This document shows positions 1-64,000 of a stretch of DNA of 64,000 bases, piece after piece. The DNA comes from Arcobacter sp. FWKO B (GTDB taxonomy: Bacteria; Campylobacterota; Campylobacteria; Campylobacterales; Arcobacteraceae): NCBI RefSeq assembly GCF_014844135.1, contig NZ_CP041403.1:1922001-1986000 (forward strand), in the 5' to 3' direction. Every line of letters starts with the position of its first letter. Positions within the stretch are counted from its first letter, which is position 1. A program made the translations under genes and the position numbers. The notes beneath the pieces were generated by a model that was not told the origin of the DNA, searched no databases, and saw nothing but the letters and a program-made list of their open reading frames with translations.

Positions 1-542
1 ACATCAACTACAAGGTAATCACTATTAAATAATTGAGGGTTAATAGCTATTAGAAGTTTAACATATGGGTTATTTGTATATGGATTTAACATTATCCCAT
101 CTTTATGGATAAATAAAGGGGTAGAATCAATTGCTATAAAATCACCTAAGATATTTTGGTGTTGAAGTTCATTATAGTTAGTATCAGTTGATATTTTATA
201 ATACCCATCAAAAGAGACATAACTTAAGTTATAAATAGATGGTACTGAATTTTTTGTTGCATTTAAAAGCTTTGAGATAATATATTTGTTTTGATTATTT
301 TTATAAAATTCTTTTATTTCATCTATTGAAATAAGATATTTTAAACTAGAGTCAATTGTATTGTAGTGCTCCTCTAGCGTTTTTAATTTTTCTTCATATT
401 TTTTTTCTATGTTAATTTGAGATATATAAGCCACATCAGTTTTATCAAATATTTTTAATAAAACTATAGTGGCTACAAAAAATATAATCGCTGAAACTGC
501 GACAAATAGTATAAAAGTAGTCTTGTAACTAAGTCTTTTCAA
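1..542 (-). CDS. Partial membrane sensor protein, N-terminal part
   Basis: The gene reads leftward and leaves the window, so only about 180 N-terminal residues are visible. The start is a TTG at 542. It is preceded by an in-frame TAA and by AAAGG eight bases upstream, and no ATG in this frame fits better. Residues 7-30 form one strong hydrophobic membrane segment. After it comes a short charged helix and then a region that would lie in the periplasm, as in Cache or 4HB-type sensor domains. No output domain (GGDEF, kinase or chemoreceptor) is inside the window, so the function cannot be stated. Neighbouring genes are all signalling genes, which makes a sensor likely. The identity as a coding gene is fairly sure; the class is inference. 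Confidence 0.6.
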   Translation of the reverse strand, partial: MKRLSYKTTFILFVAVSAIIFFVATIVLLKIFDKTDVAYISQINIEKKYEEKLKTLEEHYNTIDSSLKYLISIDEIKEFYKNNQNKYIISKLLNATKNSVPSIYNLSYVSFDGYYKISTDTNYNELQHQNILGDFIAIDSTPLFIHKDGIMLNPYTNNPYVKLLIAINPQLFNSDYLVVD

Positions 543-690
543 TTAATAAACCTTTATAATATTTTTATAATTCATCGCTATTATACTGAAATAAACTTAA
601 ACACATTTTAACTTCATTAATTCACTATGTTATGATAAAACCATAAGCCCTAAATATGGATATTTTCAAAAATAAAGTTTTTCAAAAGAT

Positions 691-1086
691 TTATTTTTCT
701 TTAGCTATCATTTCTTTATAAAGTGTATCATGAGTTTGTATCTCTTCTAGACTAGCTTTTCTTCTACAGCTTAAATAACCTTTACTTCCATCACAGCTTT
801 CAAAAGGATAAACAGTAGCATATACCCAATAAAATCCACCACTTTTAGTAGCATTTTTTACATAACCTGTCCAAACTTTACCTTGTTTAACTGTGTCCCA
901 TAGGTCTTTAAAAGCTGCTTTTGGCATATCTTGATGTCTTACAATATTGTGATTTTTTCTTATTAGTTCTTCAAGTTCATAACCAGCAATTTTACAAAAA
1001 TCATCATTAGCAAAATTGATTATCCCTTTTTCATCTGTTTCGCTAACTAAAAATGCGTAATCATCAAGTATAATTTCCTTTGACAT
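691..1086 (-). CDS. Aer/CetB-like PAS-domain energy-taxis protein
   Basis: This 131-residue soluble protein is one PAS domain. It carries the Aer/CetB signature: an 'FCKIAGY' helix, then 'HNIVRHQDMPKAAF' and 'YWVYATVYPF'. In Aer and in Campylobacter CetB this PAS type binds FAD and reports redox or energy state. The start is the ATG at 1086, because AAGGAG lies four to five bases upstream; an ATG eight codons earlier lacks such a site. The chemoreceptor at 1117-2523 is transcribed immediately upstream, 30 bp away. That is the cetA-then-cetB order of Campylobacter jejuni, so the two probably form one split receptor. FAD binding is inferred from family resemblance. Confidence 0.85.
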   Translation of the reverse strand: MSKEIILDDYAFLVSETDEKGIINFANDDFCKIAGYELEELIRKNHNIVRHQDMPKAAFKDLWDTVKQGKVWTGYVKNATKSGGFYWVYATVYPFESCDGSKGYLSCRRKASLEEIQTHDTLYKEMIAKEK

Positions 1087-1116
1087 GTTGTTCTCCTTAG
1101 ACCTTTTCATTCTTAA

Positions 1117-2523
1117 TTAAAATTTCTTACTTTTTGCATCACTAACAAGTGATTGTGCCATTTGTAATATATCTTGTGCTATATGTGATACATTATTTGC
1201 TTCACTCGCATTTTGTTGAGTTACAGAATCAAGTTTATTTACTGTATCGTTTATTTGAATTATGCCAGTTTCTTGCTCTTTACTTGCATGACTAACATCT
1301 TCTATTAATTTGATTGTTTGTGAGATATTAGTATTTAATTCTATATATCCTTTGATCATTTCATCACTGATATGTTTACCTTCATTTGCTTTTGTCGTTG
1401 CTGTTTCTACAATATCTTTTATCTCTTTTGCAGCTTCAGCACTTCTTGCAGCTAGGTTTCTAACCTCTCCAGCAACAACAGCAAATCCTTTTCCAGCTTC
1501 TCCTGCTGTTGCAGCCTCAACAGCAGCATTTAAGCTTAAGATATTTGTTTGAAAAGCGATTTGATCTATTACTGCTATTGCTTCATTTATTGCTTTGACT
1601 TGTGAATAAATTTCATCCATAGATGATGCTGTTTGAGTTGCTAACCCATGTCCTTTTGTTACTGCATTTTGAACAGTATGTCCAAGTTTTGCCATATTTA
1701 TAGCATTTTGTGCATTGTTTTTTGTGATACTTGTTATCTCTTCAATAGCTGCGGCTGTTTCTTCCAAGCTTGCAGCTTGTTCGTTTGCTCTATGGGCAAG
1801 ATTTGATGTTGCTTGAGCCATATTTTGTGAATTGTTTTGTAAGCTTGAGCCATTAGTAAGGTTTTGTTTAGCATTTTTAGCCAAAGTTTCTCCAAGGAAG
1901 TTTACCCCTTCCATTAGTTTTCTCATATCAGCTTTTATTCTATGGTTTATATTTACTCTTGGTGTAAAGTCATCGTGAGTATAGCTCTCTAGAACTCTAT
2001 TTAATTCTTTTACATTTTTTTCCATAATAACAAGCATATGGTTTAGAGTTTTTCTAAGGGTTTTGATCATAGGATTATTAGTGTCTGATACAACAGTATA
2101 TCCATACATACCTTGTTCTAGCTTATCTGCTGTTAGTACAACTTCACCCATTACTTTCATATCTTCTTTTAGTTTTGCATCATATTTTACAGCAGTTTCA
2201 TTAAGCATTCTTAACATATCTGCTATTTCATCTTTACCATATATAACCGCTGGTTCATAGTGATTTGCTTCAAAAGAAACGAATTTTAAAAATCTATCAA
2301 AGTATTTTTTAAATCTGTCTGCTCTTTGTTTAGCTGATTGGATAAACATGTGATTTATTACTATAAATAATATAGCAAAAATAATATTTAGTACAATAAG
2401 AGTATATAAGCTATCATGATAAAAATAGCCAACAATAGCAATAAGAATAAAACCACATTGTGCAACAAATTGATTGAAATGAAACTTTGTTTCGGTAGAA
2501 AGACGATTAATGAACTTATACAT
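1117..2523 (-). CDS. CetA-like methyl-accepting chemotaxis protein without periplasmic domain
   Basis: The 468-residue receptor has two membrane segments near residues 15-55 with almost no periplasmic loop between them. A linker/HAMP-like region follows, then the cytoplasmic signalling hairpin (tip '[18 protein letters not shown]'). A receptor with no external ligand domain next to a PAS gene fits CetA, which takes its signal from CetB. I chose the ATG at 2523 because AAGGGGTG lies eight bases upstream; an in-frame codon at 2559 has no site. The tail ends in 'SKKF' with no CheR-binding pentapeptide. The family is certain; the CetA role is inferred from architecture and neighbourhood. Confidence 0.85.
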   Translation of the reverse strand: MYKFINRLSTETKFHFNQFVAQCGFILIAIVGYFYHDSLYTLIVLNIIFAILFIVINHMFIQSAKQRADRFKKYFDRFLKFVSFEANHYEPAVIYGKDEIADMLRMLNETAVKYDAKLKEDMKVMGEVVLTADKLEQGMYGYTVVSDTNNPMIKTLRKTLNHMLVIMEKNVKELNRVLESYTHDDFTPRVNINHRIKADMRKLMEGVNFLGETLAKNAKQNLTNGSSLQNNSQNMAQATSNLAHRANEQAASLEETAAAIEEITSITKNNAQNAINMAKLGHTVQNAVTKGHGLATQTASSMDEIYSQVKAINEAIAVIDQIAFQTNILSLNAAVEAATAGEAGKGFAVVAGEVRNLAARSAEAAKEIKDIVETATTKANEGKHISDEMIKGYIELNTNISQTIKLIEDVSHASKEQETGIIQINDTVNKLDSVTQQNASEANNVSHIAQDILQMAQSLVSDAKSKKF

Positions 2524-2767
2524 ATTTAAAACACCCCTTGAGTAACATAAGAAAATCAAATATTACTTTAATTTGATTACATAAGTGTAATTTTATAATA
2601 CTTAAGCTTTATTTATTCTTAAGTGATTCATAAAATGTTTATTTATGTATAAAGATGGTAATATATAGTAAAAAGAGATGACTACTGTTTGGTTTATAAT
2701 ATATTGTGTACCATTATAAAAAATTATTTAGAAAGAGTGTGTGTCTGAAGAAGTCATCTCAATTTAC

Positions 2768-2804
2768 ATTTGATGACTCTATATTTATAAAAGAGTCATC
2801 AAAT
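2768..2804. terminator. 13-bp perfect stem-loop
   Basis: The arms 2768-2780 and 2792-2804 pair without mismatch around an 11-base AT-rich loop. A short T-rich stretch follows only on the + side. It may terminate transcription or act in the GATGACT repeat cluster; no leftward U-run is seen. Confidence 0.4.
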
Positions 2805-2835
2805 CTAAATTTTTAATTTGTGTTATTGGTGACTG

Positions 2836-2883
2836 GTTATTAGTGTATTAGGAAGGCTTGAGCATCCTAATACCCCTAATAAC
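2836..2883 (-). terminator. Compound hairpin downstream of the frameshifted receptor
   Basis: Two 8-bp stems are stacked: GTTATTAG/CTAATAAC outside and TATTAGGA/TCCTAATA inside, with a small asymmetric internal loop and an 11-base apical loop. It lies 13 bases past the receptor stop codon at 2897. A clear U-run is missing, so termination is inferred from position and stem strength. Confidence 0.45.
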
Positions 2884-2896
2884 TAATTACTAATAT

Positions 2897-5366
2897 TTAA
2901 AACGATTCCCACTCATCATTTGAACTTTTTGATGGGGCAATAGTTTTTATTTTTGTTGGTGTGCAACACCCACCACTATGTGAGTGAGTATGTGTTGAAA
3001 CAGAGGCTGGTTTTTTTGATATTTGTGCTACTTTTGTTGATGGCGTTGATATACTTTGATGAGTATTTGCTGTACCATTTTCTTTTAATGCTTTAGCGTT
3101 ATCAATTTTTACTTGATTTAACCCTCTAAATACCTCTATAGTTGCATGCTCAATTTCTTGTGAAATTCTTTTTAGTTCGTTATTTGATGCATTTTGAGCT
3201 GATTTGTCCATATATTCTTTTACTTTATTGTGTACTTTTGCATGGTTTTCCATAAAGTGGTTCCATGAAGCTGTTTTTGTAAAAGCTTTGTTTTGGCTTA
3301 TTTGCTCATCTACCCATTTACCAAGATTACAGCTATGGTGATCTGTAACAGTTACAGATTTTCTATCATCAAGTTTGTTAAAGTTTGTCATTTTAAATCT
3401 AACATGGTCATTTTTTAATTTTGCAGTTGTGAAAACCAAATCTACATCAGCTACTTGTTCTCGTGCTTCTGGTTTAAATTTAGCTCTACTTGCTGCAAGA
3501 ACAAGGTTATTTGAAAGGTGTGATACTTCTTGTACAAGATCATTGATTCTTGTAGCTTCAGCAGCATTTTGTTGAGTAGCTTGGTCTAGCTGAGTTACTG
3601 CATCATTGATTTGTTCAAGTCCTTCTTGTTGTTCTTTTGAAGCACTTGCAATATCATTTATCAAGTGAACAGTATTTTGAATATTTGCATTTAATGCTTC
3701 ATACCCTTTTATCATATCATCGCTGATTTTTTTACCATTGTTTGCTTTTGAAGTTGCATTTTCAACTATAGCTTTTATCTCTTTTGCAGCTTCAGCACTT
3801 CTTGAAGCAAGGTTTCTTACCTCTTGAGCAACAACGGCAAATCCTTTTCCAGCCTCCCCTGCAGTTGCAGCTTCAACAGCAGCATTTAGTGAAAGGATAT
3901 TTGTTTGGAATGCGATTTGATCAATCACTGTAATCGCATCATTGATAAGATTTACTTGAGAGTTTATTTCATCCATAGAAGATGCTGTTTCATTAGCAAG
4001 TTTTTGTCCTACATCAACTGAGCTATTTAACTCTTTAGAATTGATTAATATTTTGTTTATATTATCATTGTTATTTATTATTGTACTAGTTATCTGCTCT
4101 AGTGCTGCTGCTGTTTCTTCTAAGCTTGCAGCTTGTTCATTACTAGCTCTTGCAAGGTTGTTTGAAGTTTCTTCTAGTATATCAGTATCTATGTTTAGTT
4201 TTTCCCCAGCATTTAATATCATACCAATAAGTTCAGATACATTATTACCTATTAACATAGTTGCAGCTACAAGAGAACCAAAGCTTCCGTTCATATTTTC
4301 ATTTACTTTAGGGTCATAAGTGTAATTAAAGTCACTCTCACCATATTTTGTAAGTGTATCTACTACGATTTGAAGCTGTTGGTTTGTTCCACTTACAAGT
4401 TGGTTTACTTTATCTTTGATACTATTTGTCATAGGATTAGATGAACTACCTTTTACTGTATAGAAGTAAAAACCATTATCTACTTTTTCAATAATATCGT
4501 CTATTTCAGCTACTAAAGCATTGTCTTGTTCTATTTCTCTTACAGTTTTGTCTATTGCGTTATTGATTTCAACTGCCATTTGTCCAAATTCATCAGAAGA
4601 ATCTAGTTCAATATGTGGAGCGTGAGAGTTTTCTCTATTGATAAATGAGAAAAATCCATTTAACCCATCTTTTACTCTAGATAAAGAGTTTGTAATATTA
4701 TTAATAGTTGTAAATGCCATAATAATTCCAATAGCAATAGCTAATAATAGTACTATAATTGTAATAAATACAAAGCTATCAGCAGTTGAAGATGCATCTG
4801 TAATCATTTTTGAAGTATTTGTAAGATTTGTATCGGTCAAAGAATCCATAGTTGCACCCATAGTGTTTGAAATAGGTACCATTATAGCTACAGCTTTTCT
4901 GTACTCTTCAAAAAGACTTCTTTGTATATCTGGATTTGTGTTATTTATAAGTTTGTTGATAATACCATCAAGAGTTATATATATATTTTTCCACTCTTTG
5001 TATTCTTGTGCAAGTTTTGCAACTGCTTGTCTTCCTTTTTCACTAGCTCTTGGAAGTGACTCAAATTTTTTCCAGTTCTCTTCTATGATTTCCCAGCTTT
5101 TAGCTCTTTGTTGAGCAATGTCTGCAAAATTTGAACTAGCAGAGAAGTTTTGCTCAAAAGCATAAACATTTAGTGTTTGAGCTCTAATTACCATTCTTTC
5201 TCTGTTTAAGTTTGCTAGATATAAAATACCAGGTATTCTATCTTCACTAATTTTATGCAAATCACTTGACCATGATTTACTACTATAAAGTGCTATGACA
5301 CCTAATAATTCCCAAACCAACTAGTAAAACACTAGTCAATAGTACTAATCTACTTTTGATAGACAT
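2897..5366 (-). pseudogene. 4HB/CZB methyl-accepting chemotaxis protein with an N-terminal frameshift
   Basis: The natural start is the ATG at 5366, with AAGGGG seven bases upstream. It encodes the first membrane segment ('VLLTSVLLVGLGII'). That frame then runs into a stop, and the receptor continues in another frame from about 5302. Removing one A at 5303 joins the frames exactly as in the related receptor at 31542, where '[10 protein letters not shown]' aligns with 'IIGVIALYSS'. From start to stop the gene is 3n+1 bases. Without repair the longest frame starts at a poor TTG (5320) and lacks most of the first membrane segment. The repaired protein is about 822 residues: four-helix-bundle ligand domain, second membrane segment (~residues 195-220), signalling hairpin, then a CZB zinc-binding domain ('HSCNLGKWVDE', later paired histidines), a His/Cys-rich stretch, and C-terminal 'EWESF' like the CheR-tethering pentapeptide. 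The frameshift may be real or a sequencing error. Confidence 0.8.
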
Positions 5367-5675
5367 TATCCAACCCCTTGTTGTTTTTATTTTAAATTTA
5401 TTTATTCTATTTTACCCTATGCATAAATTATTCCAAAGAATAATTTACCGAATAAAATCCTATAATATGCATATTGTAGCATCATATGACTGCTTGTAGC
5501 ATATTAAAATAAAGTCGGATTGTACCCTATAAAAACTTAAAATATGATTATTAAAAACACAAAAAATTCATATTTAAGTCTTTTGGACTACAAAAATGAA
5601 TAAAAATTCAAATATATTTCAATATTTAAAGATTTAATCAACATATTATTATCTAAAATTTAATATAATAGTCCT
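5367..5675. promoter_or_regulatory. Divergent promoter region between receptor and peroxidase genes
   Basis: No gene is seen in these 309 bases. Three elements stand out: a 9-bp inverted repeat AAATTATTC/GAATAATTT with a 4-base spacer (5425-5446), a perfect 12-bp palindrome AATATGCATATT (5464-5475), and two direct copies of TTGTAGCAT 20 bp apart (5474 and 5494). A consensus TATAAT lies at 5664-5669, only six bases before the peroxidase ATG, so a transcript from it would be almost leaderless. No clear ribosome-binding site precedes that ATG, which agrees with this. Operator function is inference. Confidence 0.45.
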
Positions 5676-6590
5676 ATGAAAAAAATATTCTTACTTCTAA
5701 TCGGTTTAGTTGTTCTTGGTTTATATGGTTCTGCTTTGGTATCACCTATACCTAGTAGTATTGATTATGATTTAGAAAAGTCAAATTTAGGTAAAAAGCT
5801 TTTTTTTGACTCAAGATTATCAAAAGACAGTACTATTTCTTGTGTATCATGTCATGATATATATAGAAGTGGTGATGATGGACTAAAAGTGGCAGTTGGT
5901 ATAAATGGTAAAGAGGGGATTGTAAATACACCTACTGTTTTTAATGCTGTTTTTAATTTTGCACAAAACTGGGATGGAAGTGCAAAAAACTTAAAAGAAC
6001 AAGCTAAAGGTCCTATAACAAATCCTGTTGAAATGGGACATAATTTTGATGACTTGATAAGTGAATTAAGCAAAGATAAAAACTATCAAGAAGAGTTTAA
6101 AAAACTATATAATAAAAAAATATCAAAAGAGTTAATTTTGGATGCACTTTTTGAATTTCAAAAAACACTTATTACTCCAAATGCACCATTTGATAGGTAT
6201 TTAAGAGGTGATGAAAATGCTATTACACCTACTCAAAAAGAGGGATATGAGCTTTTTAAATCAAAAGGGTGTATTGCATGTCACAATGGAATAAATCTTG
6301 GTGGACAACTTTTTGCTAAATTTGGTATGGTTGGATTAATAGATGATAAAAATCTAGGACTTTATAATATAACTAAGGACGAAGAAGATAAATATTATTT
6401 TAAAGTACCAACTCTTAGAAACATAAGTAAAACTGCACCTTATTTTCACACAGGAAGTGTAGACACACTATATGAAGCAGTAGAAATTATGCTTTATTAT
6501 CAAGTAGGAAGAGAAACTAGTGAAAGTGAGATAGAAAAAATTGTAGAGTTTTTAAATTCATTAGATGGTGAGTTACCATATGGAGAATAA
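5676..6590 (+). CDS. Diheme cytochrome c peroxidase (CcpA/MauG family)
   Basis: The protein has 304 residues. A signal peptide of about 20 residues points to export to the periplasm. Two CXXCH heme c sites are present (CVSCH at 56-60 and CIACH at 199-203), as expected for bacterial diheme peroxidases. These reduce hydrogen peroxide to water with electrons from periplasmic cytochromes. The 'NPVEMG' loop and the C-terminal 'VPTLRNI'-type segment also match the family. Its last codons overlap the start of the sensor kinase at 6580 by 11 bases, which implies translational coupling. The start has no good ribosome-binding site but a TATAAT box just upstream. A MauG-like maturation enzyme is the alternative, but the length favours a peroxidase. 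Confidence 0.9.
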   Translation: MKKIFLLLIGLVVLGLYGSALVSPIPSSIDYDLEKSNLGKKLFFDSRLSKDSTISCVSCHDIYRSGDDGLKVAVGINGKEGIVNTPTVFNAVFNFAQNWDGSAKNLKEQAKGPITNPVEMGHNFDDLISELSKDKNYQEEFKKLYNKKISKELILDALFEFQKTLITPNAPFDRYLRGDENAITPTQKEGYELFKSKGCIACHNGINLGGQLFAKFGMVGLIDDKNLGLYNITKDEEDKYYFKVPTLRNISKTAPYFHTGSVDTLYEAVEIMLYYQVGRETSESEIEKIVEFLNSLDGELPYGE

Positions 6591-8571
6591 AAAAATCATT
6601 AGACTAGACAAAATTTTGATATTTGTTATCCCTTTTTTTGCAATTATTTTAAGTATTGCATATTTTTACATTAAAGATATTGAAGCAAAAAATAGATTAT
6701 ATTTTGTACACAATGATTTGATAAATCAACTTATTGCAATAGATAACTCTTTTAATGAATTTATAAATCACAAACTTGAACTTGTAGTATTTGATGACAT
6801 TGCCCTACAAGTAGAAGAGTTTGATAAAAAGCTTAGTTTTATAATAGAAGATTCTAAAGAGAATAGTTTTTCTCAGTATTATACAAAAAAAGCTTTGGAC
6901 ATATATAAATTGTATGATACAAAAAGGCTCTACATAGAGAGATTAAAATCTAGAAAAGCTTTTGCATACAACACTATTACATATTTTTTGGATAAAACTG
7001 ATATAGATTATTTGTCTTTAACTCAAGAACAAAAAGATAGTGTGGATGATTTAAAAATAGATTTAATTGCACTTTTTTTTGAAGTTGGTGATGTAAAAAA
7101 ACTTGATATTATCTTGAATAAAATGGAATATTTTGATAATGTAAATAGTGTATATATGAAAAACTTTATAAGACAATCACATGCATTGCGAGAAAATTTA
7201 TTTCAAAAACATCATATTACTCATCTTGTTCAAAATATAGACTTAGAAAAGAATTTGTTATCTTTAAAACAAATATTAAATACAATGTCTGATAATGAAT
7301 TGACTTATTCTAGTATGATGATAAATATAGCTTTTGTTTTGATGGTTTTATTTTTTATTTCTATATTAGTTATATCGTTTAGATTGCAAAAAACAAGAAA
7401 AGAACTAGCATCTTTTAGAACAGCTGTTGAAAATAGTCATAATGTTGTAGTAATTACAGATAAACAACAAAAGATTATATATGTAAATGAAGCTTTTGAA
7501 CATATTACTGGGTACCAAGCTCATGAAGTCTTAGGTAATAAGCCAAATATTTTAAAATCAGGACTACAAGATGATGATTTTTATAAAGAGATGGCTATTA
7601 CTCTTGAAAATGGAAATAAATGGAAAGGTAGATTTATTAACAAAAAGAAAAATGGGCAAGTCTTTTATGAGGATGCAACTATTACACCAGTATATCTTGA
7701 TGGAGGAGTAGAAGGATATCTTGCAATAAAGCTTGATGTAACTCAAACTATAGAATATGCAAATAGGCTAAAAGAGTTAAATCAATCATTAGAAGAGATG
7801 GTAAATCAAAAAGTAGAAGAACTTACCCAAAAAGATGCCTTGTTACAACACCAGTCAAGACTTGCGGCTCTTGGTGAGATGATAGGAAATATATCTCATC
7901 AATGGAGACAACCTCTTAGTGCTATTACAATTGGTGCAAGTGGATTAAAATTTAAAAAAGAATATGGTATGTTACAAGAGGGTGATTTGGATGAGAGTTT
8001 GGATAATATAATATCAAGTGTAGAATATTTATCTAACACGATTGATGATTTTAGAAATTTTTTCAAGCCAGAAAAACAAAAAGATAAGTTTTTAATCAAT
8101 GATGTAATATATGAAACTTATAAAATTATAGAAAATATTTATGTATCCAAAGGTGTATATATAGAGATTGATATGCCTGATGTTGTTGAGTATTATGGAT
8201 TTAGAGGTGAATTCTCACAGGTTATTATCAATATACTAAATAATGCAAAAGATATCCTATTAGAGAAAAAACCTGCTATTAAAAAGGTTTTTGTTAGGGT
8301 AGAACAAAATGATAAGGAAATAGTGATCAAGATACAAGACAATGGTGGAGGCATAAGTGAAGATATCAAAGATAAGATTTTTGATCCATATTTTACGACC
8401 AAGCACCAAACCCAAGGGACTGGAATAGGGCTTTATATGTCTTTTGAAATAGTCAAAAATCATTTTGGCGGTGAAATTTATGTTAAAAATGAAAAGATTA
8501 TAATAAATGACACTATATTTGATGGTGCATCATTTTATATAGTGTTACCTCAAACAATATGTAGTCTCTGA
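6580..8571 (+). CDS. Membrane PAS sensor histidine kinase
   Basis: The 663-residue kinase has a membrane segment at about 8-30, a helical periplasmic region to about 245, and a second membrane segment (~248-268). A PAS domain (~280-395) and a coiled coil lead to the phosphoacceptor box with His440 in 'ISHQWRQPL'. The ATP-binding domain follows, with 'NILNNAKDIL', 'DNGGG' and 'GTGIGLYMS' all intact. The ATG at 6580 is chosen because GGTGAG lies seven bases upstream; five extra in-frame codons before it have no such site. It overlaps the peroxidase gene by 11 bases, so it may sense the peroxidase substrate or a related redox signal (inference). The gene facing it from the other strand encodes a response regulator, a possible partner. 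Confidence 0.88.
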   Translation: MENKKIIRLDKILIFVIPFFAIILSIAYFYIKDIEAKNRLYFVHNDLINQLIAIDNSFNEFINHKLELVVFDDIALQVEEFDKKLSFIIEDSKENSFSQYYTKKALDIYKLYDTKRLYIERLKSRKAFAYNTITYFLDKTDIDYLSLTQEQKDSVDDLKIDLIALFFEVGDVKKLDIILNKMEYFDNVNSVYMKNFIRQSHALRENLFQKHHITHLVQNIDLEKNLLSLKQILNTMSDNELTYSSMMINIAFVLMVLFFISILVISFRLQKTRKELASFRTAVENSHNVVVITDKQQKIIYVNEAFEHITGYQAHEVLGNKPNILKSGLQDDDFYKEMAITLENGNKWKGRFINKKKNGQVFYEDATITPVYLDGGVEGYLAIKLDVTQTIEYANRLKELNQSLEEMVNQKVEELTQKDALLQHQSRLAALGEMIGNISHQWRQPLSAITIGASGLKFKKEYGMLQEGDLDESLDNIISSVEYLSNTIDDFRNFFKPEKQKDKFLINDVIYETYKIIENIYVSKGVYIEIDMPDVVEYYGFRGEFSQVIINILNNAKDILLEKKPAIKKVFVRVEQNDKEIVIKIQDNGGGISEDIKDKIFDPYFTTKHQTQGTGIGLYMSFEIVKNHFGGEIYVKNEKIIINDTIFDGASFYIVLPQTICSL

Positions 8572-8597
8572 AAACTCTATTTTTTCATAGAGTTTTC
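8570..8597. terminator. Bidirectional terminator between convergent genes
   Basis: The 10-bp stem GAAAACTCTA/TAGAGTTTTC overlaps the stop codons of both the kinase at 6580 and the regulator at 8577. The loop contains a T-run on the + strand. Confidence 0.55.
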
Positions 8598-9857
8598 TAA
8601 TTCTTGTTGTTCTTTAAATTTTATAACATCTTGTAAATGCTCTATTTGTTTTAGTGCAGTTGATAGTCTTTGTTGGTATGATACTATACTGTTTTCTTTT
8701 TGTAATATTTCATTTTTTTGAATTTTGATAGTTTCGTGTAGACTTTCATGTTTGACTGTAAGTTGTTTAAGATCTTCTATGGCTTTAGTTTCTCTATTTT
8801 TAGCTTCTTTAGCTAAAGCATAACCTTTTGCCATACTAGATTCAAGTTGTTTTTCATAAGTTTCTATTTGTGAAAGAAGTCTTGCATTTTTTTCTTTTTC
8901 TTTATATAAAGTTTTTAAAATATATTCTATATCATCAGATTGAGATATTTTTCTTTCTAGTATTTCTATTTTATAATTAAGCTGGGCAATAGTCTCTTCA
9001 TATGAATTAAGTTTTGATTTTTGTTGTATAATATTTTGAACTACTTTTGGTTTGAAATTTCTTTTTTCAAGCTCAGTATCTGTTGTAAGAAATCTAACTC
9101 CCATATAACCTTTAATTGTTTTGTTATCATTACAAAAAAGTGGAAAAATATTTGCATCTACATAGTATGCAGAGCCATCTTTTGCTTTGTTTTTAACTTT
9201 TCCTCTCCAAGTATGACCTGATTTTATAGTATCCCAAAGATTTTTAAAAGCAGATGAAGGCATCTCACTATGTCTTAGGATATTGTGAGGTTGTCCTATA
9301 AGCTCATCTTTTGTATAACCACTTACTTCACAAAATATATCATTTACACTTTTTATGACCCCTTTATCATCAGTAGAAGAGATAAGAGCTACTTTATCAA
9401 CTATTTCTATATATTCTTTTAGTTCGTGTGTTTTATTTATTATTTGTAGTTCTTGATAAATGTTTTCACACACTTCTTTTATATGTAGCATTAGGTCTTG
9501 TATAATTACAGGTTTTAGTACATAGTGAGATACGCCAAGTTTTATGGATTCATGCATATACTTAGAATCACCATATGCACTAAGTATGATAAAAGGGATT
9601 TTTTTATTAATCTCTCTTATTTCTTTTATCATATGTAAGCCACTTTTATTTGGCATAGATATATCAGATATTATAAGAGCTATTTCTTTTTGATTATTAT
9701 AGTCATCTATATATTTAGCTAGACCTTCATTACCGTCACTTGCAACAATTACTTTTTTAAATACTCTACTTAAAAACTCACCAAGTGATTCTCTTATAGT
9801 TTTATCATCTTCCACATATAGTATTGTAACTTGTTTAAAAAAATGTTCATTAAACAT
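8577..9857 (-). CDS. Response regulator with Aer-type PAS domain and coiled coil
   Basis: The 426-residue protein opens with a complete receiver domain (acidic pair in 'VEDDK', phosphoacceptor Asp in 'IISDISMP', Lys in 'LKPV'). Next comes a PAS domain (~160-265) with the Aer/CetB signature 'GQPHNILRHSEMP'. The rest, about residues 270-426, is a long charged coiled coil with no recognised output domain. It may therefore act by protein contact, for example as a soluble adaptor to a kinase or receptor. It ends 6 bp from the convergent kinase gene at 6580 and shares its terminator. The ATG at 9857 has a weak upstream AGGGGG. The domain calls are firm; the role is open. Confidence 0.85.
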   Translation of the reverse strand: MFNEHFFKQVTILYVEDDKTIRESLGEFLSRVFKKVIVASDGNEGLAKYIDDYNNQKEIALIISDISMPNKSGLHMIKEIREINKKIPFIILSAYGDSKYMHESIKLGVSHYVLKPVIIQDLMLHIKEVCENIYQELQIINKTHELKEYIEIVDKVALISSTDDKGVIKSVNDIFCEVSGYTKDELIGQPHNILRHSEMPSSAFKNLWDTIKSGHTWRGKVKNKAKDGSAYYVDANIFPLFCNDNKTIKGYMGVRFLTTDTELEKRNFKPKVVQNIIQQKSKLNSYEETIAQLNYKIEILERKISQSDDIEYILKTLYKEKEKNARLLSQIETYEKQLESSMAKGYALAKEAKNRETKAIEDLKQLTVKHESLHETIKIQKNEILQKENSIVSYQQRLSTALKQIEHLQDVIKFKEQQELENSMKK

Positions 9858-10175
9858 CTAAGCCCCCCTAATTGACAAAGATTTCAAAAGTGTAGTAATA
9901 TAAAATATATCTTAAGTTTGAAACTTAGAGTATTTTATTATTTTTAAGCTTACAGATTTATTAATTTATGTAATGATTGTGAAAAATTATTTCCAAATCT
10001 ATTTATAGAAAATTCTTATCTTACAAAAATGAAATTTATAAATGAAGATTTTCATTATTGGTTACAAGATGATTGCATATAAAATATTGTATCAATTTTG
10101 TATAAAATATATACATAAATGCAAACTGTATTTTGTCTAGATATTGTTATAATTTGCCTATATAAAGGAGTTATA
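9858..10175. promoter_or_regulatory. Divergent promoter region
   Basis: No gene is seen. A consensus TATAAT with a preceding TG lies at 10148-10153 and fits a start about seven bases later, ahead of AAAGGAG and the ATG at 10176. A small inverted repeat AATGAA/TTCATT lies near 10040-10055. The rest is plain AT-rich sequence. Confidence 0.45.
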
Positions 10176-12743
10176 ATGAGTGTTGGAATATATAAAGGTA
10201 TTCAGATACCAACAGATTTGATACCAATAAGTAAATATATGAATAAAGTAAATGAATATTCACAAGAACTTGTGTCGTTGAATAAAACATGGGATAATTT
10301 AGAGTTTTTAGCTCAGTTTGGACAAACGAAAACGAATTTATCTGAAACAAAATCTAAATTTTCTACATTAACTGTAAAATTATTAAGTCATCTTTGTCAA
10401 GAGACTCTAAATAAAACAGTAAGGGAAATGGGTATAAAGTCTCAAAATACAATAGATATATTGGTTAGAAATTTATTTGAACGAACGGCAGATATAGGAT
10501 TTTTAGCTACAGATAAAGATATAAGAGAGTTTTTATCAAGTACTATTTCAAAATATGATGAACACTACTCTTTATATGCACCAAGAATCAAAGATAGATT
10601 TAAAGAATATGTATCAAAATATAGTGTTTATTTTGATATTGTTTTATTAAGTCCAAGTGGAGATATACTTATACAACTAGACCAAACAAACTCTAATTCA
10701 AAATCCAAAGATGTTTTGGTAGAACTAGCATTAAATTGCAATGATGATTTTGTTGAAAGTTATAAATATCATGATTTTTTACCTCAATATAATAAAAGTT
10801 TGGTTTATGCATATAAAGTAACGCAATCAAATGAACCAAATTCAAAAGTACTTGGTGTTTTGGCTTTGTGCTTTAGATTTGATGATGAGATGAATGGAAT
10901 TTTTAGCAATTTAGTCTCACACAATAATAAAGAGTGTATTACACTTTTGGACTCAAGCAATAAGGTTATCTCTTCTAGTGATATATACCATATACCTATA
11001 GGGGCTACTATGCAAACAGTCCTTGATAAACCATATAAAATAGTTTCATTTGGTGGAAGGGATTATTTAGCAAAAACATCAGCTACAAAAGGATACCAAG
11101 GCTTTTTTGGGCTTGGATGGTATGGGCATATTATGATACCTTTAGATTATGCTTTTGTTGATGATAGTGATGAAAATAGTGCTATGTCACAAGATATCAT
11201 ACTTGCTATATTGCAAAATAATAAAGAATTTTCATCAGATTTAAAATCAATTCCTATAGAAGCAAATATGATTCAACAAGAATTAAATAGAGCACTTTGG
11301 AATGGAAATATACAACAATCAAAAGGTGAAAATACAAACAAAGATTTTACAAGATTGCTTTTTGGTGAGATAGGAAAAATAGGCTCATTTACAAAAGATG
11401 TATTTAGTAAATCAATAACAAATCTTACACAAACAATGGTTTTAAACAATACTACTGCAACATCATCATTAATGATAGATATTATGGATAGGAATTTATA
11501 TGAAAGGGCAAATGATTGTAGATGGTGGGCATTAAGTACAGATTTTAGACAAATACTCGATAAAGATGTAATCAGCGATGAAGATAGTAATAAAATGTCA
11601 GATATTTTGGCATATATAAATAACCTCTATACTGTATACACAAACCTATTTATATATGACTCAAATGGTATTATTGTTGCAACATCTCAAGTAAGTCAAA
11701 GACATCTTATAGGTAAAAAAATAACATCATCGTGGGTTGAAAATACATTAAGTCTAAAAAATACTTCAGATTACTGTGTAAGTAATTTTGAACAAAGTTT
11801 ATTTTATGACTCTAAGCACACATATATCTATAATGCAGCTATAAAATCTCTTACAAACCAGAAAAACTTAGGTGGAATTGGGATTGTATTTGATGCAGAA
11901 AAAGAGTTTGCTGATATGCTTAATGACTCTTTGCCAAAAGATATAAATGGTAATATCAAAGCAGATACTTTTGCACTTTTTGTATCAAGAGATAAAAAAG
12001 TTGTATCTTCTTCAACCTCAAAGATAAGAATTGGTGATTTTGTAGATATTGATGATGATTTTTTTACTTTTAGAAATGGTAATTCATATAGTAAAATAGT
12101 AATATATGATAATAAATACTATGCAGTTGGAGCTACTTGTTCAAATGGTTATAGAGAATATAAAAGTGCTACAGACAACTATAAAAATGATATCATAGCA
12201 ATATTTTTTTCATTTATAAGTGATGCTAACTTAGAAATCATTAAGCAAGTGCAAGGTTTTTCTATTGAAACACTAAGTAACAATCATGAAGAAAAAATTG
12301 AAATAGCATCTTTTTATGTGGGTCATAAATGGCTTGGCATTTATTCTGATGATGTCATAGAAGCAATTAGTATCAAAGAAATGGAAAATTCAATAGACCT
12401 AGATAGTGAAAATATTTTTAAAGGTACTGTGATTTTCAAAGATAATGCAATAAGCGTCCTTGATATCAAATCACTAATAAAAGAGTATAATGAAGAACCT
12501 TATACAGAGATAGTTATAGTAAAATATAAAGAAGCAACTCAGTATCACTATGTAGGGATATTGGTAAATAGGCTAGGAAATATTTCAGAAGTAAATACAA
12601 CTAAAATAAAACCAATAGAAAAACATTTTATAACAGGTGGTACAATGATCCAAAGTGTTGTAGTACATGATGGACCAAATGCAAGTCAAAAATTATTGAC
12701 TATTTTAAATCTAGAAAAACTAAGCTCTACTTTTATAGAGTAG
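10176..12743 (+). CDS. Soluble tandem Cache-like sensor fused to a CheW-like domain
   Basis: The 855-residue protein has no signal peptide and no membrane segment. Two related halves (~60-370 and ~440-690) each show a helix with an 'LFERTADIGFLATD' or 'LYERANDCRWWALS' motif. This is followed by a sensor fold with 'VLLSPSGDI' or 'LFIYDSNGI', the layout of double Cache domains. The last ~150 residues resemble CheW ('IASFYVGHKWLGIYSDDV', then 'KDNAISVLDIKSLI'), the adaptor that links receptors to the kinase CheA. Cache domains are normally extracytoplasmic, so a cytoplasmic tandem Cache-CheW protein would be an unusual receptor-array partner. The ATG at 10176 has AAAGGAG five bases upstream and a TATAAT promoter box before it; an earlier in-frame codon at 10119 lacks both. 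Domain identity is by eye, moderately sure. Confidence 0.72.
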   Translation: MSVGIYKGIQIPTDLIPISKYMNKVNEYSQELVSLNKTWDNLEFLAQFGQTKTNLSETKSKFSTLTVKLLSHLCQETLNKTVREMGIKSQNTIDILVRNLFERTADIGFLATDKDIREFLSSTISKYDEHYSLYAPRIKDRFKEYVSKYSVYFDIVLLSPSGDILIQLDQTNSNSKSKDVLVELALNCNDDFVESYKYHDFLPQYNKSLVYAYKVTQSNEPNSKVLGVLALCFRFDDEMNGIFSNLVSHNNKECITLLDSSNKVISSSDIYHIPIGATMQTVLDKPYKIVSFGGRDYLAKTSATKGYQGFFGLGWYGHIMIPLDYAFVDDSDENSAMSQDIILAILQNNKEFSSDLKSIPIEANMIQQELNRALWNGNIQQSKGENTNKDFTRLLFGEIGKIGSFTKDVFSKSITNLTQTMVLNNTTATSSLMIDIMDRNLYERANDCRWWALSTDFRQILDKDVISDEDSNKMSDILAYINNLYTVYTNLFIYDSNGIIVATSQVSQRHLIGKKITSSWVENTLSLKNTSDYCVSNFEQSLFYDSKHTYIYNAAIKSLTNQKNLGGIGIVFDAEKEFADMLNDSLPKDINGNIKADTFALFVSRDKKVVSSSTSKIRIGDFVDIDDDFFTFRNGNSYSKIVIYDNKYYAVGATCSNGYREYKSATDNYKNDIIAIFFSFISDANLEIIKQVQGFSIETLSNNHEEKIEIASFYVGHKWLGIYSDDVIEAISIKEMENSIDLDSENIFKGTVIFKDNAISVLDIKSLIKEYNEEPYTEIVIVKYKEATQYHYVGILVNRLGNISEVNTTKIKPIEKHFITGGTMIQSVVVHDGPNASQKLLTILNLEKLSSTFIE

Positions 12744-12757
12744 AGTGGAGTTTTTTT
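12725..12757 (+). terminator. Intrinsic terminator of the Cache-CheW gene
   Basis: The stem CTCTAC/GTAGAG (12725-12730 and 12740-12745) overlaps the stop codon. A run of seven T follows five bases later. Confidence 0.65.
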
Positions 12758-13394
12758 ATTTTTTATTTTTTTTCTTTTTAGATCGGGTAGGGTTTACTTT
12801 GTATGATGTCTTTCTAAGCTTGTCTATAAGTTCACTTGCAACTTTGTACATATTTGAAATAACTTGTGCATTGTGAAGCTTACCATCTTTTTTTACTTCC
12901 ATTCTTGCAATATCATACTTACTTAGAAGTTCTATATAATCAAGTTCTTTAAGATATGGATATATTTCAATTGATTTATTTTCTTCAAGTATCCATTCAC
13001 TCAAAAGTGCTAGGACAAGTTGCTCTGGTATCCAGTTTTCACCTTGTGCTAGTGAAATTTGTATTTGTCTTACTATAGCATCATAGTAGTGCAGAAGTGG
13101 AGCCTCTTTTTTTAGTAAAAATAACATACCACTATTTTGTGGTGCATTTGAAGCAAGTTGTCTTAGTGTTTTGCTACTTATTATGGTGTCTTGTAGATGT
13201 GATAAAAGCTTTTGTAAAGTCTCAAAAACCAATTTTTGATCTTCAGACGAGCCTATTTGCATGCTTATAACACCATTTTCAATATCTGTAAAAAACTGCT
13301 CAAGTGTAGTACGGATAAAAACCAGTAAAGCTTCAGTTTTAACATCTCTCAATAAAGTAGGTTTGATTCTATTTGGTGGTGAAGAAATATACAT
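12756..13394 (-). CDS. Unrecognised ~210-aa family linked to taxis genes (copy 1)
   Basis: I do not recognise this family. The 212-residue protein is soluble and mostly helical. It begins with a near-invariant block ('RIKPTLLRD' then 'KTEALLVFIRTTLEQFF') and has a central block 'WIPEQLVLALLSEWILEE'. It ends in a lysine-rich tail ('RSKKKKNKK'). A clear paralogue lies at 36357; both share these three blocks and have nearly the same length. Both sit at the end of sets of energy-taxis genes containing a CetB-like PAS gene. The ATG at 13394 is chosen because AAAAGGG lies eight bases upstream; in-frame codons further out have none. The basic tail could contact nucleic acid or acidic membrane, but that is only a guess. 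Confidence 0.8.
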   Translation of the reverse strand: MYISSPPNRIKPTLLRDVKTEALLVFIRTTLEQFFTDIENGVISMQIGSSEDQKLVFETLQKLLSHLQDTIISSKTLRQLASNAPQNSGMLFLLKKEAPLLHYYDAIVRQIQISLAQGENWIPEQLVLALLSEWILEENKSIEIYPYLKELDYIELLSKYDIARMEVKKDGKLHNAQVISNMYKVASELIDKLRKTSYKVNPTRSKKKKNKK

Positions 13395-13428
13395 AAAAAA
13401 TACCCTTTTAAAAAACTTTAACAAAAGC

Positions 13429-13533
13429 CCGTAAACCAATGGTGAAAAATAAACATTAGGGGGTGTTTATATTTACTTTCTGGTTTACGGTTGATAGCTA
13501 CCAAAGAGTGTATAAAGTAGCTATCAATCCTAA
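13429..13533. repeat. Nested inverted-repeat element
   Basis: CCGTAAACCA (13429-13438) pairs with TGGTTTACGG (13481-13490). The second arm also belongs to another hairpin: GGTTTA/TAAACC outside and TTGATAGCTA/TAGCTATCAA inside (13482-13533). The two folds are mutually exclusive. Related words (GGTTTATGG, TTGATGG) recur at 59472 and 62060, which suggests a family of small intergenic elements. Confidence 0.55.
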
Positions 13534-13669
13534 ACCATAATTAAATATAACAAGCTTTTGAATGTAGTTAAGTTTTTAATAATTATTAAGCTAATAGCAA
13601 AAATATTTATGAATTATATCTAAAAATAACTTATATTAAACTTATAACTATGTAGAATATAAAAATAAA

Positions 13670-13910
13670 CTACATAGTTGAATATAAAAGTTTTGCTTGT
13701 TGGATCTCAAAGTATGTAGCTTTTCGTCTACAGCTTAAATATCCTTTTTCTCCTTGACAGTTTTGAAATGGATATACGGTTGCATATACCCAGTAATATT
13801 CATTATTTTTTGTTTTATTTTTAACATAACCAGTCCATATATTACCACTTTTGACACTTTTCCACAAATCTTCAAAAGCACCTTTTGGCATATCTGAATG
13901 TCTTACTATA
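13670..13910 (-). pseudogene. Truncated CetB-like PAS gene lacking its N-terminal half
   Basis: The readable protein begins inside a PAS domain ('IVRHSDMPKGAFEDLW') and runs to a normal end, closely matching the protein at 691 ('YWVYATVYPF', 'KGYLSCRRKA'). The first 50 or so residues, including the start codon, are missing. At about 13910 the PAS sequence meets the end of a CheA ATP-binding domain in a different frame. The first ATG inside the remnant (13891) has no convincing ribosome-binding site. It is best read as the remains of a CetB-like gene cut by a deletion. Confidence 0.75.
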
Positions 13911-14588
13911 TAAAGTCAAAGGCATTATTATGATAAGCTTTGTTCCCTCATCTATGACTGAACTTATCTCTATTCTACCATTTAGTTTTTCTACTATAGC
14001 TTTTATGTGTTGAATAGTCATATCATCACTTTGAACTTCATTTTCAATAACAGCATTGCTTTCTAGGTTTAAAGATTCTACATCAATGCCTTTACCATCA
14101 TCTTGTATTGTGATATATATCTGTTCATTAATTTGTTCTGCACTAACAGTTATATTTCCTTCTTTGCTTTTTCCTTTTGACATTCTAACATCTGGTGCTT
14201 CTATACCATGTATTACAGCATTTGATATGATACTTTTTAGTGGCAAATCTAGATTTTCTATCATAGACTTATCTATTTTTGTATCCCCACCTTTTATATT
14301 TAGACTTACAAGTTTATTATGTGTTGTTGATTCTTTATCTACTATTGAACCATAAGTTTGGAAAATATTATAAATTTTAACCATTCTTATATCCATAGCA
14401 TAGTCTTGTAACTCCTTAATATGTCTTTGAAAAAGTGCAGTTTTTTCTAATAATTCTCTTTTCTCATCACTAAGTGGTAAATCCTCAATTGATTGTGACA
14501 TCATAGAGTTAGTGATAACCATGTCGCCTACTTTATTCAGTAGCTTTTCTAGCTTATCCAAATCAACTGTTACATTTGAGCTTTTCAT
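13872..14588 (-). CDS. Truncated CheA-like kinase fragment (dimerisation plus ATP-binding domains only)
   Basis: The 238-residue frame starts with a CheA P3-like dimerisation segment ('VDLDKLEKLLNKVGDMVI'). The P4 ATP-binding domain follows, with 'MDIRMVKI', 'SIISNAVIHGIE' and 'DDGKGID', up to 'LIIIMPLTL', the usual P4 end. The phosphotransfer domain (P1), P2 and the CheW-like P5 are absent. The last dozen residues come from out-of-frame PAS sequence past the junction near 13910. The segment between the N and G boxes and the end of P4 is shorter than usual, and no clear GFST-like lid is seen. The ATG at 14588 has AAGGAC seven bases upstream. The product could not autophosphorylate in the normal way and is probably a remnant. 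Confidence 0.7.
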   Translation of the reverse strand: MKSSNVTVDLDKLEKLLNKVGDMVITNSMMSQSIEDLPLSDEKRELLEKTALFQRHIKELQDYAMDIRMVKIYNIFQTYGSIVDKESTTHNKLVSLNIKGGDTKIDKSMIENLDLPLKSIISNAVIHGIEAPDVRMSKGKSKEGNITVSAEQINEQIYITIQDDGKGIDVESLNLESNAVIENEVQSDDMTIQHIKAIVEKLNGRIEISSVIDEGTKLIIIMPLTLYSKTFRYAKRCF

Positions 14589-14859
14589 AATTTGTCCTTG
14601 TTTAAATCTTTTAGGCTGTTTGTATTTTTTCGATATTATACCAAACAAATATTGAAAATAATATAAATAAAATATGTAAAGCATACATTTAAGTATAGAA
14701 ATTATAAATTTTAATAAACAAAAAGCTTAAGTATTGTTACTATTTGTAAACTGAATATAATATTTTGTGATGAAAATTTTTTAATTAAATGAATTAAGAC
14801 TATTTTTATCCTAATTAGTTTACAATTTCATACTTTCAAAAAAACAAAGGAGAATTTAT

Positions 14860-15408
14860 ATGGCTACAGTTACACTAAAAGGAAATGTTTGCAATCTTTG
14901 CGGAACAGATGTTAATGTTGGAGATAACGCTCCAGAAATCACAGTTGTAAATTCAGCTGGTCTTGCAGATAAAGTTGTTGGTGGTTCAAAAGATAAAGCT
15001 CAACTTATCGTTGTAGTTCCTTCACTTGATACTCCAGTATGTGCTGCTGAGACAAGAAAATTTAATGAAAAAGCTGCTTCAATAGCTGGTGTTGATACTA
15101 CAGTTATTTCTATGGATTTACCATTTGCTGCTGGTAAATTTTGTTCAGCTGAAGGTATCGAAAACCTAACAGTTGCATCTGATTTTAGAAACAAAGATTT
15201 CGCAAAAGCTTATGGTGTTTTAATAGCTGATGGTGCATTAGCTGGTATTACTTGTAGAGCTATATTTGTAGTAGATACTTGTGGTAAAGTTGTATATAAA
15301 GAACTAGTACCAGAAATTACTGCTGAGCCTGATTATGATGCTGCACTAAATGCTGCTGCTGCGGCTGCTCCAAAAAGCACTTGTTGTGGTGGCGGACACT
15401 GTTCGTAA
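14860..15408 (+). CDS. tpx: Thiol peroxidase (Tpx-type peroxiredoxin) with extra cysteine motifs
   Basis: This peroxiredoxin reduces hydrogen peroxide and organic peroxides. The peroxidatic Cys61 lies in 'SLDTPVCAAETRKFNE' and the resolving Cys95 in 'GKFCSAEG', the Tpx spacing. Length is 182 residues; Tpx is usually about 165. The extra length carries unusual cysteines: C11 and C14 (CNLC) near the start, and an alanine-rich linker ending in CCGGGHCS. C132 and C141 are also present. These could bind metal or extend the redox relay (inference). The ATG at 14860 has AAAGGAG seven bases upstream. The gene stands alone between a leftward kinase fragment and a strong terminator. Confidence 0.9.
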   Translation: MATVTLKGNVCNLCGTDVNVGDNAPEITVVNSAGLADKVVGGSKDKAQLIVVVPSLDTPVCAAETRKFNEKAASIAGVDTTVISMDLPFAAGKFCSAEGIENLTVASDFRNKDFAKAYGVLIADGALAGITCRAIFVVDTCGKVVYKELVPEITAEPDYDAALNAAAAAAPKSTCCGGGHCS

Positions 15409-15418
15409 TGACAACTTA

Positions 15419-15456
15419 TAGATTCCGACTTTTTGTCGGAATCTATTTTATTTCTT
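15419..15456 (+). terminator. Intrinsic terminator of tpx
   Basis: A perfect 11-bp stem, TAGATTCCGAC/GTCGGAATCTA, surrounds a TTTTT loop (15419-15445) and is followed by a T-rich tail. It starts ten bases after the tpx stop. Confidence 0.85.
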
Positions 15457-15523
15457 CTTAATACTTCATATTGTACAATCTTAAATAATATTTTTTATAC
15501 ATACAACACCTAAGGACTCAAGA

Positions 15524-15847
15524 ATGGATAGTTTATTCGGTCGAGAATATATACTTAGTAAACTTAAAGAACTTAAACCAAAATTTGAAAGTGATGGTGT
15601 AAATATTTTGGGACTTTTTGGCTCATATGCAAGAAATGAAGAAAATTCATCTAGTGATATTGATATATTGATAGAGACTACGCCAATCTTTATGACAAAA
15701 TATAGAGGATTAAAGGCTTATGTAAAACTTGAAGAAATCAAAAATATATTAGAGAAAAACTTCCATAAAAAAATAGATATAGTTGATAAAAATGGTTTAT
15801 TACAGCATAAAAATACTTATATCTTAAATCAGGCAATTTATGTATAG
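15524..15847 (+). CDS. mntA: MntA-type minimal nucleotidyltransferase antitoxin
   Basis: The 107-residue protein shows the minimal nucleotidyltransferase signature 'GSYARNEENSSSDIDILI', with two catalytic aspartates, and a third in 'KKIDIVDK'. In characterised MntA/HepT systems this enzyme adds AMP groups to a tyrosine of the HepT toxin and so silences it. The ATG at 15524 has AAGGAC six bases upstream. It overlaps the HEPN gene by eight bases, as usual for the pair. The family is clear; activity is inferred from intact motifs. Confidence 0.85.
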   Translation: MDSLFGREYILSKLKELKPKFESDGVNILGLFGSYARNEENSSSDIDILIETTPIFMTKYRGLKAYVKLEEIKNILEKNFHKKIDIVDKNGLLQHKNTYILNQAIYV

Positions 15848-16199
15848 TGAAATAGAAATTGTTAGGATGCAATCTATTTACAAAAAGTTAAATAGTGTTT
15901 TTAATATAATTCAAAGGCATGGAACTATTTCAAAAGCTCTTTTAGATGAAGAAGGACAACCTGCTATTTTGATGTTACTTATAGCTTGTGCAGAGCAGTT
16001 TAATAAATTAAATAAAATGGAAGCACAAATTTTGAATGAATTTAATCAAATAGATATAAAAGGGATTATATCTATACGAAATTTTATAGCTCATGATTAT
16101 GATGGAGTAAACTTATCTATAGTAGAAGATAGCTTACGCTACGGGATACCAGAAATATTTTCAGTAGTAAAAGAAATATTAGCTAAAGTAAATAGTTAA
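15840..16199 (+). CDS. hepT: HepT-type HEPN toxin
   Basis: The 119-residue helical protein carries the HEPN motif RNFIAHDY (Rx4-6H with the tyrosine that MntA modifies). HepT proteins are RNases, reported for some members to act on tRNA or mRNA. The gene overlaps mntA by eight bases and ends one base before the convergent clpA stop at 16201. No ribosome-binding site is visible, so translation is probably coupled to mntA. The pair sits between tpx and clpA, which is otherwise ordinary chromosome, so it is a likely insertion. Confidence 0.83.
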   Translation: MYSEIEIVRMQSIYKKLNSVFNIIQRHGTISKALLDEEGQPAILMLLIACAEQFNKLNKMEAQILNEFNQIDIKGIISIRNFIAHDYDGVNLSIVEDSLRYGIPEIFSVVKEILAKVNS

Positions 16200-16200
16200 T

Positions 16201-18378
16201 TTAACTAATATTAAATTTAAACTCCCCATCTTTAAAATCAACACTTACTTTTCCACCATTTTTTAGTTTTCCAAATAGTATTTCATCTGTTAATGGCTCT
16301 TTGATTTTATTGTCTATTACTCTTCCTAGAGGTCTTGCTCCCATTGCTTTGTCATACCCTAAATGTGCAAGTTCATTTATTGCATTTTGAGAAAGTTTTA
16401 GTTTGATAGATTTGTCTGCTAGTATTTTAGCTAAATTATCTATGAATTTTTTTACGACTAAAATAATACTATTTTTATCAAGATGACTAAACTCTATAAC
16501 AGCATCAAGTCTATTTCTAAATTCTGGTGCAAAGAATTTATTTATAGCTTTACTTTGGTTTAGATTGTCATTTTTAGCAAAGCCCATAATAGGAGCTTCA
16601 GATGAGCCTAAGTTTGATGTCATAATTATTATAACATTTTGAAAATCAGCAATATTACCATCATTATCTGTTAGTTTTGCATTATCTAGTACTTGTAAAA
16701 GTACATTCATAATATCTGGATGTGCTTTTTCTATCTCATCTAGTAATAGTACACAATGAGGGTGTTTTCTTATACTTTCTACTAGTAAACCACCTTTTTC
16801 AAATCCCACATATCCAGCAGGTGCTCCTATAAGTTTGCTAACAGTATGTGCTTCCATATATTCGCTCATATCAAATCTAATAAGATTAATATTTAAAAGA
16901 TTTGCAAGTTCTCTTGCAATTTCTGTTTTCCCTACACCTGTTGGTCCAGTAAAAAGAAAGTTTCCTATTGGTTTATCTGTTGTAGTTAATCCAGCTTTAT
17001 TGATTTTTATTGTTTTTACAACTTTTTCTATGGCATTATCTTGCCCAAATACTCTTTTTTTAAGATTTGTTTCAAGTGTTTTAAGTATTGAAATATCTGA
17101 AGTAGTTGCTGTTTTTGTAGGGATATTTGCTATTTTGCTAAAAGTTGCTTCTATATCTTTTACACTAATAGTTTTTTTACCAGCTATTTTTGCAATAGAA
17201 CCAACTTCATCTATCACATCTATAGCACTATCTGGTAAAAATCTATCATTAATATATTTTTTTGAAAGATTTACACAAAGTTCTATGGTTTTTGGGTTGT
17301 ATTTTACTCCATGAAACTCCTCATACTTACCCTTTAATCCCTCTATTATTGCTATAGTGTCTTCTATACTAGGCTCTTTTATATCTATTTTTGAAAATCT
17401 TCTACCAAGAGCTTTGTCTTTACTAAAGTTGTTTTTGTATTCAGCATATGTAGTAGCTCCAATACATTTAAGCTCACCACTACTAAGCATTGGTTTTAGG
17501 ATATTTGCTGCATCCATTGCGTTTCCACTTGTAGAACCAGCTCCTATAATAGTATGTATCTCATCTATAAATACAATAGCATTTTGTACTTTAGAGATTT
17601 CTGATAAAAAAGATTTGAGTTTCTTTTCAAAATCACCCCTATACTTTGTCCCAGCTATCATACTTCCCATATCAAGTGAATAAATTTTACTCCCTTTTAG
17701 AGAGTGAGGTACTTCATCATTTGCAATTTTTAGTGCAAGTCCTTCTACTACAGCAGTTTTCCCAACACCTGCTTCACCTACTAAAATAGGGTTGTTTTTC
17801 TTTCTTCTTAGTAGTATCTCCACAAGGCGGTCAAGTTCAATATCCCTTCCTATTAAAGGATCAATTTTACCTTCTTTTGCTTTTTGGACTAATTCAATAC
17901 TGTTTGATTCAAGTGATGATGTTTGATTTTGTTCTTTATTCTCATCTTCATATATTTCATTATGGCTTATTTCTTCTAGTATATCAACCCTTTGAATACC
18001 TTGGAGTTTTAGTAAATAACTAGCATATGATTTATCATCATTAATGATAGCTACAAACATATCTTCAACCTTTGCATTACCACCTTTTGTATTACTTAAA
18101 TGAGTTATCATTTTTTCTATGGTAGAGGCTAGTTTGATACTCTCTATTGGCTCATCTTCTATTCCATCTGGAAGGATTGGTGTATTTAGATTTATATGGT
18201 TTAATATCTCTGACCTTACAGATGATACACTCACACCCAAATCATCTAGTAGACCTATTATTTCTGGATTATCTAAAAGCATCAAAAAAACATGCTCTGT
18301 TGTTAGATATTCGTGTCTTGACTCTCTTGCAAAAGAAATAGCTCTTGAGAAAACTTCTCTTAATTCATCACTTATCAT
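16201..18378 (-). CDS. clpA: ATP-dependent Clp protease ATP-binding subunit ClpA
   Basis: ClpA is the AAA+ unfoldase that feeds substrates to ClpP. The 725-residue protein has the N-terminal double Clp repeat (~1-145). The first ATPase module has 'GEAGVGKT' and 'IVFIDEIHTIIGAG'; the second has 'GPTGVGKT' and 'LLLDEIEKAHPD'. Length is typical for ClpA. It lacks the long middle coiled coil of ClpB. The gene follows clpS by 15 bp, a standard operon, and starts at the ATG at 18378 after AGGAT. Confidence 0.95.
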   Translation of the reverse strand: MISDELREVFSRAISFARESRHEYLTTEHVFLMLLDNPEIIGLLDDLGVSVSSVRSEILNHINLNTPILPDGIEDEPIESIKLASTIEKMITHLSNTKGGNAKVEDMFVAIINDDKSYASYLLKLQGIQRVDILEEISHNEIYEDENKEQNQTSSLESNSIELVQKAKEGKIDPLIGRDIELDRLVEILLRRKKNNPILVGEAGVGKTAVVEGLALKIANDEVPHSLKGSKIYSLDMGSMIAGTKYRGDFEKKLKSFLSEISKVQNAIVFIDEIHTIIGAGSTSGNAMDAANILKPMLSSGELKCIGATTYAEYKNNFSKDKALGRRFSKIDIKEPSIEDTIAIIEGLKGKYEEFHGVKYNPKTIELCVNLSKKYINDRFLPDSAIDVIDEVGSIAKIAGKKTISVKDIEATFSKIANIPTKTATTSDISILKTLETNLKKRVFGQDNAIEKVVKTIKINKAGLTTTDKPIGNFLFTGPTGVGKTEIARELANLLNINLIRFDMSEYMEAHTVSKLIGAPAGYVGFEKGGLLVESIRKHPHCVLLLDEIEKAHPDIMNVLLQVLDNAKLTDNDGNIADFQNVIIIMTSNLGSSEAPIMGFAKNDNLNQSKAINKFFAPEFRNRLDAVIEFSHLDKNSIILVVKKFIDNLAKILADKSIKLKLSQNAINELAHLGYDKAMGARPLGRVIDNKIKEPLTDEILFGKLKNGGKVSVDFKDGEFKFNIS

Positions 18379-18393
18379 AATATTATCCTATTT

Positions 18394-18693
18394 TTAATCC
18401 TCTTGAATTATCGCTTTTAGAGGAAAGTTTTTTGCTCTTGCCATATTTCTTACTTGTGCCACTTTTGTAATAGCTATCTCATGTGTATACACACCACAAA
18501 TCTCTTGACCATTATTATGTATATTTAACATTATTTTAGTAGCATCTTCAAGAGATTTTCTAAATACCTTCATAAGTACTTCGATAACAAAATCCATAGT
18601 AGAGTAATTGTCATTTAGTAAAATTACCCTATACATCTTAGGTTCTTGAACTTCTTCACTTAAAAATGTATCAAATTCATAATTAGTTGCCAC
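18394..18693 (-). CDS. clpS: ClpS adaptor protein
   Basis: ClpS recognises N-degron substrates and delivers them to ClpAP. The 99-residue protein contains the family core 'YRVILLNDNYSTMDFVI' and later 'THEIA', where the residue-binding pocket lies. The start is a GTG at 18693 with AAGGA six bases upstream. It is the first gene of clpS-clpA and diverges from bioD across about 60 bp. Confidence 0.93.
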   Translation of the reverse strand: MATNYEFDTFLSEEVQEPKMYRVILLNDNYSTMDFVIEVLMKVFRKSLEDATKIMLNIHNNGQEICGVYTHEIAITKVAQVRNMARAKNFPLKAIIQED

Positions 18694-18753
18694 TTAGTTC
18701 CTTTATGATATAATTTGGCTTGTCTTCAATTATACCAAAAAAGAGATTATGAA

Positions 18754-19365
18754 GTGAAACAAACTTTTTTTGTAACAGCTACAAATACAAATGTCGGTAA
18801 GACATATACCTGTGAAAAACTCCTTATCAAATATGCAAATATGGGGTATAAAGTAGGGTACTATAAACCAATAGAAACTGGTGTAATAAATAACAATCCT
18901 TTAGATGGAAGCAGTATGCTACGACTTGCTAAGAGTTTAAATAGTGATTTTACAGTAGATATCAATGATGTAGTACCATATAGATTTGACCTCCCAGCAG
19001 CTCCATATGTGGCAAGCAAAGGTTTAGAAATTGATGTGAATTTTTTGATAAAACAAAAAGAGTATTTAGAACAATTTTGTGATGTGTTGATAATAGAAGG
19101 GGCAGGTGGGTTAATGGTACCTATTAGAAAAGATTTTTTTATTATAGATTTAATCAAAAAGTTTGAATGTGATGCTATTTTAGTAAGCCCTAGTAATCTT
19201 GGTTGTATAAATGATACTCTTTTAAGTCATAAGGTACTAAGTGATTATGGGATAAAGTATGAGTGGTATATAAATCTTTATAATGATAAAGAGAGCTTTT
19301 ATGATATAAGTTATCCATTTTTGAAAGATTATTTTGGTGAAGTAAGGTTTGTAGAGAGTATTTAA
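18754..19365 (+). CDS. bioD: Dethiobiotin synthetase
   Basis: BioD closes the ureido ring of dethiobiotin using ATP and CO2, the penultimate step of biotin synthesis. The 203-residue protein has the P-loop 'TATNTNVGKT', the 'YYKPIETG' strand and 'IIEGAGGLMVPI'. I chose the GTG at 18754, preceded by AAAGAGA. An upstream TTG frame would begin only a few bases after a TATAAT box (18709-18714), probably before the transcript starts. No other biotin gene is in the window. Confidence 0.88.
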   Translation: MKQTFFVTATNTNVGKTYTCEKLLIKYANMGYKVGYYKPIETGVINNNPLDGSSMLRLAKSLNSDFTVDINDVVPYRFDLPAAPYVASKGLEIDVNFLIKQKEYLEQFCDVLIIEGAGGLMVPIRKDFFIIDLIKKFECDAILVSPSNLGCINDTLLSHKVLSDYGIKYEWYINLYNDKESFYDISYPFLKDYFGEVRFVESI

Positions 19366-19541
19366 GTAAATAGTAGTAAAATATGTTATATTTGTTTGTA
19401 GCAGTTTAAGTAAGTATATATTATATAATAAACTTTTATATAAAATTTCTTAATTATTTTATTAACTACTTGAAAGTACAAATATGATATAATCAAAACA
19501 TATATGAGCGAATATATAATGTTTATGTCAGTAAATTATAT

Positions 19542-19558
19542 GGGGGTGGGGGTTTATG
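19542..19558 (+). promoter_or_regulatory. G-tract ribosome-binding region of the OmpR-type regulator
   Basis: Two runs of five G separated by one T (19542-19546 and 19548-19552) end three bases before the ATG at 19556. Such a G-rich block is striking in a 30% GC genome. It may serve as the Shine-Dalgarno sequence, and G-runs can also vary in length. A TGATATAAT promoter-like box lies at 19485-19493. Confidence 0.45.
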
Positions 19559-20254
19559 GTAGATAATGTATTGTTTCTAAAAAATAAAACAGTGCTATTT
19601 GCTGAAGATGATACAATCATGAAGACACAAATTACTGAGATCTTGGAAATGTTGTTTAAAAAGGTTTGTTCTGTGAGTAATGGGAAAGAAGCCTATGAAA
19701 GCTATTTATGTGAGCAACCAGATTTGATTATAACAGATATTAAAATGCCTAGTATTGATGGACTTACTTTAGTAGAAAAAATTAGAAAAAGAGATTATGA
19801 AACACCTATTATTATGATTACTAGTTTTAGTGAACAAGAACTCCTTTTAAATGCTACAAATCTCTCAATAGATGGATATATATTAAAACCTATAGACTTA
19901 AATTCATTGGTAAAAGCTATTACAAAATCTATGCAAAGAGCAAATAAAAATCAAGGCTTGATAGATCTAGGTAGTGGGATTTATTATAATACAGGAACAC
20001 AAGAACTTTATAAAAATGGTGAAATAGTAATACTAGGACATAAAGAATTGGAATTAATCAAATTATTGATTTCTAAGTTTCCAAAAACAGTCAGTAAAGA
20101 AGAAATATCAGAAACTTTATGGCCATATGAGGCTATTTGTGAATCAGCAATAAAAAATTTGGTACTTAGGATTCGTAAAAAAATATTAGAAGAACTAGTA
20201 GTGTCAGTTAGAGGAGTGGGATATAGATTAACTGATTTTGATGGCACAAAGTAA
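19556..20254 (+). CDS. OmpR-family response regulator
   Basis: The 232-residue protein has a receiver domain (acidic pair in 'AEDDT', phosphoacceptor Asp in 'IITDIKMP', Lys in 'LKPI'). A winged-helix DNA-binding domain (~145-230) follows, with 'LIKLLISKFPKTVSKEEI' and 'SVRGVGYRL', the OmpR/PhoB type. It is a transcription factor. Its stop codon is followed directly by the ATG of the nine-PAS kinase, so the two form a two-component pair. OmpR-type proteins bind direct repeats about 10-11 bp apart. The four elements at 24763, 26427, 28772 and 31177 have that spacing, so they are candidate targets (inference). Confidence 0.92.
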   Translation: MVDNVLFLKNKTVLFAEDDTIMKTQITEILEMLFKKVCSVSNGKEAYESYLCEQPDLIITDIKMPSIDGLTLVEKIRKRDYETPIIMITSFSEQELLLNATNLSIDGYILKPIDLNSLVKAITKSMQRANKNQGLIDLGSGIYYNTGTQELYKNGEIVILGHKELELIKLLISKFPKTVSKEEISETLWPYEAICESAIKNLVLRIRKKILEELVVSVRGVGYRLTDFDGTK

Positions 20255-23200
20255 ATGGCACTTGATTTTGGTATATGGATTGACTATTTACAAGAGCATA
20301 CAATCATTTTATTTTTTCTTAGTCTAATTTTATTATTCTTAATTACTAATCAAATACTTTACATCCGCAGTTTAAAAAAACAAATTGAATCACAAAAAAA
20401 AGAAAACAAGAATCTTACATTTAAGATGCAACTTCAAGAAAAAATGCTTTTTTTACAATCCCGTCAAGCCTCCCTTGGGGAGCTAATAGGCAATGTATCT
20501 CATCAATGGAAAGAGCCATTGGGTGGACTTGGTGCAATACTTGCAAATCTTCAAGCTACACTACTTCTTAAGGGTGAAGTTACAAATGAAAAGCTTAATG
20601 ATTCTATAGAAAAAAGTTATAAAATAATCTATCATTTATCTGATACTATAGCTGTATTTTACCGTTTTTTTAGAAGTCAAAAAAGTGATAAAAAAGAATT
20701 TAATATTTATGAAGAGATTTCAAATATATCTCTTATGGTAAGCTATTCTATGAAAGCAGAAGAAATCTTTTTTAAATTTTCCTGCGATAAAGATATTATA
20801 GCATATGGTGATAGAAGCGAATTTGCCAATGTTATATTAAATATCATATTAAATGCAAAAGATATTTTGATTGAGAGAAAAGTAAATGAGCCTTTTATAG
20901 AGTTAAAAGTAATCAAAGAAGATGAAAATGTAATAATAACTATACAAGATAATGGTGGAGGAATATATCAAGAACCAATAGAAAAGATTTTTGAATATTC
21001 TATAAGTTCAAAAGAAGACAGTACTGGAATTGGGCTATTTATAGTAAAAAATATTATAGAAAATAGGATGAGAGGTCTTATAACTGTACAAAATAATGCT
21101 TTTGGTGCTTTGTTTACTATTACTTTGCCTATAACTTCAAATATAATAGATAATGTGTCCGTGCTTTCTTATGAAGTTGAAGAGAGTGCATATGATAAAA
21201 TTGCTAGACTTGAAAAAGAGATTTCAAAACAAAAAGAAGTTGATAAAGCATTGATGCAATGGGAAGATATATTTACACAAACCCATTGGGGAGTTGCCGT
21301 TCATAAAGGCACTAATAATCATTTTGAAATGATAAATCCAGCATTTTGTAAAATGTATGGATATAGTTCTAAAGAATTGAAAACTATGAGTGTTCCTGAC
21401 CTGTTTGCAGAAGAATCACTGGAAATACTATCACTGAAACAAAAAGAGGCATTTGAAAAATCTTTTGTCTCTTTTGAAACGGTGCATATAAGAAAAGATG
21501 GTAGTAAATTTCCAGTAAATATTGATTTGACGGTAATAAAAAATGAATATGATGAGATACTTTATCATATAGCAAATGTTCGTGATATAACCGAGCGAAA
21601 ATTAGTTGAAGAGAATCTTCTTCTTAAGGGATTTGCACTTAATAAAATAAGTGAAGCCGTATTTTTGATTGATGAAAATGGAAAGTTTCAATATGTCAAT
21701 GAGGCAGCTTGTAAGAGTTTAGGATATAGTGAAGATGAACTTATCAGTATTGGAGTCCCTGATATAGATTCCAATGTATCTATAGAAAGATTTGAAATAC
21801 TATGGGAAAATATGAAAAAAGTCAAAACACTCTCTTTTGATACTTTTCATACGAGAAAAGATGGAAAAACTTTCCCTGTAGAGATCAATAGTAACTATTT
21901 TGAATATCAGAATAGTTGCTATAACTTAGCTACAGTGCGAAATATAAGCGAGAGAAAAGAGATAGAAAAAAGAAAAGAGGATGAAAAAATGCGTCTTTTC
22001 TTTGAGCGACAAATAGTGGGGATGGCTATCACTTCACCTAAAGAGGGATGGGTTCAGACGAACGATAAGCTTTGTGAGATGCTTGGGTTTAGCCATGAAG
22101 AACTTTCACAGATAAATTGGATGGATATTACTTATCCTGAAGATAGAGAGCGTGAACTTGAAGAGTTTAAGAAACTTTTCAGTGGTGATATAGATGACTA
22201 TATGCTAGAAAAAAGAGTTATACGAAAAGACATGGAGATAATTTATGTAAATTTAGCAGTTAGTTGTGTTCGTCATGAAGATGGGAGTGTGGATTATATA
22301 TTGGCTCTTATTGAAGATATTACAGTAAGAAAAATGACTATAGAAGCACTTCATAGAAGTGAGGAACTTTATAAAAATAGTAGTAATCTACTCCATTCTG
22401 TGATGGAAAGTAGTGCTGAAGTAACTATTTTTGCACTTGATAAAGAGTATAAGTATCTTACTTTTAATGAACTACATAAACAGTTTTATAAAAAGAAATA
22501 CGGTATTGATGTTGCTCTTGGCAAAAGTTTTATAGAACTGGTTCCTGATAAAGAGTTTGCTAAAGGGGCACAAAATTCATGGGATAGGGCATTATCTGGG
22601 GAGAGTTTTTCTATTGTCTCAGAAGAAGGATTGGTAGTAAACGGAGTTGAAATAATAGAATATTGGAATAATTATGTTTCTCCGATTTTTAATGATACTA
22701 AAGAGATTACTGGGCTAACTTGTTTTTCTATCAATATCACTAAACGAAAAGAGATAGAAAGAAAGTTAGAGTCATTAAATGTTACTTTAGAACAAAAAGT
22801 AAAAGAGAGAACTCTCGAACTCCAACAAGCAGTAGATTTTAATAATGGGGTTATCAACGCCATACCTGATTTGATGTTTGAGGTGGATAAAAAAGGGACT
22901 TACATTAATGTTTGGGCAAAAGATGAAAAGCTATTTGCTACCCAAAAAGAGATACTTCTTGGCAATAATATCAGCGATATTCTCTCTGAAGAAGCAACAA
23001 TTATTGCCATGGAAGCTATACAAGAAGCAAATGAAAATGGTCTCTCATTTGGGAAAACTTTAAAGATTAACTTACAAGATGGTGTACATTGGTTTGAACT
23101 CTCATCTTCTAAAAAAGCTGATGACAATTTTATTTTTATCTCCCGTGATGTAACAGAGAGAACAGTGGCACAAATGAAAATAGAGGAGGAGAAAGAAAAA

Positions 23201-24715
23201 TTTTCAAAACTTTTTATGTCAAGTCCAGCGGCGGTTTCTGTGACATCCATAGAAAGAAATATGTACTTAGAGGTAAATGATAGTTTTCTGTATTTTACCA
23301 AATATGCAAGAGATGAGGTAGTGGGAAAAAGTAGTGCTGATTTACAACTTTTTGCCAATCCAGAGGAAAGAGCAGAGTTTTTTCGACGAGTGTTAGAGGA
23401 TGGGATGGTGCGAGGATTTGAGTTTGAATATCGTGCAAAGGATGGTACCACAGGATTTGGTGTAGCTTATGCCACACTTCTTACTATCCAAGGGGAAAGA
23501 TGTGTATTAGCTCATAGTTATGATATCAATGCTACCAAGCAACTAGAGCTCGTCACTACATCACTCAACAGTACCTCAGAAGCTATCTATATTACCAATG
23601 AAGAGTTGTCAATCATCTATGTCAATGAGGGTGCTTGTAAGATGTTGGGATATACAAAAGAGGAACTTACCTCTATGAAACTAGAAGAGATAGAAGCACA
23701 ATTTTCTCTTGATGATATAATCAATTTTAGAGAAAGCATTAAAGGTACACAACAAGTAATGTTTGAAACAAAACACAAAACAAAAGATGGAAAAATCATA
23801 GATGTTGAAATAATTGGAAGTACTTTTGTTTTCAATAACCAATCAGTAGAACTATCAGTTGTCAAAGATATAACGGCACTTAAAAAACACGAAACTACTA
23901 TAGGGGAACTCAACAAAAGCTTAGAACAAAAAGTTATAGATAGAACCGATGAACTTCAAAAAGCACTAGAGTTCAATAATAGTATCATCCAAGCAATCCC
24001 CGATATGCTTTTTGAAATATCAAAAGATGGCGTTTATCTTAATATTTGGACAAGGGATGAAAATCTTCTTACTACTCAAAAAGATATATTGTTAGGAAAA
24101 AATTTGAAAGATATATTACCGCCAGTTGCTCTTGATGTTTCTCTTAAAACTATGAAAGAGGTAGATATGTATGGTTCTTCTTTGGGTAATAGCTATAAGC
24201 TTGATTTATCTGATGGTGAGCGTTGGTTTGAGCTTCATACTACAAAAAAAGAGCCAGAAGGTACTTATCTTGCTCTTGCAAGAGATATCACAGAGCGAAA
24301 AAAAGCTCAAAATGCACTGATAGAACTAAATAATACACTAGAAGAGAAAGTAAAACAAAGAACATATGACCTTCAAAGAGCACTAGAATGGAGTGAAGAT
24401 ATTATCAATACTCTCCCAGACCTTCTTTTTGAGATGGACGAAGAAGGAAACTATCTCAATATTTGGGCACAAAATAAAGAACTCTTAGCACAACAAAAAG
24501 AGGCTCTTTTGGGCAATAATATTTATAAAGTACTATCCAAAGAAGCAGCTGATACTATAATAAGTGCTTTTGAAGAAGCAAATTTGACAAAAGTTTCAGT
24601 AGGAAAAACTATTGTGATAGATTTGCCTGATGGTAAAAAACAGTTTGGACTCTCTGTTTCCAAAAAATCTGATGGAAACTTTTTGATACTTTCAAGAGAG
24701 ATTAGTAATAGCTGA
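20255..24715 (+). CDS. Histidine kinase with N-terminal kinase core and nine C-terminal PAS domains
   Basis: The 1486-residue protein begins with one membrane segment (~16-36), then the phosphoacceptor box with His83 in 'NVSHQWKEPL'. The ATPase domain (~175-295) has 'NIILNAKDIL', 'DNGGG' and 'STGIGLFIV'. About 1150 residues of PAS domains follow the kinase instead of preceding it; I count nine, near 335, 455, 580, 710, 870, 990, 1115, 1255 and 1385. PAS 5, 8 and 9 are one repeated subtype ('IPDLMFEVDKKG', 'IWAxxxELL', 'LLGNNI'), joined by similar coiled coils. No output domain follows. Part of the gene (~22.0-23.5 kb) looks richer in G+C than its ends, which suggests mosaic origin. It abuts the regulator gene with no gap. 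Confidence 0.87.
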   Translation: MALDFGIWIDYLQEHTIILFFLSLILLFLITNQILYIRSLKKQIESQKKENKNLTFKMQLQEKMLFLQSRQASLGELIGNVSHQWKEPLGGLGAILANLQATLLLKGEVTNEKLNDSIEKSYKIIYHLSDTIAVFYRFFRSQKSDKKEFNIYEEISNISLMVSYSMKAEEIFFKFSCDKDIIAYGDRSEFANVILNIILNAKDILIERKVNEPFIELKVIKEDENVIITIQDNGGGIYQEPIEKIFEYSISSKEDSTGIGLFIVKNIIENRMRGLITVQNNAFGALFTITLPITSNIIDNVSVLSYEVEESAYDKIARLEKEISKQKEVDKALMQWEDIFTQTHWGVAVHKGTNNHFEMINPAFCKMYGYSSKELKTMSVPDLFAEESLEILSLKQKEAFEKSFVSFETVHIRKDGSKFPVNIDLTVIKNEYDEILYHIANVRDITERKLVEENLLLKGFALNKISEAVFLIDENGKFQYVNEAACKSLGYSEDELISIGVPDIDSNVSIERFEILWENMKKVKTLSFDTFHTRKDGKTFPVEINSNYFEYQNSCYNLATVRNISERKEIEKRKEDEKMRLFFERQIVGMAITSPKEGWVQTNDKLCEMLGFSHEELSQINWMDITYPEDRERELEEFKKLFSGDIDDYMLEKRVIRKDMEIIYVNLAVSCVRHEDGSVDYILALIEDITVRKMTIEALHRSEELYKNSSNLLHSVMESSAEVTIFALDKEYKYLTFNELHKQFYKKKYGIDVALGKSFIELVPDKEFAKGAQNSWDRALSGESFSIVSEEGLVVNGVEIIEYWNNYVSPIFNDTKEITGLTCFSINITKRKEIERKLESLNVTLEQKVKERTLELQQAVDFNNGVINAIPDLMFEVDKKGTYINVWAKDEKLFATQKEILLGNNISDILSEEATIIAMEAIQEANENGLSFGKTLKINLQDGVHWFELSSSKKADDNFIFISRDVTERTVAQMKIEEEKEKFSKLFMSSPAAVSVTSIERNMYLEVNDSFLYFTKYARDEVVGKSSADLQLFANPEERAEFFRRVLEDGMVRGFEFEYRAKDGTTGFGVAYATLLTIQGERCVLAHSYDINATKQLELVTTSLNSTSEAIYITNEELSIIYVNEGACKMLGYTKEELTSMKLEEIEAQFSLDDIINFRESIKGTQQVMFETKHKTKDGKIIDVEIIGSTFVFNNQSVELSVVKDITALKKHETTIGELNKSLEQKVIDRTDELQKALEFNNSIIQAIPDMLFEISKDGVYLNIWTRDENLLTTQKDILLGKNLKDILPPVALDVSLKTMKEVDMYGSSLGNSYKLDLSDGERWFELHTTKKEPEGTYLALARDITERKKAQNALIELNNTLEEKVKQRTYDLQRALEWSEDIINTLPDLLFEMDEEGNYLNIWAQNKELLAQQKEALLGNNIYKVLSKEAADTIISAFEEANLTKVSVGKTIVIDLPDGKKQFGLSVSKKSDGNFLILSREISNS

Positions 24716-24762
24716 TAGGGGAACCTACTTTTTCGATTATAAAATCCACATTTCATGCAAAT

Positions 24763-24829
24763 GGTCACATAATAGTCACAAAAAATAACTATAAATGTGA
24801 CTATTATATGACTGTTAACTTGTTACAAT
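24763..24829 (+). promoter_or_regulatory. Shared promoter/operator element, copy A
   Basis: GTCA half-sites at 24764 and 24775 (11 bp apart) are followed by TGAC half-sites at 24798 and 24809 (also 11 bp apart). A -10-like TACAAT stands at 24824. It lies just upstream of the PAS-PAS chemoreceptor gene at 24864. Three more copies with the same internal distances occur at 26427, 28772 and 31177. Confidence 0.7.
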
Positions 24830-24863
24830 TCTGAAAATAATATAAATTGGAGATTGTAATAGT

Positions 24864-26414
24864 ATGTCATTATTTAATTTTAAAACACAAGAAGAGTCTT
24901 ATCAGCTAAAAGCAATAGATGATAATTATGCAGTAATTTCGTTTAAACCAGATGGAACAATACTTCATGCAAATAAAAACTTTGCAGATGCTCTTGGCTA
25001 TGATAGTGAAAAAGAGTTTATTGGTAAACACCATAGAATATTTTGTGATGCAGAGTATGTAAAAAGTAGAGATTATAGTGATTTTTGGAGTTCATTAAAT
25101 AGTGGTAAGACTATGACATCAGAGTTTAAAAGAATCAAAAAAGATGGTAGTTCTATTTTCATTCAAGCATCCTATATGCCTATAAAGGATAGTAGTAGTA
25201 GAGTTATTCAAGTGATAAAATATGCTCAAGATGTAACACAAAGAAAACTTCAAACTCTTGACTATGAAGGGCAACTTGAAGCTATAAGTAAGTCTCAAGC
25301 AGTCATTGAGTTTAATATGGATGGTACTATCATCAAGGCTAATGAAAACTTCTTAAAAACTCTTGGATATAGTTTGAGTGAAATAGTATGCAAACACCAT
25401 AATATATTCTGTGAGAACACTTACAAAAACTCCAATGATTACAAAGATTTTTGGAAAAGGCTAAATAACGGTCAGTTTGATTCAGGGGAATATTTGCGTA
25501 TAGGTAAAGGTGGCAAAGAAGTTTGGATACAAGCATCTTACAACCCTATAATGGATATAGATCACAAACCTTTTAAGGTTGTAAAATATGCAACTGATAT
25601 AACAGATAAGAAAAATCTGATTTTCGATATTGATAAAAAAGTCCAAGGACTAACTGGTTCTTTGGACAGCTTATCAAATGCAGCAGTATCTATGTCACAA
25701 GGTGCACAGGTCACTATGAATAGCTCTCATGAAGTATCTGTAGCAAGTGAGCAGATAAATCAAGCAGTTTCAGACTTATCAGAAAAAATAGAAGCAATGC
25801 TCTCATCTATCACAAAAATAGCTGATTCTTCAGCAAAAGGTGAACAAGTAGCAAAAGAGGCTCAGTCACAATCCAAAGAGACTACAAAAGCTATGATGCA
25901 ACTCCACGAAGAATCTACAAAAATAGGTGAAACAATACAAATCATCACTCAAATAGCTTTTCAAACAAATATCTTATCACTAAATGCTGCTGTTGAAGCT
26001 GCCACTGCAGGAGAAGCAGGAAAAGGGTTTGCAGTAGTTGCAGGAGAGGTGAGAAATCTAGCTTCAAGGTCAGATGAAGCGGCAAAAGAGATTTCAAAAG
26101 CTATAGCACTTATTCAATCACTTGTAAAAAGGGCATTGGATTCAATAAATACAATAGATACAACCATTCAAGATATAACAGATATGTCAAGTGGTATATC
26201 ATCTTCTATGACAAATCAACAAACCATCACAAATGATTTGGCAAGTACAGCTTTAGAAGTGAGTCAAGGTGTCAATGAAATCTCAAATAATATGGTAAGT
26301 GTTTCAAGAAGTGCAGAAGATAGTGGAAAAAAATCAAAAGAAACTATGACAGCGACGGAACATCTTGTAAATGTATCAAACCAGTTGATAGTTATACTAC
26401 AAAAGTTGAAATAA
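24864..26414 (+). CDS. Soluble PAS-PAS methyl-accepting chemotaxis protein (BdlA-like layout)
   Basis: The 516-residue receptor has no membrane segment. Two PAS domains (~15-130 and ~135-250) share the motifs 'GKHHRIFC'/'CKHHNIFC' and 'WIQASYNPI'. The signalling hairpin (~265-516) has the tip '[20 protein letters not shown]'. The same layout occurs in Pseudomonas BdlA, which links an internal redox cue to biofilm dispersal. The next gene makes or degrades c-di-GMP, which fits that comparison, but the role is inference. A GGAG lies 11 bases before the ATG, a long spacing. Regulatory element A lies directly upstream. Confidence 0.88.
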
Positions 26415-26426
26415 TTTTTTATAAAT

Positions 26427-26493
26427 AGTCACATATCGGTCATAAAATATAATAATAAAAGTGACTATAGTGTGACTATTATTTTGATATCAT
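26427..26493 (+). promoter_or_regulatory. Shared promoter/operator element, copy B
   Basis: GTCA half-sites lie at 26428 and 26439, TGAC half-sites at 26462 and 26473, and a -10-like TATCAT at 26488. All offsets equal those of copy A. It lies upstream of the GGDEF-EAL gene at 26552. Confidence 0.7.
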
Positions 26494-26551
26494 ACTTAAA
26501 GCATTTTATTTAGTTTGCTAATAAATAATTTTAAATAAAAGATGAAGGTAT

Positions 26552-28654
26552 ATGGAAATCAGAAAAATAGAGAATATAATAAAAATGGGGACTTGTAGTA
26601 ATAAAAAATGCATATTCAAAGATACAAATTCACAACTACAAGCTATATTTTCTACAATACCAGATTTAGTATGGATGAAAGACAATTATGGTAAATATAT
26701 AGCATCAAACCATTCGTTTCAAAAAAGCTTTGATAAGTCAGAAGATGAAATACTTGGCAAGACTGATTATGATTTTTTTTTCAAAGAAGAAGCAGATAGC
26801 TGTAAAATATCTGATATGGAAGCTATCACAGTAGGTGATACTATTTTATGTCAAGAAACAATAACAAATCCAAAAACTTCTCAAAAGATTGTTTTGGAGG
26901 TTAGAAAGTCTTTAGTACATGACTCTGATGGTAAAGTGATGGGAATATTGGGAATTGGAAGAGATATAACAGAACGCAAACTTTATGAAGAAAAACTCAA
27001 ACAATCTATAGAATTTGCTCAAGGTGTAATAAATGCAATACCTGATTTACTTTTTGAAGTAGATATAAATGGTGAATATCTTAACTTTTGGACACATAAT
27101 CATAATATGTTGGTAAGATATAAAAATGAACTTATAGGTAAAAAAATAAATGATATTTTGAGTCAAGAGTCAAGTAACATAGTATATGAAGCTATTGAAG
27201 AAGCTAATATTAATGGTGTATCATTTGGGAAAGTGTATTCAATAAATGACTTTGATGGTGTTCGTTGGTTTGAATTGTCTGTATCAAAAAAAACTACAGG
27301 GAGGTTTTTAGCACTTGCCCGTGATGTTACAGAACGGCAGAATATTGAGAAAAGAATTGAATTTATGGCACATCATGATATTTTGACTGGATTACCAAAT
27401 CGTGTTCTTTTTAAAGATAGGGCAGAGAGAATTATTGCTAATTCTAAAAGAAATTCAACAAAGTCTGCATTTTTATTTATAGATTTAGATGGATTTAAAA
27501 CTATAAATGATTCTTTGGGACATTCTATAGGTGATATTATTCTTAAAACAGTTGCAAAAAGATTGCAACTTTGTATTAGAGCCTCTGATACATTAAGTAG
27601 ACATGGTGGGGATGAGTTTATAGTTACAATTCCTATTGTTAATAATAAAAATGAAGTTGTGATAATAGCAGAAAAAATTATACAAGAGTTTAAAAAATCA
27701 TTTGAAATAAATAATCAATTGATATCTACATCAGCATCCATTGGAATAGCACTTTACCCAAATCACGGTGAAGATTTTGAGCAATTACTACAAAATGCTG
27801 ATACTGCTATGTACAAAGCTAAAGAAAATGGTAAAAATACATATTGTTTTTTTACTCAGCAAATGAAACATAATATGGTTGGATTATTTCAAATGCAAAA
27901 TGACCTCAAAGAAGCTATTAAAAACAAAGAGTTTATCTTACATTATCAACCTCAGGTTGATTTGTCTAGAAATAAAATAATAGGTGTAGAGGCTCTTATA
28001 AGATGGAAACATCCATCGATGGGTATGGTACCACCGATGAGTTTCATATCAGTTGCAGAATCTTGTGGATATATAGTAGAAATAGGTGAATGGGTGATAC
28101 ATGAAGCTTGTCGTCAATGTGCAATTTGGCATAAAAATGGCAAAGATATAGTAGTAGCTGTTAATGTTTCAGCAGTTCAGTTTAGGCGAGCTAACTTAAT
28201 AGAAGTAGTAAAAAATGCTCTTGAAACATCAGGTCTTAATCCAAAATACTTAGAACTAGAACTAACAGAATCTATACTTATCAATGATACAGAAAATGTA
28301 CTTCAAAGTGTAAAAGCTATCAAAGAACTTGGTGTACAGCTCTCCATAGATGACTTTGGTACAGGATATTCAAGCCTTTCATATCTTAAAAGATTTGCAG
28401 TAGATAAACTCAAGATTGATCAATCCTTCGTAAGGGATATAGTCAAAGATAAAGATGATGCAATAATAGTAAAAACTATAATACAAATGGCAAAAAGCTT
28501 TAATCTAAAGGCAATAGCTGAAGGTGTAGAAAATGAAGAAGTTTTAAAAGTTTTGAAAGAATATGGATGTGATGAGGTGCAAGGATATCATTTTGCAAAA
28601 CCAATGATTGCTGATGAGTTTAGAGATTATTATAAAGAGTTTAGTATAGAATAA
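26552..28654 (+). CDS. PAS-PAS-GGDEF-EAL c-di-GMP turnover protein
   Basis: The 700-residue soluble protein has two PAS domains (~25-150 and ~155-265), then a diguanylate cyclase domain with intact 'HGGDEF'. A phosphodiesterase domain follows with 'EALIRW', 'DDFGTGYSSL', 'KIDQSFV' and 'AEGVE', so both activities look possible. GGDEF domains make c-di-GMP and EAL domains cleave it. The second PAS is of the same subtype as PAS 5, 8 and 9 of the kinase at 20255 ('IPDLLFEVDINGEYLNFW'), pointing to shared descent. A run of nine T lies in the coding sequence at 26773-26781. The ATG has AAGG only three bases upstream. Element B precedes it. Confidence 0.92.
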   Translation: MEIRKIENIIKMGTCSNKKCIFKDTNSQLQAIFSTIPDLVWMKDNYGKYIASNHSFQKSFDKSEDEILGKTDYDFFFKEEADSCKISDMEAITVGDTILCQETITNPKTSQKIVLEVRKSLVHDSDGKVMGILGIGRDITERKLYEEKLKQSIEFAQGVINAIPDLLFEVDINGEYLNFWTHNHNMLVRYKNELIGKKINDILSQESSNIVYEAIEEANINGVSFGKVYSINDFDGVRWFELSVSKKTTGRFLALARDVTERQNIEKRIEFMAHHDILTGLPNRVLFKDRAERIIANSKRNSTKSAFLFIDLDGFKTINDSLGHSIGDIILKTVAKRLQLCIRASDTLSRHGGDEFIVTIPIVNNKNEVVIIAEKIIQEFKKSFEINNQLISTSASIGIALYPNHGEDFEQLLQNADTAMYKAKENGKNTYCFFTQQMKHNMVGLFQMQNDLKEAIKNKEFILHYQPQVDLSRNKIIGVEALIRWKHPSMGMVPPMSFISVAESCGYIVEIGEWVIHEACRQCAIWHKNGKDIVVAVNVSAVQFRRANLIEVVKNALETSGLNPKYLELELTESILINDTENVLQSVKAIKELGVQLSIDDFGTGYSSLSYLKRFAVDKLKIDQSFVRDIVKDKDDAIIVKTIIQMAKSFNLKAIAEGVENEEVLKVLKEYGCDEVQGYHFAKPMIADEFRDYYKEFSIE

Positions 28655-28771
28655 AATATATTTAACTATTAGTTTTGTAAAAATAATCAAAATATACAAT
28701 AATAAATAATTTATATAAATTTACTAAATTACTATATATCGGTTTAAATCAGCAAAAATAATTTATTATAA

Positions 28772-28837
28772 GGTCACAAAACAGTCTAAAATATGGATAT
28801 AAAAGTGACTGATGTGTGACCGTTGATTTGTTATACT
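28772..28837 (+). promoter_or_regulatory. Shared promoter/operator element, copy C
   Basis: GTCA at 28773 and GTCT at 28784 are followed by TGAC at 28806 and 28817 and a -10-like TATACT at 28832 (a TG precedes the hexamer). Relative to copy A one base is missing in the spacer, otherwise the layout is the same. It precedes the 39-codon gene at 28928 and the receptor at 29121. Confidence 0.68.
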
Positions 28838-28927
28838 GTCTAGAATCAATTTTATAATAATATAATACTTGATGAATTAATTCAAAAAGAATTTATGTTA
28901 TAAAAATAATACATAAGGAGATGGACA

Positions 28928-29047
28928 GTGGAGCATAAAGGTGATAGAACTTCTAAGAGATTTAGGGAAAATCTAATTTTCTTTATACAACTTTCATTGG
29001 TGTATTGGATTGTTAATATTCTATCTTTTGTACTTTATAGATTGTAA
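28928..29047 (+). CDS. Small single-span membrane protein, 39 codons
   Basis: A GTG at 28928 with AAGGAG seven bases upstream opens a 39-residue frame. The first 14 residues are basic and polar ('EHKGDRTSKRFREN'). The remainder is one membrane helix ('LIFFIQLSLVYWIVNILSF'). It is unrecognised. It lies alone between element C and the chemoreceptor at 29121, about 70 bp from the latter, so it is likely the first gene of that transcript. The strong ribosome-binding site and the clean amphipathic layout support translation; no function can be given. Confidence 0.5.
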   Translation: MEHKGDRTSKRFRENLIFFIQLSLVYWIVNILSFVLYRL

Positions 29048-29056
29048 TAAATAAAA

Positions 29057-29070
29057 ATGCACATGTGCAT
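29057..29070. repeat. Perfect 14-bp palindrome
   Basis: ATGCACATGTGCAT reads the same on both strands and lies ten bases after the stop of the small membrane protein gene. It may be a protein-binding site or a short hairpin. Confidence 0.4.
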
Positions 29071-29120
29071 CTTAAGAATATGAACAACTTAGTCTGGTTT
29101 TAATTAAATAAAGGAAGAAA

Positions 29121-31118
29121 ATGAAAAATATGTCGGTTAAAATAAAGTTACAAATATTAGCAGGTAGTTTGATTGCTTGCTTATTGGTTGTAGGAGCATT
29201 AGCCTATTATAGTGCGGTATCATGGCATAATGATACAGATTATATCGGTAAACAAAGAGTACCAGGTCTTTTGTATCTCTCGAATCTAAATAAAGAGAGA
29301 ATGATAGTACGCTCACAAACACTAGCTGTCTATGAGTTTGAAAATAAATATGATTCTCAAGAGGAATTTTCAAAATTAATTCAACAAAGATTAGATAGTT
29401 GGAAAATAATTGATGAAAATTGGGAGGCTTTTAGTAATATACCTAAAGTAAGTAAAAAAGGTCAAGAGATATTTAACAAATTGTCAGACGAGTACATACA
29501 ATGGAGAAATATATATGTCAAACTAGATGATATAATATTAAAATTATCTCAGAATCAAAGTGAATATAGACAAAAAGAACTTTATCAAGATTATAAAAAT
29601 ACAATACAATTAATGGTGCCTATTTCAAATTTAATGGGTGCTACAATGGATTTAATAACCCAAACCAACATTAATAATACAACAAAAGTTATAGAAGAGG
29701 CTTCAGATACTTCAGAACTTATTAGAATCATAACAATATTTTTAATATTAGTATCATTAGTAATAGGAACCGTAATTACAATATTAACTATTAATACAAT
29801 CTCAAATTCATTAAAGACAATTCAAGATGGTCTGTATGAGTTTTTTAAATTTATTAATAGAGAAAATATGAATGCCTCACTTATAAATCTTGAAACAAAC
29901 GATGAGTTTGGACAAATGGCACAGGTAGTAAATGAAAATATAATAAAAACTCAAAAAGGTATAGAAGAAGATAGAAAACTTATAGATGAAGCGATAGTCG
30001 TTTTAGGTGAGTTTGAACAAGGTGACTTGTACCAAAGATTAAATATGAGTGTATCTAATCCAGCACTAGTCCAACTTAAAGATGTACTTAATAAAATGGC
30101 AGCTAATTTAGAAAATAATATTGAAAATGTACTAAATGTACTTGAACAATATAGTAAATATAACTACTTAAATAAAGTTGATCAAAATGGTTTGAAAGAA
30201 CATCTTCTTAAACTTGCAAATGGTGTAAATACTTTGGGTGATGCAACAACTAAAATGCTAGTAGACAATAAACAAAATGGTTTAACACTAGATGCAAGTA
30301 GTGATATTTTATTGGCAAATGTTGATAAATTAAATCAAAGTTCAAATGAAGCAGCATCTTCTTTAGAAGAAACAGCAGCAGCACTAGAAGAGATGACAAG
30401 TACTATTATTAGTAATACTGAAAATGTAGTAAAAATGGCAGTATTTGCAAATGAGCTTACCCTTTCAGCAAAAGAGGGTATGAAATTAGCTCAAGATACA
30501 AATATCTCAATGGATGAAATCAATACTCAAGTAACAGCAATAAATGATGCAATAGCAGTAATTGATCAAATTGCATTTCAAACAAACATCCTAAGCTTAA
30601 ATGCTGCTGTTGAAGCTGCAACTGCAGGGGAAGCTGGAAAAGGATTTGCTGTTGTTGCTGGAGAGGTAAGAAATCTTGCTGCCAGAAGTGCTGAAGCTGC
30701 TAAAGAGATAAAAGGTATAGTTGAACGAGCTACTTCAAAAGCAAATGAAGGTAAAAATATAGCTGATAAGATGATAAAAGGGTATAGTGGACTAAACGAT
30801 AATATATCTAAAACAATACAACTAATCTCAGATATAGAATCAGCAAGTAAAGAACAACAAAGTGGAATAGAACAAATCAATGACGCTGTAACACAACTAG
30901 ACCAACAAACACAACAAAACGCAATGATAGCAGGTCAAACTCATGATGTTGCAGTTTTAACAGATAAAATAGCAAAACTTGTAGTATCAAGTGCAGATGA
31001 AAAAGAGTTTCATGGTAAAGATAGTGTAAAAGCACAATCTATGGAAGAAAGTAAATCTCATTTAAAAGTAGCTAATATTAAAAATATCTCAAATGTCCCA
31101 GAAAAAATAAGTATTTAA
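29121..31118 (+). CDS. 4HB-type transmembrane methyl-accepting chemotaxis protein
   Basis: The 665-residue receptor has a membrane segment (~9-30). A periplasmic four-helix-bundle ligand domain with '[16 protein letters not shown]' follows, then a second membrane segment (~202-225). A HAMP-like linker leads to the signalling hairpin with tip '[18 protein letters not shown]'. Methylation-type segments flank the tip. The C-terminus ends in 'EKISI', without the EWESF-type tail seen in two relatives. The ATG has AAGGA five to six bases upstream. It is close in sequence to the receptors at 2897 and 31542, indicating recent gene duplication. Element C lies upstream. Confidence 0.93.
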
Positions 31119-31176
31119 TGTAACTTATCCTTGTCTTTTATTATATAAATAATAAAAGATGAGGATTAAATAATAA

Positions 31177-31243
31177 TGTCATATTTTGGTAACAAAAAAG
31201 GCACATAGATGTGACTGTTCCATGACCGTTATTTTGTTAATAT
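31177..31243 (+). promoter_or_regulatory. Shared promoter/operator element, copy D
   Basis: GTCA at 31178 and a degenerate GTAA at 31189 precede TGAC at 31212 and 31223 and a -10-like TAATAT at 31238. Offsets match copy A. It lies 300 bp upstream of the receptor at 31542, further than in the other copies. Confidence 0.65.
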
Positions 31244-31541
31244 ACACTTATAATAATTATAAATCAATTCTATTATTATAATTATTTATAAATCCTTCCT
31301 AAGGAGTATGAAATATATTTTTACGAATGCTTAATTTGGATATCCATATATAATGCAAAAGATAAGTGTATTGAGATGTTAAATCCATATTTGCCAGTGA
31401 ACAAGATAAATTGATAGGTGGCAAATACAAGTGATATATTTACTTCAAAATATAGAGATTGAAGGACTTCTCAAAAGTTGTGTTGTTTCGAATTCAAGAG
31501 TATTATAAAAGTATATTTTACAATAAAAACAAGGGGTGAAA
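31244..31541 (+). other. Long untranslated leader or decayed sequence
   Basis: No intact gene is seen. An AAGGAG lies one base before an ATG near 31310, which opens only an eight-codon frame. Short open stretches in all frames are broken by stops, so this may be a leader RNA or the remains of a small gene. AAGGGG at 31531 is the ribosome-binding site of the next receptor. Confidence 0.35.
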
Positions 31542-33651
31542 ATGTCAGTAAAAAATAAGTTAATATCATTGGTAAGTTTCTTAAAAATTGGTATTATAAT
31601 AATAGGAGCGATAGCGATATATAGTAGTGAGTCTTGGGAAAAAGATATGCATGAAGTAGGAGATAATAGGATGCCAAGTATGGCATATATATCAAATCTT
31701 AATAGAGAACGAATGGTAATAAGAGCACAAACTTTTAATGTTTTTGCATATGAAAATTCTTATTCGGCAAGTTATTTTTTTGCTAATATAGCAGGACAAA
31801 GAGCAAAAAGCTGGGAAATCATAGATGAAAATTTTGGGAAATTTGTTCAGCTTCCAAGAGGTAGTGAAGAGGGTAGAAAAATAGTTGCAAAACTTCAAAA
31901 TGAATATGAACAATGGCGTAAAATATATGCCATACTTGATGGGATAATAGCAAAATTAGTTTCAAATAATAATGAGACTATACAAAAAGAACTTTTTGAA
32001 GAGTATAGAAAAACAATAGATCTTATGGTACCGATTTCAAATCAATTTGGTAGCACCATGGACGAGCTTACCCAAACAAATTTGAAAAATACAAAGAAGC
32101 TAATTGATGGCTCAGCTCATAAATCAGATATAGCAGTATATTCAACTATTATTGTGTTTGTTTTGGTATTGATTATAGGTATGTTCTTGGCATATAGTAT
32201 TATTTCAAATGTATTACGGTCAATAAGCACATTTCAAAATGGACTATTTAGCTTTTTTTCATATTTAAATAGAAAAGTAACAAAAGTTGATTTAATAGAT
32301 ATAAAATCAAAAGATGAATTTGGACATATGGCAGTACTTGTTAATGAAAATATATCTTTAATACAAAATAATATAGAAGAAGATAATAGATTGATTGCAG
32401 ATACACAAGTGGTTATGGATAGAGTATCAAATGGATGGTTTTCTCAATATATAGTAGAAAACAGCAATAATCCAGCTTTAGTGCAACTTAAAAATACAAT
32501 AAACACAGCCCTTGACAATCTAAAAGCAAGGTTTATTACTATCAATGCTATTTTGGAGGAATATACTAATCATAACTATACAAAAAAACTTGTTATAACT
32601 GGTATAGAATCTGGAGGAGTTTTTGATACTTTGGTAAAAGATGTAAATAAACTGCAAGATACTATAAATCAAATGCTTGTTGATAATAAACAAAATGGTT
32701 TAACATTAGATGCAAGTAGTGATATTTTATTAGTAAATGTTGATAAATTAAACCAAAGCTCAAATGAAGCAGCAGCTAGTCTTGAAGAAACAGCTGCAGC
32801 ATTGGAACAAATCACAAGCAATATCAGAAACAACACGGAAAATATAGCAAAAATGTCGTCATTAGCAACTAATGTTACTAAATCAGCTAATGATGGAGAA
32901 ACACTAGCAAATCAAACAACTATAGCAATGGAAGAGATTAATTCACAAGTTACGGCGATAAATGAAGCAATAGCAGTAATTGATCAAATTGCATTTCAAA
33001 CAAATATCCTTTCACTAAATGCTGCTGTTGAAGCTGCAACTGCAGGTGAGGCTGGAAAAGGATTTGCTGTTGTTGCTGGAGAGGTAAGAAATCTTGCTTC
33101 AAGAAGTGCTGAGGCTGCTAAAGAGATAAAAGATATAGTCCAACTTGCTACAGCAAAAGCTAATGAAGGTAAATCAATAGCTAATAATATGATACAAGGA
33201 TATAGTGAGCTAAATAAAAATATATCACATACTATAAATCTTATATCAGATATAGAGAATGCTTCAAAAGAGCAATTACTTGGTATTGAGCAAATTAATG
33301 ATGCAGTAACACAGCCTAGATCAACAAACACAACAAAACGCAATGGTAGCATCACAAACGCATGATGTTGCAGTTCTTACAGATAAGATTGCAAAACTAG
33401 TAGTTGAACATGCTAATGAAAAAGAGTTTATAGGTAAAAATGATGTAAAAGCTCAAAGTATGAATAAAGGTTCATCACAGGTAAAAGTACCTGATGTAAA
33501 GAAGAAGACAAGCCCAGCTGAAGCTGGAGTTACAAAAGGTCAAACACAAAGCCAACTTCAATCGGTTTCATCAAAGACCAGCCAGAGCAAAACTCCTATT
33601 GAAAAGATAACACCATCTCAACCTTCATCAGATGATTGGGAAAGTTTTTAG
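31542..33651 (+). pseudogene. 4HB-type methyl-accepting chemotaxis protein with a C-terminal frameshift
   Basis: The receptor starts at the ATG at 31542 (AAGGGG five bases upstream) and has membrane segments at ~10-30 and ~205-228. A four-helix-bundle periplasmic domain lies between them, followed by the usual signalling hairpin. After 'EQINDAVTQ' the frame breaks and ends at 33365. One extra C at 33315-33316 explains this: without it the sequence continues as '[20 protein letters not shown]', as in the receptor at 29121, to a stop at 33651. The gene is 3n+1 bases long. The lost tail is about 110 residues, including a proline/serine-rich linker and C-terminal 'DDWESF', similar to the CheR-binding pentapeptide. 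The signalling tip itself is intact, so the truncated form may still signal. Sequencing error is not excluded. Confidence 0.82.
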
Positions 33652-33676
33652 AAAATATTATTAAAGAAGGAAAAAG

Positions 33677-34063
33677 ATGTCTAATAGGGAAATAATACTA
33701 CCAAAAGAGATGATGATAGTATCAGAGACAGATGAAAAAGGGAAAATAGTTTTTGCAAATGCAGATTTTTGTAAAATCGCAGGATATTCTATGCAAGAAC
33801 TTATCGGTCAACCTCATAATATAGTAAGGCACCCAGATATGCCAAAAGTGGCTTTTAAAGATTTGTGGCAGACAATTCAATCTGGTGCTATTTGGAAAGG
33901 GATAGTAAAAAACAAAACAAAAAGCGGGGATTATTATTGGGTAAATGCTACTGCATTCCCTTCTAAAAAAGCTGATGGTACACTAAGATATATATCTATT
34001 AGAGTGAAGCCTACAGTTGAAGAGATAGCAAATGCAATTAAGCTATACTCTACTTTAGCCTAG
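33677..34063 (+). CDS. Aer/CetB-like PAS-domain energy-taxis protein
   Basis: This 128-residue single PAS domain is the most Aer-like in the window ('GQPHNIVRHPDMPKVAF', 'YYWVNATAFP'), so FAD binding is likely by family. AAGGA lies five to six bases before the ATG. It sits between two chemoreceptor genes, 25 bp after the first and 9 bp before the second. It probably supplies the sensory domain to the soluble receptor at 34073, which has none, in a CetA/CetB-like split receptor. Confidence 0.9.
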   Translation: MSNREIILPKEMMIVSETDEKGKIVFANADFCKIAGYSMQELIGQPHNIVRHPDMPKVAFKDLWQTIQSGAIWKGIVKNKTKSGDYYWVNATAFPSKKADGTLRYISIRVKPTVEEIANAIKLYSTLA

Positions 34064-34072
34064 GATAAGTTT

Positions 34073-35311
34073 ATGTTTGTTAATAAAAAAAGAAATAGTG
34101 AAATTTTATATTTTTTGAATAATATAGAATTATTTTTGAAAAATGAGATAAACAATATCCCTATGGATTGTATGAATAGTAAAATGGATAGTGATATCAA
34201 AGATAAGTTGATATCAATTTGTAGCATATTAAATAAAAAAAATGATGAAGAATTGCTTATATATGGTGAACTTATGCTTGTCTCTGAAAAGATAGTATAT
34301 GGTGATTTTGATGATGTTATTCACCATACAAATACTTCAAATACAAAGCTTAACTACATAGCAAAAACTATCAATTATTTGGTACAAAACCTAAAGAAGA
34401 TCAATACACAAATAGTTGATATTTTGAGTTTATATTCGAGTCAAAATTATTTAGCTAAAATTGATCAAAATTCCCATAATGGATATTTTAAAATACTATC
34501 TGAGGGTGTAAATACCCTCGGTAATTCTATAACTAATATGTTAGTTGAAAATATGAAAAACGGTGTGACACTTGATGAAGGGTCTGATACTTTACTTGTA
34601 AATGTAGATATTTTAAGTAAAAGCACAAATTCAGCTGCTGTTAGACTTGAGGAGACATCAGCTGCTGTTGAAGAGATTACAAGTATTGTAAGACACAATA
34701 TGGAACATATCAAAAAGCTTTCTTTGTTGTCAAATGAAGTAAGAGTTTCTACACAAAATGGACACAACCTATCAAGTCAAACCCTAGATGCTATGGATGA
34801 AATAAATGTACAAGTAAATGCTATAAATGACGCTATAAGTGTAATAGACCAAATAGCATTTCAAACCAATATATTATCTTTAAATGCTGCTGTAGAAGCA
34901 GCAACTGCTGGAGAAGCTGGAAAAGGTTTTTCAGTCGTTGCAGGTGAAGTGCGAAATCTTGCTGCAAGAAGTGCTGAAGCTGCAAAAGAGATTAAAAATC
35001 TTGTACAAAATGCGACACAAAAAGCATATCATGGAAAAACAATAGCAGATAATATGATAAAAGGCTATAGTGGACTTAATGACAATATTTCACAAACTTT
35101 AGAGTTGATAGCTGATATAGAAGTTTCTAGTAAAGAGCAATTAAGTGGAATAGAACAAATAAATGATGCCATAGCAGAACTTGACGAACAAACACAACAA
35201 AATGCTGTAATTGCTTCACAAACTCATGATATTGCTGTGGAGATGGATATTATAGCAAAAGAGATTGTTGCTGATACTATGACAAAAGAGTTTATTGGGA
35301 AAAATTGTTAA
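34073..35311 (+). CDS. Soluble methyl-accepting chemotaxis protein without own sensor domain
   Basis: The 412-residue protein lacks membrane segments and any recognised ligand domain. About 100 helical residues precede a linker with '[19 protein letters not shown]' and the signalling hairpin (tip '[18 protein letters not shown]'). Its linker resembles those of the membrane receptors at 29121 and 31542, as if a membrane receptor had lost its N-terminal half. It follows the CetB-like PAS gene by 9 bp and is its likely partner. It ends 31 bp before the degenerate kinase gene. Confidence 0.87.
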
Positions 35312-35342
35312 TGTCTATAATAATAAATAAAAGGGTAATATA

Positions 35343-36344
35343 GTGTTAGAAATATCAATAATTAAAAAAATTGTTTTGGGTTTATTGGCAATGATTTATT
35401 TTACTTTATGTATTATAACTTTATTGTTATTATCCAATGAAAAGTTAAATGAAATTTTAGAAGTCTCAATTGCAATAGTTTTAGTATTGATTATATTTGC
35501 AACTATAGTTATATATTATGTATTTAATAAATATATAAAGCAATTTTCAGAAAAAATTGCAGATGAGACTAAGCTGAGACTTACATTGAAAGAGAAATTA
35601 TTCAATGAAATAGACAAAAGTTTAAAAAAAGATGTTTTACTACAAAAACAATTAAAATTTGCTACTATTGGCGAACTCTCTACAAATATCTTTAATCAAT
35701 GGAGAGAGTATTTAAATATAATTACAGTATCTGTTGGTAGTATTAAAGTTAAGCAAGATTTAGATATGACAGTTACTAAAGAAGATTTATATCGTATGTC
35801 AGAAAATGTTTTTAACAGTACAAATTCTATGGCTGAAGTGATATCTCATTTTAGTTCATTAACCAAAGATTCAGCAATCAAAAAGAAATTTATTGTTTAT
35901 GATTGTGTAAATGATGTTTTAAAGATTATGGATGGATTATTTAAAGATTTACATATTGATGTAAAAACGAATCTAGAAAAAAATATTGAAGTAATGGGCA
36001 TAAAAAGTTTATTTTCACAAGTAATTTTAAATGTACTTGTAAATATTATAGATGAATTTAATAGTAACAATATAGAAAATATGACAATTAAAATAACACT
36101 AACTAAAGAAGGTAATAATATTATTATTAAGATCAAGGATAATGCTGGTGGTATTAACGAAGATAATATTAAACTTATATTTAATCAATTTTATTGTAGT
36201 GAAAATGACTCACTAAAGATTTGTACAGGATTATATTTATGTATACAAATACTTGAGACTTATTTTAATGGCTACATGTATTGTGAAAATGAATTTGATG
36301 ACAGTGGTCTTGGTGCTTCATTTTGCATAGTGATACCAACATAG
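35343..36344 (+). CDS. Degenerate membrane histidine kinase lacking the phosphoacceptor histidine
   Basis: The 333-residue protein has two membrane segments (~8-30 and ~40-60), a coiled coil and a dimerisation box aligned with those of the kinases at 6580 and 20255. Where these read 'SHQWRQPL' and 'SHQWKEPL', this one reads 'FNQWREYL': Asn118 replaces the histidine. In the ATPase domain the N and D boxes survive ('NVLVNIIDEF', 'DNAGGI'), but the G2 box is altered ('ICTGLYLC' for 'GTGIGLYM'). It therefore cannot autophosphorylate normally and may be a pseudokinase or a decaying gene. The start is a GTG with AAGGG seven bases upstream. It lies between a soluble receptor and a member of the unrecognised ~210-aa family. 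Confidence 0.8.
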   Translation: MLEISIIKKIVLGLLAMIYFTLCIITLLLLSNEKLNEILEVSIAIVLVLIIFATIVIYYVFNKYIKQFSEKIADETKLRLTLKEKLFNEIDKSLKKDVLLQKQLKFATIGELSTNIFNQWREYLNIITVSVGSIKVKQDLDMTVTKEDLYRMSENVFNSTNSMAEVISHFSSLTKDSAIKKKFIVYDCVNDVLKIMDGLFKDLHIDVKTNLEKNIEVMGIKSLFSQVILNVLVNIIDEFNSNNIENMTIKITLTKEGNNIIIKIKDNAGGINEDNIKLIFNQFYCSENDSLKICTGLYLCIQILETYFNGYMYCENEFDDSGLGASFCIVIPT

Positions 36345-36356
36345 GAGCTATATGAT

Positions 36357-36983
36357 ATGACTTATAGATTAGATATGTTTTGCAAAAATAGAATAAAACC
36401 AACATTATTAAGAGATCAAAAAACTGAAGCATTATTAGTTTTTATTCGTACCACATTAGAGCAGTTTTTTGCACAAATGGAACTAAAGGGACCTTTATTT
36501 GATATAGGTAAAAAAGAAGATAGTGAGTATATATATTCAAGTTTAAAAAAACTTCTAGAAAATCTCCAAGAGTGTGTAATAAATTCATCTTATCTAAGAA
36601 GCTTGATAGCAAATGCTCAAAAAAATAAATCTTTAATGATGGTTGCAAAAAAAGAAGAACCATTGATGGTTTACTATGATACAATAGTCAGAGCTATTGA
36701 GACAAAACTCACAAATGGAACACCATGGATACCAGAACTTATGGTAATAGCTCTTCTTAGTGAGTGGATTTTAGAAGAAGAAAAATCTACTATTTTATAT
36801 CCATTTTTAGCTGATTTGAATTACATTGAATTAATAGATAAATATGATATGGTCAAATACAATATAGATGATGATAAAAAAGAAGTAATTATGAATATGT
36901 ATAAAACATCATCATATCTTATAGAAAAGCTAAAAAATGCCAAATACAAAGTTAATATTAAAAGAAGTAAAAAGAAAAATTAG
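36357..36983 (+). CDS. Unrecognised ~210-aa family linked to taxis genes (copy 2)
   Basis: The 208-residue protein is a paralogue of that at 12756. It shares the N-terminal block ('RIKPTLLRDQKTEALL', 'FIRTTLEQFF'), the central 'WIPELMVIALLSEWILEE' and the basic tail 'RSKKKN'. The N-terminal block is almost unchanged between copies while the middle has diverged, so it is probably the functional face. I recognise no known domain. The gene follows the degenerate kinase by 12 bp and closes the taxis gene series that begins at 31542. AGGAG lies nine bases before the ATG. A role as an accessory protein of the receptor array is inference from context. Confidence 0.85.
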   Translation: MTYRLDMFCKNRIKPTLLRDQKTEALLVFIRTTLEQFFAQMELKGPLFDIGKKEDSEYIYSSLKKLLENLQECVINSSYLRSLIANAQKNKSLMMVAKKEEPLMVYYDTIVRAIETKLTNGTPWIPELMVIALLSEWILEEEKSTILYPFLADLNYIELIDKYDMVKYNIDDDKKEVIMNMYKTSSYLIEKLKNAKYKVNIKRSKKKN

Positions 36984-37067
36984 TTTTATACAAATCTCAA
37001 TTCAAACTGCATACAAGTTACACAATAGTATAATACAAAGATAAACATATAAAATAAGGTCTGGATA

Positions 37068-37430
37068 TTGAAAGTTAGAGTTTATTACGAAGACACAGAT
37101 TGTGGTGGTATAGTATATCATTCCAAATATTTAAATTTTTGTGAAAGAGCAAGAAGTGAAATGTTTTTTCAAAAAGGTTTATCACCACACGATGAAAATG
37201 AGTTTTTTGTTGTTAGAAAAATGGACTGTGATTTTATTAAATCAGCAAAATTTGGAGATGTTTTGGATATAAATACTGAAGTTTTGGAGATAAAAAAAGC
37301 AAGTTTGACTATAAAACAAACTATTTTTAGAGATGATGAATATCTTTTTAGTGCTATTGTGTTACTTGTTTTTTTAAAAAATCAAAAACCATCAAAAATA
37401 CCACAAAGTTGTCTTGAGATATTTGCATAA
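37068..37430 (+). CDS. ybgC: YbgC-type acyl-CoA thioesterase
   Basis: The 120-residue hotdog-fold enzyme has the family opening 'VRVYYEDTDCGGIVYHSKYLNF', including the catalytic Asp. YbgC hydrolyses short-chain or other acyl-CoA thioesters and is often linked to the Tol-Pal envelope system, although no tol genes are nearby. The start is a TTG at 37068, preceded by AAGG; no ATG is available in frame. Its stop overlaps the next ATG by one base. Confidence 0.85.
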   Translation: MKVRVYYEDTDCGGIVYHSKYLNFCERARSEMFFQKGLSPHDENEFFVVRKMDCDFIKSAKFGDVLDINTEVLEIKKASLTIKQTIFRDDEYLFSAIVLLVFLKNQKPSKIPQSCLEIFA

Positions 37431-38626
37431 TGAAAAGTTATATTCAACTATTTAAAAATTTTCCAATTATAAAAAAACTTTCAACAGTTCAGTTGATTGC
37501 ATATTTTGGTACTTGGTTTTCCAATGTAGCTATATATACACTTCTTATCAAACTAGGTGCTAGTCCATTTATGATATCTTTGGTTGTTGCAATGCATTTT
37601 ATACCAACTATTATACAAGCACCTTTTAGTGGAGTGATAGTAGATAAACTAAATCCAAAAAAACTTATGGCAACTTTGTTAATTGTAGAGATGTGTATGA
37701 CGCTTTTATTTTTGACAGTTACATCATTAGAACATATTTGGTATCTAGTCTTTTTTATATTTATTAGGATGAGTGCATCTAGTGTATTTTTTGCTGCACT
37801 TATGACACTTTTACCAAAACTAATAAGTGGCAAAAATCTCCAAAAAGCAAATGAAGTACATTCAATTATTTGGTCATTAACATTTACTGCTGGTATGGCT
37901 GTTGGTGGTGTTATAGTTCATTTTGTTGGTATATATACAGCTTTTGTTATAGATGCTATGTTGTTTTTGATAGCTTTTTTCATTTTCATAAAAATTGAGT
38001 TTGAAGTTGAAATCAAAAAAGAAAAAGAAAAACTATATAAAATGTTTAAAGATGGACTAGTTTATATCAAAAACAATAAAGACATATTACACCTTATGTT
38101 GCTTCACAGTATAGTTGGTGTAACCGTTTTTGATACATTGGTTACCTTATTGGCAGATTATTACTACAAATATATCATATCAATACCACTTGCTATAGGG
38201 CTTACCAATGCATCTAGAGCACTTGCTTTGATGATAGGACCACTATTTTTGAGTAATTGGATTAACCATCAGCGACTTTTGTACCTTTTGATATTTCAAG
38301 GTATTTGTATAATATTTTGGGGCATGATACAAAAAGATTTTTATGTAGGTTTATTTGGGATGTTTTTAATAGGACTTAGTACAACAACTATTTGGTCTTA
38401 TACCTATGCACTTTTGCAAGAGAGTATTGACAAAAAATATTTAGGACGAATTATTGCTTATAATGATATGATGTTTATGATAGTAACAGTTATTACAACA
38501 TTTTTTATAGGGATATCTGTTTCGTATATTGGTTTAGATATTATTAGTTATATTTTAGGAAGTATGTTTTTATTAAGTGCTATTTATTATAAGGGGATTG
38601 TGTGGAAGATATTAATCAAAAAGTAA
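37430..38626 (+). CDS. Major facilitator superfamily transporter
   Basis: The 398-residue protein has about twelve hydrophobic segments, and the MFS loop motif appears as 'GVIVDKLNPKKLM' between segments 2 and 3. The layout (MFS_3 type, like EntS or macrolide exporters) suggests efflux, but the substrate cannot be told. It is translationally coupled to the ybgC gene (TAATG overlap) and overlaps the next small gene by 25 bases. Confidence 0.85.
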   Translation: MKSYIQLFKNFPIIKKLSTVQLIAYFGTWFSNVAIYTLLIKLGASPFMISLVVAMHFIPTIIQAPFSGVIVDKLNPKKLMATLLIVEMCMTLLFLTVTSLEHIWYLVFFIFIRMSASSVFFAALMTLLPKLISGKNLQKANEVHSIIWSLTFTAGMAVGGVIVHFVGIYTAFVIDAMLFLIAFFIFIKIEFEVEIKKEKEKLYKMFKDGLVYIKNNKDILHLMLLHSIVGVTVFDTLVTLLADYYYKYIISIPLAIGLTNASRALALMIGPLFLSNWINHQRLLYLLIFQGICIIFWGMIQKDFYVGLFGMFLIGLSTTTIWSYTYALLQESIDKKYLGRIIAYNDMMFMIVTVITTFFIGISVSYIGLDIISYILGSMFLLSAIYYKGIVWKILIKK

Positions 38627-38829
38627 TGTTACTTGCAATTTTGAAAAAAGAAGAAGATGAGTCTATAAATGATGTATTATTAAAACTTGAAAACTCAAGA
38701 GCTTTTAGTCTAAAAGATGGTAAAAAAATTGTTAAAGAATTAAAAGCTCAAAATCTAATCAAAGATGGTGCTTTGAGTATAGAAGGGATATTAAAAGCTA
38801 AAGAAGCTGAAAACTTTTTCAAGGTTTAA
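38602..38829 (+). CDS. Small conserved-looking protein, unknown function
   Basis: This 75-residue charged protein starts at a GTG at 38602 with AAGGGG five bases upstream, inside the 3' end of the transporter gene. The sequence looks like a small winged-helix or helical domain ('LLKLENSRAFSLKDGKKIV', 'LIKDGALSIEGI'). I do not recognise it. Start site and operon position support translation. Confidence 0.65.
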   Translation: MEDINQKVMLLAILKKEEDESINDVLLKLENSRAFSLKDGKKIVKELKAQNLIKDGALSIEGILKAKEAENFFKV

Positions 38830-38903
38830 TACTCTTTTAATATAATCTTAAAAAATAATTAGATAATATATCTGTGCACTAAGATTATTAGGGGAGTCTT
38901 ATT

Positions 38904-41354
38904 ATTTTTAAATATATTTTTTTAATCACTTGCTTTTTTCTAAGTATTGTATTTGGTAATAGTGATAGAGTATCATTACAACTACAGTGGCTTCATCAGT
39001 TTCAATTTGCTGGTTTTTATATGGCAAAAGAAAAAGGGTTTTATGATGAAGTTGGACTTGATGTAGATATAAAAGAGATGCACCCAGATACTGATTTCAT
39101 AGCTGATGTATTAGATTTAAAATCAACTTATGGCACAGGAAGATCATCTCTTGTAATTGATAGGTTTAATGGTAAGCAAGTGGTTTTACTATCTGCAATA
39201 TTTCAAGAATCACCATCAGTATTACTATCAACAAATTTAGATATCAAACACCCAAAAGATTTGAAAAATAAAAAACTAATGGTAACAAATGATGAGATAG
39301 GCTCTACTTCTATTTTGTCTATGCTTGCAAGTCAAAATGTTGGGCTTGATGATGTGACTATTGTACCGCATACATTTGTACTAGATGATTTAGTGGACAA
39401 TAAAACTGACGCAATGGCTTGTTATCTATCAAATGAGCCGTATACACTAAGTTCTAATGATATACCTTTTAATGTTTTAAATCCAAAGAATTATGGATTT
39501 GATTTTTATGGTGATTTACTTTTTACATCTGAATATGAAGTAAAAAATAATCCTGAGCGTGCTAGGAAGTTTACTTTAGCAAGTTTAAAAGGGTGGGAAT
39601 ATGCATTTGATAATATTGAAGAAACAGCAAAATTTATATATGACAAATATAATACTCAAAACAAATCGTTAGAAGCACTTATTTTTGAGGGAGAAACTCT
39701 TAAAAATCTTGCATATGCAGGAGTAGATAGGGTAGGGATAATAGATATAAAAAAAATTGAAGCAATTGCAAAAATATATGCAATTACTGGCTTAATGAAT
39801 ATGGATATTGATTTACAAAGTTTTATTGACCCACTAAAGGCAACATCACAAACAATAAAAATCGGTATTTTATCACACATATCAAAAGAAAAAATTAGTA
39901 CAAAATTTAATCCACTTATAGGCTATTTATCACAAAATATAGCTGGATATGATTTTGAGCTTGTACATATTGGTTTTGATATGATTGAGGAAGCATTAAA
40001 ATCATCATCTCTTGATTTTCTTATTATCAATCCTTCTATCTATACCAAATTTGAATCAGTTTATGGATTAAGTAAAATAGCTACTTTGCAAAATAAAATA
40101 GATTCATATGAAGTGTCAGAATTAGGAAGTGTTATATTTTCAACCAATAAATCAATACAAAGTCTTAAAGATATAAAAAATAAGAAAATAGTATCAGTTA
40201 ATCAAAAATCTTTTGGTGGATATTTAATAGCTAAATACGAACTTTTTTTAAGAGGTATTAATATAGAAAAAGAAAATATGATTTTTTTAGATACTCATGA
40301 AAGCGTTATTGAGAGTATTTTAAAAGGTGAAGCTGATGTTGGTATTATAAGAACTGGGATTTTAGAAGAATACTCAAAAACACATAAAAAGGTGTTTGAT
40401 AATATTAAAATTATAAATAAAACAACTTATAAAAATTTCCCATATATGGTAAGTACAGGACTCTATCCAGAATGGTCTTTTGTAAAACTAAATCATACTC
40501 CAAAAGGGCTTGCTAAAAAATTATTATCAAATCTTTTGGCATATAATAGTGATAGTAAAATTTCTTGGATATCTCCTGTGGATGATTCAAAAATACATGA
40601 GATACATAAGACTTTAAAAATTAAGCCTTATGATTTGGATTCTTTTAGTATAGTTGATGTGTGGCAAAAATATCAGTATGGTTTTATGGTACTTTTTATA
40701 AGTATATTTGTAGTTTTATATTTGGTTTTAAAGTTATATATTGCAAATAAAAAGTTACAAGTTCAAAATAAAGAGATAGAACATTTTAATATTGAACTTG
40801 ATAGAAAAGTCAAACAAAGAACCCAAGAACTATCTCATGCTAATGAAAAGTTACAAACACTTGTAAGTAAAGACTACCTCACTGGAGTAAGCAGTAGAAT
40901 GTTTTTTTATGAGCAATCACAAAAAGAGTTTGAATTTGCAAGAAGAAATAAGATGCCACTTTCTGTTATCCTTTTTGATATAGATAAGTTTAAGGTTGTT
41001 AATGATACTTATGGGCATGATGTTGGTGATATTATATTAAAAAAATTTACTGCTAAAATCCAAGAAAATTTAAGACAAAGTGATTTGTTTGGAAGATTAG
41101 GTGGTGAAGAATTTTGTATATGTGTTAAAAATACTGATATAAATGGTACAGTTACTTTAGCAAATAAATTAAGAATTATCATAGAAAGAAGTAGTTGTGA
41201 TGTAGAAATTCATACTATAAATATCACTACAAGTATTGGTGTAGCTCAGGCTAATGAAAGTGATACAAATATTGATGATGTTATAAAAAGAGCTGATATA
41301 GCTTTATATCAAGCTAAAAATAAAGGGAGAAATCAAGTAGTCTTAGCTACTTGA
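38904..41354 (+). CDS. Periplasmic-binding-protein/GGDEF sensor (NMT1 and PhnD-like domains)
   Basis: The frame is open back to a stop at 38889 and encodes a clear signal peptide ('FKYIFLITCFFLSIVFG') that is lost if the first ATG (39021) is used. No ATG, GTG or TTG exists in that stretch. AGGGGAG (38890-38896) stands seven bases before ATT at 38904, so an ATT start is the best reading (816 residues). The mature protein has an NMT1/ThiY-like binding domain ('QWLHQFQFAGFYMAKEKGFY'), a second PhnD-like binding domain (~325-580), one membrane segment (~595-615), a coiled coil and a GGDEF domain with intact GGEEF. It is likely a periplasmic small-molecule sensor that makes c-di-GMP. Its 3' end overlaps the convergent RND gene by 12 bases. 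Confidence 0.85.
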   Translation: MFKYIFLITCFFLSIVFGNSDRVSLQLQWLHQFQFAGFYMAKEKGFYDEVGLDVDIKEMHPDTDFIADVLDLKSTYGTGRSSLVIDRFNGKQVVLLSAIFQESPSVLLSTNLDIKHPKDLKNKKLMVTNDEIGSTSILSMLASQNVGLDDVTIVPHTFVLDDLVDNKTDAMACYLSNEPYTLSSNDIPFNVLNPKNYGFDFYGDLLFTSEYEVKNNPERARKFTLASLKGWEYAFDNIEETAKFIYDKYNTQNKSLEALIFEGETLKNLAYAGVDRVGIIDIKKIEAIAKIYAITGLMNMDIDLQSFIDPLKATSQTIKIGILSHISKEKISTKFNPLIGYLSQNIAGYDFELVHIGFDMIEEALKSSSLDFLIINPSIYTKFESVYGLSKIATLQNKIDSYEVSELGSVIFSTNKSIQSLKDIKNKKIVSVNQKSFGGYLIAKYELFLRGINIEKENMIFLDTHESVIESILKGEADVGIIRTGILEEYSKTHKKVFDNIKIINKTTYKNFPYMVSTGLYPEWSFVKLNHTPKGLAKKLLSNLLAYNSDSKISWISPVDDSKIHEIHKTLKIKPYDLDSFSIVDVWQKYQYGFMVLFISIFVVLYLVLKLYIANKKLQVQNKEIEHFNIELDRKVKQRTQELSHANEKLQTLVSKDYLTGVSSRMFFYEQSQKEFEFARRNKMPLSVILFDIDKFKVVNDTYGHDVGDIILKKFTAKIQENLRQSDLFGRLGGEEFCICVKNTDINGTVTLANKLRIIIERSSCDVEIHTINITTSIGVAQANESDTNIDDVIKRADIALYQAKNKGRNQVVLAT

Positions 41355-44300
41355 TGTTTCTTTGTATTTCAATCTTTTTAAAAAAGTATAAAGTACAGGT
41401 AAATATAGTAAATTGATGATAGTTCCCCAAGCAAGTCCAAATCCTAAAGCTATAGCAATAGGTTGAAATATAGCAGCTTGTCCAGTAGGAAAAAACATCA
41501 ATGCAAGCATACCTACAATAGTAGTTACAGTTGTAAGAATAATTGGACGGAATCTTTTTGTAGCTTGTACAAAAACTTCTTCAATGTGTTTTGCTTTTTG
41601 TAAAAAAGTCATCATAATAATACCATCGTTTATTACAACTCCAGCAAGTCCAAGTCCACCTATAAGTGAAGGCATACTTAGATTTAAGCCAAGTATTTGG
41701 TGACCTACTAATACACCAAGAAATGAAAAAGGTATTACGCTCATTAGTATAAAAGTATCTCTAAAAGAATTAAACAAATAAAGTAAAGAGAGCATAATAA
41801 GCAAAATTGCCAAACCTGAAGCTACAAGCATATCTGTTTTAAGAGTTTGCTTTCTCTCTTCTTCCCCTTTTAAAGAGATTTTTATTCCAGTTTTTGATAA
41901 GTCTGATATGGTTGGTTCTAGCAGTTTTAGTGCCTCGCTTGCTGTTACAACTTTTGGGTCTACATTTGCATATACAAAATAGTTTGTTATACCATTGTCT
42001 TTTGCAACTCTTTCAAATGATTTTACTACTTCAAAATCTGCAATCTCATTAAGTCTTACAACTGATTCATCTTTTAGTGTAATAGGAAGATTTTGGAAAC
42101 TATATATATCATCTTTTAGTTCACTTTTGATTTTGATATCAAGCATTCCATTTTCATCAAAAGCTACCCCTTTTTTCTTTAATAAATATAAATTTGATAG
42201 ATAGTTTCCTAAATACACTTCATCAACTCCTAGTTTTGCACCATATTGATTTACTTTTAGTTTTATTTCATCTATTCCAAAGCTGATAGAGTTATATATA
42301 GTATGTACACCATTTATCTTTTTTAGCTCATTTTCAAAAATCTCAATAGCATTTATGATTTTTTGTTTATCATTACTTGTAATGGCTAATGCAATATCAG
42401 TTTTTATAGGACCAACTTTTCTTTGCACAACACTCAAATCTTCTAAGCCATATTTTTCTTTATATCCCCTTTTTTCTAAATAAGTATCTACTTGTTTTGC
42501 GATTTGCATTGACTTTTTATCTCTTGGACGATCATCTGGATTATAGTATAAGCTTAAATAAGGTGTTATGAATTTATCTACAAAATTATCAGCTTTTAGT
42601 TTTTCTAGCTCGATTGTAATAGAGCCCACATAAGGGAGGTTTTCACTATTGCCTGCTGAATCTTGTCTGCTTCCAGCTTTTGAATCTATACTTTTTATAA
42701 AAAAATCTTCTTTTTTAGATAGTAAGTCTTTTTCAATTTGTTGAATTATTGCAAAAGTCTCTTCCAAAGTTTTATTATTAGGTGCTTTTATAGCAATTCT
42801 TACATCACTGGCATCAAACTGTGGAAACATTTGAAATCTTGACTCTTTTATAGCATATACTATCAAAAATGGAACAAGAACAAAAAAAGCAATCAAAAAG
42901 CTTTTTTTATAGTGCATACTAAAATGTATAGCTTTTGCATAAATTGCATTTGCTTTCTCCCAGGAAAGAGTTTTTGTCTCTTTTTTTAGTGTATGTGAGG
43001 CGTGTATAGGTAAAAATACAAAAGCTTCAATCAATGATGCTAAGACAAGAGCTGATATAGCTATAGGGATAAGCTTCATTACTTCACCAAGTGTACCACT
43101 TATCAATAATACTGGAATAAAAGAAAATACAGTTGTAAGTGAAGCTATTGTTACTGGCTTTGCCATCTCTTTTGCACCTACTATGGCTGCTTCTTTTGGA
43201 TTCATCCCTTTTTCTATGTGTTGTTGTATATTTTCACTCACAACAATAGCATCATCAACAACTATACCAAGGGCAATCAATATCCCCACAAGTGATATCA
43301 TATTTATAGAGTAACCAAATATATACATATAAAATGCTGCAATAACAAATGATGTTGGTATCCCAATAGCTATAATAAAGGCCATTCTCGTATTGATAAG
43401 TACAGCAACTAATACAGTGATTAAAATTATTCCAAGAATAATATTTGATATAACAATATCTAGCCTCTCCTTGATTCTATCAGAGTCATCTTTATTGATA
43501 AAAATATCATAATCATTTTGTAAGTCATTTTCTTGATTTGTTAGTTTTGTTATTTCTTCAGCTATTTTTATAGCATTTGCAGTTGCCAGCTGAGAAATTG
43601 CAAGTGATATAGAATTTTTTCCATTTAGTGAATAAAGGGTTGAACTATCTTCATATTTTTTAGAAATTGTTGCAAAATCTTTTAAATATACACTATTATT
43701 ACCTATTTTGATAATACTATTTTCAAACTCTTGTATTGGCTTGTTTGCATTATTTGTTGAAATGTAAAAATGTTGTTTAGAGTCTTCAATTTTTCCGACA
43801 GGGAATATATAAGAGATATTAGAAATTGCATTAAAAATATCATTTTTATTGAGTCCAAGGGCTGAAATCTTTTGCTCATTTAAGACTATTTCATAAAACA
43901 AATCACTATCACCATATATATTGACTTCTGATATCCCTTCTATAACAGAAACTTTGCTTTTTAGTTCATCAGCAATTGGTTTTAAGTCATCTAGAGATAA
44001 TTTGTTGCTTGTTAATACAAGTTCTACCAAGTCCCTTTTTCTCTCTAAAACATTTACTGTTGGAGTATTCATATCACTAGGAAGATTTTGTTTTGTAGTA
44101 TCAACGCTATCTTTAATTTTACTTGCAAGGTTGTATCTGTTCTGCCCTTTTTGAAGCTCTAATACTATGGTAAATCTATTTGGGCTAATGATCGTAGTCA
44201 TTGTATCAATACCATCGATATTTTTTAATTCATCTTCAATCTTAGTAACCACCATTTTATCCAGAATATCTATAGAAGCACCACTATATCCACCATTAAT

Positions 44301-44444
44301 AGATATCATATCAAGATCAAAGCTTGGGAAAATTTCTTTTGGCATCTTTATATATGAGTAAACACCAAGTGCAAAAATTAGGACAAACAAAGTATAGTTC
44401 ATCCTTGCATTATCTGTAAAAAATCTTAAAAATCGTTCAAACAT
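41343..44444 (-). CDS. RND-family efflux permease
   Basis: The 1033-residue protein has the twelve membrane segments and two large periplasmic loops of AcrB/CzcA-type pumps. The N-terminal region shows 'MPKEIFPSFDLD', and segment 4 reads 'GILIALGIVVDDAIVVSENI', with the aspartates used for proton relay. It belongs to the hydrophobe/amphiphile or the uncharacterised YegN-like group. No membrane-fusion or outer-membrane channel gene lies next to it; upstream is a CitE-like lyase. The partner subunits would have to come from elsewhere. The ribosome-binding site is weak (AGGAT, spacing long). Confidence 0.9.
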   Translation of the reverse strand: MFERFLRFFTDNARMNYTLFVLIFALGVYSYIKMPKEIFPSFDLDMISINGGYSGASIDILDKMVVTKIEDELKNIDGIDTMTTIISPNRFTIVLELQKGQNRYNLASKIKDSVDTTKQNLPSDMNTPTVNVLERKRDLVELVLTSNKLSLDDLKPIADELKSKVSVIEGISEVNIYGDSDLFYEIVLNEQKISALGLNKNDIFNAISNISYIFPVGKIEDSKQHFYISTNNANKPIQEFENSIIKIGNNSVYLKDFATISKKYEDSSTLYSLNGKNSISLAISQLATANAIKIAEEITKLTNQENDLQNDYDIFINKDDSDRIKERLDIVISNIILGIILITVLVAVLINTRMAFIIAIGIPTSFVIAAFYMYIFGYSINMISLVGILIALGIVVDDAIVVSENIQQHIEKGMNPKEAAIVGAKEMAKPVTIASLTTVFSFIPVLLISGTLGEVMKLIPIAISALVLASLIEAFVFLPIHASHTLKKETKTLSWEKANAIYAKAIHFSMHYKKSFLIAFFVLVPFLIVYAIKESRFQMFPQFDASDVRIAIKAPNNKTLEETFAIIQQIEKDLLSKKEDFFIKSIDSKAGSRQDSAGNSENLPYVGSITIELEKLKADNFVDKFITPYLSLYYNPDDRPRDKKSMQIAKQVDTYLEKRGYKEKYGLEDLSVVQRKVGPIKTDIALAITSNDKQKIINAIEIFENELKKINGVHTIYNSISFGIDEIKLKVNQYGAKLGVDEVYLGNYLSNLYLLKKKGVAFDENGMLDIKIKSELKDDIYSFQNLPITLKDESVVRLNEIADFEVVKSFERVAKDNGITNYFVYANVDPKVVTASEALKLLEPTISDLSKTGIKISLKGEEERKQTLKTDMLVASGLAILLIMLSLLYLFNSFRDTFILMSVIPFSFLGVLVGHQILGLNLSMPSLIGGLGLAGVVINDGIIMMTFLQKAKHIEEVFVQATKRFRPIILTTVTTIVGMLALMFFPTGQAAIFQPIAIALGFGLAWGTIINLLYLPVLYTFLKRLKYKETSSS

Positions 44445-44541
44445 ATGTATCGTATCCTATTTTTTGTGTGTATTATACACTCTAAAAGTAAATCAAAAAT
44501 TAACAGCAAAAGTTAATAAAATCAGTTGAGAAAGCAGTGGT

Positions 44542-44574
44542 TTATTGGTTGTGAAATTATTTCACAACCAATAA
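44542..44574 (-). terminator. 15-bp perfect hairpin with the stop codon in its loop
   Basis: Arms 44542-44556 and 44560-44574 pair perfectly. The 3-base loop is exactly the TAA stop of the CitE-like gene. No U-run follows on the minus strand, so it may protect the RNA 3' end rather than terminate. Confidence 0.5.
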
Positions 44575-45369
44575 AGCGTGTTTATAAATAGGTTCATCGA
44601 TAAATCCATATCGTTCATCAACAAATCCTGTACAACCCTCTTTTTTCTTAGCTTCAAAAACTTCTATAATATATTTTGCTCTTTCTATTTCTTTTGAATT
44701 TGGGGCAAAAGTTCTATTTACAATATCAACTTGGTCAGGACTTATACAGCTTTTAGCACTAAAGCCCATTTTTTTCTCTTTTGCACACCAATCTTCAAAT
44801 TCATTGAGATTTCTATAGTCCTGATAGGTAAAAGATACTGGATAAAAACCATTTGACTTGCTATCAATTAAGAATTTACTAAGAATATATTCTATAGTTG
44901 GATTTCCAAGAGTAAGTATTGATTGTGGTAGTGTTAAAGACTCTAATAAATCCAAAATACCAAGATAAAGTGTAGTAACTCTTGGGTCAAGTTTAAATTC
45001 TGCTATTGAGTTAAAAGCTTCTTTTGTTTCTATTGATAAATGCACTTGAATATCTTCATCTATCAAAGATAACGCCCTTTGTACATCTTCTTTTGTTCTT
45101 ATTTTTGCAACTCTAATAGCATATGGCTTTACTTCATTTAGAAGTTTTATGTCATCTTCACCACAGCTATCAAGGGAGTTTACTCTAACAACTATTTTTG
45201 GTCTATCACATTTTAAAGTTTTTAATTTTTCATAAACAATTTTTCTAGCTTTTTCCTTGTCAAACATACCATCTTCAAGATTTACCATAGCTATATCACA
45301 TTTAAGTTCAGGTATTTTGTTTAGATGTTTTTCATTGTCTCCAGCAACCATAAGAACACTTTTTATCAT
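44557..45369 (-). CDS. CitE-like lyase (HpcH/HpaI aldolase family)
   Basis: The 270-residue TIM-barrel protein resembles citrate lyase beta subunit and malyl-CoA lyase types. It has 'MVNLEDG' (metal-binding acidic loop), 'IVVRVNS' (conserved Arg), 'HLSIETKEA' (catalytic Glu) and 'SAKSCISPDQV'. These enzymes cleave or form acyl-CoA bonds. No citC, citD or citF is nearby, so it is a stand-alone CitE-like protein of unknown substrate. It overlaps the upstream cytochrome gene by four bases (ATGA). Its stop codon lies in a strong hairpin. Confidence 0.85.
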   Translation of the reverse strand: MIKSVLMVAGDNEKHLNKIPELKCDIAMVNLEDGMFDKEKARKIVYEKLKTLKCDRPKIVVRVNSLDSCGEDDIKLLNEVKPYAIRVAKIRTKEDVQRALSLIDEDIQVHLSIETKEAFNSIAEFKLDPRVTTLYLGILDLLESLTLPQSILTLGNPTIEYILSKFLIDSKSNGFYPVSFTYQDYRNLNEFEDWCAKEKKMGFSAKSCISPDQVDIVNRTFAPNSKEIERAKYIIEVFEAKKKEGCTGFVDERYGFIDEPIYKHALLVVK

Positions 45370-45728
45370 TTGTTATCCTTGTTTGAAATATAGTAGTGAA
45401 TGGATTCTATTTCTTCATCTGTCAAAAAATATGTTGGCATCACTAATGATTCACTTCTTTTTACATTTAGAACATTTTTAAAGTCATTTAAAGAGATTTT
45501 CGTAATATCTGGTGCAATAATAGTTTTTGTAATCAGTTTATCATCTTTTCTATCTTTATAAGATGCTATTATTTCCCCTCTACCATTTTTACCATGGCAT
45601 TTTATACACCCAATTCCCCTCGGATTTTCATATAGCATTTGTCCATACTCATACTTAGTGATAAATGAGCTATCCTCTGTTAATGCAAACATATAAACTG
45701 CTAAAAAAGGGATAACTAAAAATTTCAC
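45366..45728 (-). CDS. Small monoheme cytochrome c
   Basis: The 120-residue protein has a signal peptide and one heme site CIKCH, with a possible distal Met in 'LVMPTYFLTDEEI'. This is typical of class I cytochromes that carry electrons in the periplasm. I prefer the GTG at 45728 (AAAGG eight to nine bases upstream), which gives a 'KFLVIPFLAVYMFAL' signal; a TTG three codons earlier is possible. It overlaps the CitE-like gene by four bases, so the two are co-translated, an unusual pairing. Confidence 0.85.
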   Translation of the reverse strand: MKFLVIPFLAVYMFALTEDSSFITKYEYGQMLYENPRGIGCIKCHGKNGRGEIIASYKDRKDDKLITKTIIAPDITKISLNDFKNVLNVKRSESLVMPTYFLTDEEIESIHYYISNKDNK

Positions 45729-45806
45729 TCTATACAACCTTTATAACCTTAATGTAAATGAATCTATGCTATTATATCAAGATAACAATTAAAGGATTAT
45801 TGAAAA

Positions 45807-46655
45807 ATGGTATTATTAGACGGTAAATCACTTTCAAACAAAATAAAAGCAAAAGTAAAAGAAGATGTGCTTGAACTTCAAAGTTCTAAAGGTATAACAC
45901 CAGGTTTAGCGGTAGTTTTAGTTGGTAATGATGCTGCAAGTGCTACTTATGTAAAAATGAAAAGTAAATCTTGTAATGAAGCTGGTATATACTCAGTAGT
46001 TCATGAAATGCCAGAGAGTATCAGTCAAGATTCTATATTAAAAACTATCGAAATGATGAACCAAAATCCAAATATTGATGGGATTTTAGTTCAACTTCCG
46101 CTTCCTAGTCATGTAGACACTACAGTAATTTTAGAAGCAATTGATCCAAAAAAAGATGTTGATGGTTTTCATCCTTTTAATGTTGGGCGTGTAAGAGCAG
46201 GACTGGATGGATTTATTCCTGCTACTCCATATGGTGTAATGGAGCTTTTAAAAGAGTACGATATAGATGTAAAAGGCAAAGATGTATGTGTGGTTGGAGC
46301 TAGTAATATAGTAGGAAAACCTCTTGCAACATTGATGTTAAATGCAAATGCAACGGTTGATATTTGTCATATTTACACAAAAGATTTAAAAGCTCATACA
46401 AGTAAAGCTGATATAGTTTGTGTTGGTACTGGGGTAGTTGGACTTATTAAAGAAGATATGATTAAAGATGGTGCAATAGTTATTGATATTGGTATCAATC
46501 GCCTTGAAGATGGAAGAATTGTGGGTGATGTTGATTATGATAAAGTGGCACAAAAATGTTCTTATATTACACCAGTTCCAGGTGGTGTAGGACCAATGAC
46601 TATAGCTATGCTTTTAGTTAATACAGTAAAAGCTGCACAAAAAAGAGTTGGTTGA
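45807..46655 (+). CDS. folD: Methylenetetrahydrofolate dehydrogenase/cyclohydrolase
   Basis: FolD interconverts methylene-, methenyl- and formyl-tetrahydrofolate using NADP. The 282-residue protein has 'YVKMKSKSC' (catalytic Lys), 'DGILVQLPLPSHV' and the cofactor loop 'GASNIVGKP', and ends with 'TPVPGGVGPMT'. Length is standard. Its stop overlaps the lepB start (TGATG). Confidence 0.96.
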   Translation: MVLLDGKSLSNKIKAKVKEDVLELQSSKGITPGLAVVLVGNDAASATYVKMKSKSCNEAGIYSVVHEMPESISQDSILKTIEMMNQNPNIDGILVQLPLPSHVDTTVILEAIDPKKDVDGFHPFNVGRVRAGLDGFIPATPYGVMELLKEYDIDVKGKDVCVVGASNIVGKPLATLMLNANATVDICHIYTKDLKAHTSKADIVCVGTGVVGLIKEDMIKDGAIVIDIGINRLEDGRIVGDVDYDKVAQKCSYITPVPGGVGPMTIAMLLVNTVKAAQKRVG

Positions 46656-47452
46656 TGAAGAATTTTTTAATAAAATCTTACAATTTTTCAAGTAGTTGGA
46701 CAGGTACTATTATAATAGTACTTTTTATAATATTTTTTATAGCTCAGGCATTTGTAATACCAAGCGGAAGTATGATAAGTACCCTAAGAGTTGGTGATAT
46801 GCTTTTTGTAAAAAAATTCGCATATGGTATTCCAACTCCAAGGATTCCTTGGATTGAAGTAAAGGTCTTACCAGATTTTAATGACAATGGTCACCTAATA
46901 GAAGGTGCAAGACCTCAAAGAGGAGATATTGTTGTATTTAGGTATCCACACGAAGAAGTAATTCATTATGTAAAAAGGTGTGTTGGGGTTGGTGGCGATA
47001 TAGTTGCAATGAAGGATAAGAAGCTTTATCTTCATCCAAAAGAAGGTAATGAATATGTTCTTGCAAACTATAGTGATGATAAGATTGTTGAGATAGATGA
47101 CAAGCTTTGGATAGTAGAGCCATTTAAAGATAAACATCCAGGAATACATTATGATGACAATGTAAAAAATGATGGAAGCCAACCAAGACAATTATTTTCA
47201 ATGTTTCCTTATCAAATCCCAGAAGATGAGTTTTTTATGATGGGTGATAACAGGGATCATAGTAATGATAGTAGATTTTGGGGTACAGTAGCATATAAAT
47301 ATATAGTTGGTAAACCATGGTTTATATATTTTAGTTGGAATGAAAATTTTGAGATACAATGGAAGAGAATGTTTAAAACTGTTGAGTTTTTAGAAACAAA
47401 AATTAAGCCTGAAGACAACCTTCCAAATAATTATAAAGAAGGGATTTATTAA
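46655..47452 (+). CDS. lepB: Signal peptidase I
   Basis: LepB removes signal peptides from exported proteins. The 265-residue protein has one N-terminal membrane segment. The catalytic Ser lies in 'PSGSMISTL', the catalytic Lys in 'HYVKRCVGVGGD', and the box 'MGDNRDHSNDSR' follows. The ATG at 46655 overlaps the folD stop, and the gene's own stop overlaps rpiB by one base, so folD-lepB-rpiB are tightly coupled. Confidence 0.95.
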   Translation: MKNFLIKSYNFSSSWTGTIIIVLFIIFFIAQAFVIPSGSMISTLRVGDMLFVKKFAYGIPTPRIPWIEVKVLPDFNDNGHLIEGARPQRGDIVVFRYPHEEVIHYVKRCVGVGGDIVAMKDKKLYLHPKEGNEYVLANYSDDKIVEIDDKLWIVEPFKDKHPGIHYDDNVKNDGSQPRQLFSMFPYQIPEDEFFMMGDNRDHSNDSRFWGTVAYKYIVGKPWFIYFSWNENFEIQWKRMFKTVEFLETKIKPEDNLPNNYKEGIY

Positions 47453-47901
47453 TGAGATATTATATTGCAAGTGATCATGCTGGATTTAAACTAAAAGATT
47501 TTGTTATAACTGTGCTTAAAAATAAAGGGTATGAAGTAGTAGACCTTGGACCAAATAGTAGTGATAGAGTTGATTATCCAGATTTTGCAGGTGATGTTTG
47601 TAAAGCTATAATTGCAGATGATTATAAGAGTTTTGGAGTACTTATTTGTGGAAGCGGTATAGGTATGAGTATGGCAGCAAATAAATATGATGGAATAAGG
47701 GCAGCTTTATGTCACAATGAATATAGTGCTTCAATGGCAAGAAACCACAATGATGCCAATGTTATATGTTTAGGTGAGCGAGTAAGTGGTGAGGGGATGA
47801 TAGAAAGTATTATCAATCATTGGTGTGAAGCTAGTTTTGAAGGTGGAAGACATAGTGGTAGAGTAGAGAAAATCAATTTACTTGGAAGTTGCAGGAGATA
47901 A
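47452..47901 (+). CDS. rpiB: Ribose-5-phosphate isomerase B
   Basis: RpiB interconverts ribose 5-phosphate and ribulose 5-phosphate. The 149-residue protein has 'IASDHAGFKLK', the catalytic-Cys strand 'GVLICGSGIGMSMAANK' and 'RNHNDANVICLGER'. Length and motifs match the RpiB/LacAB family. It is followed three bases later by a small membrane protein gene. Confidence 0.95.
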   Translation: MRYYIASDHAGFKLKDFVITVLKNKGYEVVDLGPNSSDRVDYPDFAGDVCKAIIADDYKSFGVLICGSGIGMSMAANKYDGIRAALCHNEYSASMARNHNDANVICLGERVSGEGMIESIINHWCEASFEGGRHSGRVEKINLLGSCRR

Positions 47902-47904
47902 TAA

Positions 47905-48009
47905 ATGGGTAGTGACTTAGTAGCATATACAGTTGTAATAAGTGTTGTAGCTTTGATGCTATTAGGGAAAAAGTTGATTTTTTTTACTGATGATAAGGAT
48001 AATAAGTGA
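47905..48009 (+). CDS. Small single-span membrane protein, 34 residues
   Basis: The ATG at 47905 has AGGAG seven bases upstream, within the end of rpiB. The peptide has one hydrophobic helix ('LVAYTVVISVVALMLLG') followed by a charged tail ('DDKDNK'). Its stop overlaps the GTG start of the next gene (GTGA). The packed operon setting and strong ribosome-binding site support it as real; its function is unknown. Confidence 0.6.
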   Translation: MGSDLVAYTVVISVVALMLLGKKLIFFTDDKDNK

Positions 48010-49232
48010 TAAACCCAAAGATTATAGAATATATATTTTCAAGTGCATCTATTCAAAGATGGAATGATTATCCAAGGATGGTTGAGCTTGTAGAACTAGA
48101 CAAACAAGCTCATAAATTCGTAATTGCATATTTTATTGCAAAAATGGAAAAAGATATTAATATGACACACTTGATAGAAGCTGGAATTTTTGAGTTTTTA
48201 AGAAGAGTGGTGGTTACAGATATTCGTCCAGATGTATTTAGAAATGCTCTACAAAAAAAGAAAAAAGAGATAAATTCTTGGGTAATAGGTAAATTAAAAA
48301 CATCTTTATCTGATATTGATGATGGAAATTTTTTACAAAAATTTGAAGAGTATCTAAATGATGAAAGTACATATCAAAAAGAGAGATTTATCCTAAAAGC
48401 TGCATCATATCTTTCTACAAGATGGGAATTTAGTATAGTTTATCAAACTAGTCAGTTTTTAAATGATATTGAAAATGTAAAAAAAGCAGTTGAAGAAGAG
48501 ATAGAAGACTATTATGAATTGATTGCAGTTAGAAAAATAGCACTTAATAAAAAGTTGGCAAAAGTTATAGATTTAAGTGGAAGACTAAGATTTCAAAAAA
48601 GATGGGCACAAACTCCAAGAATTCCTGAAACATCAGTCTTAGGACATATGCTAACAGTTGCAATTTTTTCATATTTTTATTCTTTAAAAGTAAATGCTTG
48701 TCCTAAAAGGTTAGAGAGTAACTTTTTTTGTGCCTTATTCCACGATTTACCTGAAGCTCTAACTAGAGATATCATAAGCCCAGTAAAATATAGTGTTGAT
48801 GATTTGAGCGAAATAATAAGTGAGTATGAAATAGCAAAAATCGAAGAAGAGATTTTACCAAATATCCCAGAAAATATGAAAGGGGAGTTTGCATATATAT
48901 TAGGACTGATGGCTGATAAAAAGGATGAATTTTTAGATAGAGTTATTGATAATGGCGAGATTAAATCAGTAGAAAGTGTAAGTGGTTACAACTTGGATAA
49001 ATATAGTGCCATTGATGGACAAGCACTTAAACAATGTGACAAGTTATCAGCTTTTATAGAAGCAAGCTTATCTATTAGTCATGGTATAAAATCAAAAGAA
49101 CTTGTAAGTGGTAAGAAAGAGATTATAAAAGGTTTAAAAACTATAAATGGGGTGGACTTCCTGAGTTTAGCTCGTGATATAGATGAAGAATTTGGTACAT
49201 CTGGACAACATCAGAGTTTTATAGGATTTTAA
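48006..49232 (+). CDS. HD-domain metal-dependent hydrolase (YfbR-like)
   Basis: The 408-residue soluble protein has an N-terminal helical region and a central HD domain: 'ETSVLGHMLTVA', 'ALFHDLPEALTRDI' and a later 'ALKQCDKLSAF'. The H...HD...D set is complete, as in YfbR-type 5'-nucleotidases and related HD enzymes. The exact substrate is unknown. It starts at a GTG at 48006 (AAGGAT upstream) overlapping the small membrane gene, and is followed with no gap by a lipoprotein gene. Confidence 0.82.
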   Translation: MINPKIIEYIFSSASIQRWNDYPRMVELVELDKQAHKFVIAYFIAKMEKDINMTHLIEAGIFEFLRRVVVTDIRPDVFRNALQKKKKEINSWVIGKLKTSLSDIDDGNFLQKFEEYLNDESTYQKERFILKAASYLSTRWEFSIVYQTSQFLNDIENVKKAVEEEIEDYYELIAVRKIALNKKLAKVIDLSGRLRFQKRWAQTPRIPETSVLGHMLTVAIFSYFYSLKVNACPKRLESNFFCALFHDLPEALTRDIISPVKYSVDDLSEIISEYEIAKIEEEILPNIPENMKGEFAYILGLMADKKDEFLDRVIDNGEIKSVESVSGYNLDKYSAIDGQALKQCDKLSAFIEASLSISHGIKSKELVSGKKEIIKGLKTINGVDFLSLARDIDEEFGTSGQHQSFIGF

Positions 49233-49829
49233 ATGAAATATTTATTTGGTTTGATAGCTTTAGTATTTATAGGATGTAGCTCAAACCCACTTAATATTCC
49301 TGATGAAATTTGGAATAATATGAGTGAAGAGAAAAAAATAGAGGCTTACCAACAACAAGCACAACTAAATCTTCAACGAGAACTTAACAGACAAAAAGAG
49401 CTTGAGCTAAAAGAGAAAGAAGAACAAAGACAATATGAACTTTTAGAGTATAAAAGGGCAAATGCACTTTATGGTGATAGATTACAATGTGTTGTTTATG
49501 ATGCAAGTGCAAATTTAAGTAAAAGTTTAAGAGCAATTGAGCCTTTTGCTATTGATTTACTAAAAAATGAAATAGTAGAATTTAAAATTCAACAAGATAC
49601 CTCTAGTTCAAGAAGATATCACTCCTATGGCTATGCAAAATTTGAAGGACAGATTATAAAACTTTGTCAAGATAAAAATTTATCAAGTAGATGTGTAAGT
49701 ATTGTAGGAACATATATGGATTTTGCAAAAGGTTTACAAACAAATATAAACAATCATGATTTTATAGTTGGAAAAATTAGGTGTGAATTTGTTCCTACAA
49801 GTGGAAGTAATATAATTATTAGTAGATAA
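49233..49829 (+). CDS. Lipoprotein of unknown function
   Basis: The 198-residue protein has a lipoprotein signal ('LIALVFIGCSS', lipidated Cys15). A Gln/Glu-rich coiled coil (~35-75) and a C-terminal domain with three further cysteines follow. I do not recognise the domain. It begins immediately after the HD gene stop and faces the NlpC/P60 gene tail-to-tail. Confidence 0.75.
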   Translation: MKYLFGLIALVFIGCSSNPLNIPDEIWNNMSEEKKIEAYQQQAQLNLQRELNRQKELELKEKEEQRQYELLEYKRANALYGDRLQCVVYDASANLSKSLRAIEPFAIDLLKNEIVEFKIQQDTSSSRRYHSYGYAKFEGQIIKLCQDKNLSSRCVSIVGTYMDFAKGLQTNINNHDFIVGKIRCEFVPTSGSNIIISR

Positions 49830-49834
49830 GAGTA

Positions 49835-50389
49835 TTATATTACTCGCTTGGCAAATAAAAATCTATCTTTATAATATTTTTTATCTAAACTATCAATTTT
49901 GACTTCATTACTATTAAATGAAGCATGAATCATTTGGTTATCACCTATGTAAATTCCCACATGTGAAGGTGTTCTTTTATATGTTCTAAAAAACAATAAA
50001 TCTCCTACTTGCAACTCATCTTTGGATACTAGTTTACCAAGATTTGATTGCTCAAAAGATGTTCTTGGTAAATCAATTCCAAGTTTAGCAAATACATTTT
50101 TTGTATATAAAGAACAGTCAGTTTTAGCACTCTTCGCTGATGCTCCAAACTTGTAACCTTGCCCTAAAAAAGAAAATGCAAATTCTAGTATTTTATCTTG
50201 TAGCTTTTTGTACTCGGTATCTAAAAAAGTTTTAACATCTTCAACGAAATTTTGATTATTCTTTACTTCCAAAGGTGCTTGTTTTGTATCATGAGTTTCT
50301 GTAAAAACTGAAGGTTCAGCACTATTTAAAGGGTCACTTATAAGTGTAGTAGTCAAGAATAACAAACATGCTGATATAACTCTTTTCAC
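49835..50389 (-). CDS. NlpC/P60 family cell-wall peptidase
   Basis: The C-terminal half is an NlpC/P60 domain that cleaves peptidoglycan stem peptides. The nucleophile is the Cys in 'TDCSLYTKNVF', the His lies in 'PSHVGIYIGDNQMIHAS', and the 'GDLLFFRT' strand is present. The first ~24 residues form a signal peptide. I prefer the GTG at 50389 (GAGG about nine bases upstream), which gives a proper signal; a TTG seven codons earlier is less likely. Length 184 residues. Confidence 0.88.
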   Translation of the reverse strand: MKRVISACLLFLTTTLISDPLNSAEPSVFTETHDTKQAPLEVKNNQNFVEDVKTFLDTEYKKLQDKILEFAFSFLGQGYKFGASAKSAKTDCSLYTKNVFAKLGIDLPRTSFEQSNLGKLVSKDELQVGDLLFFRTYKRTPSHVGIYIGDNQMIHASFNSNEVKIDSLDKKYYKDRFLFAKRVI

Positions 50390-50435
50390 CAAGTAGAACC
50401 TCTTTTGCAATAAAATTTATTTCTCTAATTTTAGC

Positions 50436-51080
50436 TTAATTGGCTTTAAAAGTATCTTTTGTTTTACATAAATGAGGAGCAATACATTGAGCACAATCTG
50501 GGCTAGTTGCCTTGCAAATATATCTTCCAAAAAGTACCATAGCTTGGTGAAGTATATGTAAATCAGTTTTAAATTTTTTTGATAATTCAGCTTCTGTTTT
50601 GATAGCAGTTTTTTCACTAGTAAGTCCAAATCTATGAGCCACTCTAAATACATGAGTATCCACTGCCATTAAATTCTTATTTTCATACTCTATCATAAAA
50701 ACATTAGCAGTTTTTTGTCCAACACCAGCAAGACATATAAGCTCTTTTTGTGTTCTTGGTATTATTCCATTATACTTTTCTTCTACCGCTTTTGCCATTG
50801 ATATGATATTTTTTGCTTTATTATTGAAAAACGAACAACTATTTATAAGTGATTTTACATCATCAAGGTTTGCATTTGAGAGTTCTTTTGTATTTGGATA
50901 CTTTTCAAAAAGTGCAGGGGTTATGATATTTACCCTTTTATCAGTACATTGGGCTGATAAAATAATAGATATTAAAAGTTCGTATTCATTGGTATAGTTT
51001 AATTCAGTTTTAGCATCTTTGTATTTGTCAATTAGGATAGATTTAAGTTCTTCTATTTCTTTTTTTGTAGCTTTTTTCAC
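50436..51080 (-). CDS. nth: Endonuclease III
   Basis: Nth removes oxidised pyrimidines from DNA and nicks the abasic site. The 214-residue protein has the helix-hairpin-helix 'LAGVGQKTANVF' with the catalytic Lys, then 'AVDTHVFRVAHR' with the catalytic Asp. The four-cysteine iron-sulfur cluster loop (Cx6Cx2Cx5C, from 'CKATSPDCAQC') is intact. It ends 46 bp before the NlpC/P60 gene and lies next to the tRNA array. Confidence 0.95.
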   Translation of the reverse strand: MKKATKKEIEELKSILIDKYKDAKTELNYTNEYELLISIILSAQCTDKRVNIITPALFEKYPNTKELSNANLDDVKSLINSCSFFNNKAKNIISMAKAVEEKYNGIIPRTQKELICLAGVGQKTANVFMIEYENKNLMAVDTHVFRVAHRFGLTSEKTAIKTEAELSKKFKTDLHILHQAMVLFGRYICKATSPDCAQCIAPHLCKTKDTFKAN

Positions 51081-51083
51081 TGA

Positions 51084-51116
51084 TTTTTAGATTTTACCTT
51101 TTAGATTTTAGATAAA
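51084..51116. repeat. 33-bp repeat flanking tRNA-Glu, copy 1
   Basis: This AT-rich sequence matches 51737-51769 at 31 of 33 positions, including an exact 20-base block. Both copies lie just past the 3' end of a tRNA-Glu gene, so they mark a past duplication or recombination in the array. Confidence 0.7.
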
Positions 51117-51117
51117 C

Positions 51118-51193
51118 TGGCAACCCCAGAAAGATTCGAACTTCCGTTACTTGGATGAAAACCAAGTGTCCTTGTCCACTAGACGATGGGGTC
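51118..51193 (-). tRNA. tRNA-Glu (anticodon TTC), divergent copy
   Basis: The cloverleaf has a 7-bp acceptor stem with a G-U first pair, anticodon loop TTTTCAT and an encoded CCA end. Its sequence differs clearly from the two other tRNA-Glu genes in the array at 51773 and 52128. Confidence 0.88.
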
Positions 51194-51580
51194 ATTTGAG
51201 GAAGTATTTTATCATAATAAAGGTAAAGAATTAGGTAAAAGATAAAAAGTCAAAGGTAAAATTGCTCAAAATTTGAGCTTAATATTAGAATCGGAGTATT
51301 GAAGCTTAATATTTTATACAAGATATATAAGGGTATTGTTAATTTAGTAAAAATATATTAGAATGCAAAATACATTTCCTAAGTTCAAATCACCTAAGAA
51401 AATCACTTGGATATAAAACTCCATCTGAGGTTTTTTATGCAAAAGTTTTAACAGCTTAATGTGGTGAAAATATGCATTTATCTCTTGAATGGGCGTCTTG
51501 AATGGGGGAACCACTGTCGCACTTGAGTGTTGAATGAGGATTTTGAATGGGATGGGGATTTTTTTGTGATGGAATAAAAG
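51194..51580. other. Gap in the tRNA array with IS remnant
   Basis: No intact gene is seen. A short palindrome GCTCAA/TTGAGC lies at 51264-51278. An IS30-like transposase C-terminus is at 51397-51459. The following 100 bases (to about 51555) contain repeated TTGAATG(G/A) words and are richer in G than the surroundings, consistent with an insertion-sequence end. Confidence 0.5.
51397..51459 (+). pseudogene. Remnant of an IS30-family transposase (C-terminus)
   Basis: Twenty codons read 'RKSLGYKTPSEVFYAKVLTA' followed by TAA. This matches the conserved C-terminus of IS30-family transposases ('RPRK-LGYKTP-E-F'). Nothing recognisable of the remaining transposase is found upstream, so only the 3' end survives. 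A decayed terminal region follows to about 51535. Confidence 0.65.
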
Positions 51581-51657
51581 TGGCGCGGTCGACGAGACTC
51601 GAACTCGCGACCTCCTGCGTGACAGGCAGGCATTCTAACCAACTGAACTACGACCGC
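51581..51657 (-). tRNA. tRNA-Asp (GTC), copy 1
   Basis: Standard cloverleaf with acceptor GCGGTCG/CGACCGC, anticodon loop CTGTCAC and encoded CCA. Identical to the gene at 52039. Confidence 0.95.
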
Positions 51658-51736
51658 ACACTATTATTTAACTAATAACTAAAATCTAATATCTAAAAGG
51701 TTTAAAACAATGAGTCTATTTTCGACACATTCTGAC

Positions 51737-51769
51737 TTTTTAGATTTTACCTTTTACTTTTTAGATAAA
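51737..51769. repeat. 33-bp repeat flanking tRNA-Glu, copy 2
   Basis: Second copy of the repeat at 51084, directly past the 3' end of the tRNA-Glu at 51773. It lies in a 115-bp spacer between tRNA-Asp and tRNA-Glu; the other array unit has only 12 bp there. Confidence 0.7.
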
Positions 51770-51772
51770 AAA

Positions 51773-51847
51773 TGGTGACCCCAAGGAGATTCGAACTCCT
51801 GTAACCAGGATGAAAACCTGGGATCCTAACCGCTAGACGATGGGGCC
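51773..51847 (-). tRNA. tRNA-Glu (TTC), copy 2
   Basis: 75-nt cloverleaf starting GGCCCCATCG with anticodon loop TTTTCAT and encoded CCA. Identical to the gene at 52128. Confidence 0.95.
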
Positions 51848-51856
51848 ACACAAAAA

Positions 51857-51932
51857 TGGTGGTCGATGCAAGACTCGAACTTGCGACATCTACCTTGTAA
51901 GGGTAGCGCTCTACCAACTGAGCTAATCGACC
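51857..51932 (-). tRNA. tRNA-Val (TAC), copy 1
   Basis: Cloverleaf with acceptor GGTCGAT/ATCGACC, anticodon loop CTTACAA and encoded CCA. Identical to 52213. Confidence 0.95.
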
Positions 51933-51950
51933 AATAAAAATGGTAAAAAA

Positions 51951-52026
51951 TGGTGACCTGTGATGGATTCGAACCATCGACCCCCTCATTAAAAGTGAGA
52001 TGCTCTACCAGCTGAGCTAACAAGTC
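51951..52026 (-). tRNA. tRNA-Lys (TTT), copy 1
   Basis: Cloverleaf with acceptor GACTTGT/ACAGGTC, anticodon loop CTTTTAA and encoded CCA. Identical to 52306. Confidence 0.95.
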
Positions 52027-52038
52027 AAAAAAATATAG

Positions 52039-52115
52039 TGGCGCGGTCGACGAGACTCGAACTCGCGACCTCCTGCGTGACAGGCAGGCATTCTAACCAA
52101 CTGAACTACGACCGC
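52039..52115 (-). tRNA. tRNA-Asp (GTC), copy 2
   Basis: Same sequence as the gene at 51581; first gene of the second Asp-Glu-Val-Lys unit in window order. Confidence 0.95.
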
Positions 52116-52127
52116 ACACTAAAAAAA

Positions 52128-52202
52128 TGGTGACCCCAAGGAGATTCGAACTCCTGTAACCAGGATGAAAACCTGGGATCCTAACCGCTAGACGATGGGG
52201 CC
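52128..52202 (-). tRNA. tRNA-Glu (TTC), copy 3
   Basis: Same sequence as the gene at 51773; anticodon loop TTTTCAT, CCA encoded. Confidence 0.95.
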
Positions 52203-52212
52203 ACACAAAAAA

Positions 52213-52288
52213 TGGTGGTCGATGCAAGACTCGAACTTGCGACATCTACCTTGTAAGGGTAGCGCTCTACCAACTGAGCTAATCGACC
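52213..52288 (-). tRNA. tRNA-Val (TAC), copy 2
   Basis: Same sequence as the gene at 51857; anticodon loop CTTACAA, CCA encoded. Confidence 0.95.
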
Positions 52289-52305
52289 GATAAAAAAGTA
52301 AAAAA

Positions 52306-52381
52306 TGGTGACCTGTGATGGATTCGAACCATCGACCCCCTCATTAAAAGTGAGATGCTCTACCAGCTGAGCTAACAAGTC
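52306..52381 (-). tRNA. tRNA-Lys (TTT), copy 2
   Basis: Same sequence as the gene at 51951. It is the first tRNA transcribed in the leftward array. Confidence 0.95.
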
Positions 52382-52457
52382 ATTTCTTCGTTATGCCAAT
52401 CTACGCCTACTTTTAAAGGTAAGTCAATCAAATTGGAGTGGAATTATACTCATTTTT

Positions 52458-52967
52458 TTATAATTTGTCAAGACAATTTTGAACAAATTTAGAAATTTTT
52501 TTCAAAGATGTATTTGTAGCTTGTTTTTGTACATCTATTCTTGAGCCATCAAAATGGTACTCATTTATATCATAAAAGCCCATATTATCGCATATTCCTA
52601 TTACAACTGTGCCTACACTTTTTGTTTGAGTTGCACCTGTTGGTCCTGCTATGCCACTTACTGCAATTGCATAATTTGATCCAAATTTATGTATTACACC
52701 CTGAAGCATTTGCTTTACAACTTCTTTACTAACCACTCCATATTGTATCATGGTATCTTTTTTCACACCTAATTCAATCTCTTTTACAATATTAGCATAA
52801 GTTACTATAGAACCCTTAAATATATCACTACTTCCACTTATTGATGTGATTTTAGATGCTATAAGTCCACCAGTACAACTCTCAGCTACTGTTATTGTAT
52901 GATTTAACTTTCTTAAATTCTTTTGAAAAGTTATCATATCTTTTTGTGTAAAACTAACTTTATTCAT
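52458..52967 (-). CDS. pncC: CinA C-terminal family nicotinamide-nucleotide amidase
   Basis: The 169-residue stand-alone protein matches the amidase domain of CinA, which deamidates nicotinamide mononucleotide in NAD recycling. The family signature 'VAESCTGGLIASKIT' and 'AVSGIAGPTGA' are intact. The N-terminal CinA domain is absent, as in PncC. The ATG has AAAGG about eight bases upstream and diverges from ileS across 70 bp. Confidence 0.9.
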   Translation of the reverse strand: MNKVSFTQKDMITFQKNLRKLNHTITVAESCTGGLIASKITSISGSSDIFKGSIVTYANIVKEIELGVKKDTMIQYGVVSKEVVKQMLQGVIHKFGSNYAIAVSGIAGPTGATQTKSVGTVVIGICDNMGFYDINEYHFDGSRIDVQKQATNTSLKKISKFVQNCLDKL

Positions 52968-53038
52968 ATCTTAACCTTTGACTAATGTACTTTTAGATAA
53001 AATCATTCTTAAAATTTCTCAAAAAGGTATTATATATT

Positions 53039-55789
53039 ATGTTAGATTATAAACAAACATTACTTTTACCAAAAACAGATTTCCCTATGCGTGGTAATCT
53101 TCCACAAAATGAGCCAATAAGATATAAAGCTTGGGCTGATTCTAAAGTATATGAAAAAATGGTAAAAAATAGAGCAAATGCAGAAAAAAGTTTTACACTG
53201 CATGATGGACCCCCTTATGCAAACGGGCATATCCATATAGGACATGCATTAAATAAGATTTTAAAAGATATTATAGTTAAGTATCATTATTTTGATGGAA
53301 AGTCTGTAAGATTTACTCCAGGTTGGGATTGTCATGGGCTACCAATTGAGCAAAAAGTAGAAGAAAAAATAGGCGGTCAAAAGAAAAAAGAGCTTCCTAA
53401 ATCAAAACTAAGAGAATTGTGTCGTGAGCATGCTGGTAGTTTTGTTTCAATTCAAAGAGATGAATTTATATCTTTAGGTGTACTTGCAGACTGGGAAAAT
53501 CCATATTTAACTATGGATTTTAAATTTGAAGCAAATATATATAGAGAACTTTGCAATATCGCAAAACAAGGTTTACTTGTACAAAGAAGCAAACCTGTTT
53601 ATTGGTCATGGGCTGCACAAACAGCTCTAGCTGAGGCAGAAGTTGAGTATGAAGATAAGATTTCATCTTCAATTTATGTTGCATTTAAACTAAAAGATAG
53701 AAGTGAAAGTATAATTATTTGGACGACTACCCCTTGGACATTGCCAGCAAATACAGGAATTGCACTAAATCCAGAGATTGAATATGTAATTACAACAGAT
53801 GGATATATAGTTGCAAAAGACCTTTTAGATTCATTAAAAAAAGATGAAATAGTAAAAGGAGAAATAGCTTCTTTAATAGATCCTAAAAGTTTGGAAAATA
53901 CTATAGCAATCAACCCTCTAAATGGTAGAGATTCAAGAATAGTATTGGGTGAACATGTAACTACAACTTCTGGTACAGGTGCGGTACACACAGCTCCAGG
54001 ACATGGTGAAGATGACTATAAAGTAGGATTGGTTTATGGCTTAGATGTTATAATGCCAGTTGCTCCAAATGGTTGTTATGATGAAACAGTAGTAAGACTT
54101 GACCTTATACCAAATGCTTCTGAGTTTGTAGGAATTAATGTATTTAAAGCAAATGATGCAATTTTAGAGCTATTAGGTGATGCACTACTTAAAAAAACTG
54201 ATATAAAACACTCTTATCCACACTGTTGGAGAACACATAAACCTGTTATTTTTAGAGCTACAAAACAGTGGTTTATTTCTGTAGATAGTGAGTATGGAAA
54301 AGGTAATGAAACTCTAAGAAACAATGCTTTAAAAGCTATAAAAAATGTAAAATTCTACCCAGCTTGGGGAGAAAATAGACTAGGTACTATGCTTGAAAAT
54401 AGACCAGATTGGTGTATAAGTAGACAAAGAGACTGGGGAGTACCAATAGCATTTTTTAGAGATAAGACAACAGATGAGATTATATTTGATGAAAAAGTTC
54501 TAAATTTCGTAGCTATGATATTTGAACAAAAAGGGTGTGATGCATGGTATGATTTGAGTATTGAAGAGCTTTTATATCCAGGAAGTGGATATAAGGCTGA
54601 AAATCTTGAAAAAACTATGGATATACTTGATGTTTGGTTTGATAGTGGAAGTACACAGTATGCTGTACTTCAAAGTAGAAATTATGACGCAGGAACTTAT
54701 CCAGCTGATATGTATCTTGAAGGAAGTGATCAACATAGAGGTTGGTTCCAAAGTTCACTTCTTACATCATTGGCAGCTAGAGAAATAGCACCTTATAAAG
54801 CAGTACTTACACATGGATTTACAGTAGATGAAAAAGGTGAAAAAATGTCTAAATCAAAAGGAAATGTTGTAGTTCCTGCTGATGTACTGAAAAAATATGG
54901 TAGTGAAATTTTAAGGCTTTGGGTTGCTATGAGTGATTATCAAAGTGACTTAAAAATTAGTGATAATATTTTAAATCAAATGTCTGAACTTTATAGAAAA
55001 ATTAGAAATACGACAAGATTTTTATTTGCTAATATCGATGGACTGGAGCAACTTGTAGACCCTAAAGATATGGGTATACTTGATACATGGATACTTGCTA
55101 AAGCAAAAAAAGTTTTTGATGAGATTGATGAGAGTTTTGCAAATTACGATTTTTCAAGAGGACTTAATAAGTTAAATAATTTCTTAGTTGCGGATTTAAG
55201 TGGTATTTATCTTGATGTTTGTAAAGATAGATTGTATTGTGATAGTGCTAATGATATCCATAGAATGGCAAGCCAAAGTGCAATGGCAATGATAACAAAA
55301 GCTTTAATAGGTACAATTGCTCCTATTTTAACATATACAACTGATGAACTGTTAGATTATGCCCCTGCAATAATTAAAGGAGATTGTAAAGATATATTTG
55401 ACTATACAAAATATAAATTACCTTTAGTTACAAGCACTTTAAATGAACAACACTTAATAAAAGCTAGAACTAAATTTTCTGAGATAGTTGATGGATTTAA
55501 AAAAGATAAAATTATTGGTAATACACTTGAAACTGTAATTTACACAGATAGTGATGATGTATTGAGCCTTGATGGCGTTGAAGCTGAAGATTGGTTTATC
55601 GTAAGTGGAATTGTTAAGGATAAACAAAGTGAAGTGTTGGCAAAATTTGAACTAGATGGCAAAACTTATGAAATATATAAGTCAACACAGCACAAATGTC
55701 CTAGATGTTGGAAGTATAAAACTGCTTCAGCAGAAGCTGTTTGCCAAAGATGTGAAGAAGCTGTAAAAGGGTTTGAAACTAATGTTTAG
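53039..55789 (+). CDS. ileS: Isoleucyl-tRNA synthetase
   Basis: IleS charges tRNA-Ile. The 916-residue protein has the HIGH motif ('GHIHIGHAL') and the editing domain with 'TTPWTLPANT'. The 'KMSKSKGN' motif and a C-terminal zinc site ('CPRCWKYK', then 'CQRC') are also present. Length is typical for the bacterial form. Its last eight bases overlap a small membrane protein gene. Confidence 0.97.
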   Translation: MLDYKQTLLLPKTDFPMRGNLPQNEPIRYKAWADSKVYEKMVKNRANAEKSFTLHDGPPYANGHIHIGHALNKILKDIIVKYHYFDGKSVRFTPGWDCHGLPIEQKVEEKIGGQKKKELPKSKLRELCREHAGSFVSIQRDEFISLGVLADWENPYLTMDFKFEANIYRELCNIAKQGLLVQRSKPVYWSWAAQTALAEAEVEYEDKISSSIYVAFKLKDRSESIIIWTTTPWTLPANTGIALNPEIEYVITTDGYIVAKDLLDSLKKDEIVKGEIASLIDPKSLENTIAINPLNGRDSRIVLGEHVTTTSGTGAVHTAPGHGEDDYKVGLVYGLDVIMPVAPNGCYDETVVRLDLIPNASEFVGINVFKANDAILELLGDALLKKTDIKHSYPHCWRTHKPVIFRATKQWFISVDSEYGKGNETLRNNALKAIKNVKFYPAWGENRLGTMLENRPDWCISRQRDWGVPIAFFRDKTTDEIIFDEKVLNFVAMIFEQKGCDAWYDLSIEELLYPGSGYKAENLEKTMDILDVWFDSGSTQYAVLQSRNYDAGTYPADMYLEGSDQHRGWFQSSLLTSLAAREIAPYKAVLTHGFTVDEKGEKMSKSKGNVVVPADVLKKYGSEILRLWVAMSDYQSDLKISDNILNQMSELYRKIRNTTRFLFANIDGLEQLVDPKDMGILDTWILAKAKKVFDEIDESFANYDFSRGLNKLNNFLVADLSGIYLDVCKDRLYCDSANDIHRMASQSAMAMITKALIGTIAPILTYTTDELLDYAPAIIKGDCKDIFDYTKYKLPLVTSTLNEQHLIKARTKFSEIVDGFKKDKIIGNTLETVIYTDSDDVLSLDGVEAEDWFIVSGIVKDKQSEVLAKFELDGKTYEIYKSTQHKCPRCWKYKTASAEAVCQRCEEAVKGFETNV

Positions 55790-55883
55790 TGAGCCAGTTA
55801 CACTATCTTTTATTTTTCAAACAATAGCAGTATTATTAGTATTTACTGCTATTGGAATATATTTTGTAAAGAGGTATAAATAA
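55782..55883 (+). CDS. Small single-span membrane protein, 33 residues
   Basis: The ATG at 55782 overlaps the ileS stop. The peptide is mostly one membrane helix ('FIFQTIAVLLVFTAIGIYFV') with a basic end ('KRYK'). Its stop overlaps the next ATG by one base (TAATG). An AAAGGG lies nine to ten bases upstream. Tight coupling on both sides supports a real gene; the function is unknown. Confidence 0.6.
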   Translation: MFSEPVTLSFIFQTIAVLLVFTAIGIYFVKRYK

Positions 55884-56161
55884 TGATACCATTTAGTGAT
55901 GAAGATTTAAAAACACCAGTATCAAAAATTATAGATGAAAAGATTTCACCAATGTTAGCTCGTGATGGTGGAGCTATTAAACTAATGGGCATAAAAGATG
56001 CAAAAGTTTTCGTACAGCTTCAAGGTGCATGTGTTGGGTGTAGTGCAAGTGGCAGTACTTTGAAATTTATTGTTGAAAAAGAACTAAAAACTTGGATACA
56101 CCCAGATTTGGAAATTGTTAATGTATTAGTAGGAGAAGAATCAAAATATGAATTTAACTAA
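55883..56161 (+). CDS. NifU C-terminal (Nfu) iron-sulfur scaffold protein
   Basis: The 92-residue protein is the Nfu domain that binds and passes on Fe-S clusters. The cluster motif is 'GACVGCSASGSTLK' (CXXC), preceded by 'LARDGGAIKLMGI'. No full NifU is present. It overlaps the TPR-like gene by 14 bases. Confidence 0.9.
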   Translation: MIPFSDEDLKTPVSKIIDEKISPMLARDGGAIKLMGIKDAKVFVQLQGACVGCSASGSTLKFIVEKELKTWIHPDLEIVNVLVGEESKYEFN

Positions 56162-56753
56162 TAGTGATTTAAAGATACTAGAACTTGCAAATTCACAATA
56201 TGCAAATGCTGAATACTTAAAGGCAATGCAAAATTATAATGAACTAATAAGAAGATATCCTCATAACGAAGAGTTTAAAATATATGTTTTATTATGTGAT
56301 ATAGCTACTGAAAATGAAGAAAAGTCAAATATGCTATATGACTATTTCACAGTAGCAAAAATAGAAAATATTGATAGTGCAATAGAATATGTAAATGGTA
56401 TGATAAAAGCTTATGATGGTGATATAGAAGAGATATCAAAGCTTTTGCATGATATTTCATCTATGGCTGTTGAATCTCTTGATGCTATAGAATATCAAGA
56501 TTTTTTAGAATTGGTAAAATCTCGTGGTTCATTTAAAGAGGCTTTTGAAGATATTATGTTTAGTACTAAAGTAGCTATTACTTCAAAAGATGATTTTTTT
56601 GATTTTGTTAATAAATTAATAGAAAATGACTTTAGAAGTTCTGCTTACAATTATTTGGATGGATTTAATGAATACTTTTCATATGATTCAAAAGTACAAG
56701 AACTATATAAAAAACTAGAAGAGAAAAAAAGTGTTACTAACGATAAACAATAA
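56148..56753 (+). CDS. TPR-like helical protein, unknown function
   Basis: The 201-residue helical protein begins with one clear TPR-like repeat ('ANAEYLKAMQNYNELIRRYP') and continues as acidic helices. I recognise no specific family. It overlaps both neighbours (Nfu and murE), so it is part of the ileS-to-murE operon. Confidence 0.75.
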   Translation: MNLTNSDLKILELANSQYANAEYLKAMQNYNELIRRYPHNEEFKIYVLLCDIATENEEKSNMLYDYFTVAKIENIDSAIEYVNGMIKAYDGDIEEISKLLHDISSMAVESLDAIEYQDFLELVKSRGSFKEAFEDIMFSTKVAITSKDDFFDFVNKLIENDFRSSAYNYLDGFNEYFSYDSKVQELYKKLEEKKSVTNDKQ

Positions 56754-58008
56754 AATATTTACAAATAACTCAAAAGAGGCAAATAAAGATACAATTTTTG
56801 TGTGTAATGAGTTAAATAGAAAATTTATAGATGATGCTAGGGCAAATGGATGTGTGGAGTTTGTAGAGGATTATGAACTTGGCAATTTTTTTGATTTTAG
56901 TCAGATTAAAATTGTTGGGGTTACTGGAACAAATGGTAAAACTACAACAACTGCTGCAATTTATTCAATACTCTTAGATTTGGGTTATAAGGTTGCATTA
57001 CAAGGGACAAGAGGGTTTTTTATTAATGATGAAAAAATGGAGGGGTATTCTTTAACAACTCCAATGCAACTTGATATTTATGCCCATATCAAAAAAGCAT
57101 TAGAGCTTGGATGTGAGTTTTTTGTAATGGAAGTGAGTTCACATGCAATTGCACAAAATAGAATTGCAGGTCTAAATTTTGCACTAAAAGTACATACAAA
57201 TATAACAAGAGATCATCTTGATTATCATAAAACAATAGAAGAATATATAAATGTAAAAAATAGTTTTTTTACAGATGAATCTATGAAGCTTATTAATAAA
57301 GATGATAAACATATAAAATATAACATCAAAAATTGTTTTGCATATGGGCTTGAAAATCCATCTACATATAAAGTAAGTGCTTATAGCTTACAAAATGGTA
57401 TCCATGTAATGCTTGATAATTTTGAAAATAAAGTTGCATTTTCTTCATCTATGATGGGTATTTTTAATATTTATAATCTAACAGCTGCAGTTGCAAGTGT
57501 ACACCTTCTTACTAAGATGGATTTATCTGAAATTTGTGACCAAGTAGAAAATTTTGGAGGGGTTAGCGGAAGAATGGAAATAGCTTCAACTGAGCCTTTA
57601 ATTATAATAGATTTTGCACATACACCTGATGGTATGGAAGAGGTTTTTAAGAGCTTTGCAAATAAAGATATAATAGCAGTATTTGGTGCAGGTGGAAATA
57701 GGGATAAAGAAAAAAGACCATTAATGGGAAAAATTGCAAGTAGATATTGTAAACATATAATTATAACTTCAGATAACCCAAGATTTGAAGATCCTGATTT
57801 AATAGTAAATGATATTTTATTAGGAATTTCAAATAAAACTAACATTATTGTAGAATTAAATAGAAAAGAGGCTATTAAAAAAGCAATACAATTGTATAAA
57901 AAAGATACAGTTATATTGATTCTTGGCAAGGGTGATGAGGAATATCAGATAGTTTATGACCATAAGATACCATTTAAAGATTACAATATAGTAAAAGAAC
58001 TATTATGA
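56731..58008 (+). CDS. murE: UDP-MurNAc-tripeptide synthetase
   Basis: MurE adds the third amino acid to the peptidoglycan precursor. The 425-residue protein has the P-loop 'GVTGTNGKTTTTA', 'MEVSSHAI' and the 'SDNPRFEDP' loop; DNPR selects meso-diaminopimelate. It is somewhat short at the N-terminus, as in other Campylobacterota. The start is a GTG at 56731 inside the previous gene, preceded by AAGAGA. Confidence 0.94.
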   Translation: MLLTINNKIFTNNSKEANKDTIFVCNELNRKFIDDARANGCVEFVEDYELGNFFDFSQIKIVGVTGTNGKTTTTAAIYSILLDLGYKVALQGTRGFFINDEKMEGYSLTTPMQLDIYAHIKKALELGCEFFVMEVSSHAIAQNRIAGLNFALKVHTNITRDHLDYHKTIEEYINVKNSFFTDESMKLINKDDKHIKYNIKNCFAYGLENPSTYKVSAYSLQNGIHVMLDNFENKVAFSSSMMGIFNIYNLTAAVASVHLLTKMDLSEICDQVENFGGVSGRMEIASTEPLIIIDFAHTPDGMEEVFKSFANKDIIAVFGAGGNRDKEKRPLMGKIASRYCKHIIITSDNPRFEDPDLIVNDILLGISNKTNIIVELNRKEAIKKAIQLYKKDTVILILGKGDEEYQIVYDHKIPFKDYNIVKELL

Positions 58009-58082
58009 TACTTACAATTTTGTAAGTCTATTAAAAAAATGAATTAACATTGGCTTAATTAATACTCCATTTGTAAAAAATA

Positions 58083-59471
<1,389 letters not shown>

Positions 59472-59562
59472 TTGATGGTTTATGGTTTATGGTTTATGGT
59501 TTATGGTTTATGGTTTATGGTTTATGGTTTATGGTTTATGGTTTATGGTTTTGTGCCATCAA
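59472..59562. repeat. Heptanucleotide tandem repeat inside a hairpin
   Basis: Eleven perfect copies of ATGGTTT (59475-59551) start four bases after the gdhA stop. TTGATGG (59472-59478) and CCATCAA (59556-59562) flank them as a 7-bp stem, so the array forms the loop of a terminator-like hairpin. Copy number is likely variable by slippage. Confidence 0.85.
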
Positions 59563-59565
59563 TTA

Positions 59566-59596
59566 TTAACTATTAACTATTAACTATTAACTATTA
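59566..59596. repeat. Second heptanucleotide tandem repeat
   Basis: Four perfect copies of TTAACTA (59566-59593) plus a partial unit lie directly after the ATGGTTT tract. The period is again seven. About 140 bases of plain AT-rich sequence follow before the next gene. Confidence 0.8.
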
Positions 59597-59738
59597 TGTA
59601 ACTTTTTGTAGCTTTTATAAACTTTTATAAATCCTTTTTTTTACTATTTAATACTACAATTTAGCAAAATTTAATATCTTTTTGATTACAATTCGGACAA
59701 AAATTATCTTAATTGATTTTAGAAAAAAGGATTACGCT

Positions 59739-60098
59739 ATGATGCCACAATTTCCACAACCAACATTTTACATTTTTAAATGTGAACAAAGTACACCTCC
59801 AGGGATGCCAAAGCCAAGCTGTGTTAATGCAAATACACAAGAGCTTTTTGGATATATGGCTCAAGGGCTTATGCAAAGAGGTATTATGGGTCCAGTTCAA
59901 CCTATAAGAACAAGCTGTCTAGGAAGATGTCAAATGGGACCTGTTATGTTAGTTGAACCAGGACATTTTATGTATGTGGGATTAACTAAGGAAAAAATTG
60001 ATAAAATATTAGACGAACATATTATTGGTGGTAAACCAGTAGATGAATATTTGATTCCAGAGCAATTTTGGGGCGAACCTATAGAATTAAAAAAATAA
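59739..60098 (+). CDS. Thioredoxin-like [2Fe-2S] ferredoxin-domain protein
   Basis: The 119-residue protein has two Cys pairs spaced as in thioredoxin-like [2Fe-2S] ferredoxins: one in '[16 protein letters not shown]' and one in '[11 protein letters not shown]'. It may carry electrons or act as a redox switch. The ATG at 59739 is preferred because AAAAGGA lies seven to eight bases upstream; a longer frame from 59682 has none. It is 10 bp from panD and likely co-transcribed with it. Confidence 0.82.
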
Positions 60099-60108
60099 AG
60101 AGGTATAT

Positions 60109-60474
60109 ATGACTTTTGACATGTTGTATAGTAAAATACACAGAGCTACTGTAACAGATGCAAATCTTAACTATGTAGGATCTATTACAATAGATGAAGA
60201 AATACTTGAAGCTTCGAAATTAAGAGTAGGGCAAAAGGTTGAAATATTAGATATAAATAATGGTGAGAGATTCTCAACTTATGTTATAAAAGGGCCAAGA
60301 GGTAAAAGAGATATGTGCTTAAACGGTGCAGCTGCTAGAAAAGTACAAATTGGTGATAAGATTATAGTAGTAGCATATGGTACTTATAATGAGAGTGAAC
60401 TTGAAAACTATAAGCCTATAGTTGTTCATGTTGATGAAGGTAACAATATAACAGAAGTTGTTGATTATATATAA
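60109..60474 (+). CDS. panD: Aspartate 1-decarboxylase
   Basis: PanD makes beta-alanine for pantothenate synthesis. The 121-residue proenzyme has the self-cleavage site Gly-Ser in 'NYVGSITID', which creates the pyruvoyl group. 'GERFSTYVI' and '[12 protein letters not shown]' also match. Length is typical. Confidence 0.95.
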
Positions 60475-60486
60475 AAAAGGTTTGTA

Positions 60487-60807
60487 ATGTTTGAAGGTAT
60501 TGATTTAAGTAAAATAAATCTAAATGAAATTATGAGTCAGGCTCAGGCTATGGCTGATAAAGCAAAAGCTGAAAATGAAGGTAAAGTATTTACTTCAAAA
60601 AGTGGTGGAGGAATGGTTGAAATTTCAATCAATGGAAACAATGAAGTAATTGACTTAAAAATAGATGATAGTTTACTTGAAGATAAAGATTCATTACAAA
60701 TACTTCTTATAAGTGCAATTAATGACTGTTTACATCAAGCAGAAAACAATAGAAAGATGATGGCAATGAATATGATGGGTGGTTTAAACCCATTTGCTTC
60801 TAAATAA
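60487..60807 (+). CDS. YbaB/EbfC nucleoid-associated protein
   Basis: The 106-residue protein has the YbaB fold features 'GGGMVEISINGNNEVIDLKI' and a Met-rich C-terminus. YbaB binds DNA as a dimer. No dnaX or recR is nearby; here it lies between panD and ispA. Confidence 0.9.
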   Translation: MFEGIDLSKINLNEIMSQAQAMADKAKAENEGKVFTSKSGGGMVEISINGNNEVIDLKIDDSLLEDKDSLQILLISAINDCLHQAENNRKMMAMNMMGGLNPFASK

Positions 60808-60809
60808 CT

Positions 60810-61673
60810 ATGAAAGCCTTACTAAATGATTTTGAAGAGTATTTAAAAAATAATATACCAACTTCAAAGTCATTCCACCCAAATTTTGAAAATGCTTTAC
60901 AAGATATGCTTCTTGCTGGTGGTAAAAGATTTAGACCAATGCTAGTTTTAAGTGTTGTAAATGCTTTAAATCCTATGCTTTTAAAAAATGCAATGCCAGT
61001 TGCTCTTAGCATTGAACTACTACATACTTACTCTTTGATACATGATGATTTACCAGCTATGGATAATGCAGATTTAAGAAGAGGACATCCAACACTACAC
61101 AAATCTTTTGATGAAGTTACAGCAATACTTGTAGGGGATGCTTTAAATACATACTCTTTTAGTGTATTAGCAAATGCACCACTTAGTTGTGATACAAAAA
61201 TTGAACTTATTAAAATTTTATCATATGATGGTGGGATCGATGGAATGATAATTGGACAAGCAATTGATTGTTTTTTTGAGAAACAAAAAATTTCTTTGGA
61301 AGAATTAGAATTTTTGCATATTAATAAAACTGGTAAACTTATAGCTGCGAGTCTAAAAATGGGTGCAATAGTATCAGGTACAAACAGTGAGCTAATTGAT
61401 AGATTGTATGATTTTGGGATTAAAATAGGACTATTGTTCCAAATTCAAGATGATATTTTAGATGTTGTTCAAGATGACAAAACAGCTGGAAAAACTACAA
61501 ATAATGATACATTTAAAAATTCATTTGTCAATCTACTTGGGCTTGAAACTGCTATTTTAAAAGCAGATGAGTTAGCAAGTGTTTGTAAAAATGAAATACA
61601 AAATTTTGATGAAAAACTACAATATAACTTAACAACACTATTAAAAGAGTTTTTATATAGACACAAAGTATAA
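60810..61673 (+). CDS. ispA: Farnesyl/geranylgeranyl diphosphate synthase
   Basis: The 287-residue prenyltransferase builds C15 or C20 isoprenoid diphosphates. The first aspartate-rich motif is 'DDLPAMDNAD' and the second 'QIQDDILDV'; 'GGKRFRPML' binds the isopentenyl unit. It starts two bases after the ybaB stop. Confidence 0.94.
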   Translation: MKALLNDFEEYLKNNIPTSKSFHPNFENALQDMLLAGGKRFRPMLVLSVVNALNPMLLKNAMPVALSIELLHTYSLIHDDLPAMDNADLRRGHPTLHKSFDEVTAILVGDALNTYSFSVLANAPLSCDTKIELIKILSYDGGIDGMIIGQAIDCFFEKQKISLEELEFLHINKTGKLIAASLKMGAIVSGTNSELIDRLYDFGIKIGLLFQIQDDILDVVQDDKTAGKTTNNDTFKNSFVNLLGLETAILKADELASVCKNEIQNFDEKLQYNLTTLLKEFLYRHKV

Positions 61674-61700
61674 AAATTGAGTCTATTTCACTCATACCTC

Positions 61701-61729
61701 TTGACAAAAAAACAAAAATCTATTATAAT
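61701..61729 (+). promoter_or_regulatory. Sigma70 promoter of groES
   Basis: TTGACA (61701-61706) and TATAAT (61724-61729) are both perfect consensus with a 17-bp spacer. It is the strongest promoter seen in the window. Confidence 0.92.
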
Positions 61730-61730
61730 T

Positions 61731-61757
61731 TTGGCACTCATTTTATTTGAGTGCTAA
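61731..61757 (+). promoter_or_regulatory. CIRCE operator (HrcA-binding site)
   Basis: TTGGCACTC and GAGTGCTAA, separated by nine bases, differ from the CIRCE consensus (TTAGCACTC-N9-GAGTGCTAA) at one position. It lies at the transcription start of groES, so HrcA should repress groESL until heat shock. The hrcA gene is not in the window. Confidence 0.93.
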
Positions 61758-61790
61758 TATAAAATACAAAACTTATTAAGGAGTGATAAA

Positions 61791-62051
61791 ATGAATTTTC
61801 AACCACTAGGTGAAAGAATTTTGGTAAAAAGAGTTGAAGAAGAGAAAAAAACTGCAAGTGGTATTATCATACCTGATAATGCAAAAGAAAAACCATCAAA
61901 AGGTGAAACTGTAGCAGTAAGCTCAAAAGTTGAAAACATAGCTGTTGGTGATACTGTTGTATTTGGTAAATATAGTGGTACTGAAATAGGCATTGATGGT
62001 GTAACATATTTAGTGTTAGATCAAAAAGATGTTTTAGGTGTATTAAAATAG
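61791..62051 (+). CDS. groES: Co-chaperonin GroES
   Basis: GroES caps the GroEL chamber during protein folding. The 86-residue protein has '[21 protein letters not shown]' including the start of the mobile loop, and ends 'DVLGVLK'. AAGGAG precedes the ATG. It is controlled by the promoter and CIRCE site just upstream. Confidence 0.97.
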
Positions 62052-62168
62052 TAGATAGTTGATGGTTTATGGTGGATAGTTGCTAAGATAACAACTATTT
62101 TTTAGTCAAACAATTTTTAATTTATAAACTCGAATCTATAAAAATATAAAAATATTAAGGAGAATACA
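62052..62168 (+). repeat. Small hairpin element between groES and groEL
   Basis: The sequence after the groES stop contains TTGATGG and GGTTTATGG words like those at 59472. A hairpin ATAGTTG/CAACTAT (62076-62098) follows with six T at its end, a terminator-like structure. It could lower groEL transcription relative to groES. Confidence 0.5.
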
Positions 62169-62207
62169 ATGGCATACATCGCTTTAGCGATTTATCCAGT
62201 ATCCTGA
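62169..62207 (+). CDS. Possible 12-residue leader peptide between groES and groEL
   Basis: AAGGAG seven bases before an ATG at 62169 opens a 12-codon frame ('MAYIALAIYPVS') ending in TGA. The bases ATCGC/GCGAT within it can form a small hairpin. The AAGGAG-ATGGC arrangement resembles the true groEL start 100 bp later, so it may be a duplicated start region. Translation is possible but unproven. Confidence 0.3.
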   Translation: MAYIALAIYPVS

Positions 62208-62257
62208 AAGTATACTAAATAAGAGTACTTCAAACTAAATGAAAATAAACAAACTAA

Positions 62258-63904
<1,647 letters not shown>

Positions 63905-63905
63905 A

Positions 63906-63946
63906 AAGCCGTCTAAAATCGTGAACTGCTTCACGATTTTAGGCTT
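63906..63946 (+). terminator. Terminator hairpin after groEL
   Basis: The 13-bp stem CTAAAATCGTGAA/TTCACGATTTTAG (63913-63942) with a CTGC loop is extended by AAGC/GCTT. The T-tail is weak. The remaining bases to 64000 are more GC-rich and contain a second small stem (GTGC TTTA GCAC) but no gene. Confidence 0.7.
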
Positions 63947-64000
63947 TGCACCAGAAGTCGATGTGCTTTAGCACCGACGAAGGGCGGGAGAACCGTAAAG

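Follow-up and report, generated by a model that had tools for sequence, protein, structure and literature searches.

A tandem-dCache protein with a C-terminal CheW-like domain in Arcobacter sp. FWKO B and its relatives in other bacteria

Chemoreceptor arrays are usually thought to take ligands via MCPs. CheWS (CheW-CheRlike) of Treponema denticola was presented by its authors in 2023 as the first CheW-fused sensor for chemotaxis to have been characterised (PMC10653840). Like the 855-residue protein of Arcobacter sp. FWKO B (the host) described here, which was identified in a window of 64,000 nucleotides (the whole stretch of DNA analysed), CheWS combines CheW and a sensor domain in one soluble chain; its small-molecule sensor is cytosolic, it has no membrane segment and it was proposed to provide an intracellular input to arrays (PMC10653840). 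The two differ in that CheWS senses through a single CheR-like, SAM-binding domain located C-terminal to CheW, whereas the host protein has two dCaches N-terminal of a CheW domain without Arg62-Gly63, and its link to arrays is a prediction. CheW-CZB and CheW-PAS architectures, in which a sensor domain is likewise fused to CheW, are also known (PMC10653840); CZB and PAS are domains commonly used for sensing in the cytosol, whereas dCache is usually extracytoplasmic. Cache domains in general are principally extracellular, 78% of them confidently so (PMC4822843). According to the CheWS paper, Pfam contains 30 CheW architectures not yet described, 12 of which include input domains, and Cache-CheW may therefore be among them (PMC10653840).

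CheV resembles the host protein in being an adaptor with an added domain, but that domain is a phosphoryl receiver and not a ligand sensor, and CheV keeps the Arg62-Glu38 pair (PMC4742279), the host CheV having RG. The dCache_1 chemoreceptors of the Campylobacter Tlp3 type share the dCache fold (target-normalised TM about 0.68) but are membrane receptors with an MCP signalling domain, whereas the host protein has two soluble dCaches and no MCP domain recognised by Pfam. No study of the Cache-CheW combination was found in the open-access literature (subscription literature was outside the search); the Vass/Bourret analysis of CheW-like domains may include such an architecture. The 855-residue protein is a variant of the CheW-fused sensor, neither a canonical CheW nor an MCP, and its family is apparently widespread and unstudied.

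Gene and domain architecture

The protein is the product of an open reading frame read directly from the sequence at 10176-12743 (+). An alternative in-frame start upstream, at 10119 in the ORF list, would give a longer protein and was judged less likely than the ATG at 10176. With a divergent neighbour upstream and a convergent one downstream, the tandem-dCache-CheW gene is probably transcribed alone. Sigma-70 promoter-like sites near the gene were not more numerous than expected from shuffled sequence, and a search for an RNA element near it found none. The features of the gene and its product, with the evidence for each in brackets, are:

10164-10170 (+), AAAGGAG ribosome-binding site, 5 bases ahead of the ATG at 10176 (read directly)
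10176-12743 (+), tandem-dCache-CheW gene, 855 amino acids (ORF, orientation of neighbours, terminator-like site)
10212-10427 (+), N-terminal helices, residues 13-84 (AlphaFold; helix 55-111 enters dCache 1)
10428-11165 (+), dCache 1, residues about 85-330 (hhalign, Pfam, AlphaFold, Foldseek)
11235-11444 (+), helical hairpin ahead of dCache 2, residues 354-423 (AlphaFold, profile comparison)
11445-12230 (+), dCache 2, residues about 424-685 (Pfam, AlphaFold, Foldseek, conservation)
12231-12287 (+), linker of low confidence, residues 686-704 (pLDDT <50 at 692-703)
12288-12731 (+), CheW-like domain, residues about 705-852 (Pfam, Foldseek, profile match)
12435-12443 (+), F754-K755-D756, at the site of the canonical L-R-G with E. 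coli Arg62-Gly63 (alignment)
12722-12753 (+), terminator-like stem with a T tail at the 3' end of the gene (sequence inspection)

A sequence-only reading of this DNA had proposed two Cache-like sensor regions, a C-terminal CheW-like domain and no membrane segment, all of which were confirmed, both folds being recovered by structure prediction and fold comparison. In Pfam searches with the query alone, the sole Cache-type match was Cache_WalK (residues 482-537, 8.5e-8, over the cut-off), and CheW (PF01584) matched residues 711-850 with 1.6e-6 and 28.2 bits against a cut-off of 23.5. Among 40 family members, 32 matched the dCache_1 profile (best 1.6e-18) and 32 the CheW profile (best 4.3e-24); the CheW-like domain also matched PDB CheW chains in a profile comparison (E 5e-14). 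An hhalign comparison matched residues 85-345 to 424-690 with E 1e-23, showing the two to be homologous repeats. An AlphaFold model built on a 39-sequence alignment had a mean pLDDT of 82.7 and a pTM of 0.74, while a model from the single sequence had a pLDDT of 31 and was discarded. Foldseek searches against the PDB returned CheW structures, for example, 2ch4_W (target-normalised TM 0.84), and dCache ligand-binding domains including NagS, Tlp3 and Mlp37 (target-normalised TM 0.70 for 8w7p_B and 0.68 for Campylobacter Tlp3).

The dCache fold, with its long helix at the N-terminus and its pair of PAS-like modules, was recovered by AlphaFold and Foldseek; each Cache-like region is a complete dCache of two Cache/PAS modules, four such modules in total. 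The CheW-like domain combines its above-cut-off profile match with an SH3-like double-barrel fold. In the model, helices at residues 13-19, 23-48 and 55-111 run into dCache 1, which is set apart from dCache 2 by the helical hairpin (354-383/389-423); a helix at 426-451 leads into dCache 2, and the CheW barrel starts at 707. The helix motif DILVRNLFERTADIGFL lies at residues 94-110 of dCache 1, and the invariant helix motif IMDRNLYERANDCRWWA at residues 436-452 of dCache 2. The Kyte-Doolittle mean over 19-residue windows did not exceed 1.25, and the protein is therefore without a membrane segment, as are all 40 aligned relatives (maximum 1.96). Contrary to the usual dCache arrangement, the dCaches are not flanked by membrane helices, and the protein ends in CheW. 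Its location would be cytosolic, because it has a CheW domain and no export signal.

The most conserved sensor of the family is dCache 2, with 24 near-invariant columns in its first submodule (468-586) and none in its second (590-650). Conservation of this kind is as expected for a ligand pocket, and the first submodule is, as the most conserved sensor submodule, the likeliest ligand site.

Family distribution and the CheW-like domain

A search for homologous loci identified 59 relatives, including sequences from Arcobacteraceae, other Campylobacterota, Methylococcaceae, Oxalobacteraceae, Geobacter and Halomonas. The family ranges over Campylobacterota, Pseudomonadota and Geobacter, with Verrucomicrobia added by MAG labels, and a strong match was present in 33 of 298 genomes of the host's phylum, Campylobacterota. 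A second tandem-dCache-CheW gene of the host (L115:4771-7296, minus strand) is about 45% identical to the first. Comparison of neighbourhoods across the loci found no conserved operon or chemotaxis neighbours for the gene family. One MAG is labelled Bordetella parapertussis, probably wrongly; its copy and the one from an uncultured beta proteobacterium are nearly identical (L012 and L013).

In a phylogenetic tree built from 84 rows of the tandem dCache region, the CheW-bearing members lay on one branch (support 96) with a single exception, and forms without CheW, of about 630-670 residues, lay outside it. In the exception a frame break splits the gene, and the CheW part is encoded by the next ORF. 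The fusion of CheW with the tandem dCache happened once; as the only exception to the one CheW-bearing branch is a split gene, this fusion is old and has been maintained. The frame break (L081:222-2132 and 2147-2932, genome G281) lies between dCache 2 and CheW and is either real or a sequencing error.

Each of the 33 strongly matching Campylobacterota genomes had a CheA dimerisation domain, compared with 261 of 298 overall (uncorrected for relatedness), as did 48 of 48 genomes behind the other loci. Among the genomes checked, members without CheW likewise occurred only alongside CheA, so that the association with CheA extends beyond proteins with a CheW domain and may be a matter of lifestyle. 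Mean entropy places the CheW domain with the most variable regions of the protein across the family. Despite this, its dN/dS of about 0-0.11 in ten close pairs indicates purifying selection, and the domain is therefore maintained.

The Arg62-Gly63 signature is absent from the CheW domain of the 855-residue protein, which has K755-D756 in its place and reads I-F-K-D against N-L-R-G in canonical CheW. The position equivalent to Arg62 is Arg in 2 of 60 family members, R-G occurring in one, whereas R-G is present in all 36 canonical CheW and CheV domains compared, which were taken from the host and its relatives. The equivalent of Gly57, G750, is kept in 59/59 members; that of Glu38 is present as E729 and in 39/59 of the family. 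Canonical CheW uses Arg62-Gly63 for coupling, and in E. coli Arg62 bridges to Glu38, the R62A variant retaining largely intact binding with impaired chemotaxis (PMC3828127). Given this phenotype, normal coupling by a domain without Arg62 is doubtful even if docking occurs, and coupling may differ from that of canonical CheW.

We consider it fairly probable, if by no means certain, that the protein is a soluble sensor with ligand-binding dCaches that docks on CheA/CheW arrays by its CheW domain. The two dCaches would bind one or more intracellular small molecules and, lying in one chain, would probably form a covalent pseudo-dimer, perhaps mimicking a receptor dimer. The C-terminal domain would dock the protein at CheA/CheW/receptor arrays, and a ligand-driven change could alter kinase activity or array composition, bypassing a membrane chemoreceptor. 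Such a role, the feeding of an internal signal into arrays, had been suggested by the sequence-only reading together with the domains. It stands as the most likely one, in view of CheA in every surveyed member genome, purifying selection on the CheW domain and the precedent set in Treponema arrays by CheWS, a cytosolic sensor of SAM fused to CheW (PMC10653840). It is complicated by the loss of Arg62-Gly63 and, as to its being new, by the earlier characterisation of CheWS; the variable CheW domain and the orphan gene context also count against it. If it is correct, internal ligands reach arrays via adaptor-borne sensors more often than assumed, in a multi-phylum family, and Cache domains serve inside the cell. 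The family would also supply natural CheW variants without Arg62 for probing receptor-kinase coupling by CheW.

The same loss of Arg62-Gly63 in a highly variable domain, and the same orphan context, also fit an explanation that we regard as possible but unlikely, namely that the CheW-like domain no longer belongs to the array and has become a generic binding module for another partner, with the dCaches regulating the interaction. The existence of sister forms without CheW points in this direction too, as it indicates that the sensor part can act on its own. Against it speak the retained CheW fold with its Gly57 equivalent (G750) in every member, the Glu38 equivalent (E729) kept here and in most of the family, and the presence of CheA in all surveyed genomes.

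Single-module relatives and the helical hairpin

Single-module homologues of about 350-400 residues (L065-L067, L147-L176) were identified in Azospirillum and other Pseudomonadota, and 33 of 398 genomes sampled around the Azospirillum one had a match, most of them of the tip-dCache type. Like the tandem proteins, these have a homologous dCache with the helix RNLYER..D.RWWA, which reads RNLYER..DVRWWA in the single-module proteins, and no evident membrane segment (maximum Kyte-Doolittle 1.63); they differ in having one dCache, an intact tip of about 60 residues (consensus LALNALIEAARAG) and no CheW. In L066, for instance, an intact MCP signalling tip (MCPsignal 2e-15) lies directly ahead of the homologous dCache. 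Pfam recognised no methylation bundle in the single-module proteins, which are apparently soluble stalkless chemoreceptors with a minimal tip fused to a dCache.

In the tandem proteins the hairpin ahead of dCache 2 occupies the position of this tip, and a single-module profile aligned with the tandem second half with E 5e-36 overall, in register through the hairpin. Compared alone with MCP tips, the hairpin showed a weak similarity, with P about 0.03 for all members and P 0.04 for the CheW-bearing members, while the gammaproteobacterial hairpins without CheW matched tip hairpins with P 3.2e-4, a better match than any of 40 column shuffles or a reversed control gave; similarity was clear in one of ten subset comparisons. 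Hairpin 1 found no support in comparisons with hairpin 2 or MCP tips. Even with a threshold of E 5, the best 25 Pfam families listed for 40 members did not include MCPsignal, and no match to it was listed for the query either; comparison of the hairpin with the host's own MCP tips, leaving out tip-bearing rows, was not significant. An initial hint of an MCP tip in the linker arose in part artefactually, because the profile included three rows with tips. Taken together, these suggestive similarities make it plausible to see a degenerate MCP tip in the hairpin ahead of dCache 2. The half 1, half 2 and single-module groups each fell on one side of a branch, with four rows only for the single-module group.

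A tentative scenario, which we think has a minor chance of being right, is that an ancestral unit of tip plus dCache was duplicated in one chain, the tips decayed and CheW was added instead. The family would then represent a lineage of stalkless soluble chemoreceptors, hybrids of receptor and adaptor through which an internal ligand is connected directly to, or disconnected from, the CheA ring by a coupling that does without Arg62.

The single-module relatives with an intact tip directly before the homologous dCache, the in-register alignment and the gammaproteobacterial hairpins could also be accommodated by a tip traded for an adaptor, in which the degenerate-tip hairpin is bound in cis by the CheW domain, so that receptor and adaptor would form one self-contained unit able to join or cap rings; the loss of Arg62 would fit such a changed mode of receptor binding. 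We consider this improbable, as only one of the ten subset comparisons was clear, the hairpins of the CheW-bearing members themselves came no closer to tips than P 0.04 and hairpin 1 gave nothing. Moreover, no family member had MCPsignal among the Pfam matches listed, the comparison with host tips was not significant and the weak MCP matches came from a profile with three real-tip rows. It is very improbable that the protein is an inhibitor rather than a sensor input, filling CheW ring positions uncoupled, as a competitive spacer that lowers kinase activity or array order when ligand-bound: an R62A-type CheW can bind both partners without supporting chemotaxis (PMC3828127) and the family lacks the Arg, but the E. 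coli behaviour may not carry over to so diverged a domain.

Chemotaxis genes of the host and the surroundings of the gene

The chemotaxis set of the host genome, which counts in favour of the reading as an array-docked sensor, comprises two full CheA, two CheW, one CheV and about 21 MCP-domain matches. In one host CheW gene (L113:4838-5629, plus strand), which adjoins cheA and an MCP gene, the first half of CheW is followed by an inserted chemoreceptor zinc-binding (CZB) domain.

Downstream of the tandem-dCache-CheW gene, the convergent gene at 12756-13439 (-) encodes a 227-amino-acid protein without a Pfam match and without a counterpart near other family members. At 13872-14684 (-) lies a gene for a short CheA-like protein of 270 amino acids with dimerisation and ATPase domains only, Hpt (P1) and CheW (P5) not being matched in Pfam. 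Two small adjoining genes at 15524-16199 (+) resemble, by eye, a nucleotidyltransferase/HEPN (MNT-HEPN) pair. The gene lies in an MCP-rich island, with 6 MCP genes within the 64-kb window of a 2.24-Mb genome:

1120-2559 (-), MCP gene
2897-5320 (-), MCP gene
24864-26411 (+), MCP gene
29121-31115 (+), MCP gene
31536-33362 (+), MCP gene
34073-35308 (+), MCP gene

In the MCP encoded at 2897-5320 (-), Pfam places a CZB domain C-terminally, after the signalling domain.

Follow-up and report, generated by a model that had tools for sequence, protein, structure and literature searches.

To our knowledge, bacterial start codons beyond ATG, GTG and TTG (NTG in the following) are regarded as a handful of special cases. 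The infC gene of Escherichia coli begins with AUU behind a Shine-Dalgarno (SD) sequence, and its product, the initiation factor IF3, feeds back on its own start. For Staphylococcus aureus, one study describes an AUA start of infC, likewise behind an SD sequence, and the conserved starts AUU of cvfC1 and AUA of ccpN, whose yield in poor medium was close to 10% of that of AUG and, for ccpN, rose to as much as 30% in rich medium (PMC13009471). In Listeria monocytogenes, laboratory-selected mutants in which the ATG of rsbW was replaced by ATA or ATT set a lower dose of this regulator, and the strength of the start codons followed the order ATG > ATA > ATT (PMC13068326). N-terminomics of E. coli reportedly assigned near-cognate ATT starts to ribE (PMC13245402).

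Here, we describe a gene for a putative sensor cyclase, located in a 64,000-nucleotide stretch of the genome of Arcobacter sp. FWKO B (the window), whose translation very probably starts at a weak AUU (position 38904, less likely 38901), as one case of a use of AUA, AUU and AUC (AUH) starts that appears to extend through the family Arcobacteraceae. With cvfC1 of S. aureus and ccpN of S. aureus and Bacillus subtilis it shares a conserved non-NTG start on a regulatory or proposed regulatory gene. In contrast to these genes, for which the study shows a yield lowered to between roughly one tenth and one third of that of AUG, together with extended SD motifs and ribosome-profiling proof (PMC13009471), the SD sequences of the sensor gene vary, T and A are exchanged between species in the start codon, and the start is predicted from the sequence. 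The sensor start resembles the rsbW mutations in that ATA or ATT would set a lower regulator dose; unlike those mutations, it was kept between species instead of being selected in the laboratory (PMC13068326).

The likeness to infC is confined to a rare AUU or AUA start behind an SD sequence. The original prediction had gone further and proposed an infC-like self-regulation, which does not fit the sensor. Its domains (NMT1, Phosphonate-bd and GGDEF) point to a sensor cyclase and neither to IF3 nor to a control of start codon choice, and AUH starts are found in several unrelated genes. Moreover, the infC gene of the window's genome (G000:C1:1244003) has TTG as its first NTG, and of the 30 infC genes read across the order (L178-L207), 29 show TTG as the first NTG at their conserved N-terminus.

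Start region and predicted product of the sensor gene

Read from the in-frame stop codon that limits the position of the start upstream (38889-38891, + strand), the sensor frame begins TAG GGG AGT CTT ATT ATT TTT AAA TAT ATT, with the two adjacent ATT codons at 38901-38903 and 38904-38906. Between this stop and an ATG at 39021-39023, 43 codons further on, the frame contains no ATG, GTG or TTG, and the signal peptide as well as the first mature residues are encoded 5' of the ATG, in agreement with the original prediction. The sequence AGGGGAG (38890-38896, + strand), a putative SD sequence, is separated by seven bases from the second ATT, as had been noted before, and by four bases from the first ATT, which had been overlooked. 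Its duplex with the anti-SD has an energy of -6.7 kcal/mol, which is equalled or bettered by 24% of 360 sampled genes, whereas the AAGG sites of the two sister orthologues rank as average to weak, with 61% and 77% in the same comparison. The earlier description of the SD as strong is thus fair for the window gene but not for its orthologues. NTG-free runs of at least 43 codons occurred in only three of the 362 genes of the first control sample; the NTG-free start of the sensor gene exceeds chance. A promoter scan found no site on the + strand, and a plasmid search found no matching record covering 80% of the query.

From the second ATT, the complete coding sequence comprises 816 codons and a stop (38904-41354, + strand). 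Hydropathy and orthologue alignment predict a signal peptide of about 20 residues (38904-38963); 15-residue Kyte-Doolittle windows above 1.8 begin at residues 1-6, as expected for a hydrophobic signal sequence, which is followed, still before 39021, by the conserved VSLQLQWLHQFQFAGFY. An NMT1/THI5-like binding domain (residues 32-237, 38997-39614), a phosphonate-type periplasmic binding domain (residues 320-551, 39861-40556), one hydrophobic membrane segment (about residues 590-615, 40671-40748) and a GGDEF diguanylate cyclase domain with intact GGEEF (residues 656-811, 40869-41336) come next, all on the + strand. Signal sequence, binding domains, membrane segment and intact GGDEF motif are thus those of a periplasmic-binding diguanylate cyclase sensor, and the product would be a sensor cyclase with predicted ligand binding and c-di-GMP synthesis. 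Translation from AUU would provide the signal peptide, so that both binding domains would be periplasmic and the GGDEF domain cytoplasmic. Alignments with the solved relatives of the NMT1 domain begin at residue 19 (4nmy) and residue 22 (3ix1); a start at the first in-frame ATG, which encodes residue 40, would therefore remove part of the fold together with the export signal.

The same order of signal peptide, NMT1 domain, second binding domain, membrane segment and cytoplasmic output is known from NMT1/THI5-type sensors with either GGDEF or histidine kinase output. These differ from the window gene in having an NTG in reach: among 102 paralogue starts (a first set of 48, less five that belonged to window-gene orthologues, and a second set of 59, from which L267, a duplicate of L007, was left out), only that of L017 lacks an NTG. 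A non-NTG start is not general in the binding-protein sensor family.

Conservation of the start within the genus

A full-length orthologue (E 1e-120) is present in three of 104 genomes of the host's family, all belonging to the window's genus, and a fourth genome of this genus carries only a C-terminal fragment. The sister proteins are 61% (L031/L002) and 52% (L032/L003) identical to the window sensor. Their frames read TAA TTC ATA TTT AAG GTA TAT ACT ATA AAA AAG and TAA GGT TTT ACA ATA TTT AGA, with AAGG placed eight and seven bases before ATA, respectively, which is a normal spacing, like that of AGGGGAG to the second ATT. Over its start region including the whole signal peptide L031 is free of NTG, and in L032 a TTG occurs only within the signal peptide. 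ATT or ATA directly behind an SD sequence is therefore kept at the same place in all three readable orthologues of the genus, a small number, with AUU in one species and AUA in two; two of the three sequences come from metagenome-assembled genomes. The original proposal, an ATT start for a binding-protein/GGDEF sensor with a signal peptide, is well supported.

The gene order comprises a YbgC-like thioesterase gene, an MFS gene, an ORF of 75 codons with a GTG start (38602-38829, + strand in the window), the sensor gene and a convergent RND transporter gene. The window and L032 match on both sides, including the small ORF, for which no family match was found; L031 matches on the downstream side, and its contig ends just upstream of the sensor gene. 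In a midpoint-rooted tree the three sensor proteins of the genus group with full support (100/100) on a stem of 0.52 changes per site. The simplest reading is thus a single loss of ATG on this stem, with no return to it along branches of 0.1 to 0.7; the weak start would then have become fixed before the species of the genus diverged and been kept as AUU or AUA.

Putative AUA, AUU and AUC starts in other genes

Long NTG-free starts were screened for in 864 kb with 767 genes of the window's genome and in 800 kb with 759 genes of genome G069. As detection needs long NTG-free runs, the resulting rates are lower bounds; the ftsK gene of the window's genome, for example, runs off its stretch and was missed. 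Ordinary NTG starts and antisense frames among the candidates were set aside by eye. In G069 the screen revealed a prepilin-like gene (ATT), uvrB (ATC), a tatD-family gene (ATA) and ftsK (ATA). The other two genes with long NTG-free runs in the first control sample were dropped: the NTG-poor gene L158:14768 of the window's genome, for which homologues from the same genus have their start at the position of its ATG (residue 43 or 44), and L161:17927, whose 53 NTG-free codons have a negative coding score upstream and which is without an NCBIfam match. As a separate observation in this genome, the reading frame of one oxaloacetate decarboxylase beta-subunit gene (L167:7693, - strand; 2,026,551-2,027,693) is broken close to the start; a second copy (169,316-170,458) is open (451), as are most relatives, with about 430-470 codons.

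L017, the one paralogue without NTG, is a histidine kinase from another genus. In the start column of its 21 readable orthologues, L017 included, we found ATA seven times, ATT three times, TTG six times and ATG five times, mostly behind AAGG and, in all but two of the 21, before AAA AA(A/G); one match (L292) was excluded because its N-terminus is missing. Three of the ten AUH cases (L278, L282 and L283) have an NTG elsewhere near the start.

The best match of the prepilin-like gene was read in the 30 closest of 89 genomes with a match, which is not a random sample. In the 21 species of genus g10 plus G020 (L314-L334) the start is invariably AUH (ATA 9, ATT 6, ATC 6) and never ATG, and it lies one or two bases past the stop of the upstream gene; four of these genes (L324, L327, L328 and L331) also have an in-frame NTG upstream. 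In the remaining nine genes an ATG is found one or two codons farther upstream, and in most of them it overlaps the stop of the upstream gene. In G069 the ORF (L306:7828, - strand) consists of 148 codons and is entirely without ATG, GTG and TTG.

For uvrB (L349:5564 in G069; L384-L413; L414-L433), 50 of 96 matches were read, namely the 30 closest and 20 chosen to cover other genera and hence not drawn at random. Their start column contains ATC in 23 genomes, ATA in four, TTG in 12, ATG in eight and GTG in two, with one start displaced. AUH, mostly AUC, accounts for 27 of the 50 and occurs in several genera; uvrB of the window's genome has ATG. The conserved UvrB start (AKF or similar) directly follows the column, which in each of the 27 AUH cases has AAGG in front of it, so that the position of the start is hardly in doubt. 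In a tree of 30 uvrB sequences the rows with AUH, TTG and ATG cluster with three changes, as expected of inherited states.

Putative AUH starts of ftsK were seen in two genera. In G069 (L353:12758) and in the window's genome (L366 near 1851, - strand) no start other than ATA, or ATC one codon earlier, is likely behind the upstream stop; in the window's genome ATC ATA are the sole near-cognate codons between this stop and a distant ATG. The gene of the TatD-family nuclease in G069 (L351:17472) has an ATA or ATT start, with no NTG for 71 codons.

These data suggest that the set of start codons in Arcobacteraceae is wider than gene finders assume. The AUU of the sensor gene would belong to a family-wide use of AUA, AUU and AUC which also comprises uvrB, ftsK and the tatD-family, prepilin-like and histidine kinase genes. 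We regard it as probable, with some reserve, that AUH codons serve at least six gene families as ordinary weak starts that are stable within lineages, that initiation is possibly relaxed at the third base, and that gene finders place such starts wrongly. Standard annotation would then truncate or miss AUH-start proteins, as exemplified by the 148-codon prepilin-like ORF. Among the open-access papers listed in literature searches, none was seen to report AUH starts in Arcobacteraceae.

Initiation, protein dose and rival explanations

At the sensor start, AGGGGAG would anchor the 30S subunit, and the normal initiator tRNA would presumably read AUU with a mismatch at the third base and insert fMet. 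We infer the initiation at AUU, its low strength and its dependence on IF3. A weak AUU start would limit the amount of the sensor, and both the low yield and a benefit from it are assumed here. Low amounts are plausible where the product is a sensor cyclase, a repair protein or a pilin-like protein. If the AUH starts are real, the start codon would control protein dose at the level of a lineage. The genes concerned, with roles in regulation, repair and cell division or coding for pilin-like proteins, would then be natural material for testing how IF3 and initiator tRNA judge the third base.

The strongest rival explanation accepts the use of AUU but ascribes it to near-neutral drift in an AT-rich genome, the low yield being without advantage. 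Third codon positions are rich in AT, and such drift could favour ATA or ATT over ATG; furthermore, just three orthologues of the sensor carry the non-NTG start, and the codon likewise varies between species at the other start columns. However, where the AUH columns change, the alternative is mainly TTG and less often ATG (12 vs 8 in uvrB, 6 vs 5 in the histidine kinases), so that the start tends to stay weak, and the third base of the prepilin-like codons is A, T or C in all 21 species; G, which a single step would produce, never occurs. Both observations are more in line with selection for weakness than with drift. We consider drift possible, yet the less probable of the two.

Little changes if translation begins at AUU 38901, as the mechanism would be the same with one extra residue. 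Both ATT codons stand in frame after the SD sequence, but the spacing of four bases to the first is short and the ATA codons of the sisters align with 38904, a weak argument because the alignment input was cut at these codons. The upstream ATT is thus an improbable start, and 38904 is preferred.

Entry into the sensor frame by programmed frameshifting from an upstream ORF appears very unlikely. In L032 two short ORFs, with ATG codons some 41 and 25 bases upstream of the ATA, overlap the start, but no such ORFs were found before the window gene, where the other two frames, scanned over 300 bases, have no NTG reaching the sensor start and only a CTG. Among the 21 species with an AUH prepilin-like gene, the upstream gene's stop is in frame 1 in 16 and in frame 2 in five; the direction of a shift would not be conserved, which favours a restart near the stop over frameshifting.

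A sequencing error or a decaying gene that has lost its start is just as hard to maintain. According to the original prediction, orthologues with ATG at this place would point to an error, and an ATG is indeed found within a few codons of it in each of the 20 orthologues read outside the family but within the order (a more distant copy in Desulfuromonadaceae has TTG at the start). In contrast, three separate assemblies lack an NTG at the sensor start and have two different codons there; as both readable sisters have ATA, the codon change is a feature of the genus rather than a read error. Decay is contradicted by the frame, which is open over 815-819 codons with intact GGEEF, although pairs of orthologues differ at 49-57% of those fourfold sites at which the encoded residue is the same. 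At such a synonymous distance the sensor gene is not decaying, and selection on the protein appears to continue.

Finally, a protein beginning at ATG 39021 without a signal peptide, behind an untranslated upstream frame, has in its favour that this is the first NTG in frame, and can be dismissed with similar confidence as it would cut into the NMT1 domain, leave the binding domains in the cytoplasm, ignore a 5' segment conserved across genera and depend on a poor SD sequence (-2.7; 90% of the sampled genes are at least as good).

With regard to the tRNA that would read AUU, no initiator tRNA was seen in the sampled stretches, and the two CAT tRNAs present there (L370 and L310) begin with G and resemble the elongator or Ile2 type. 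The window contains nine tRNA genes at 51118-52381 (- strand), among which a Glu-Val-Lys-Asp block is nearly duplicated.
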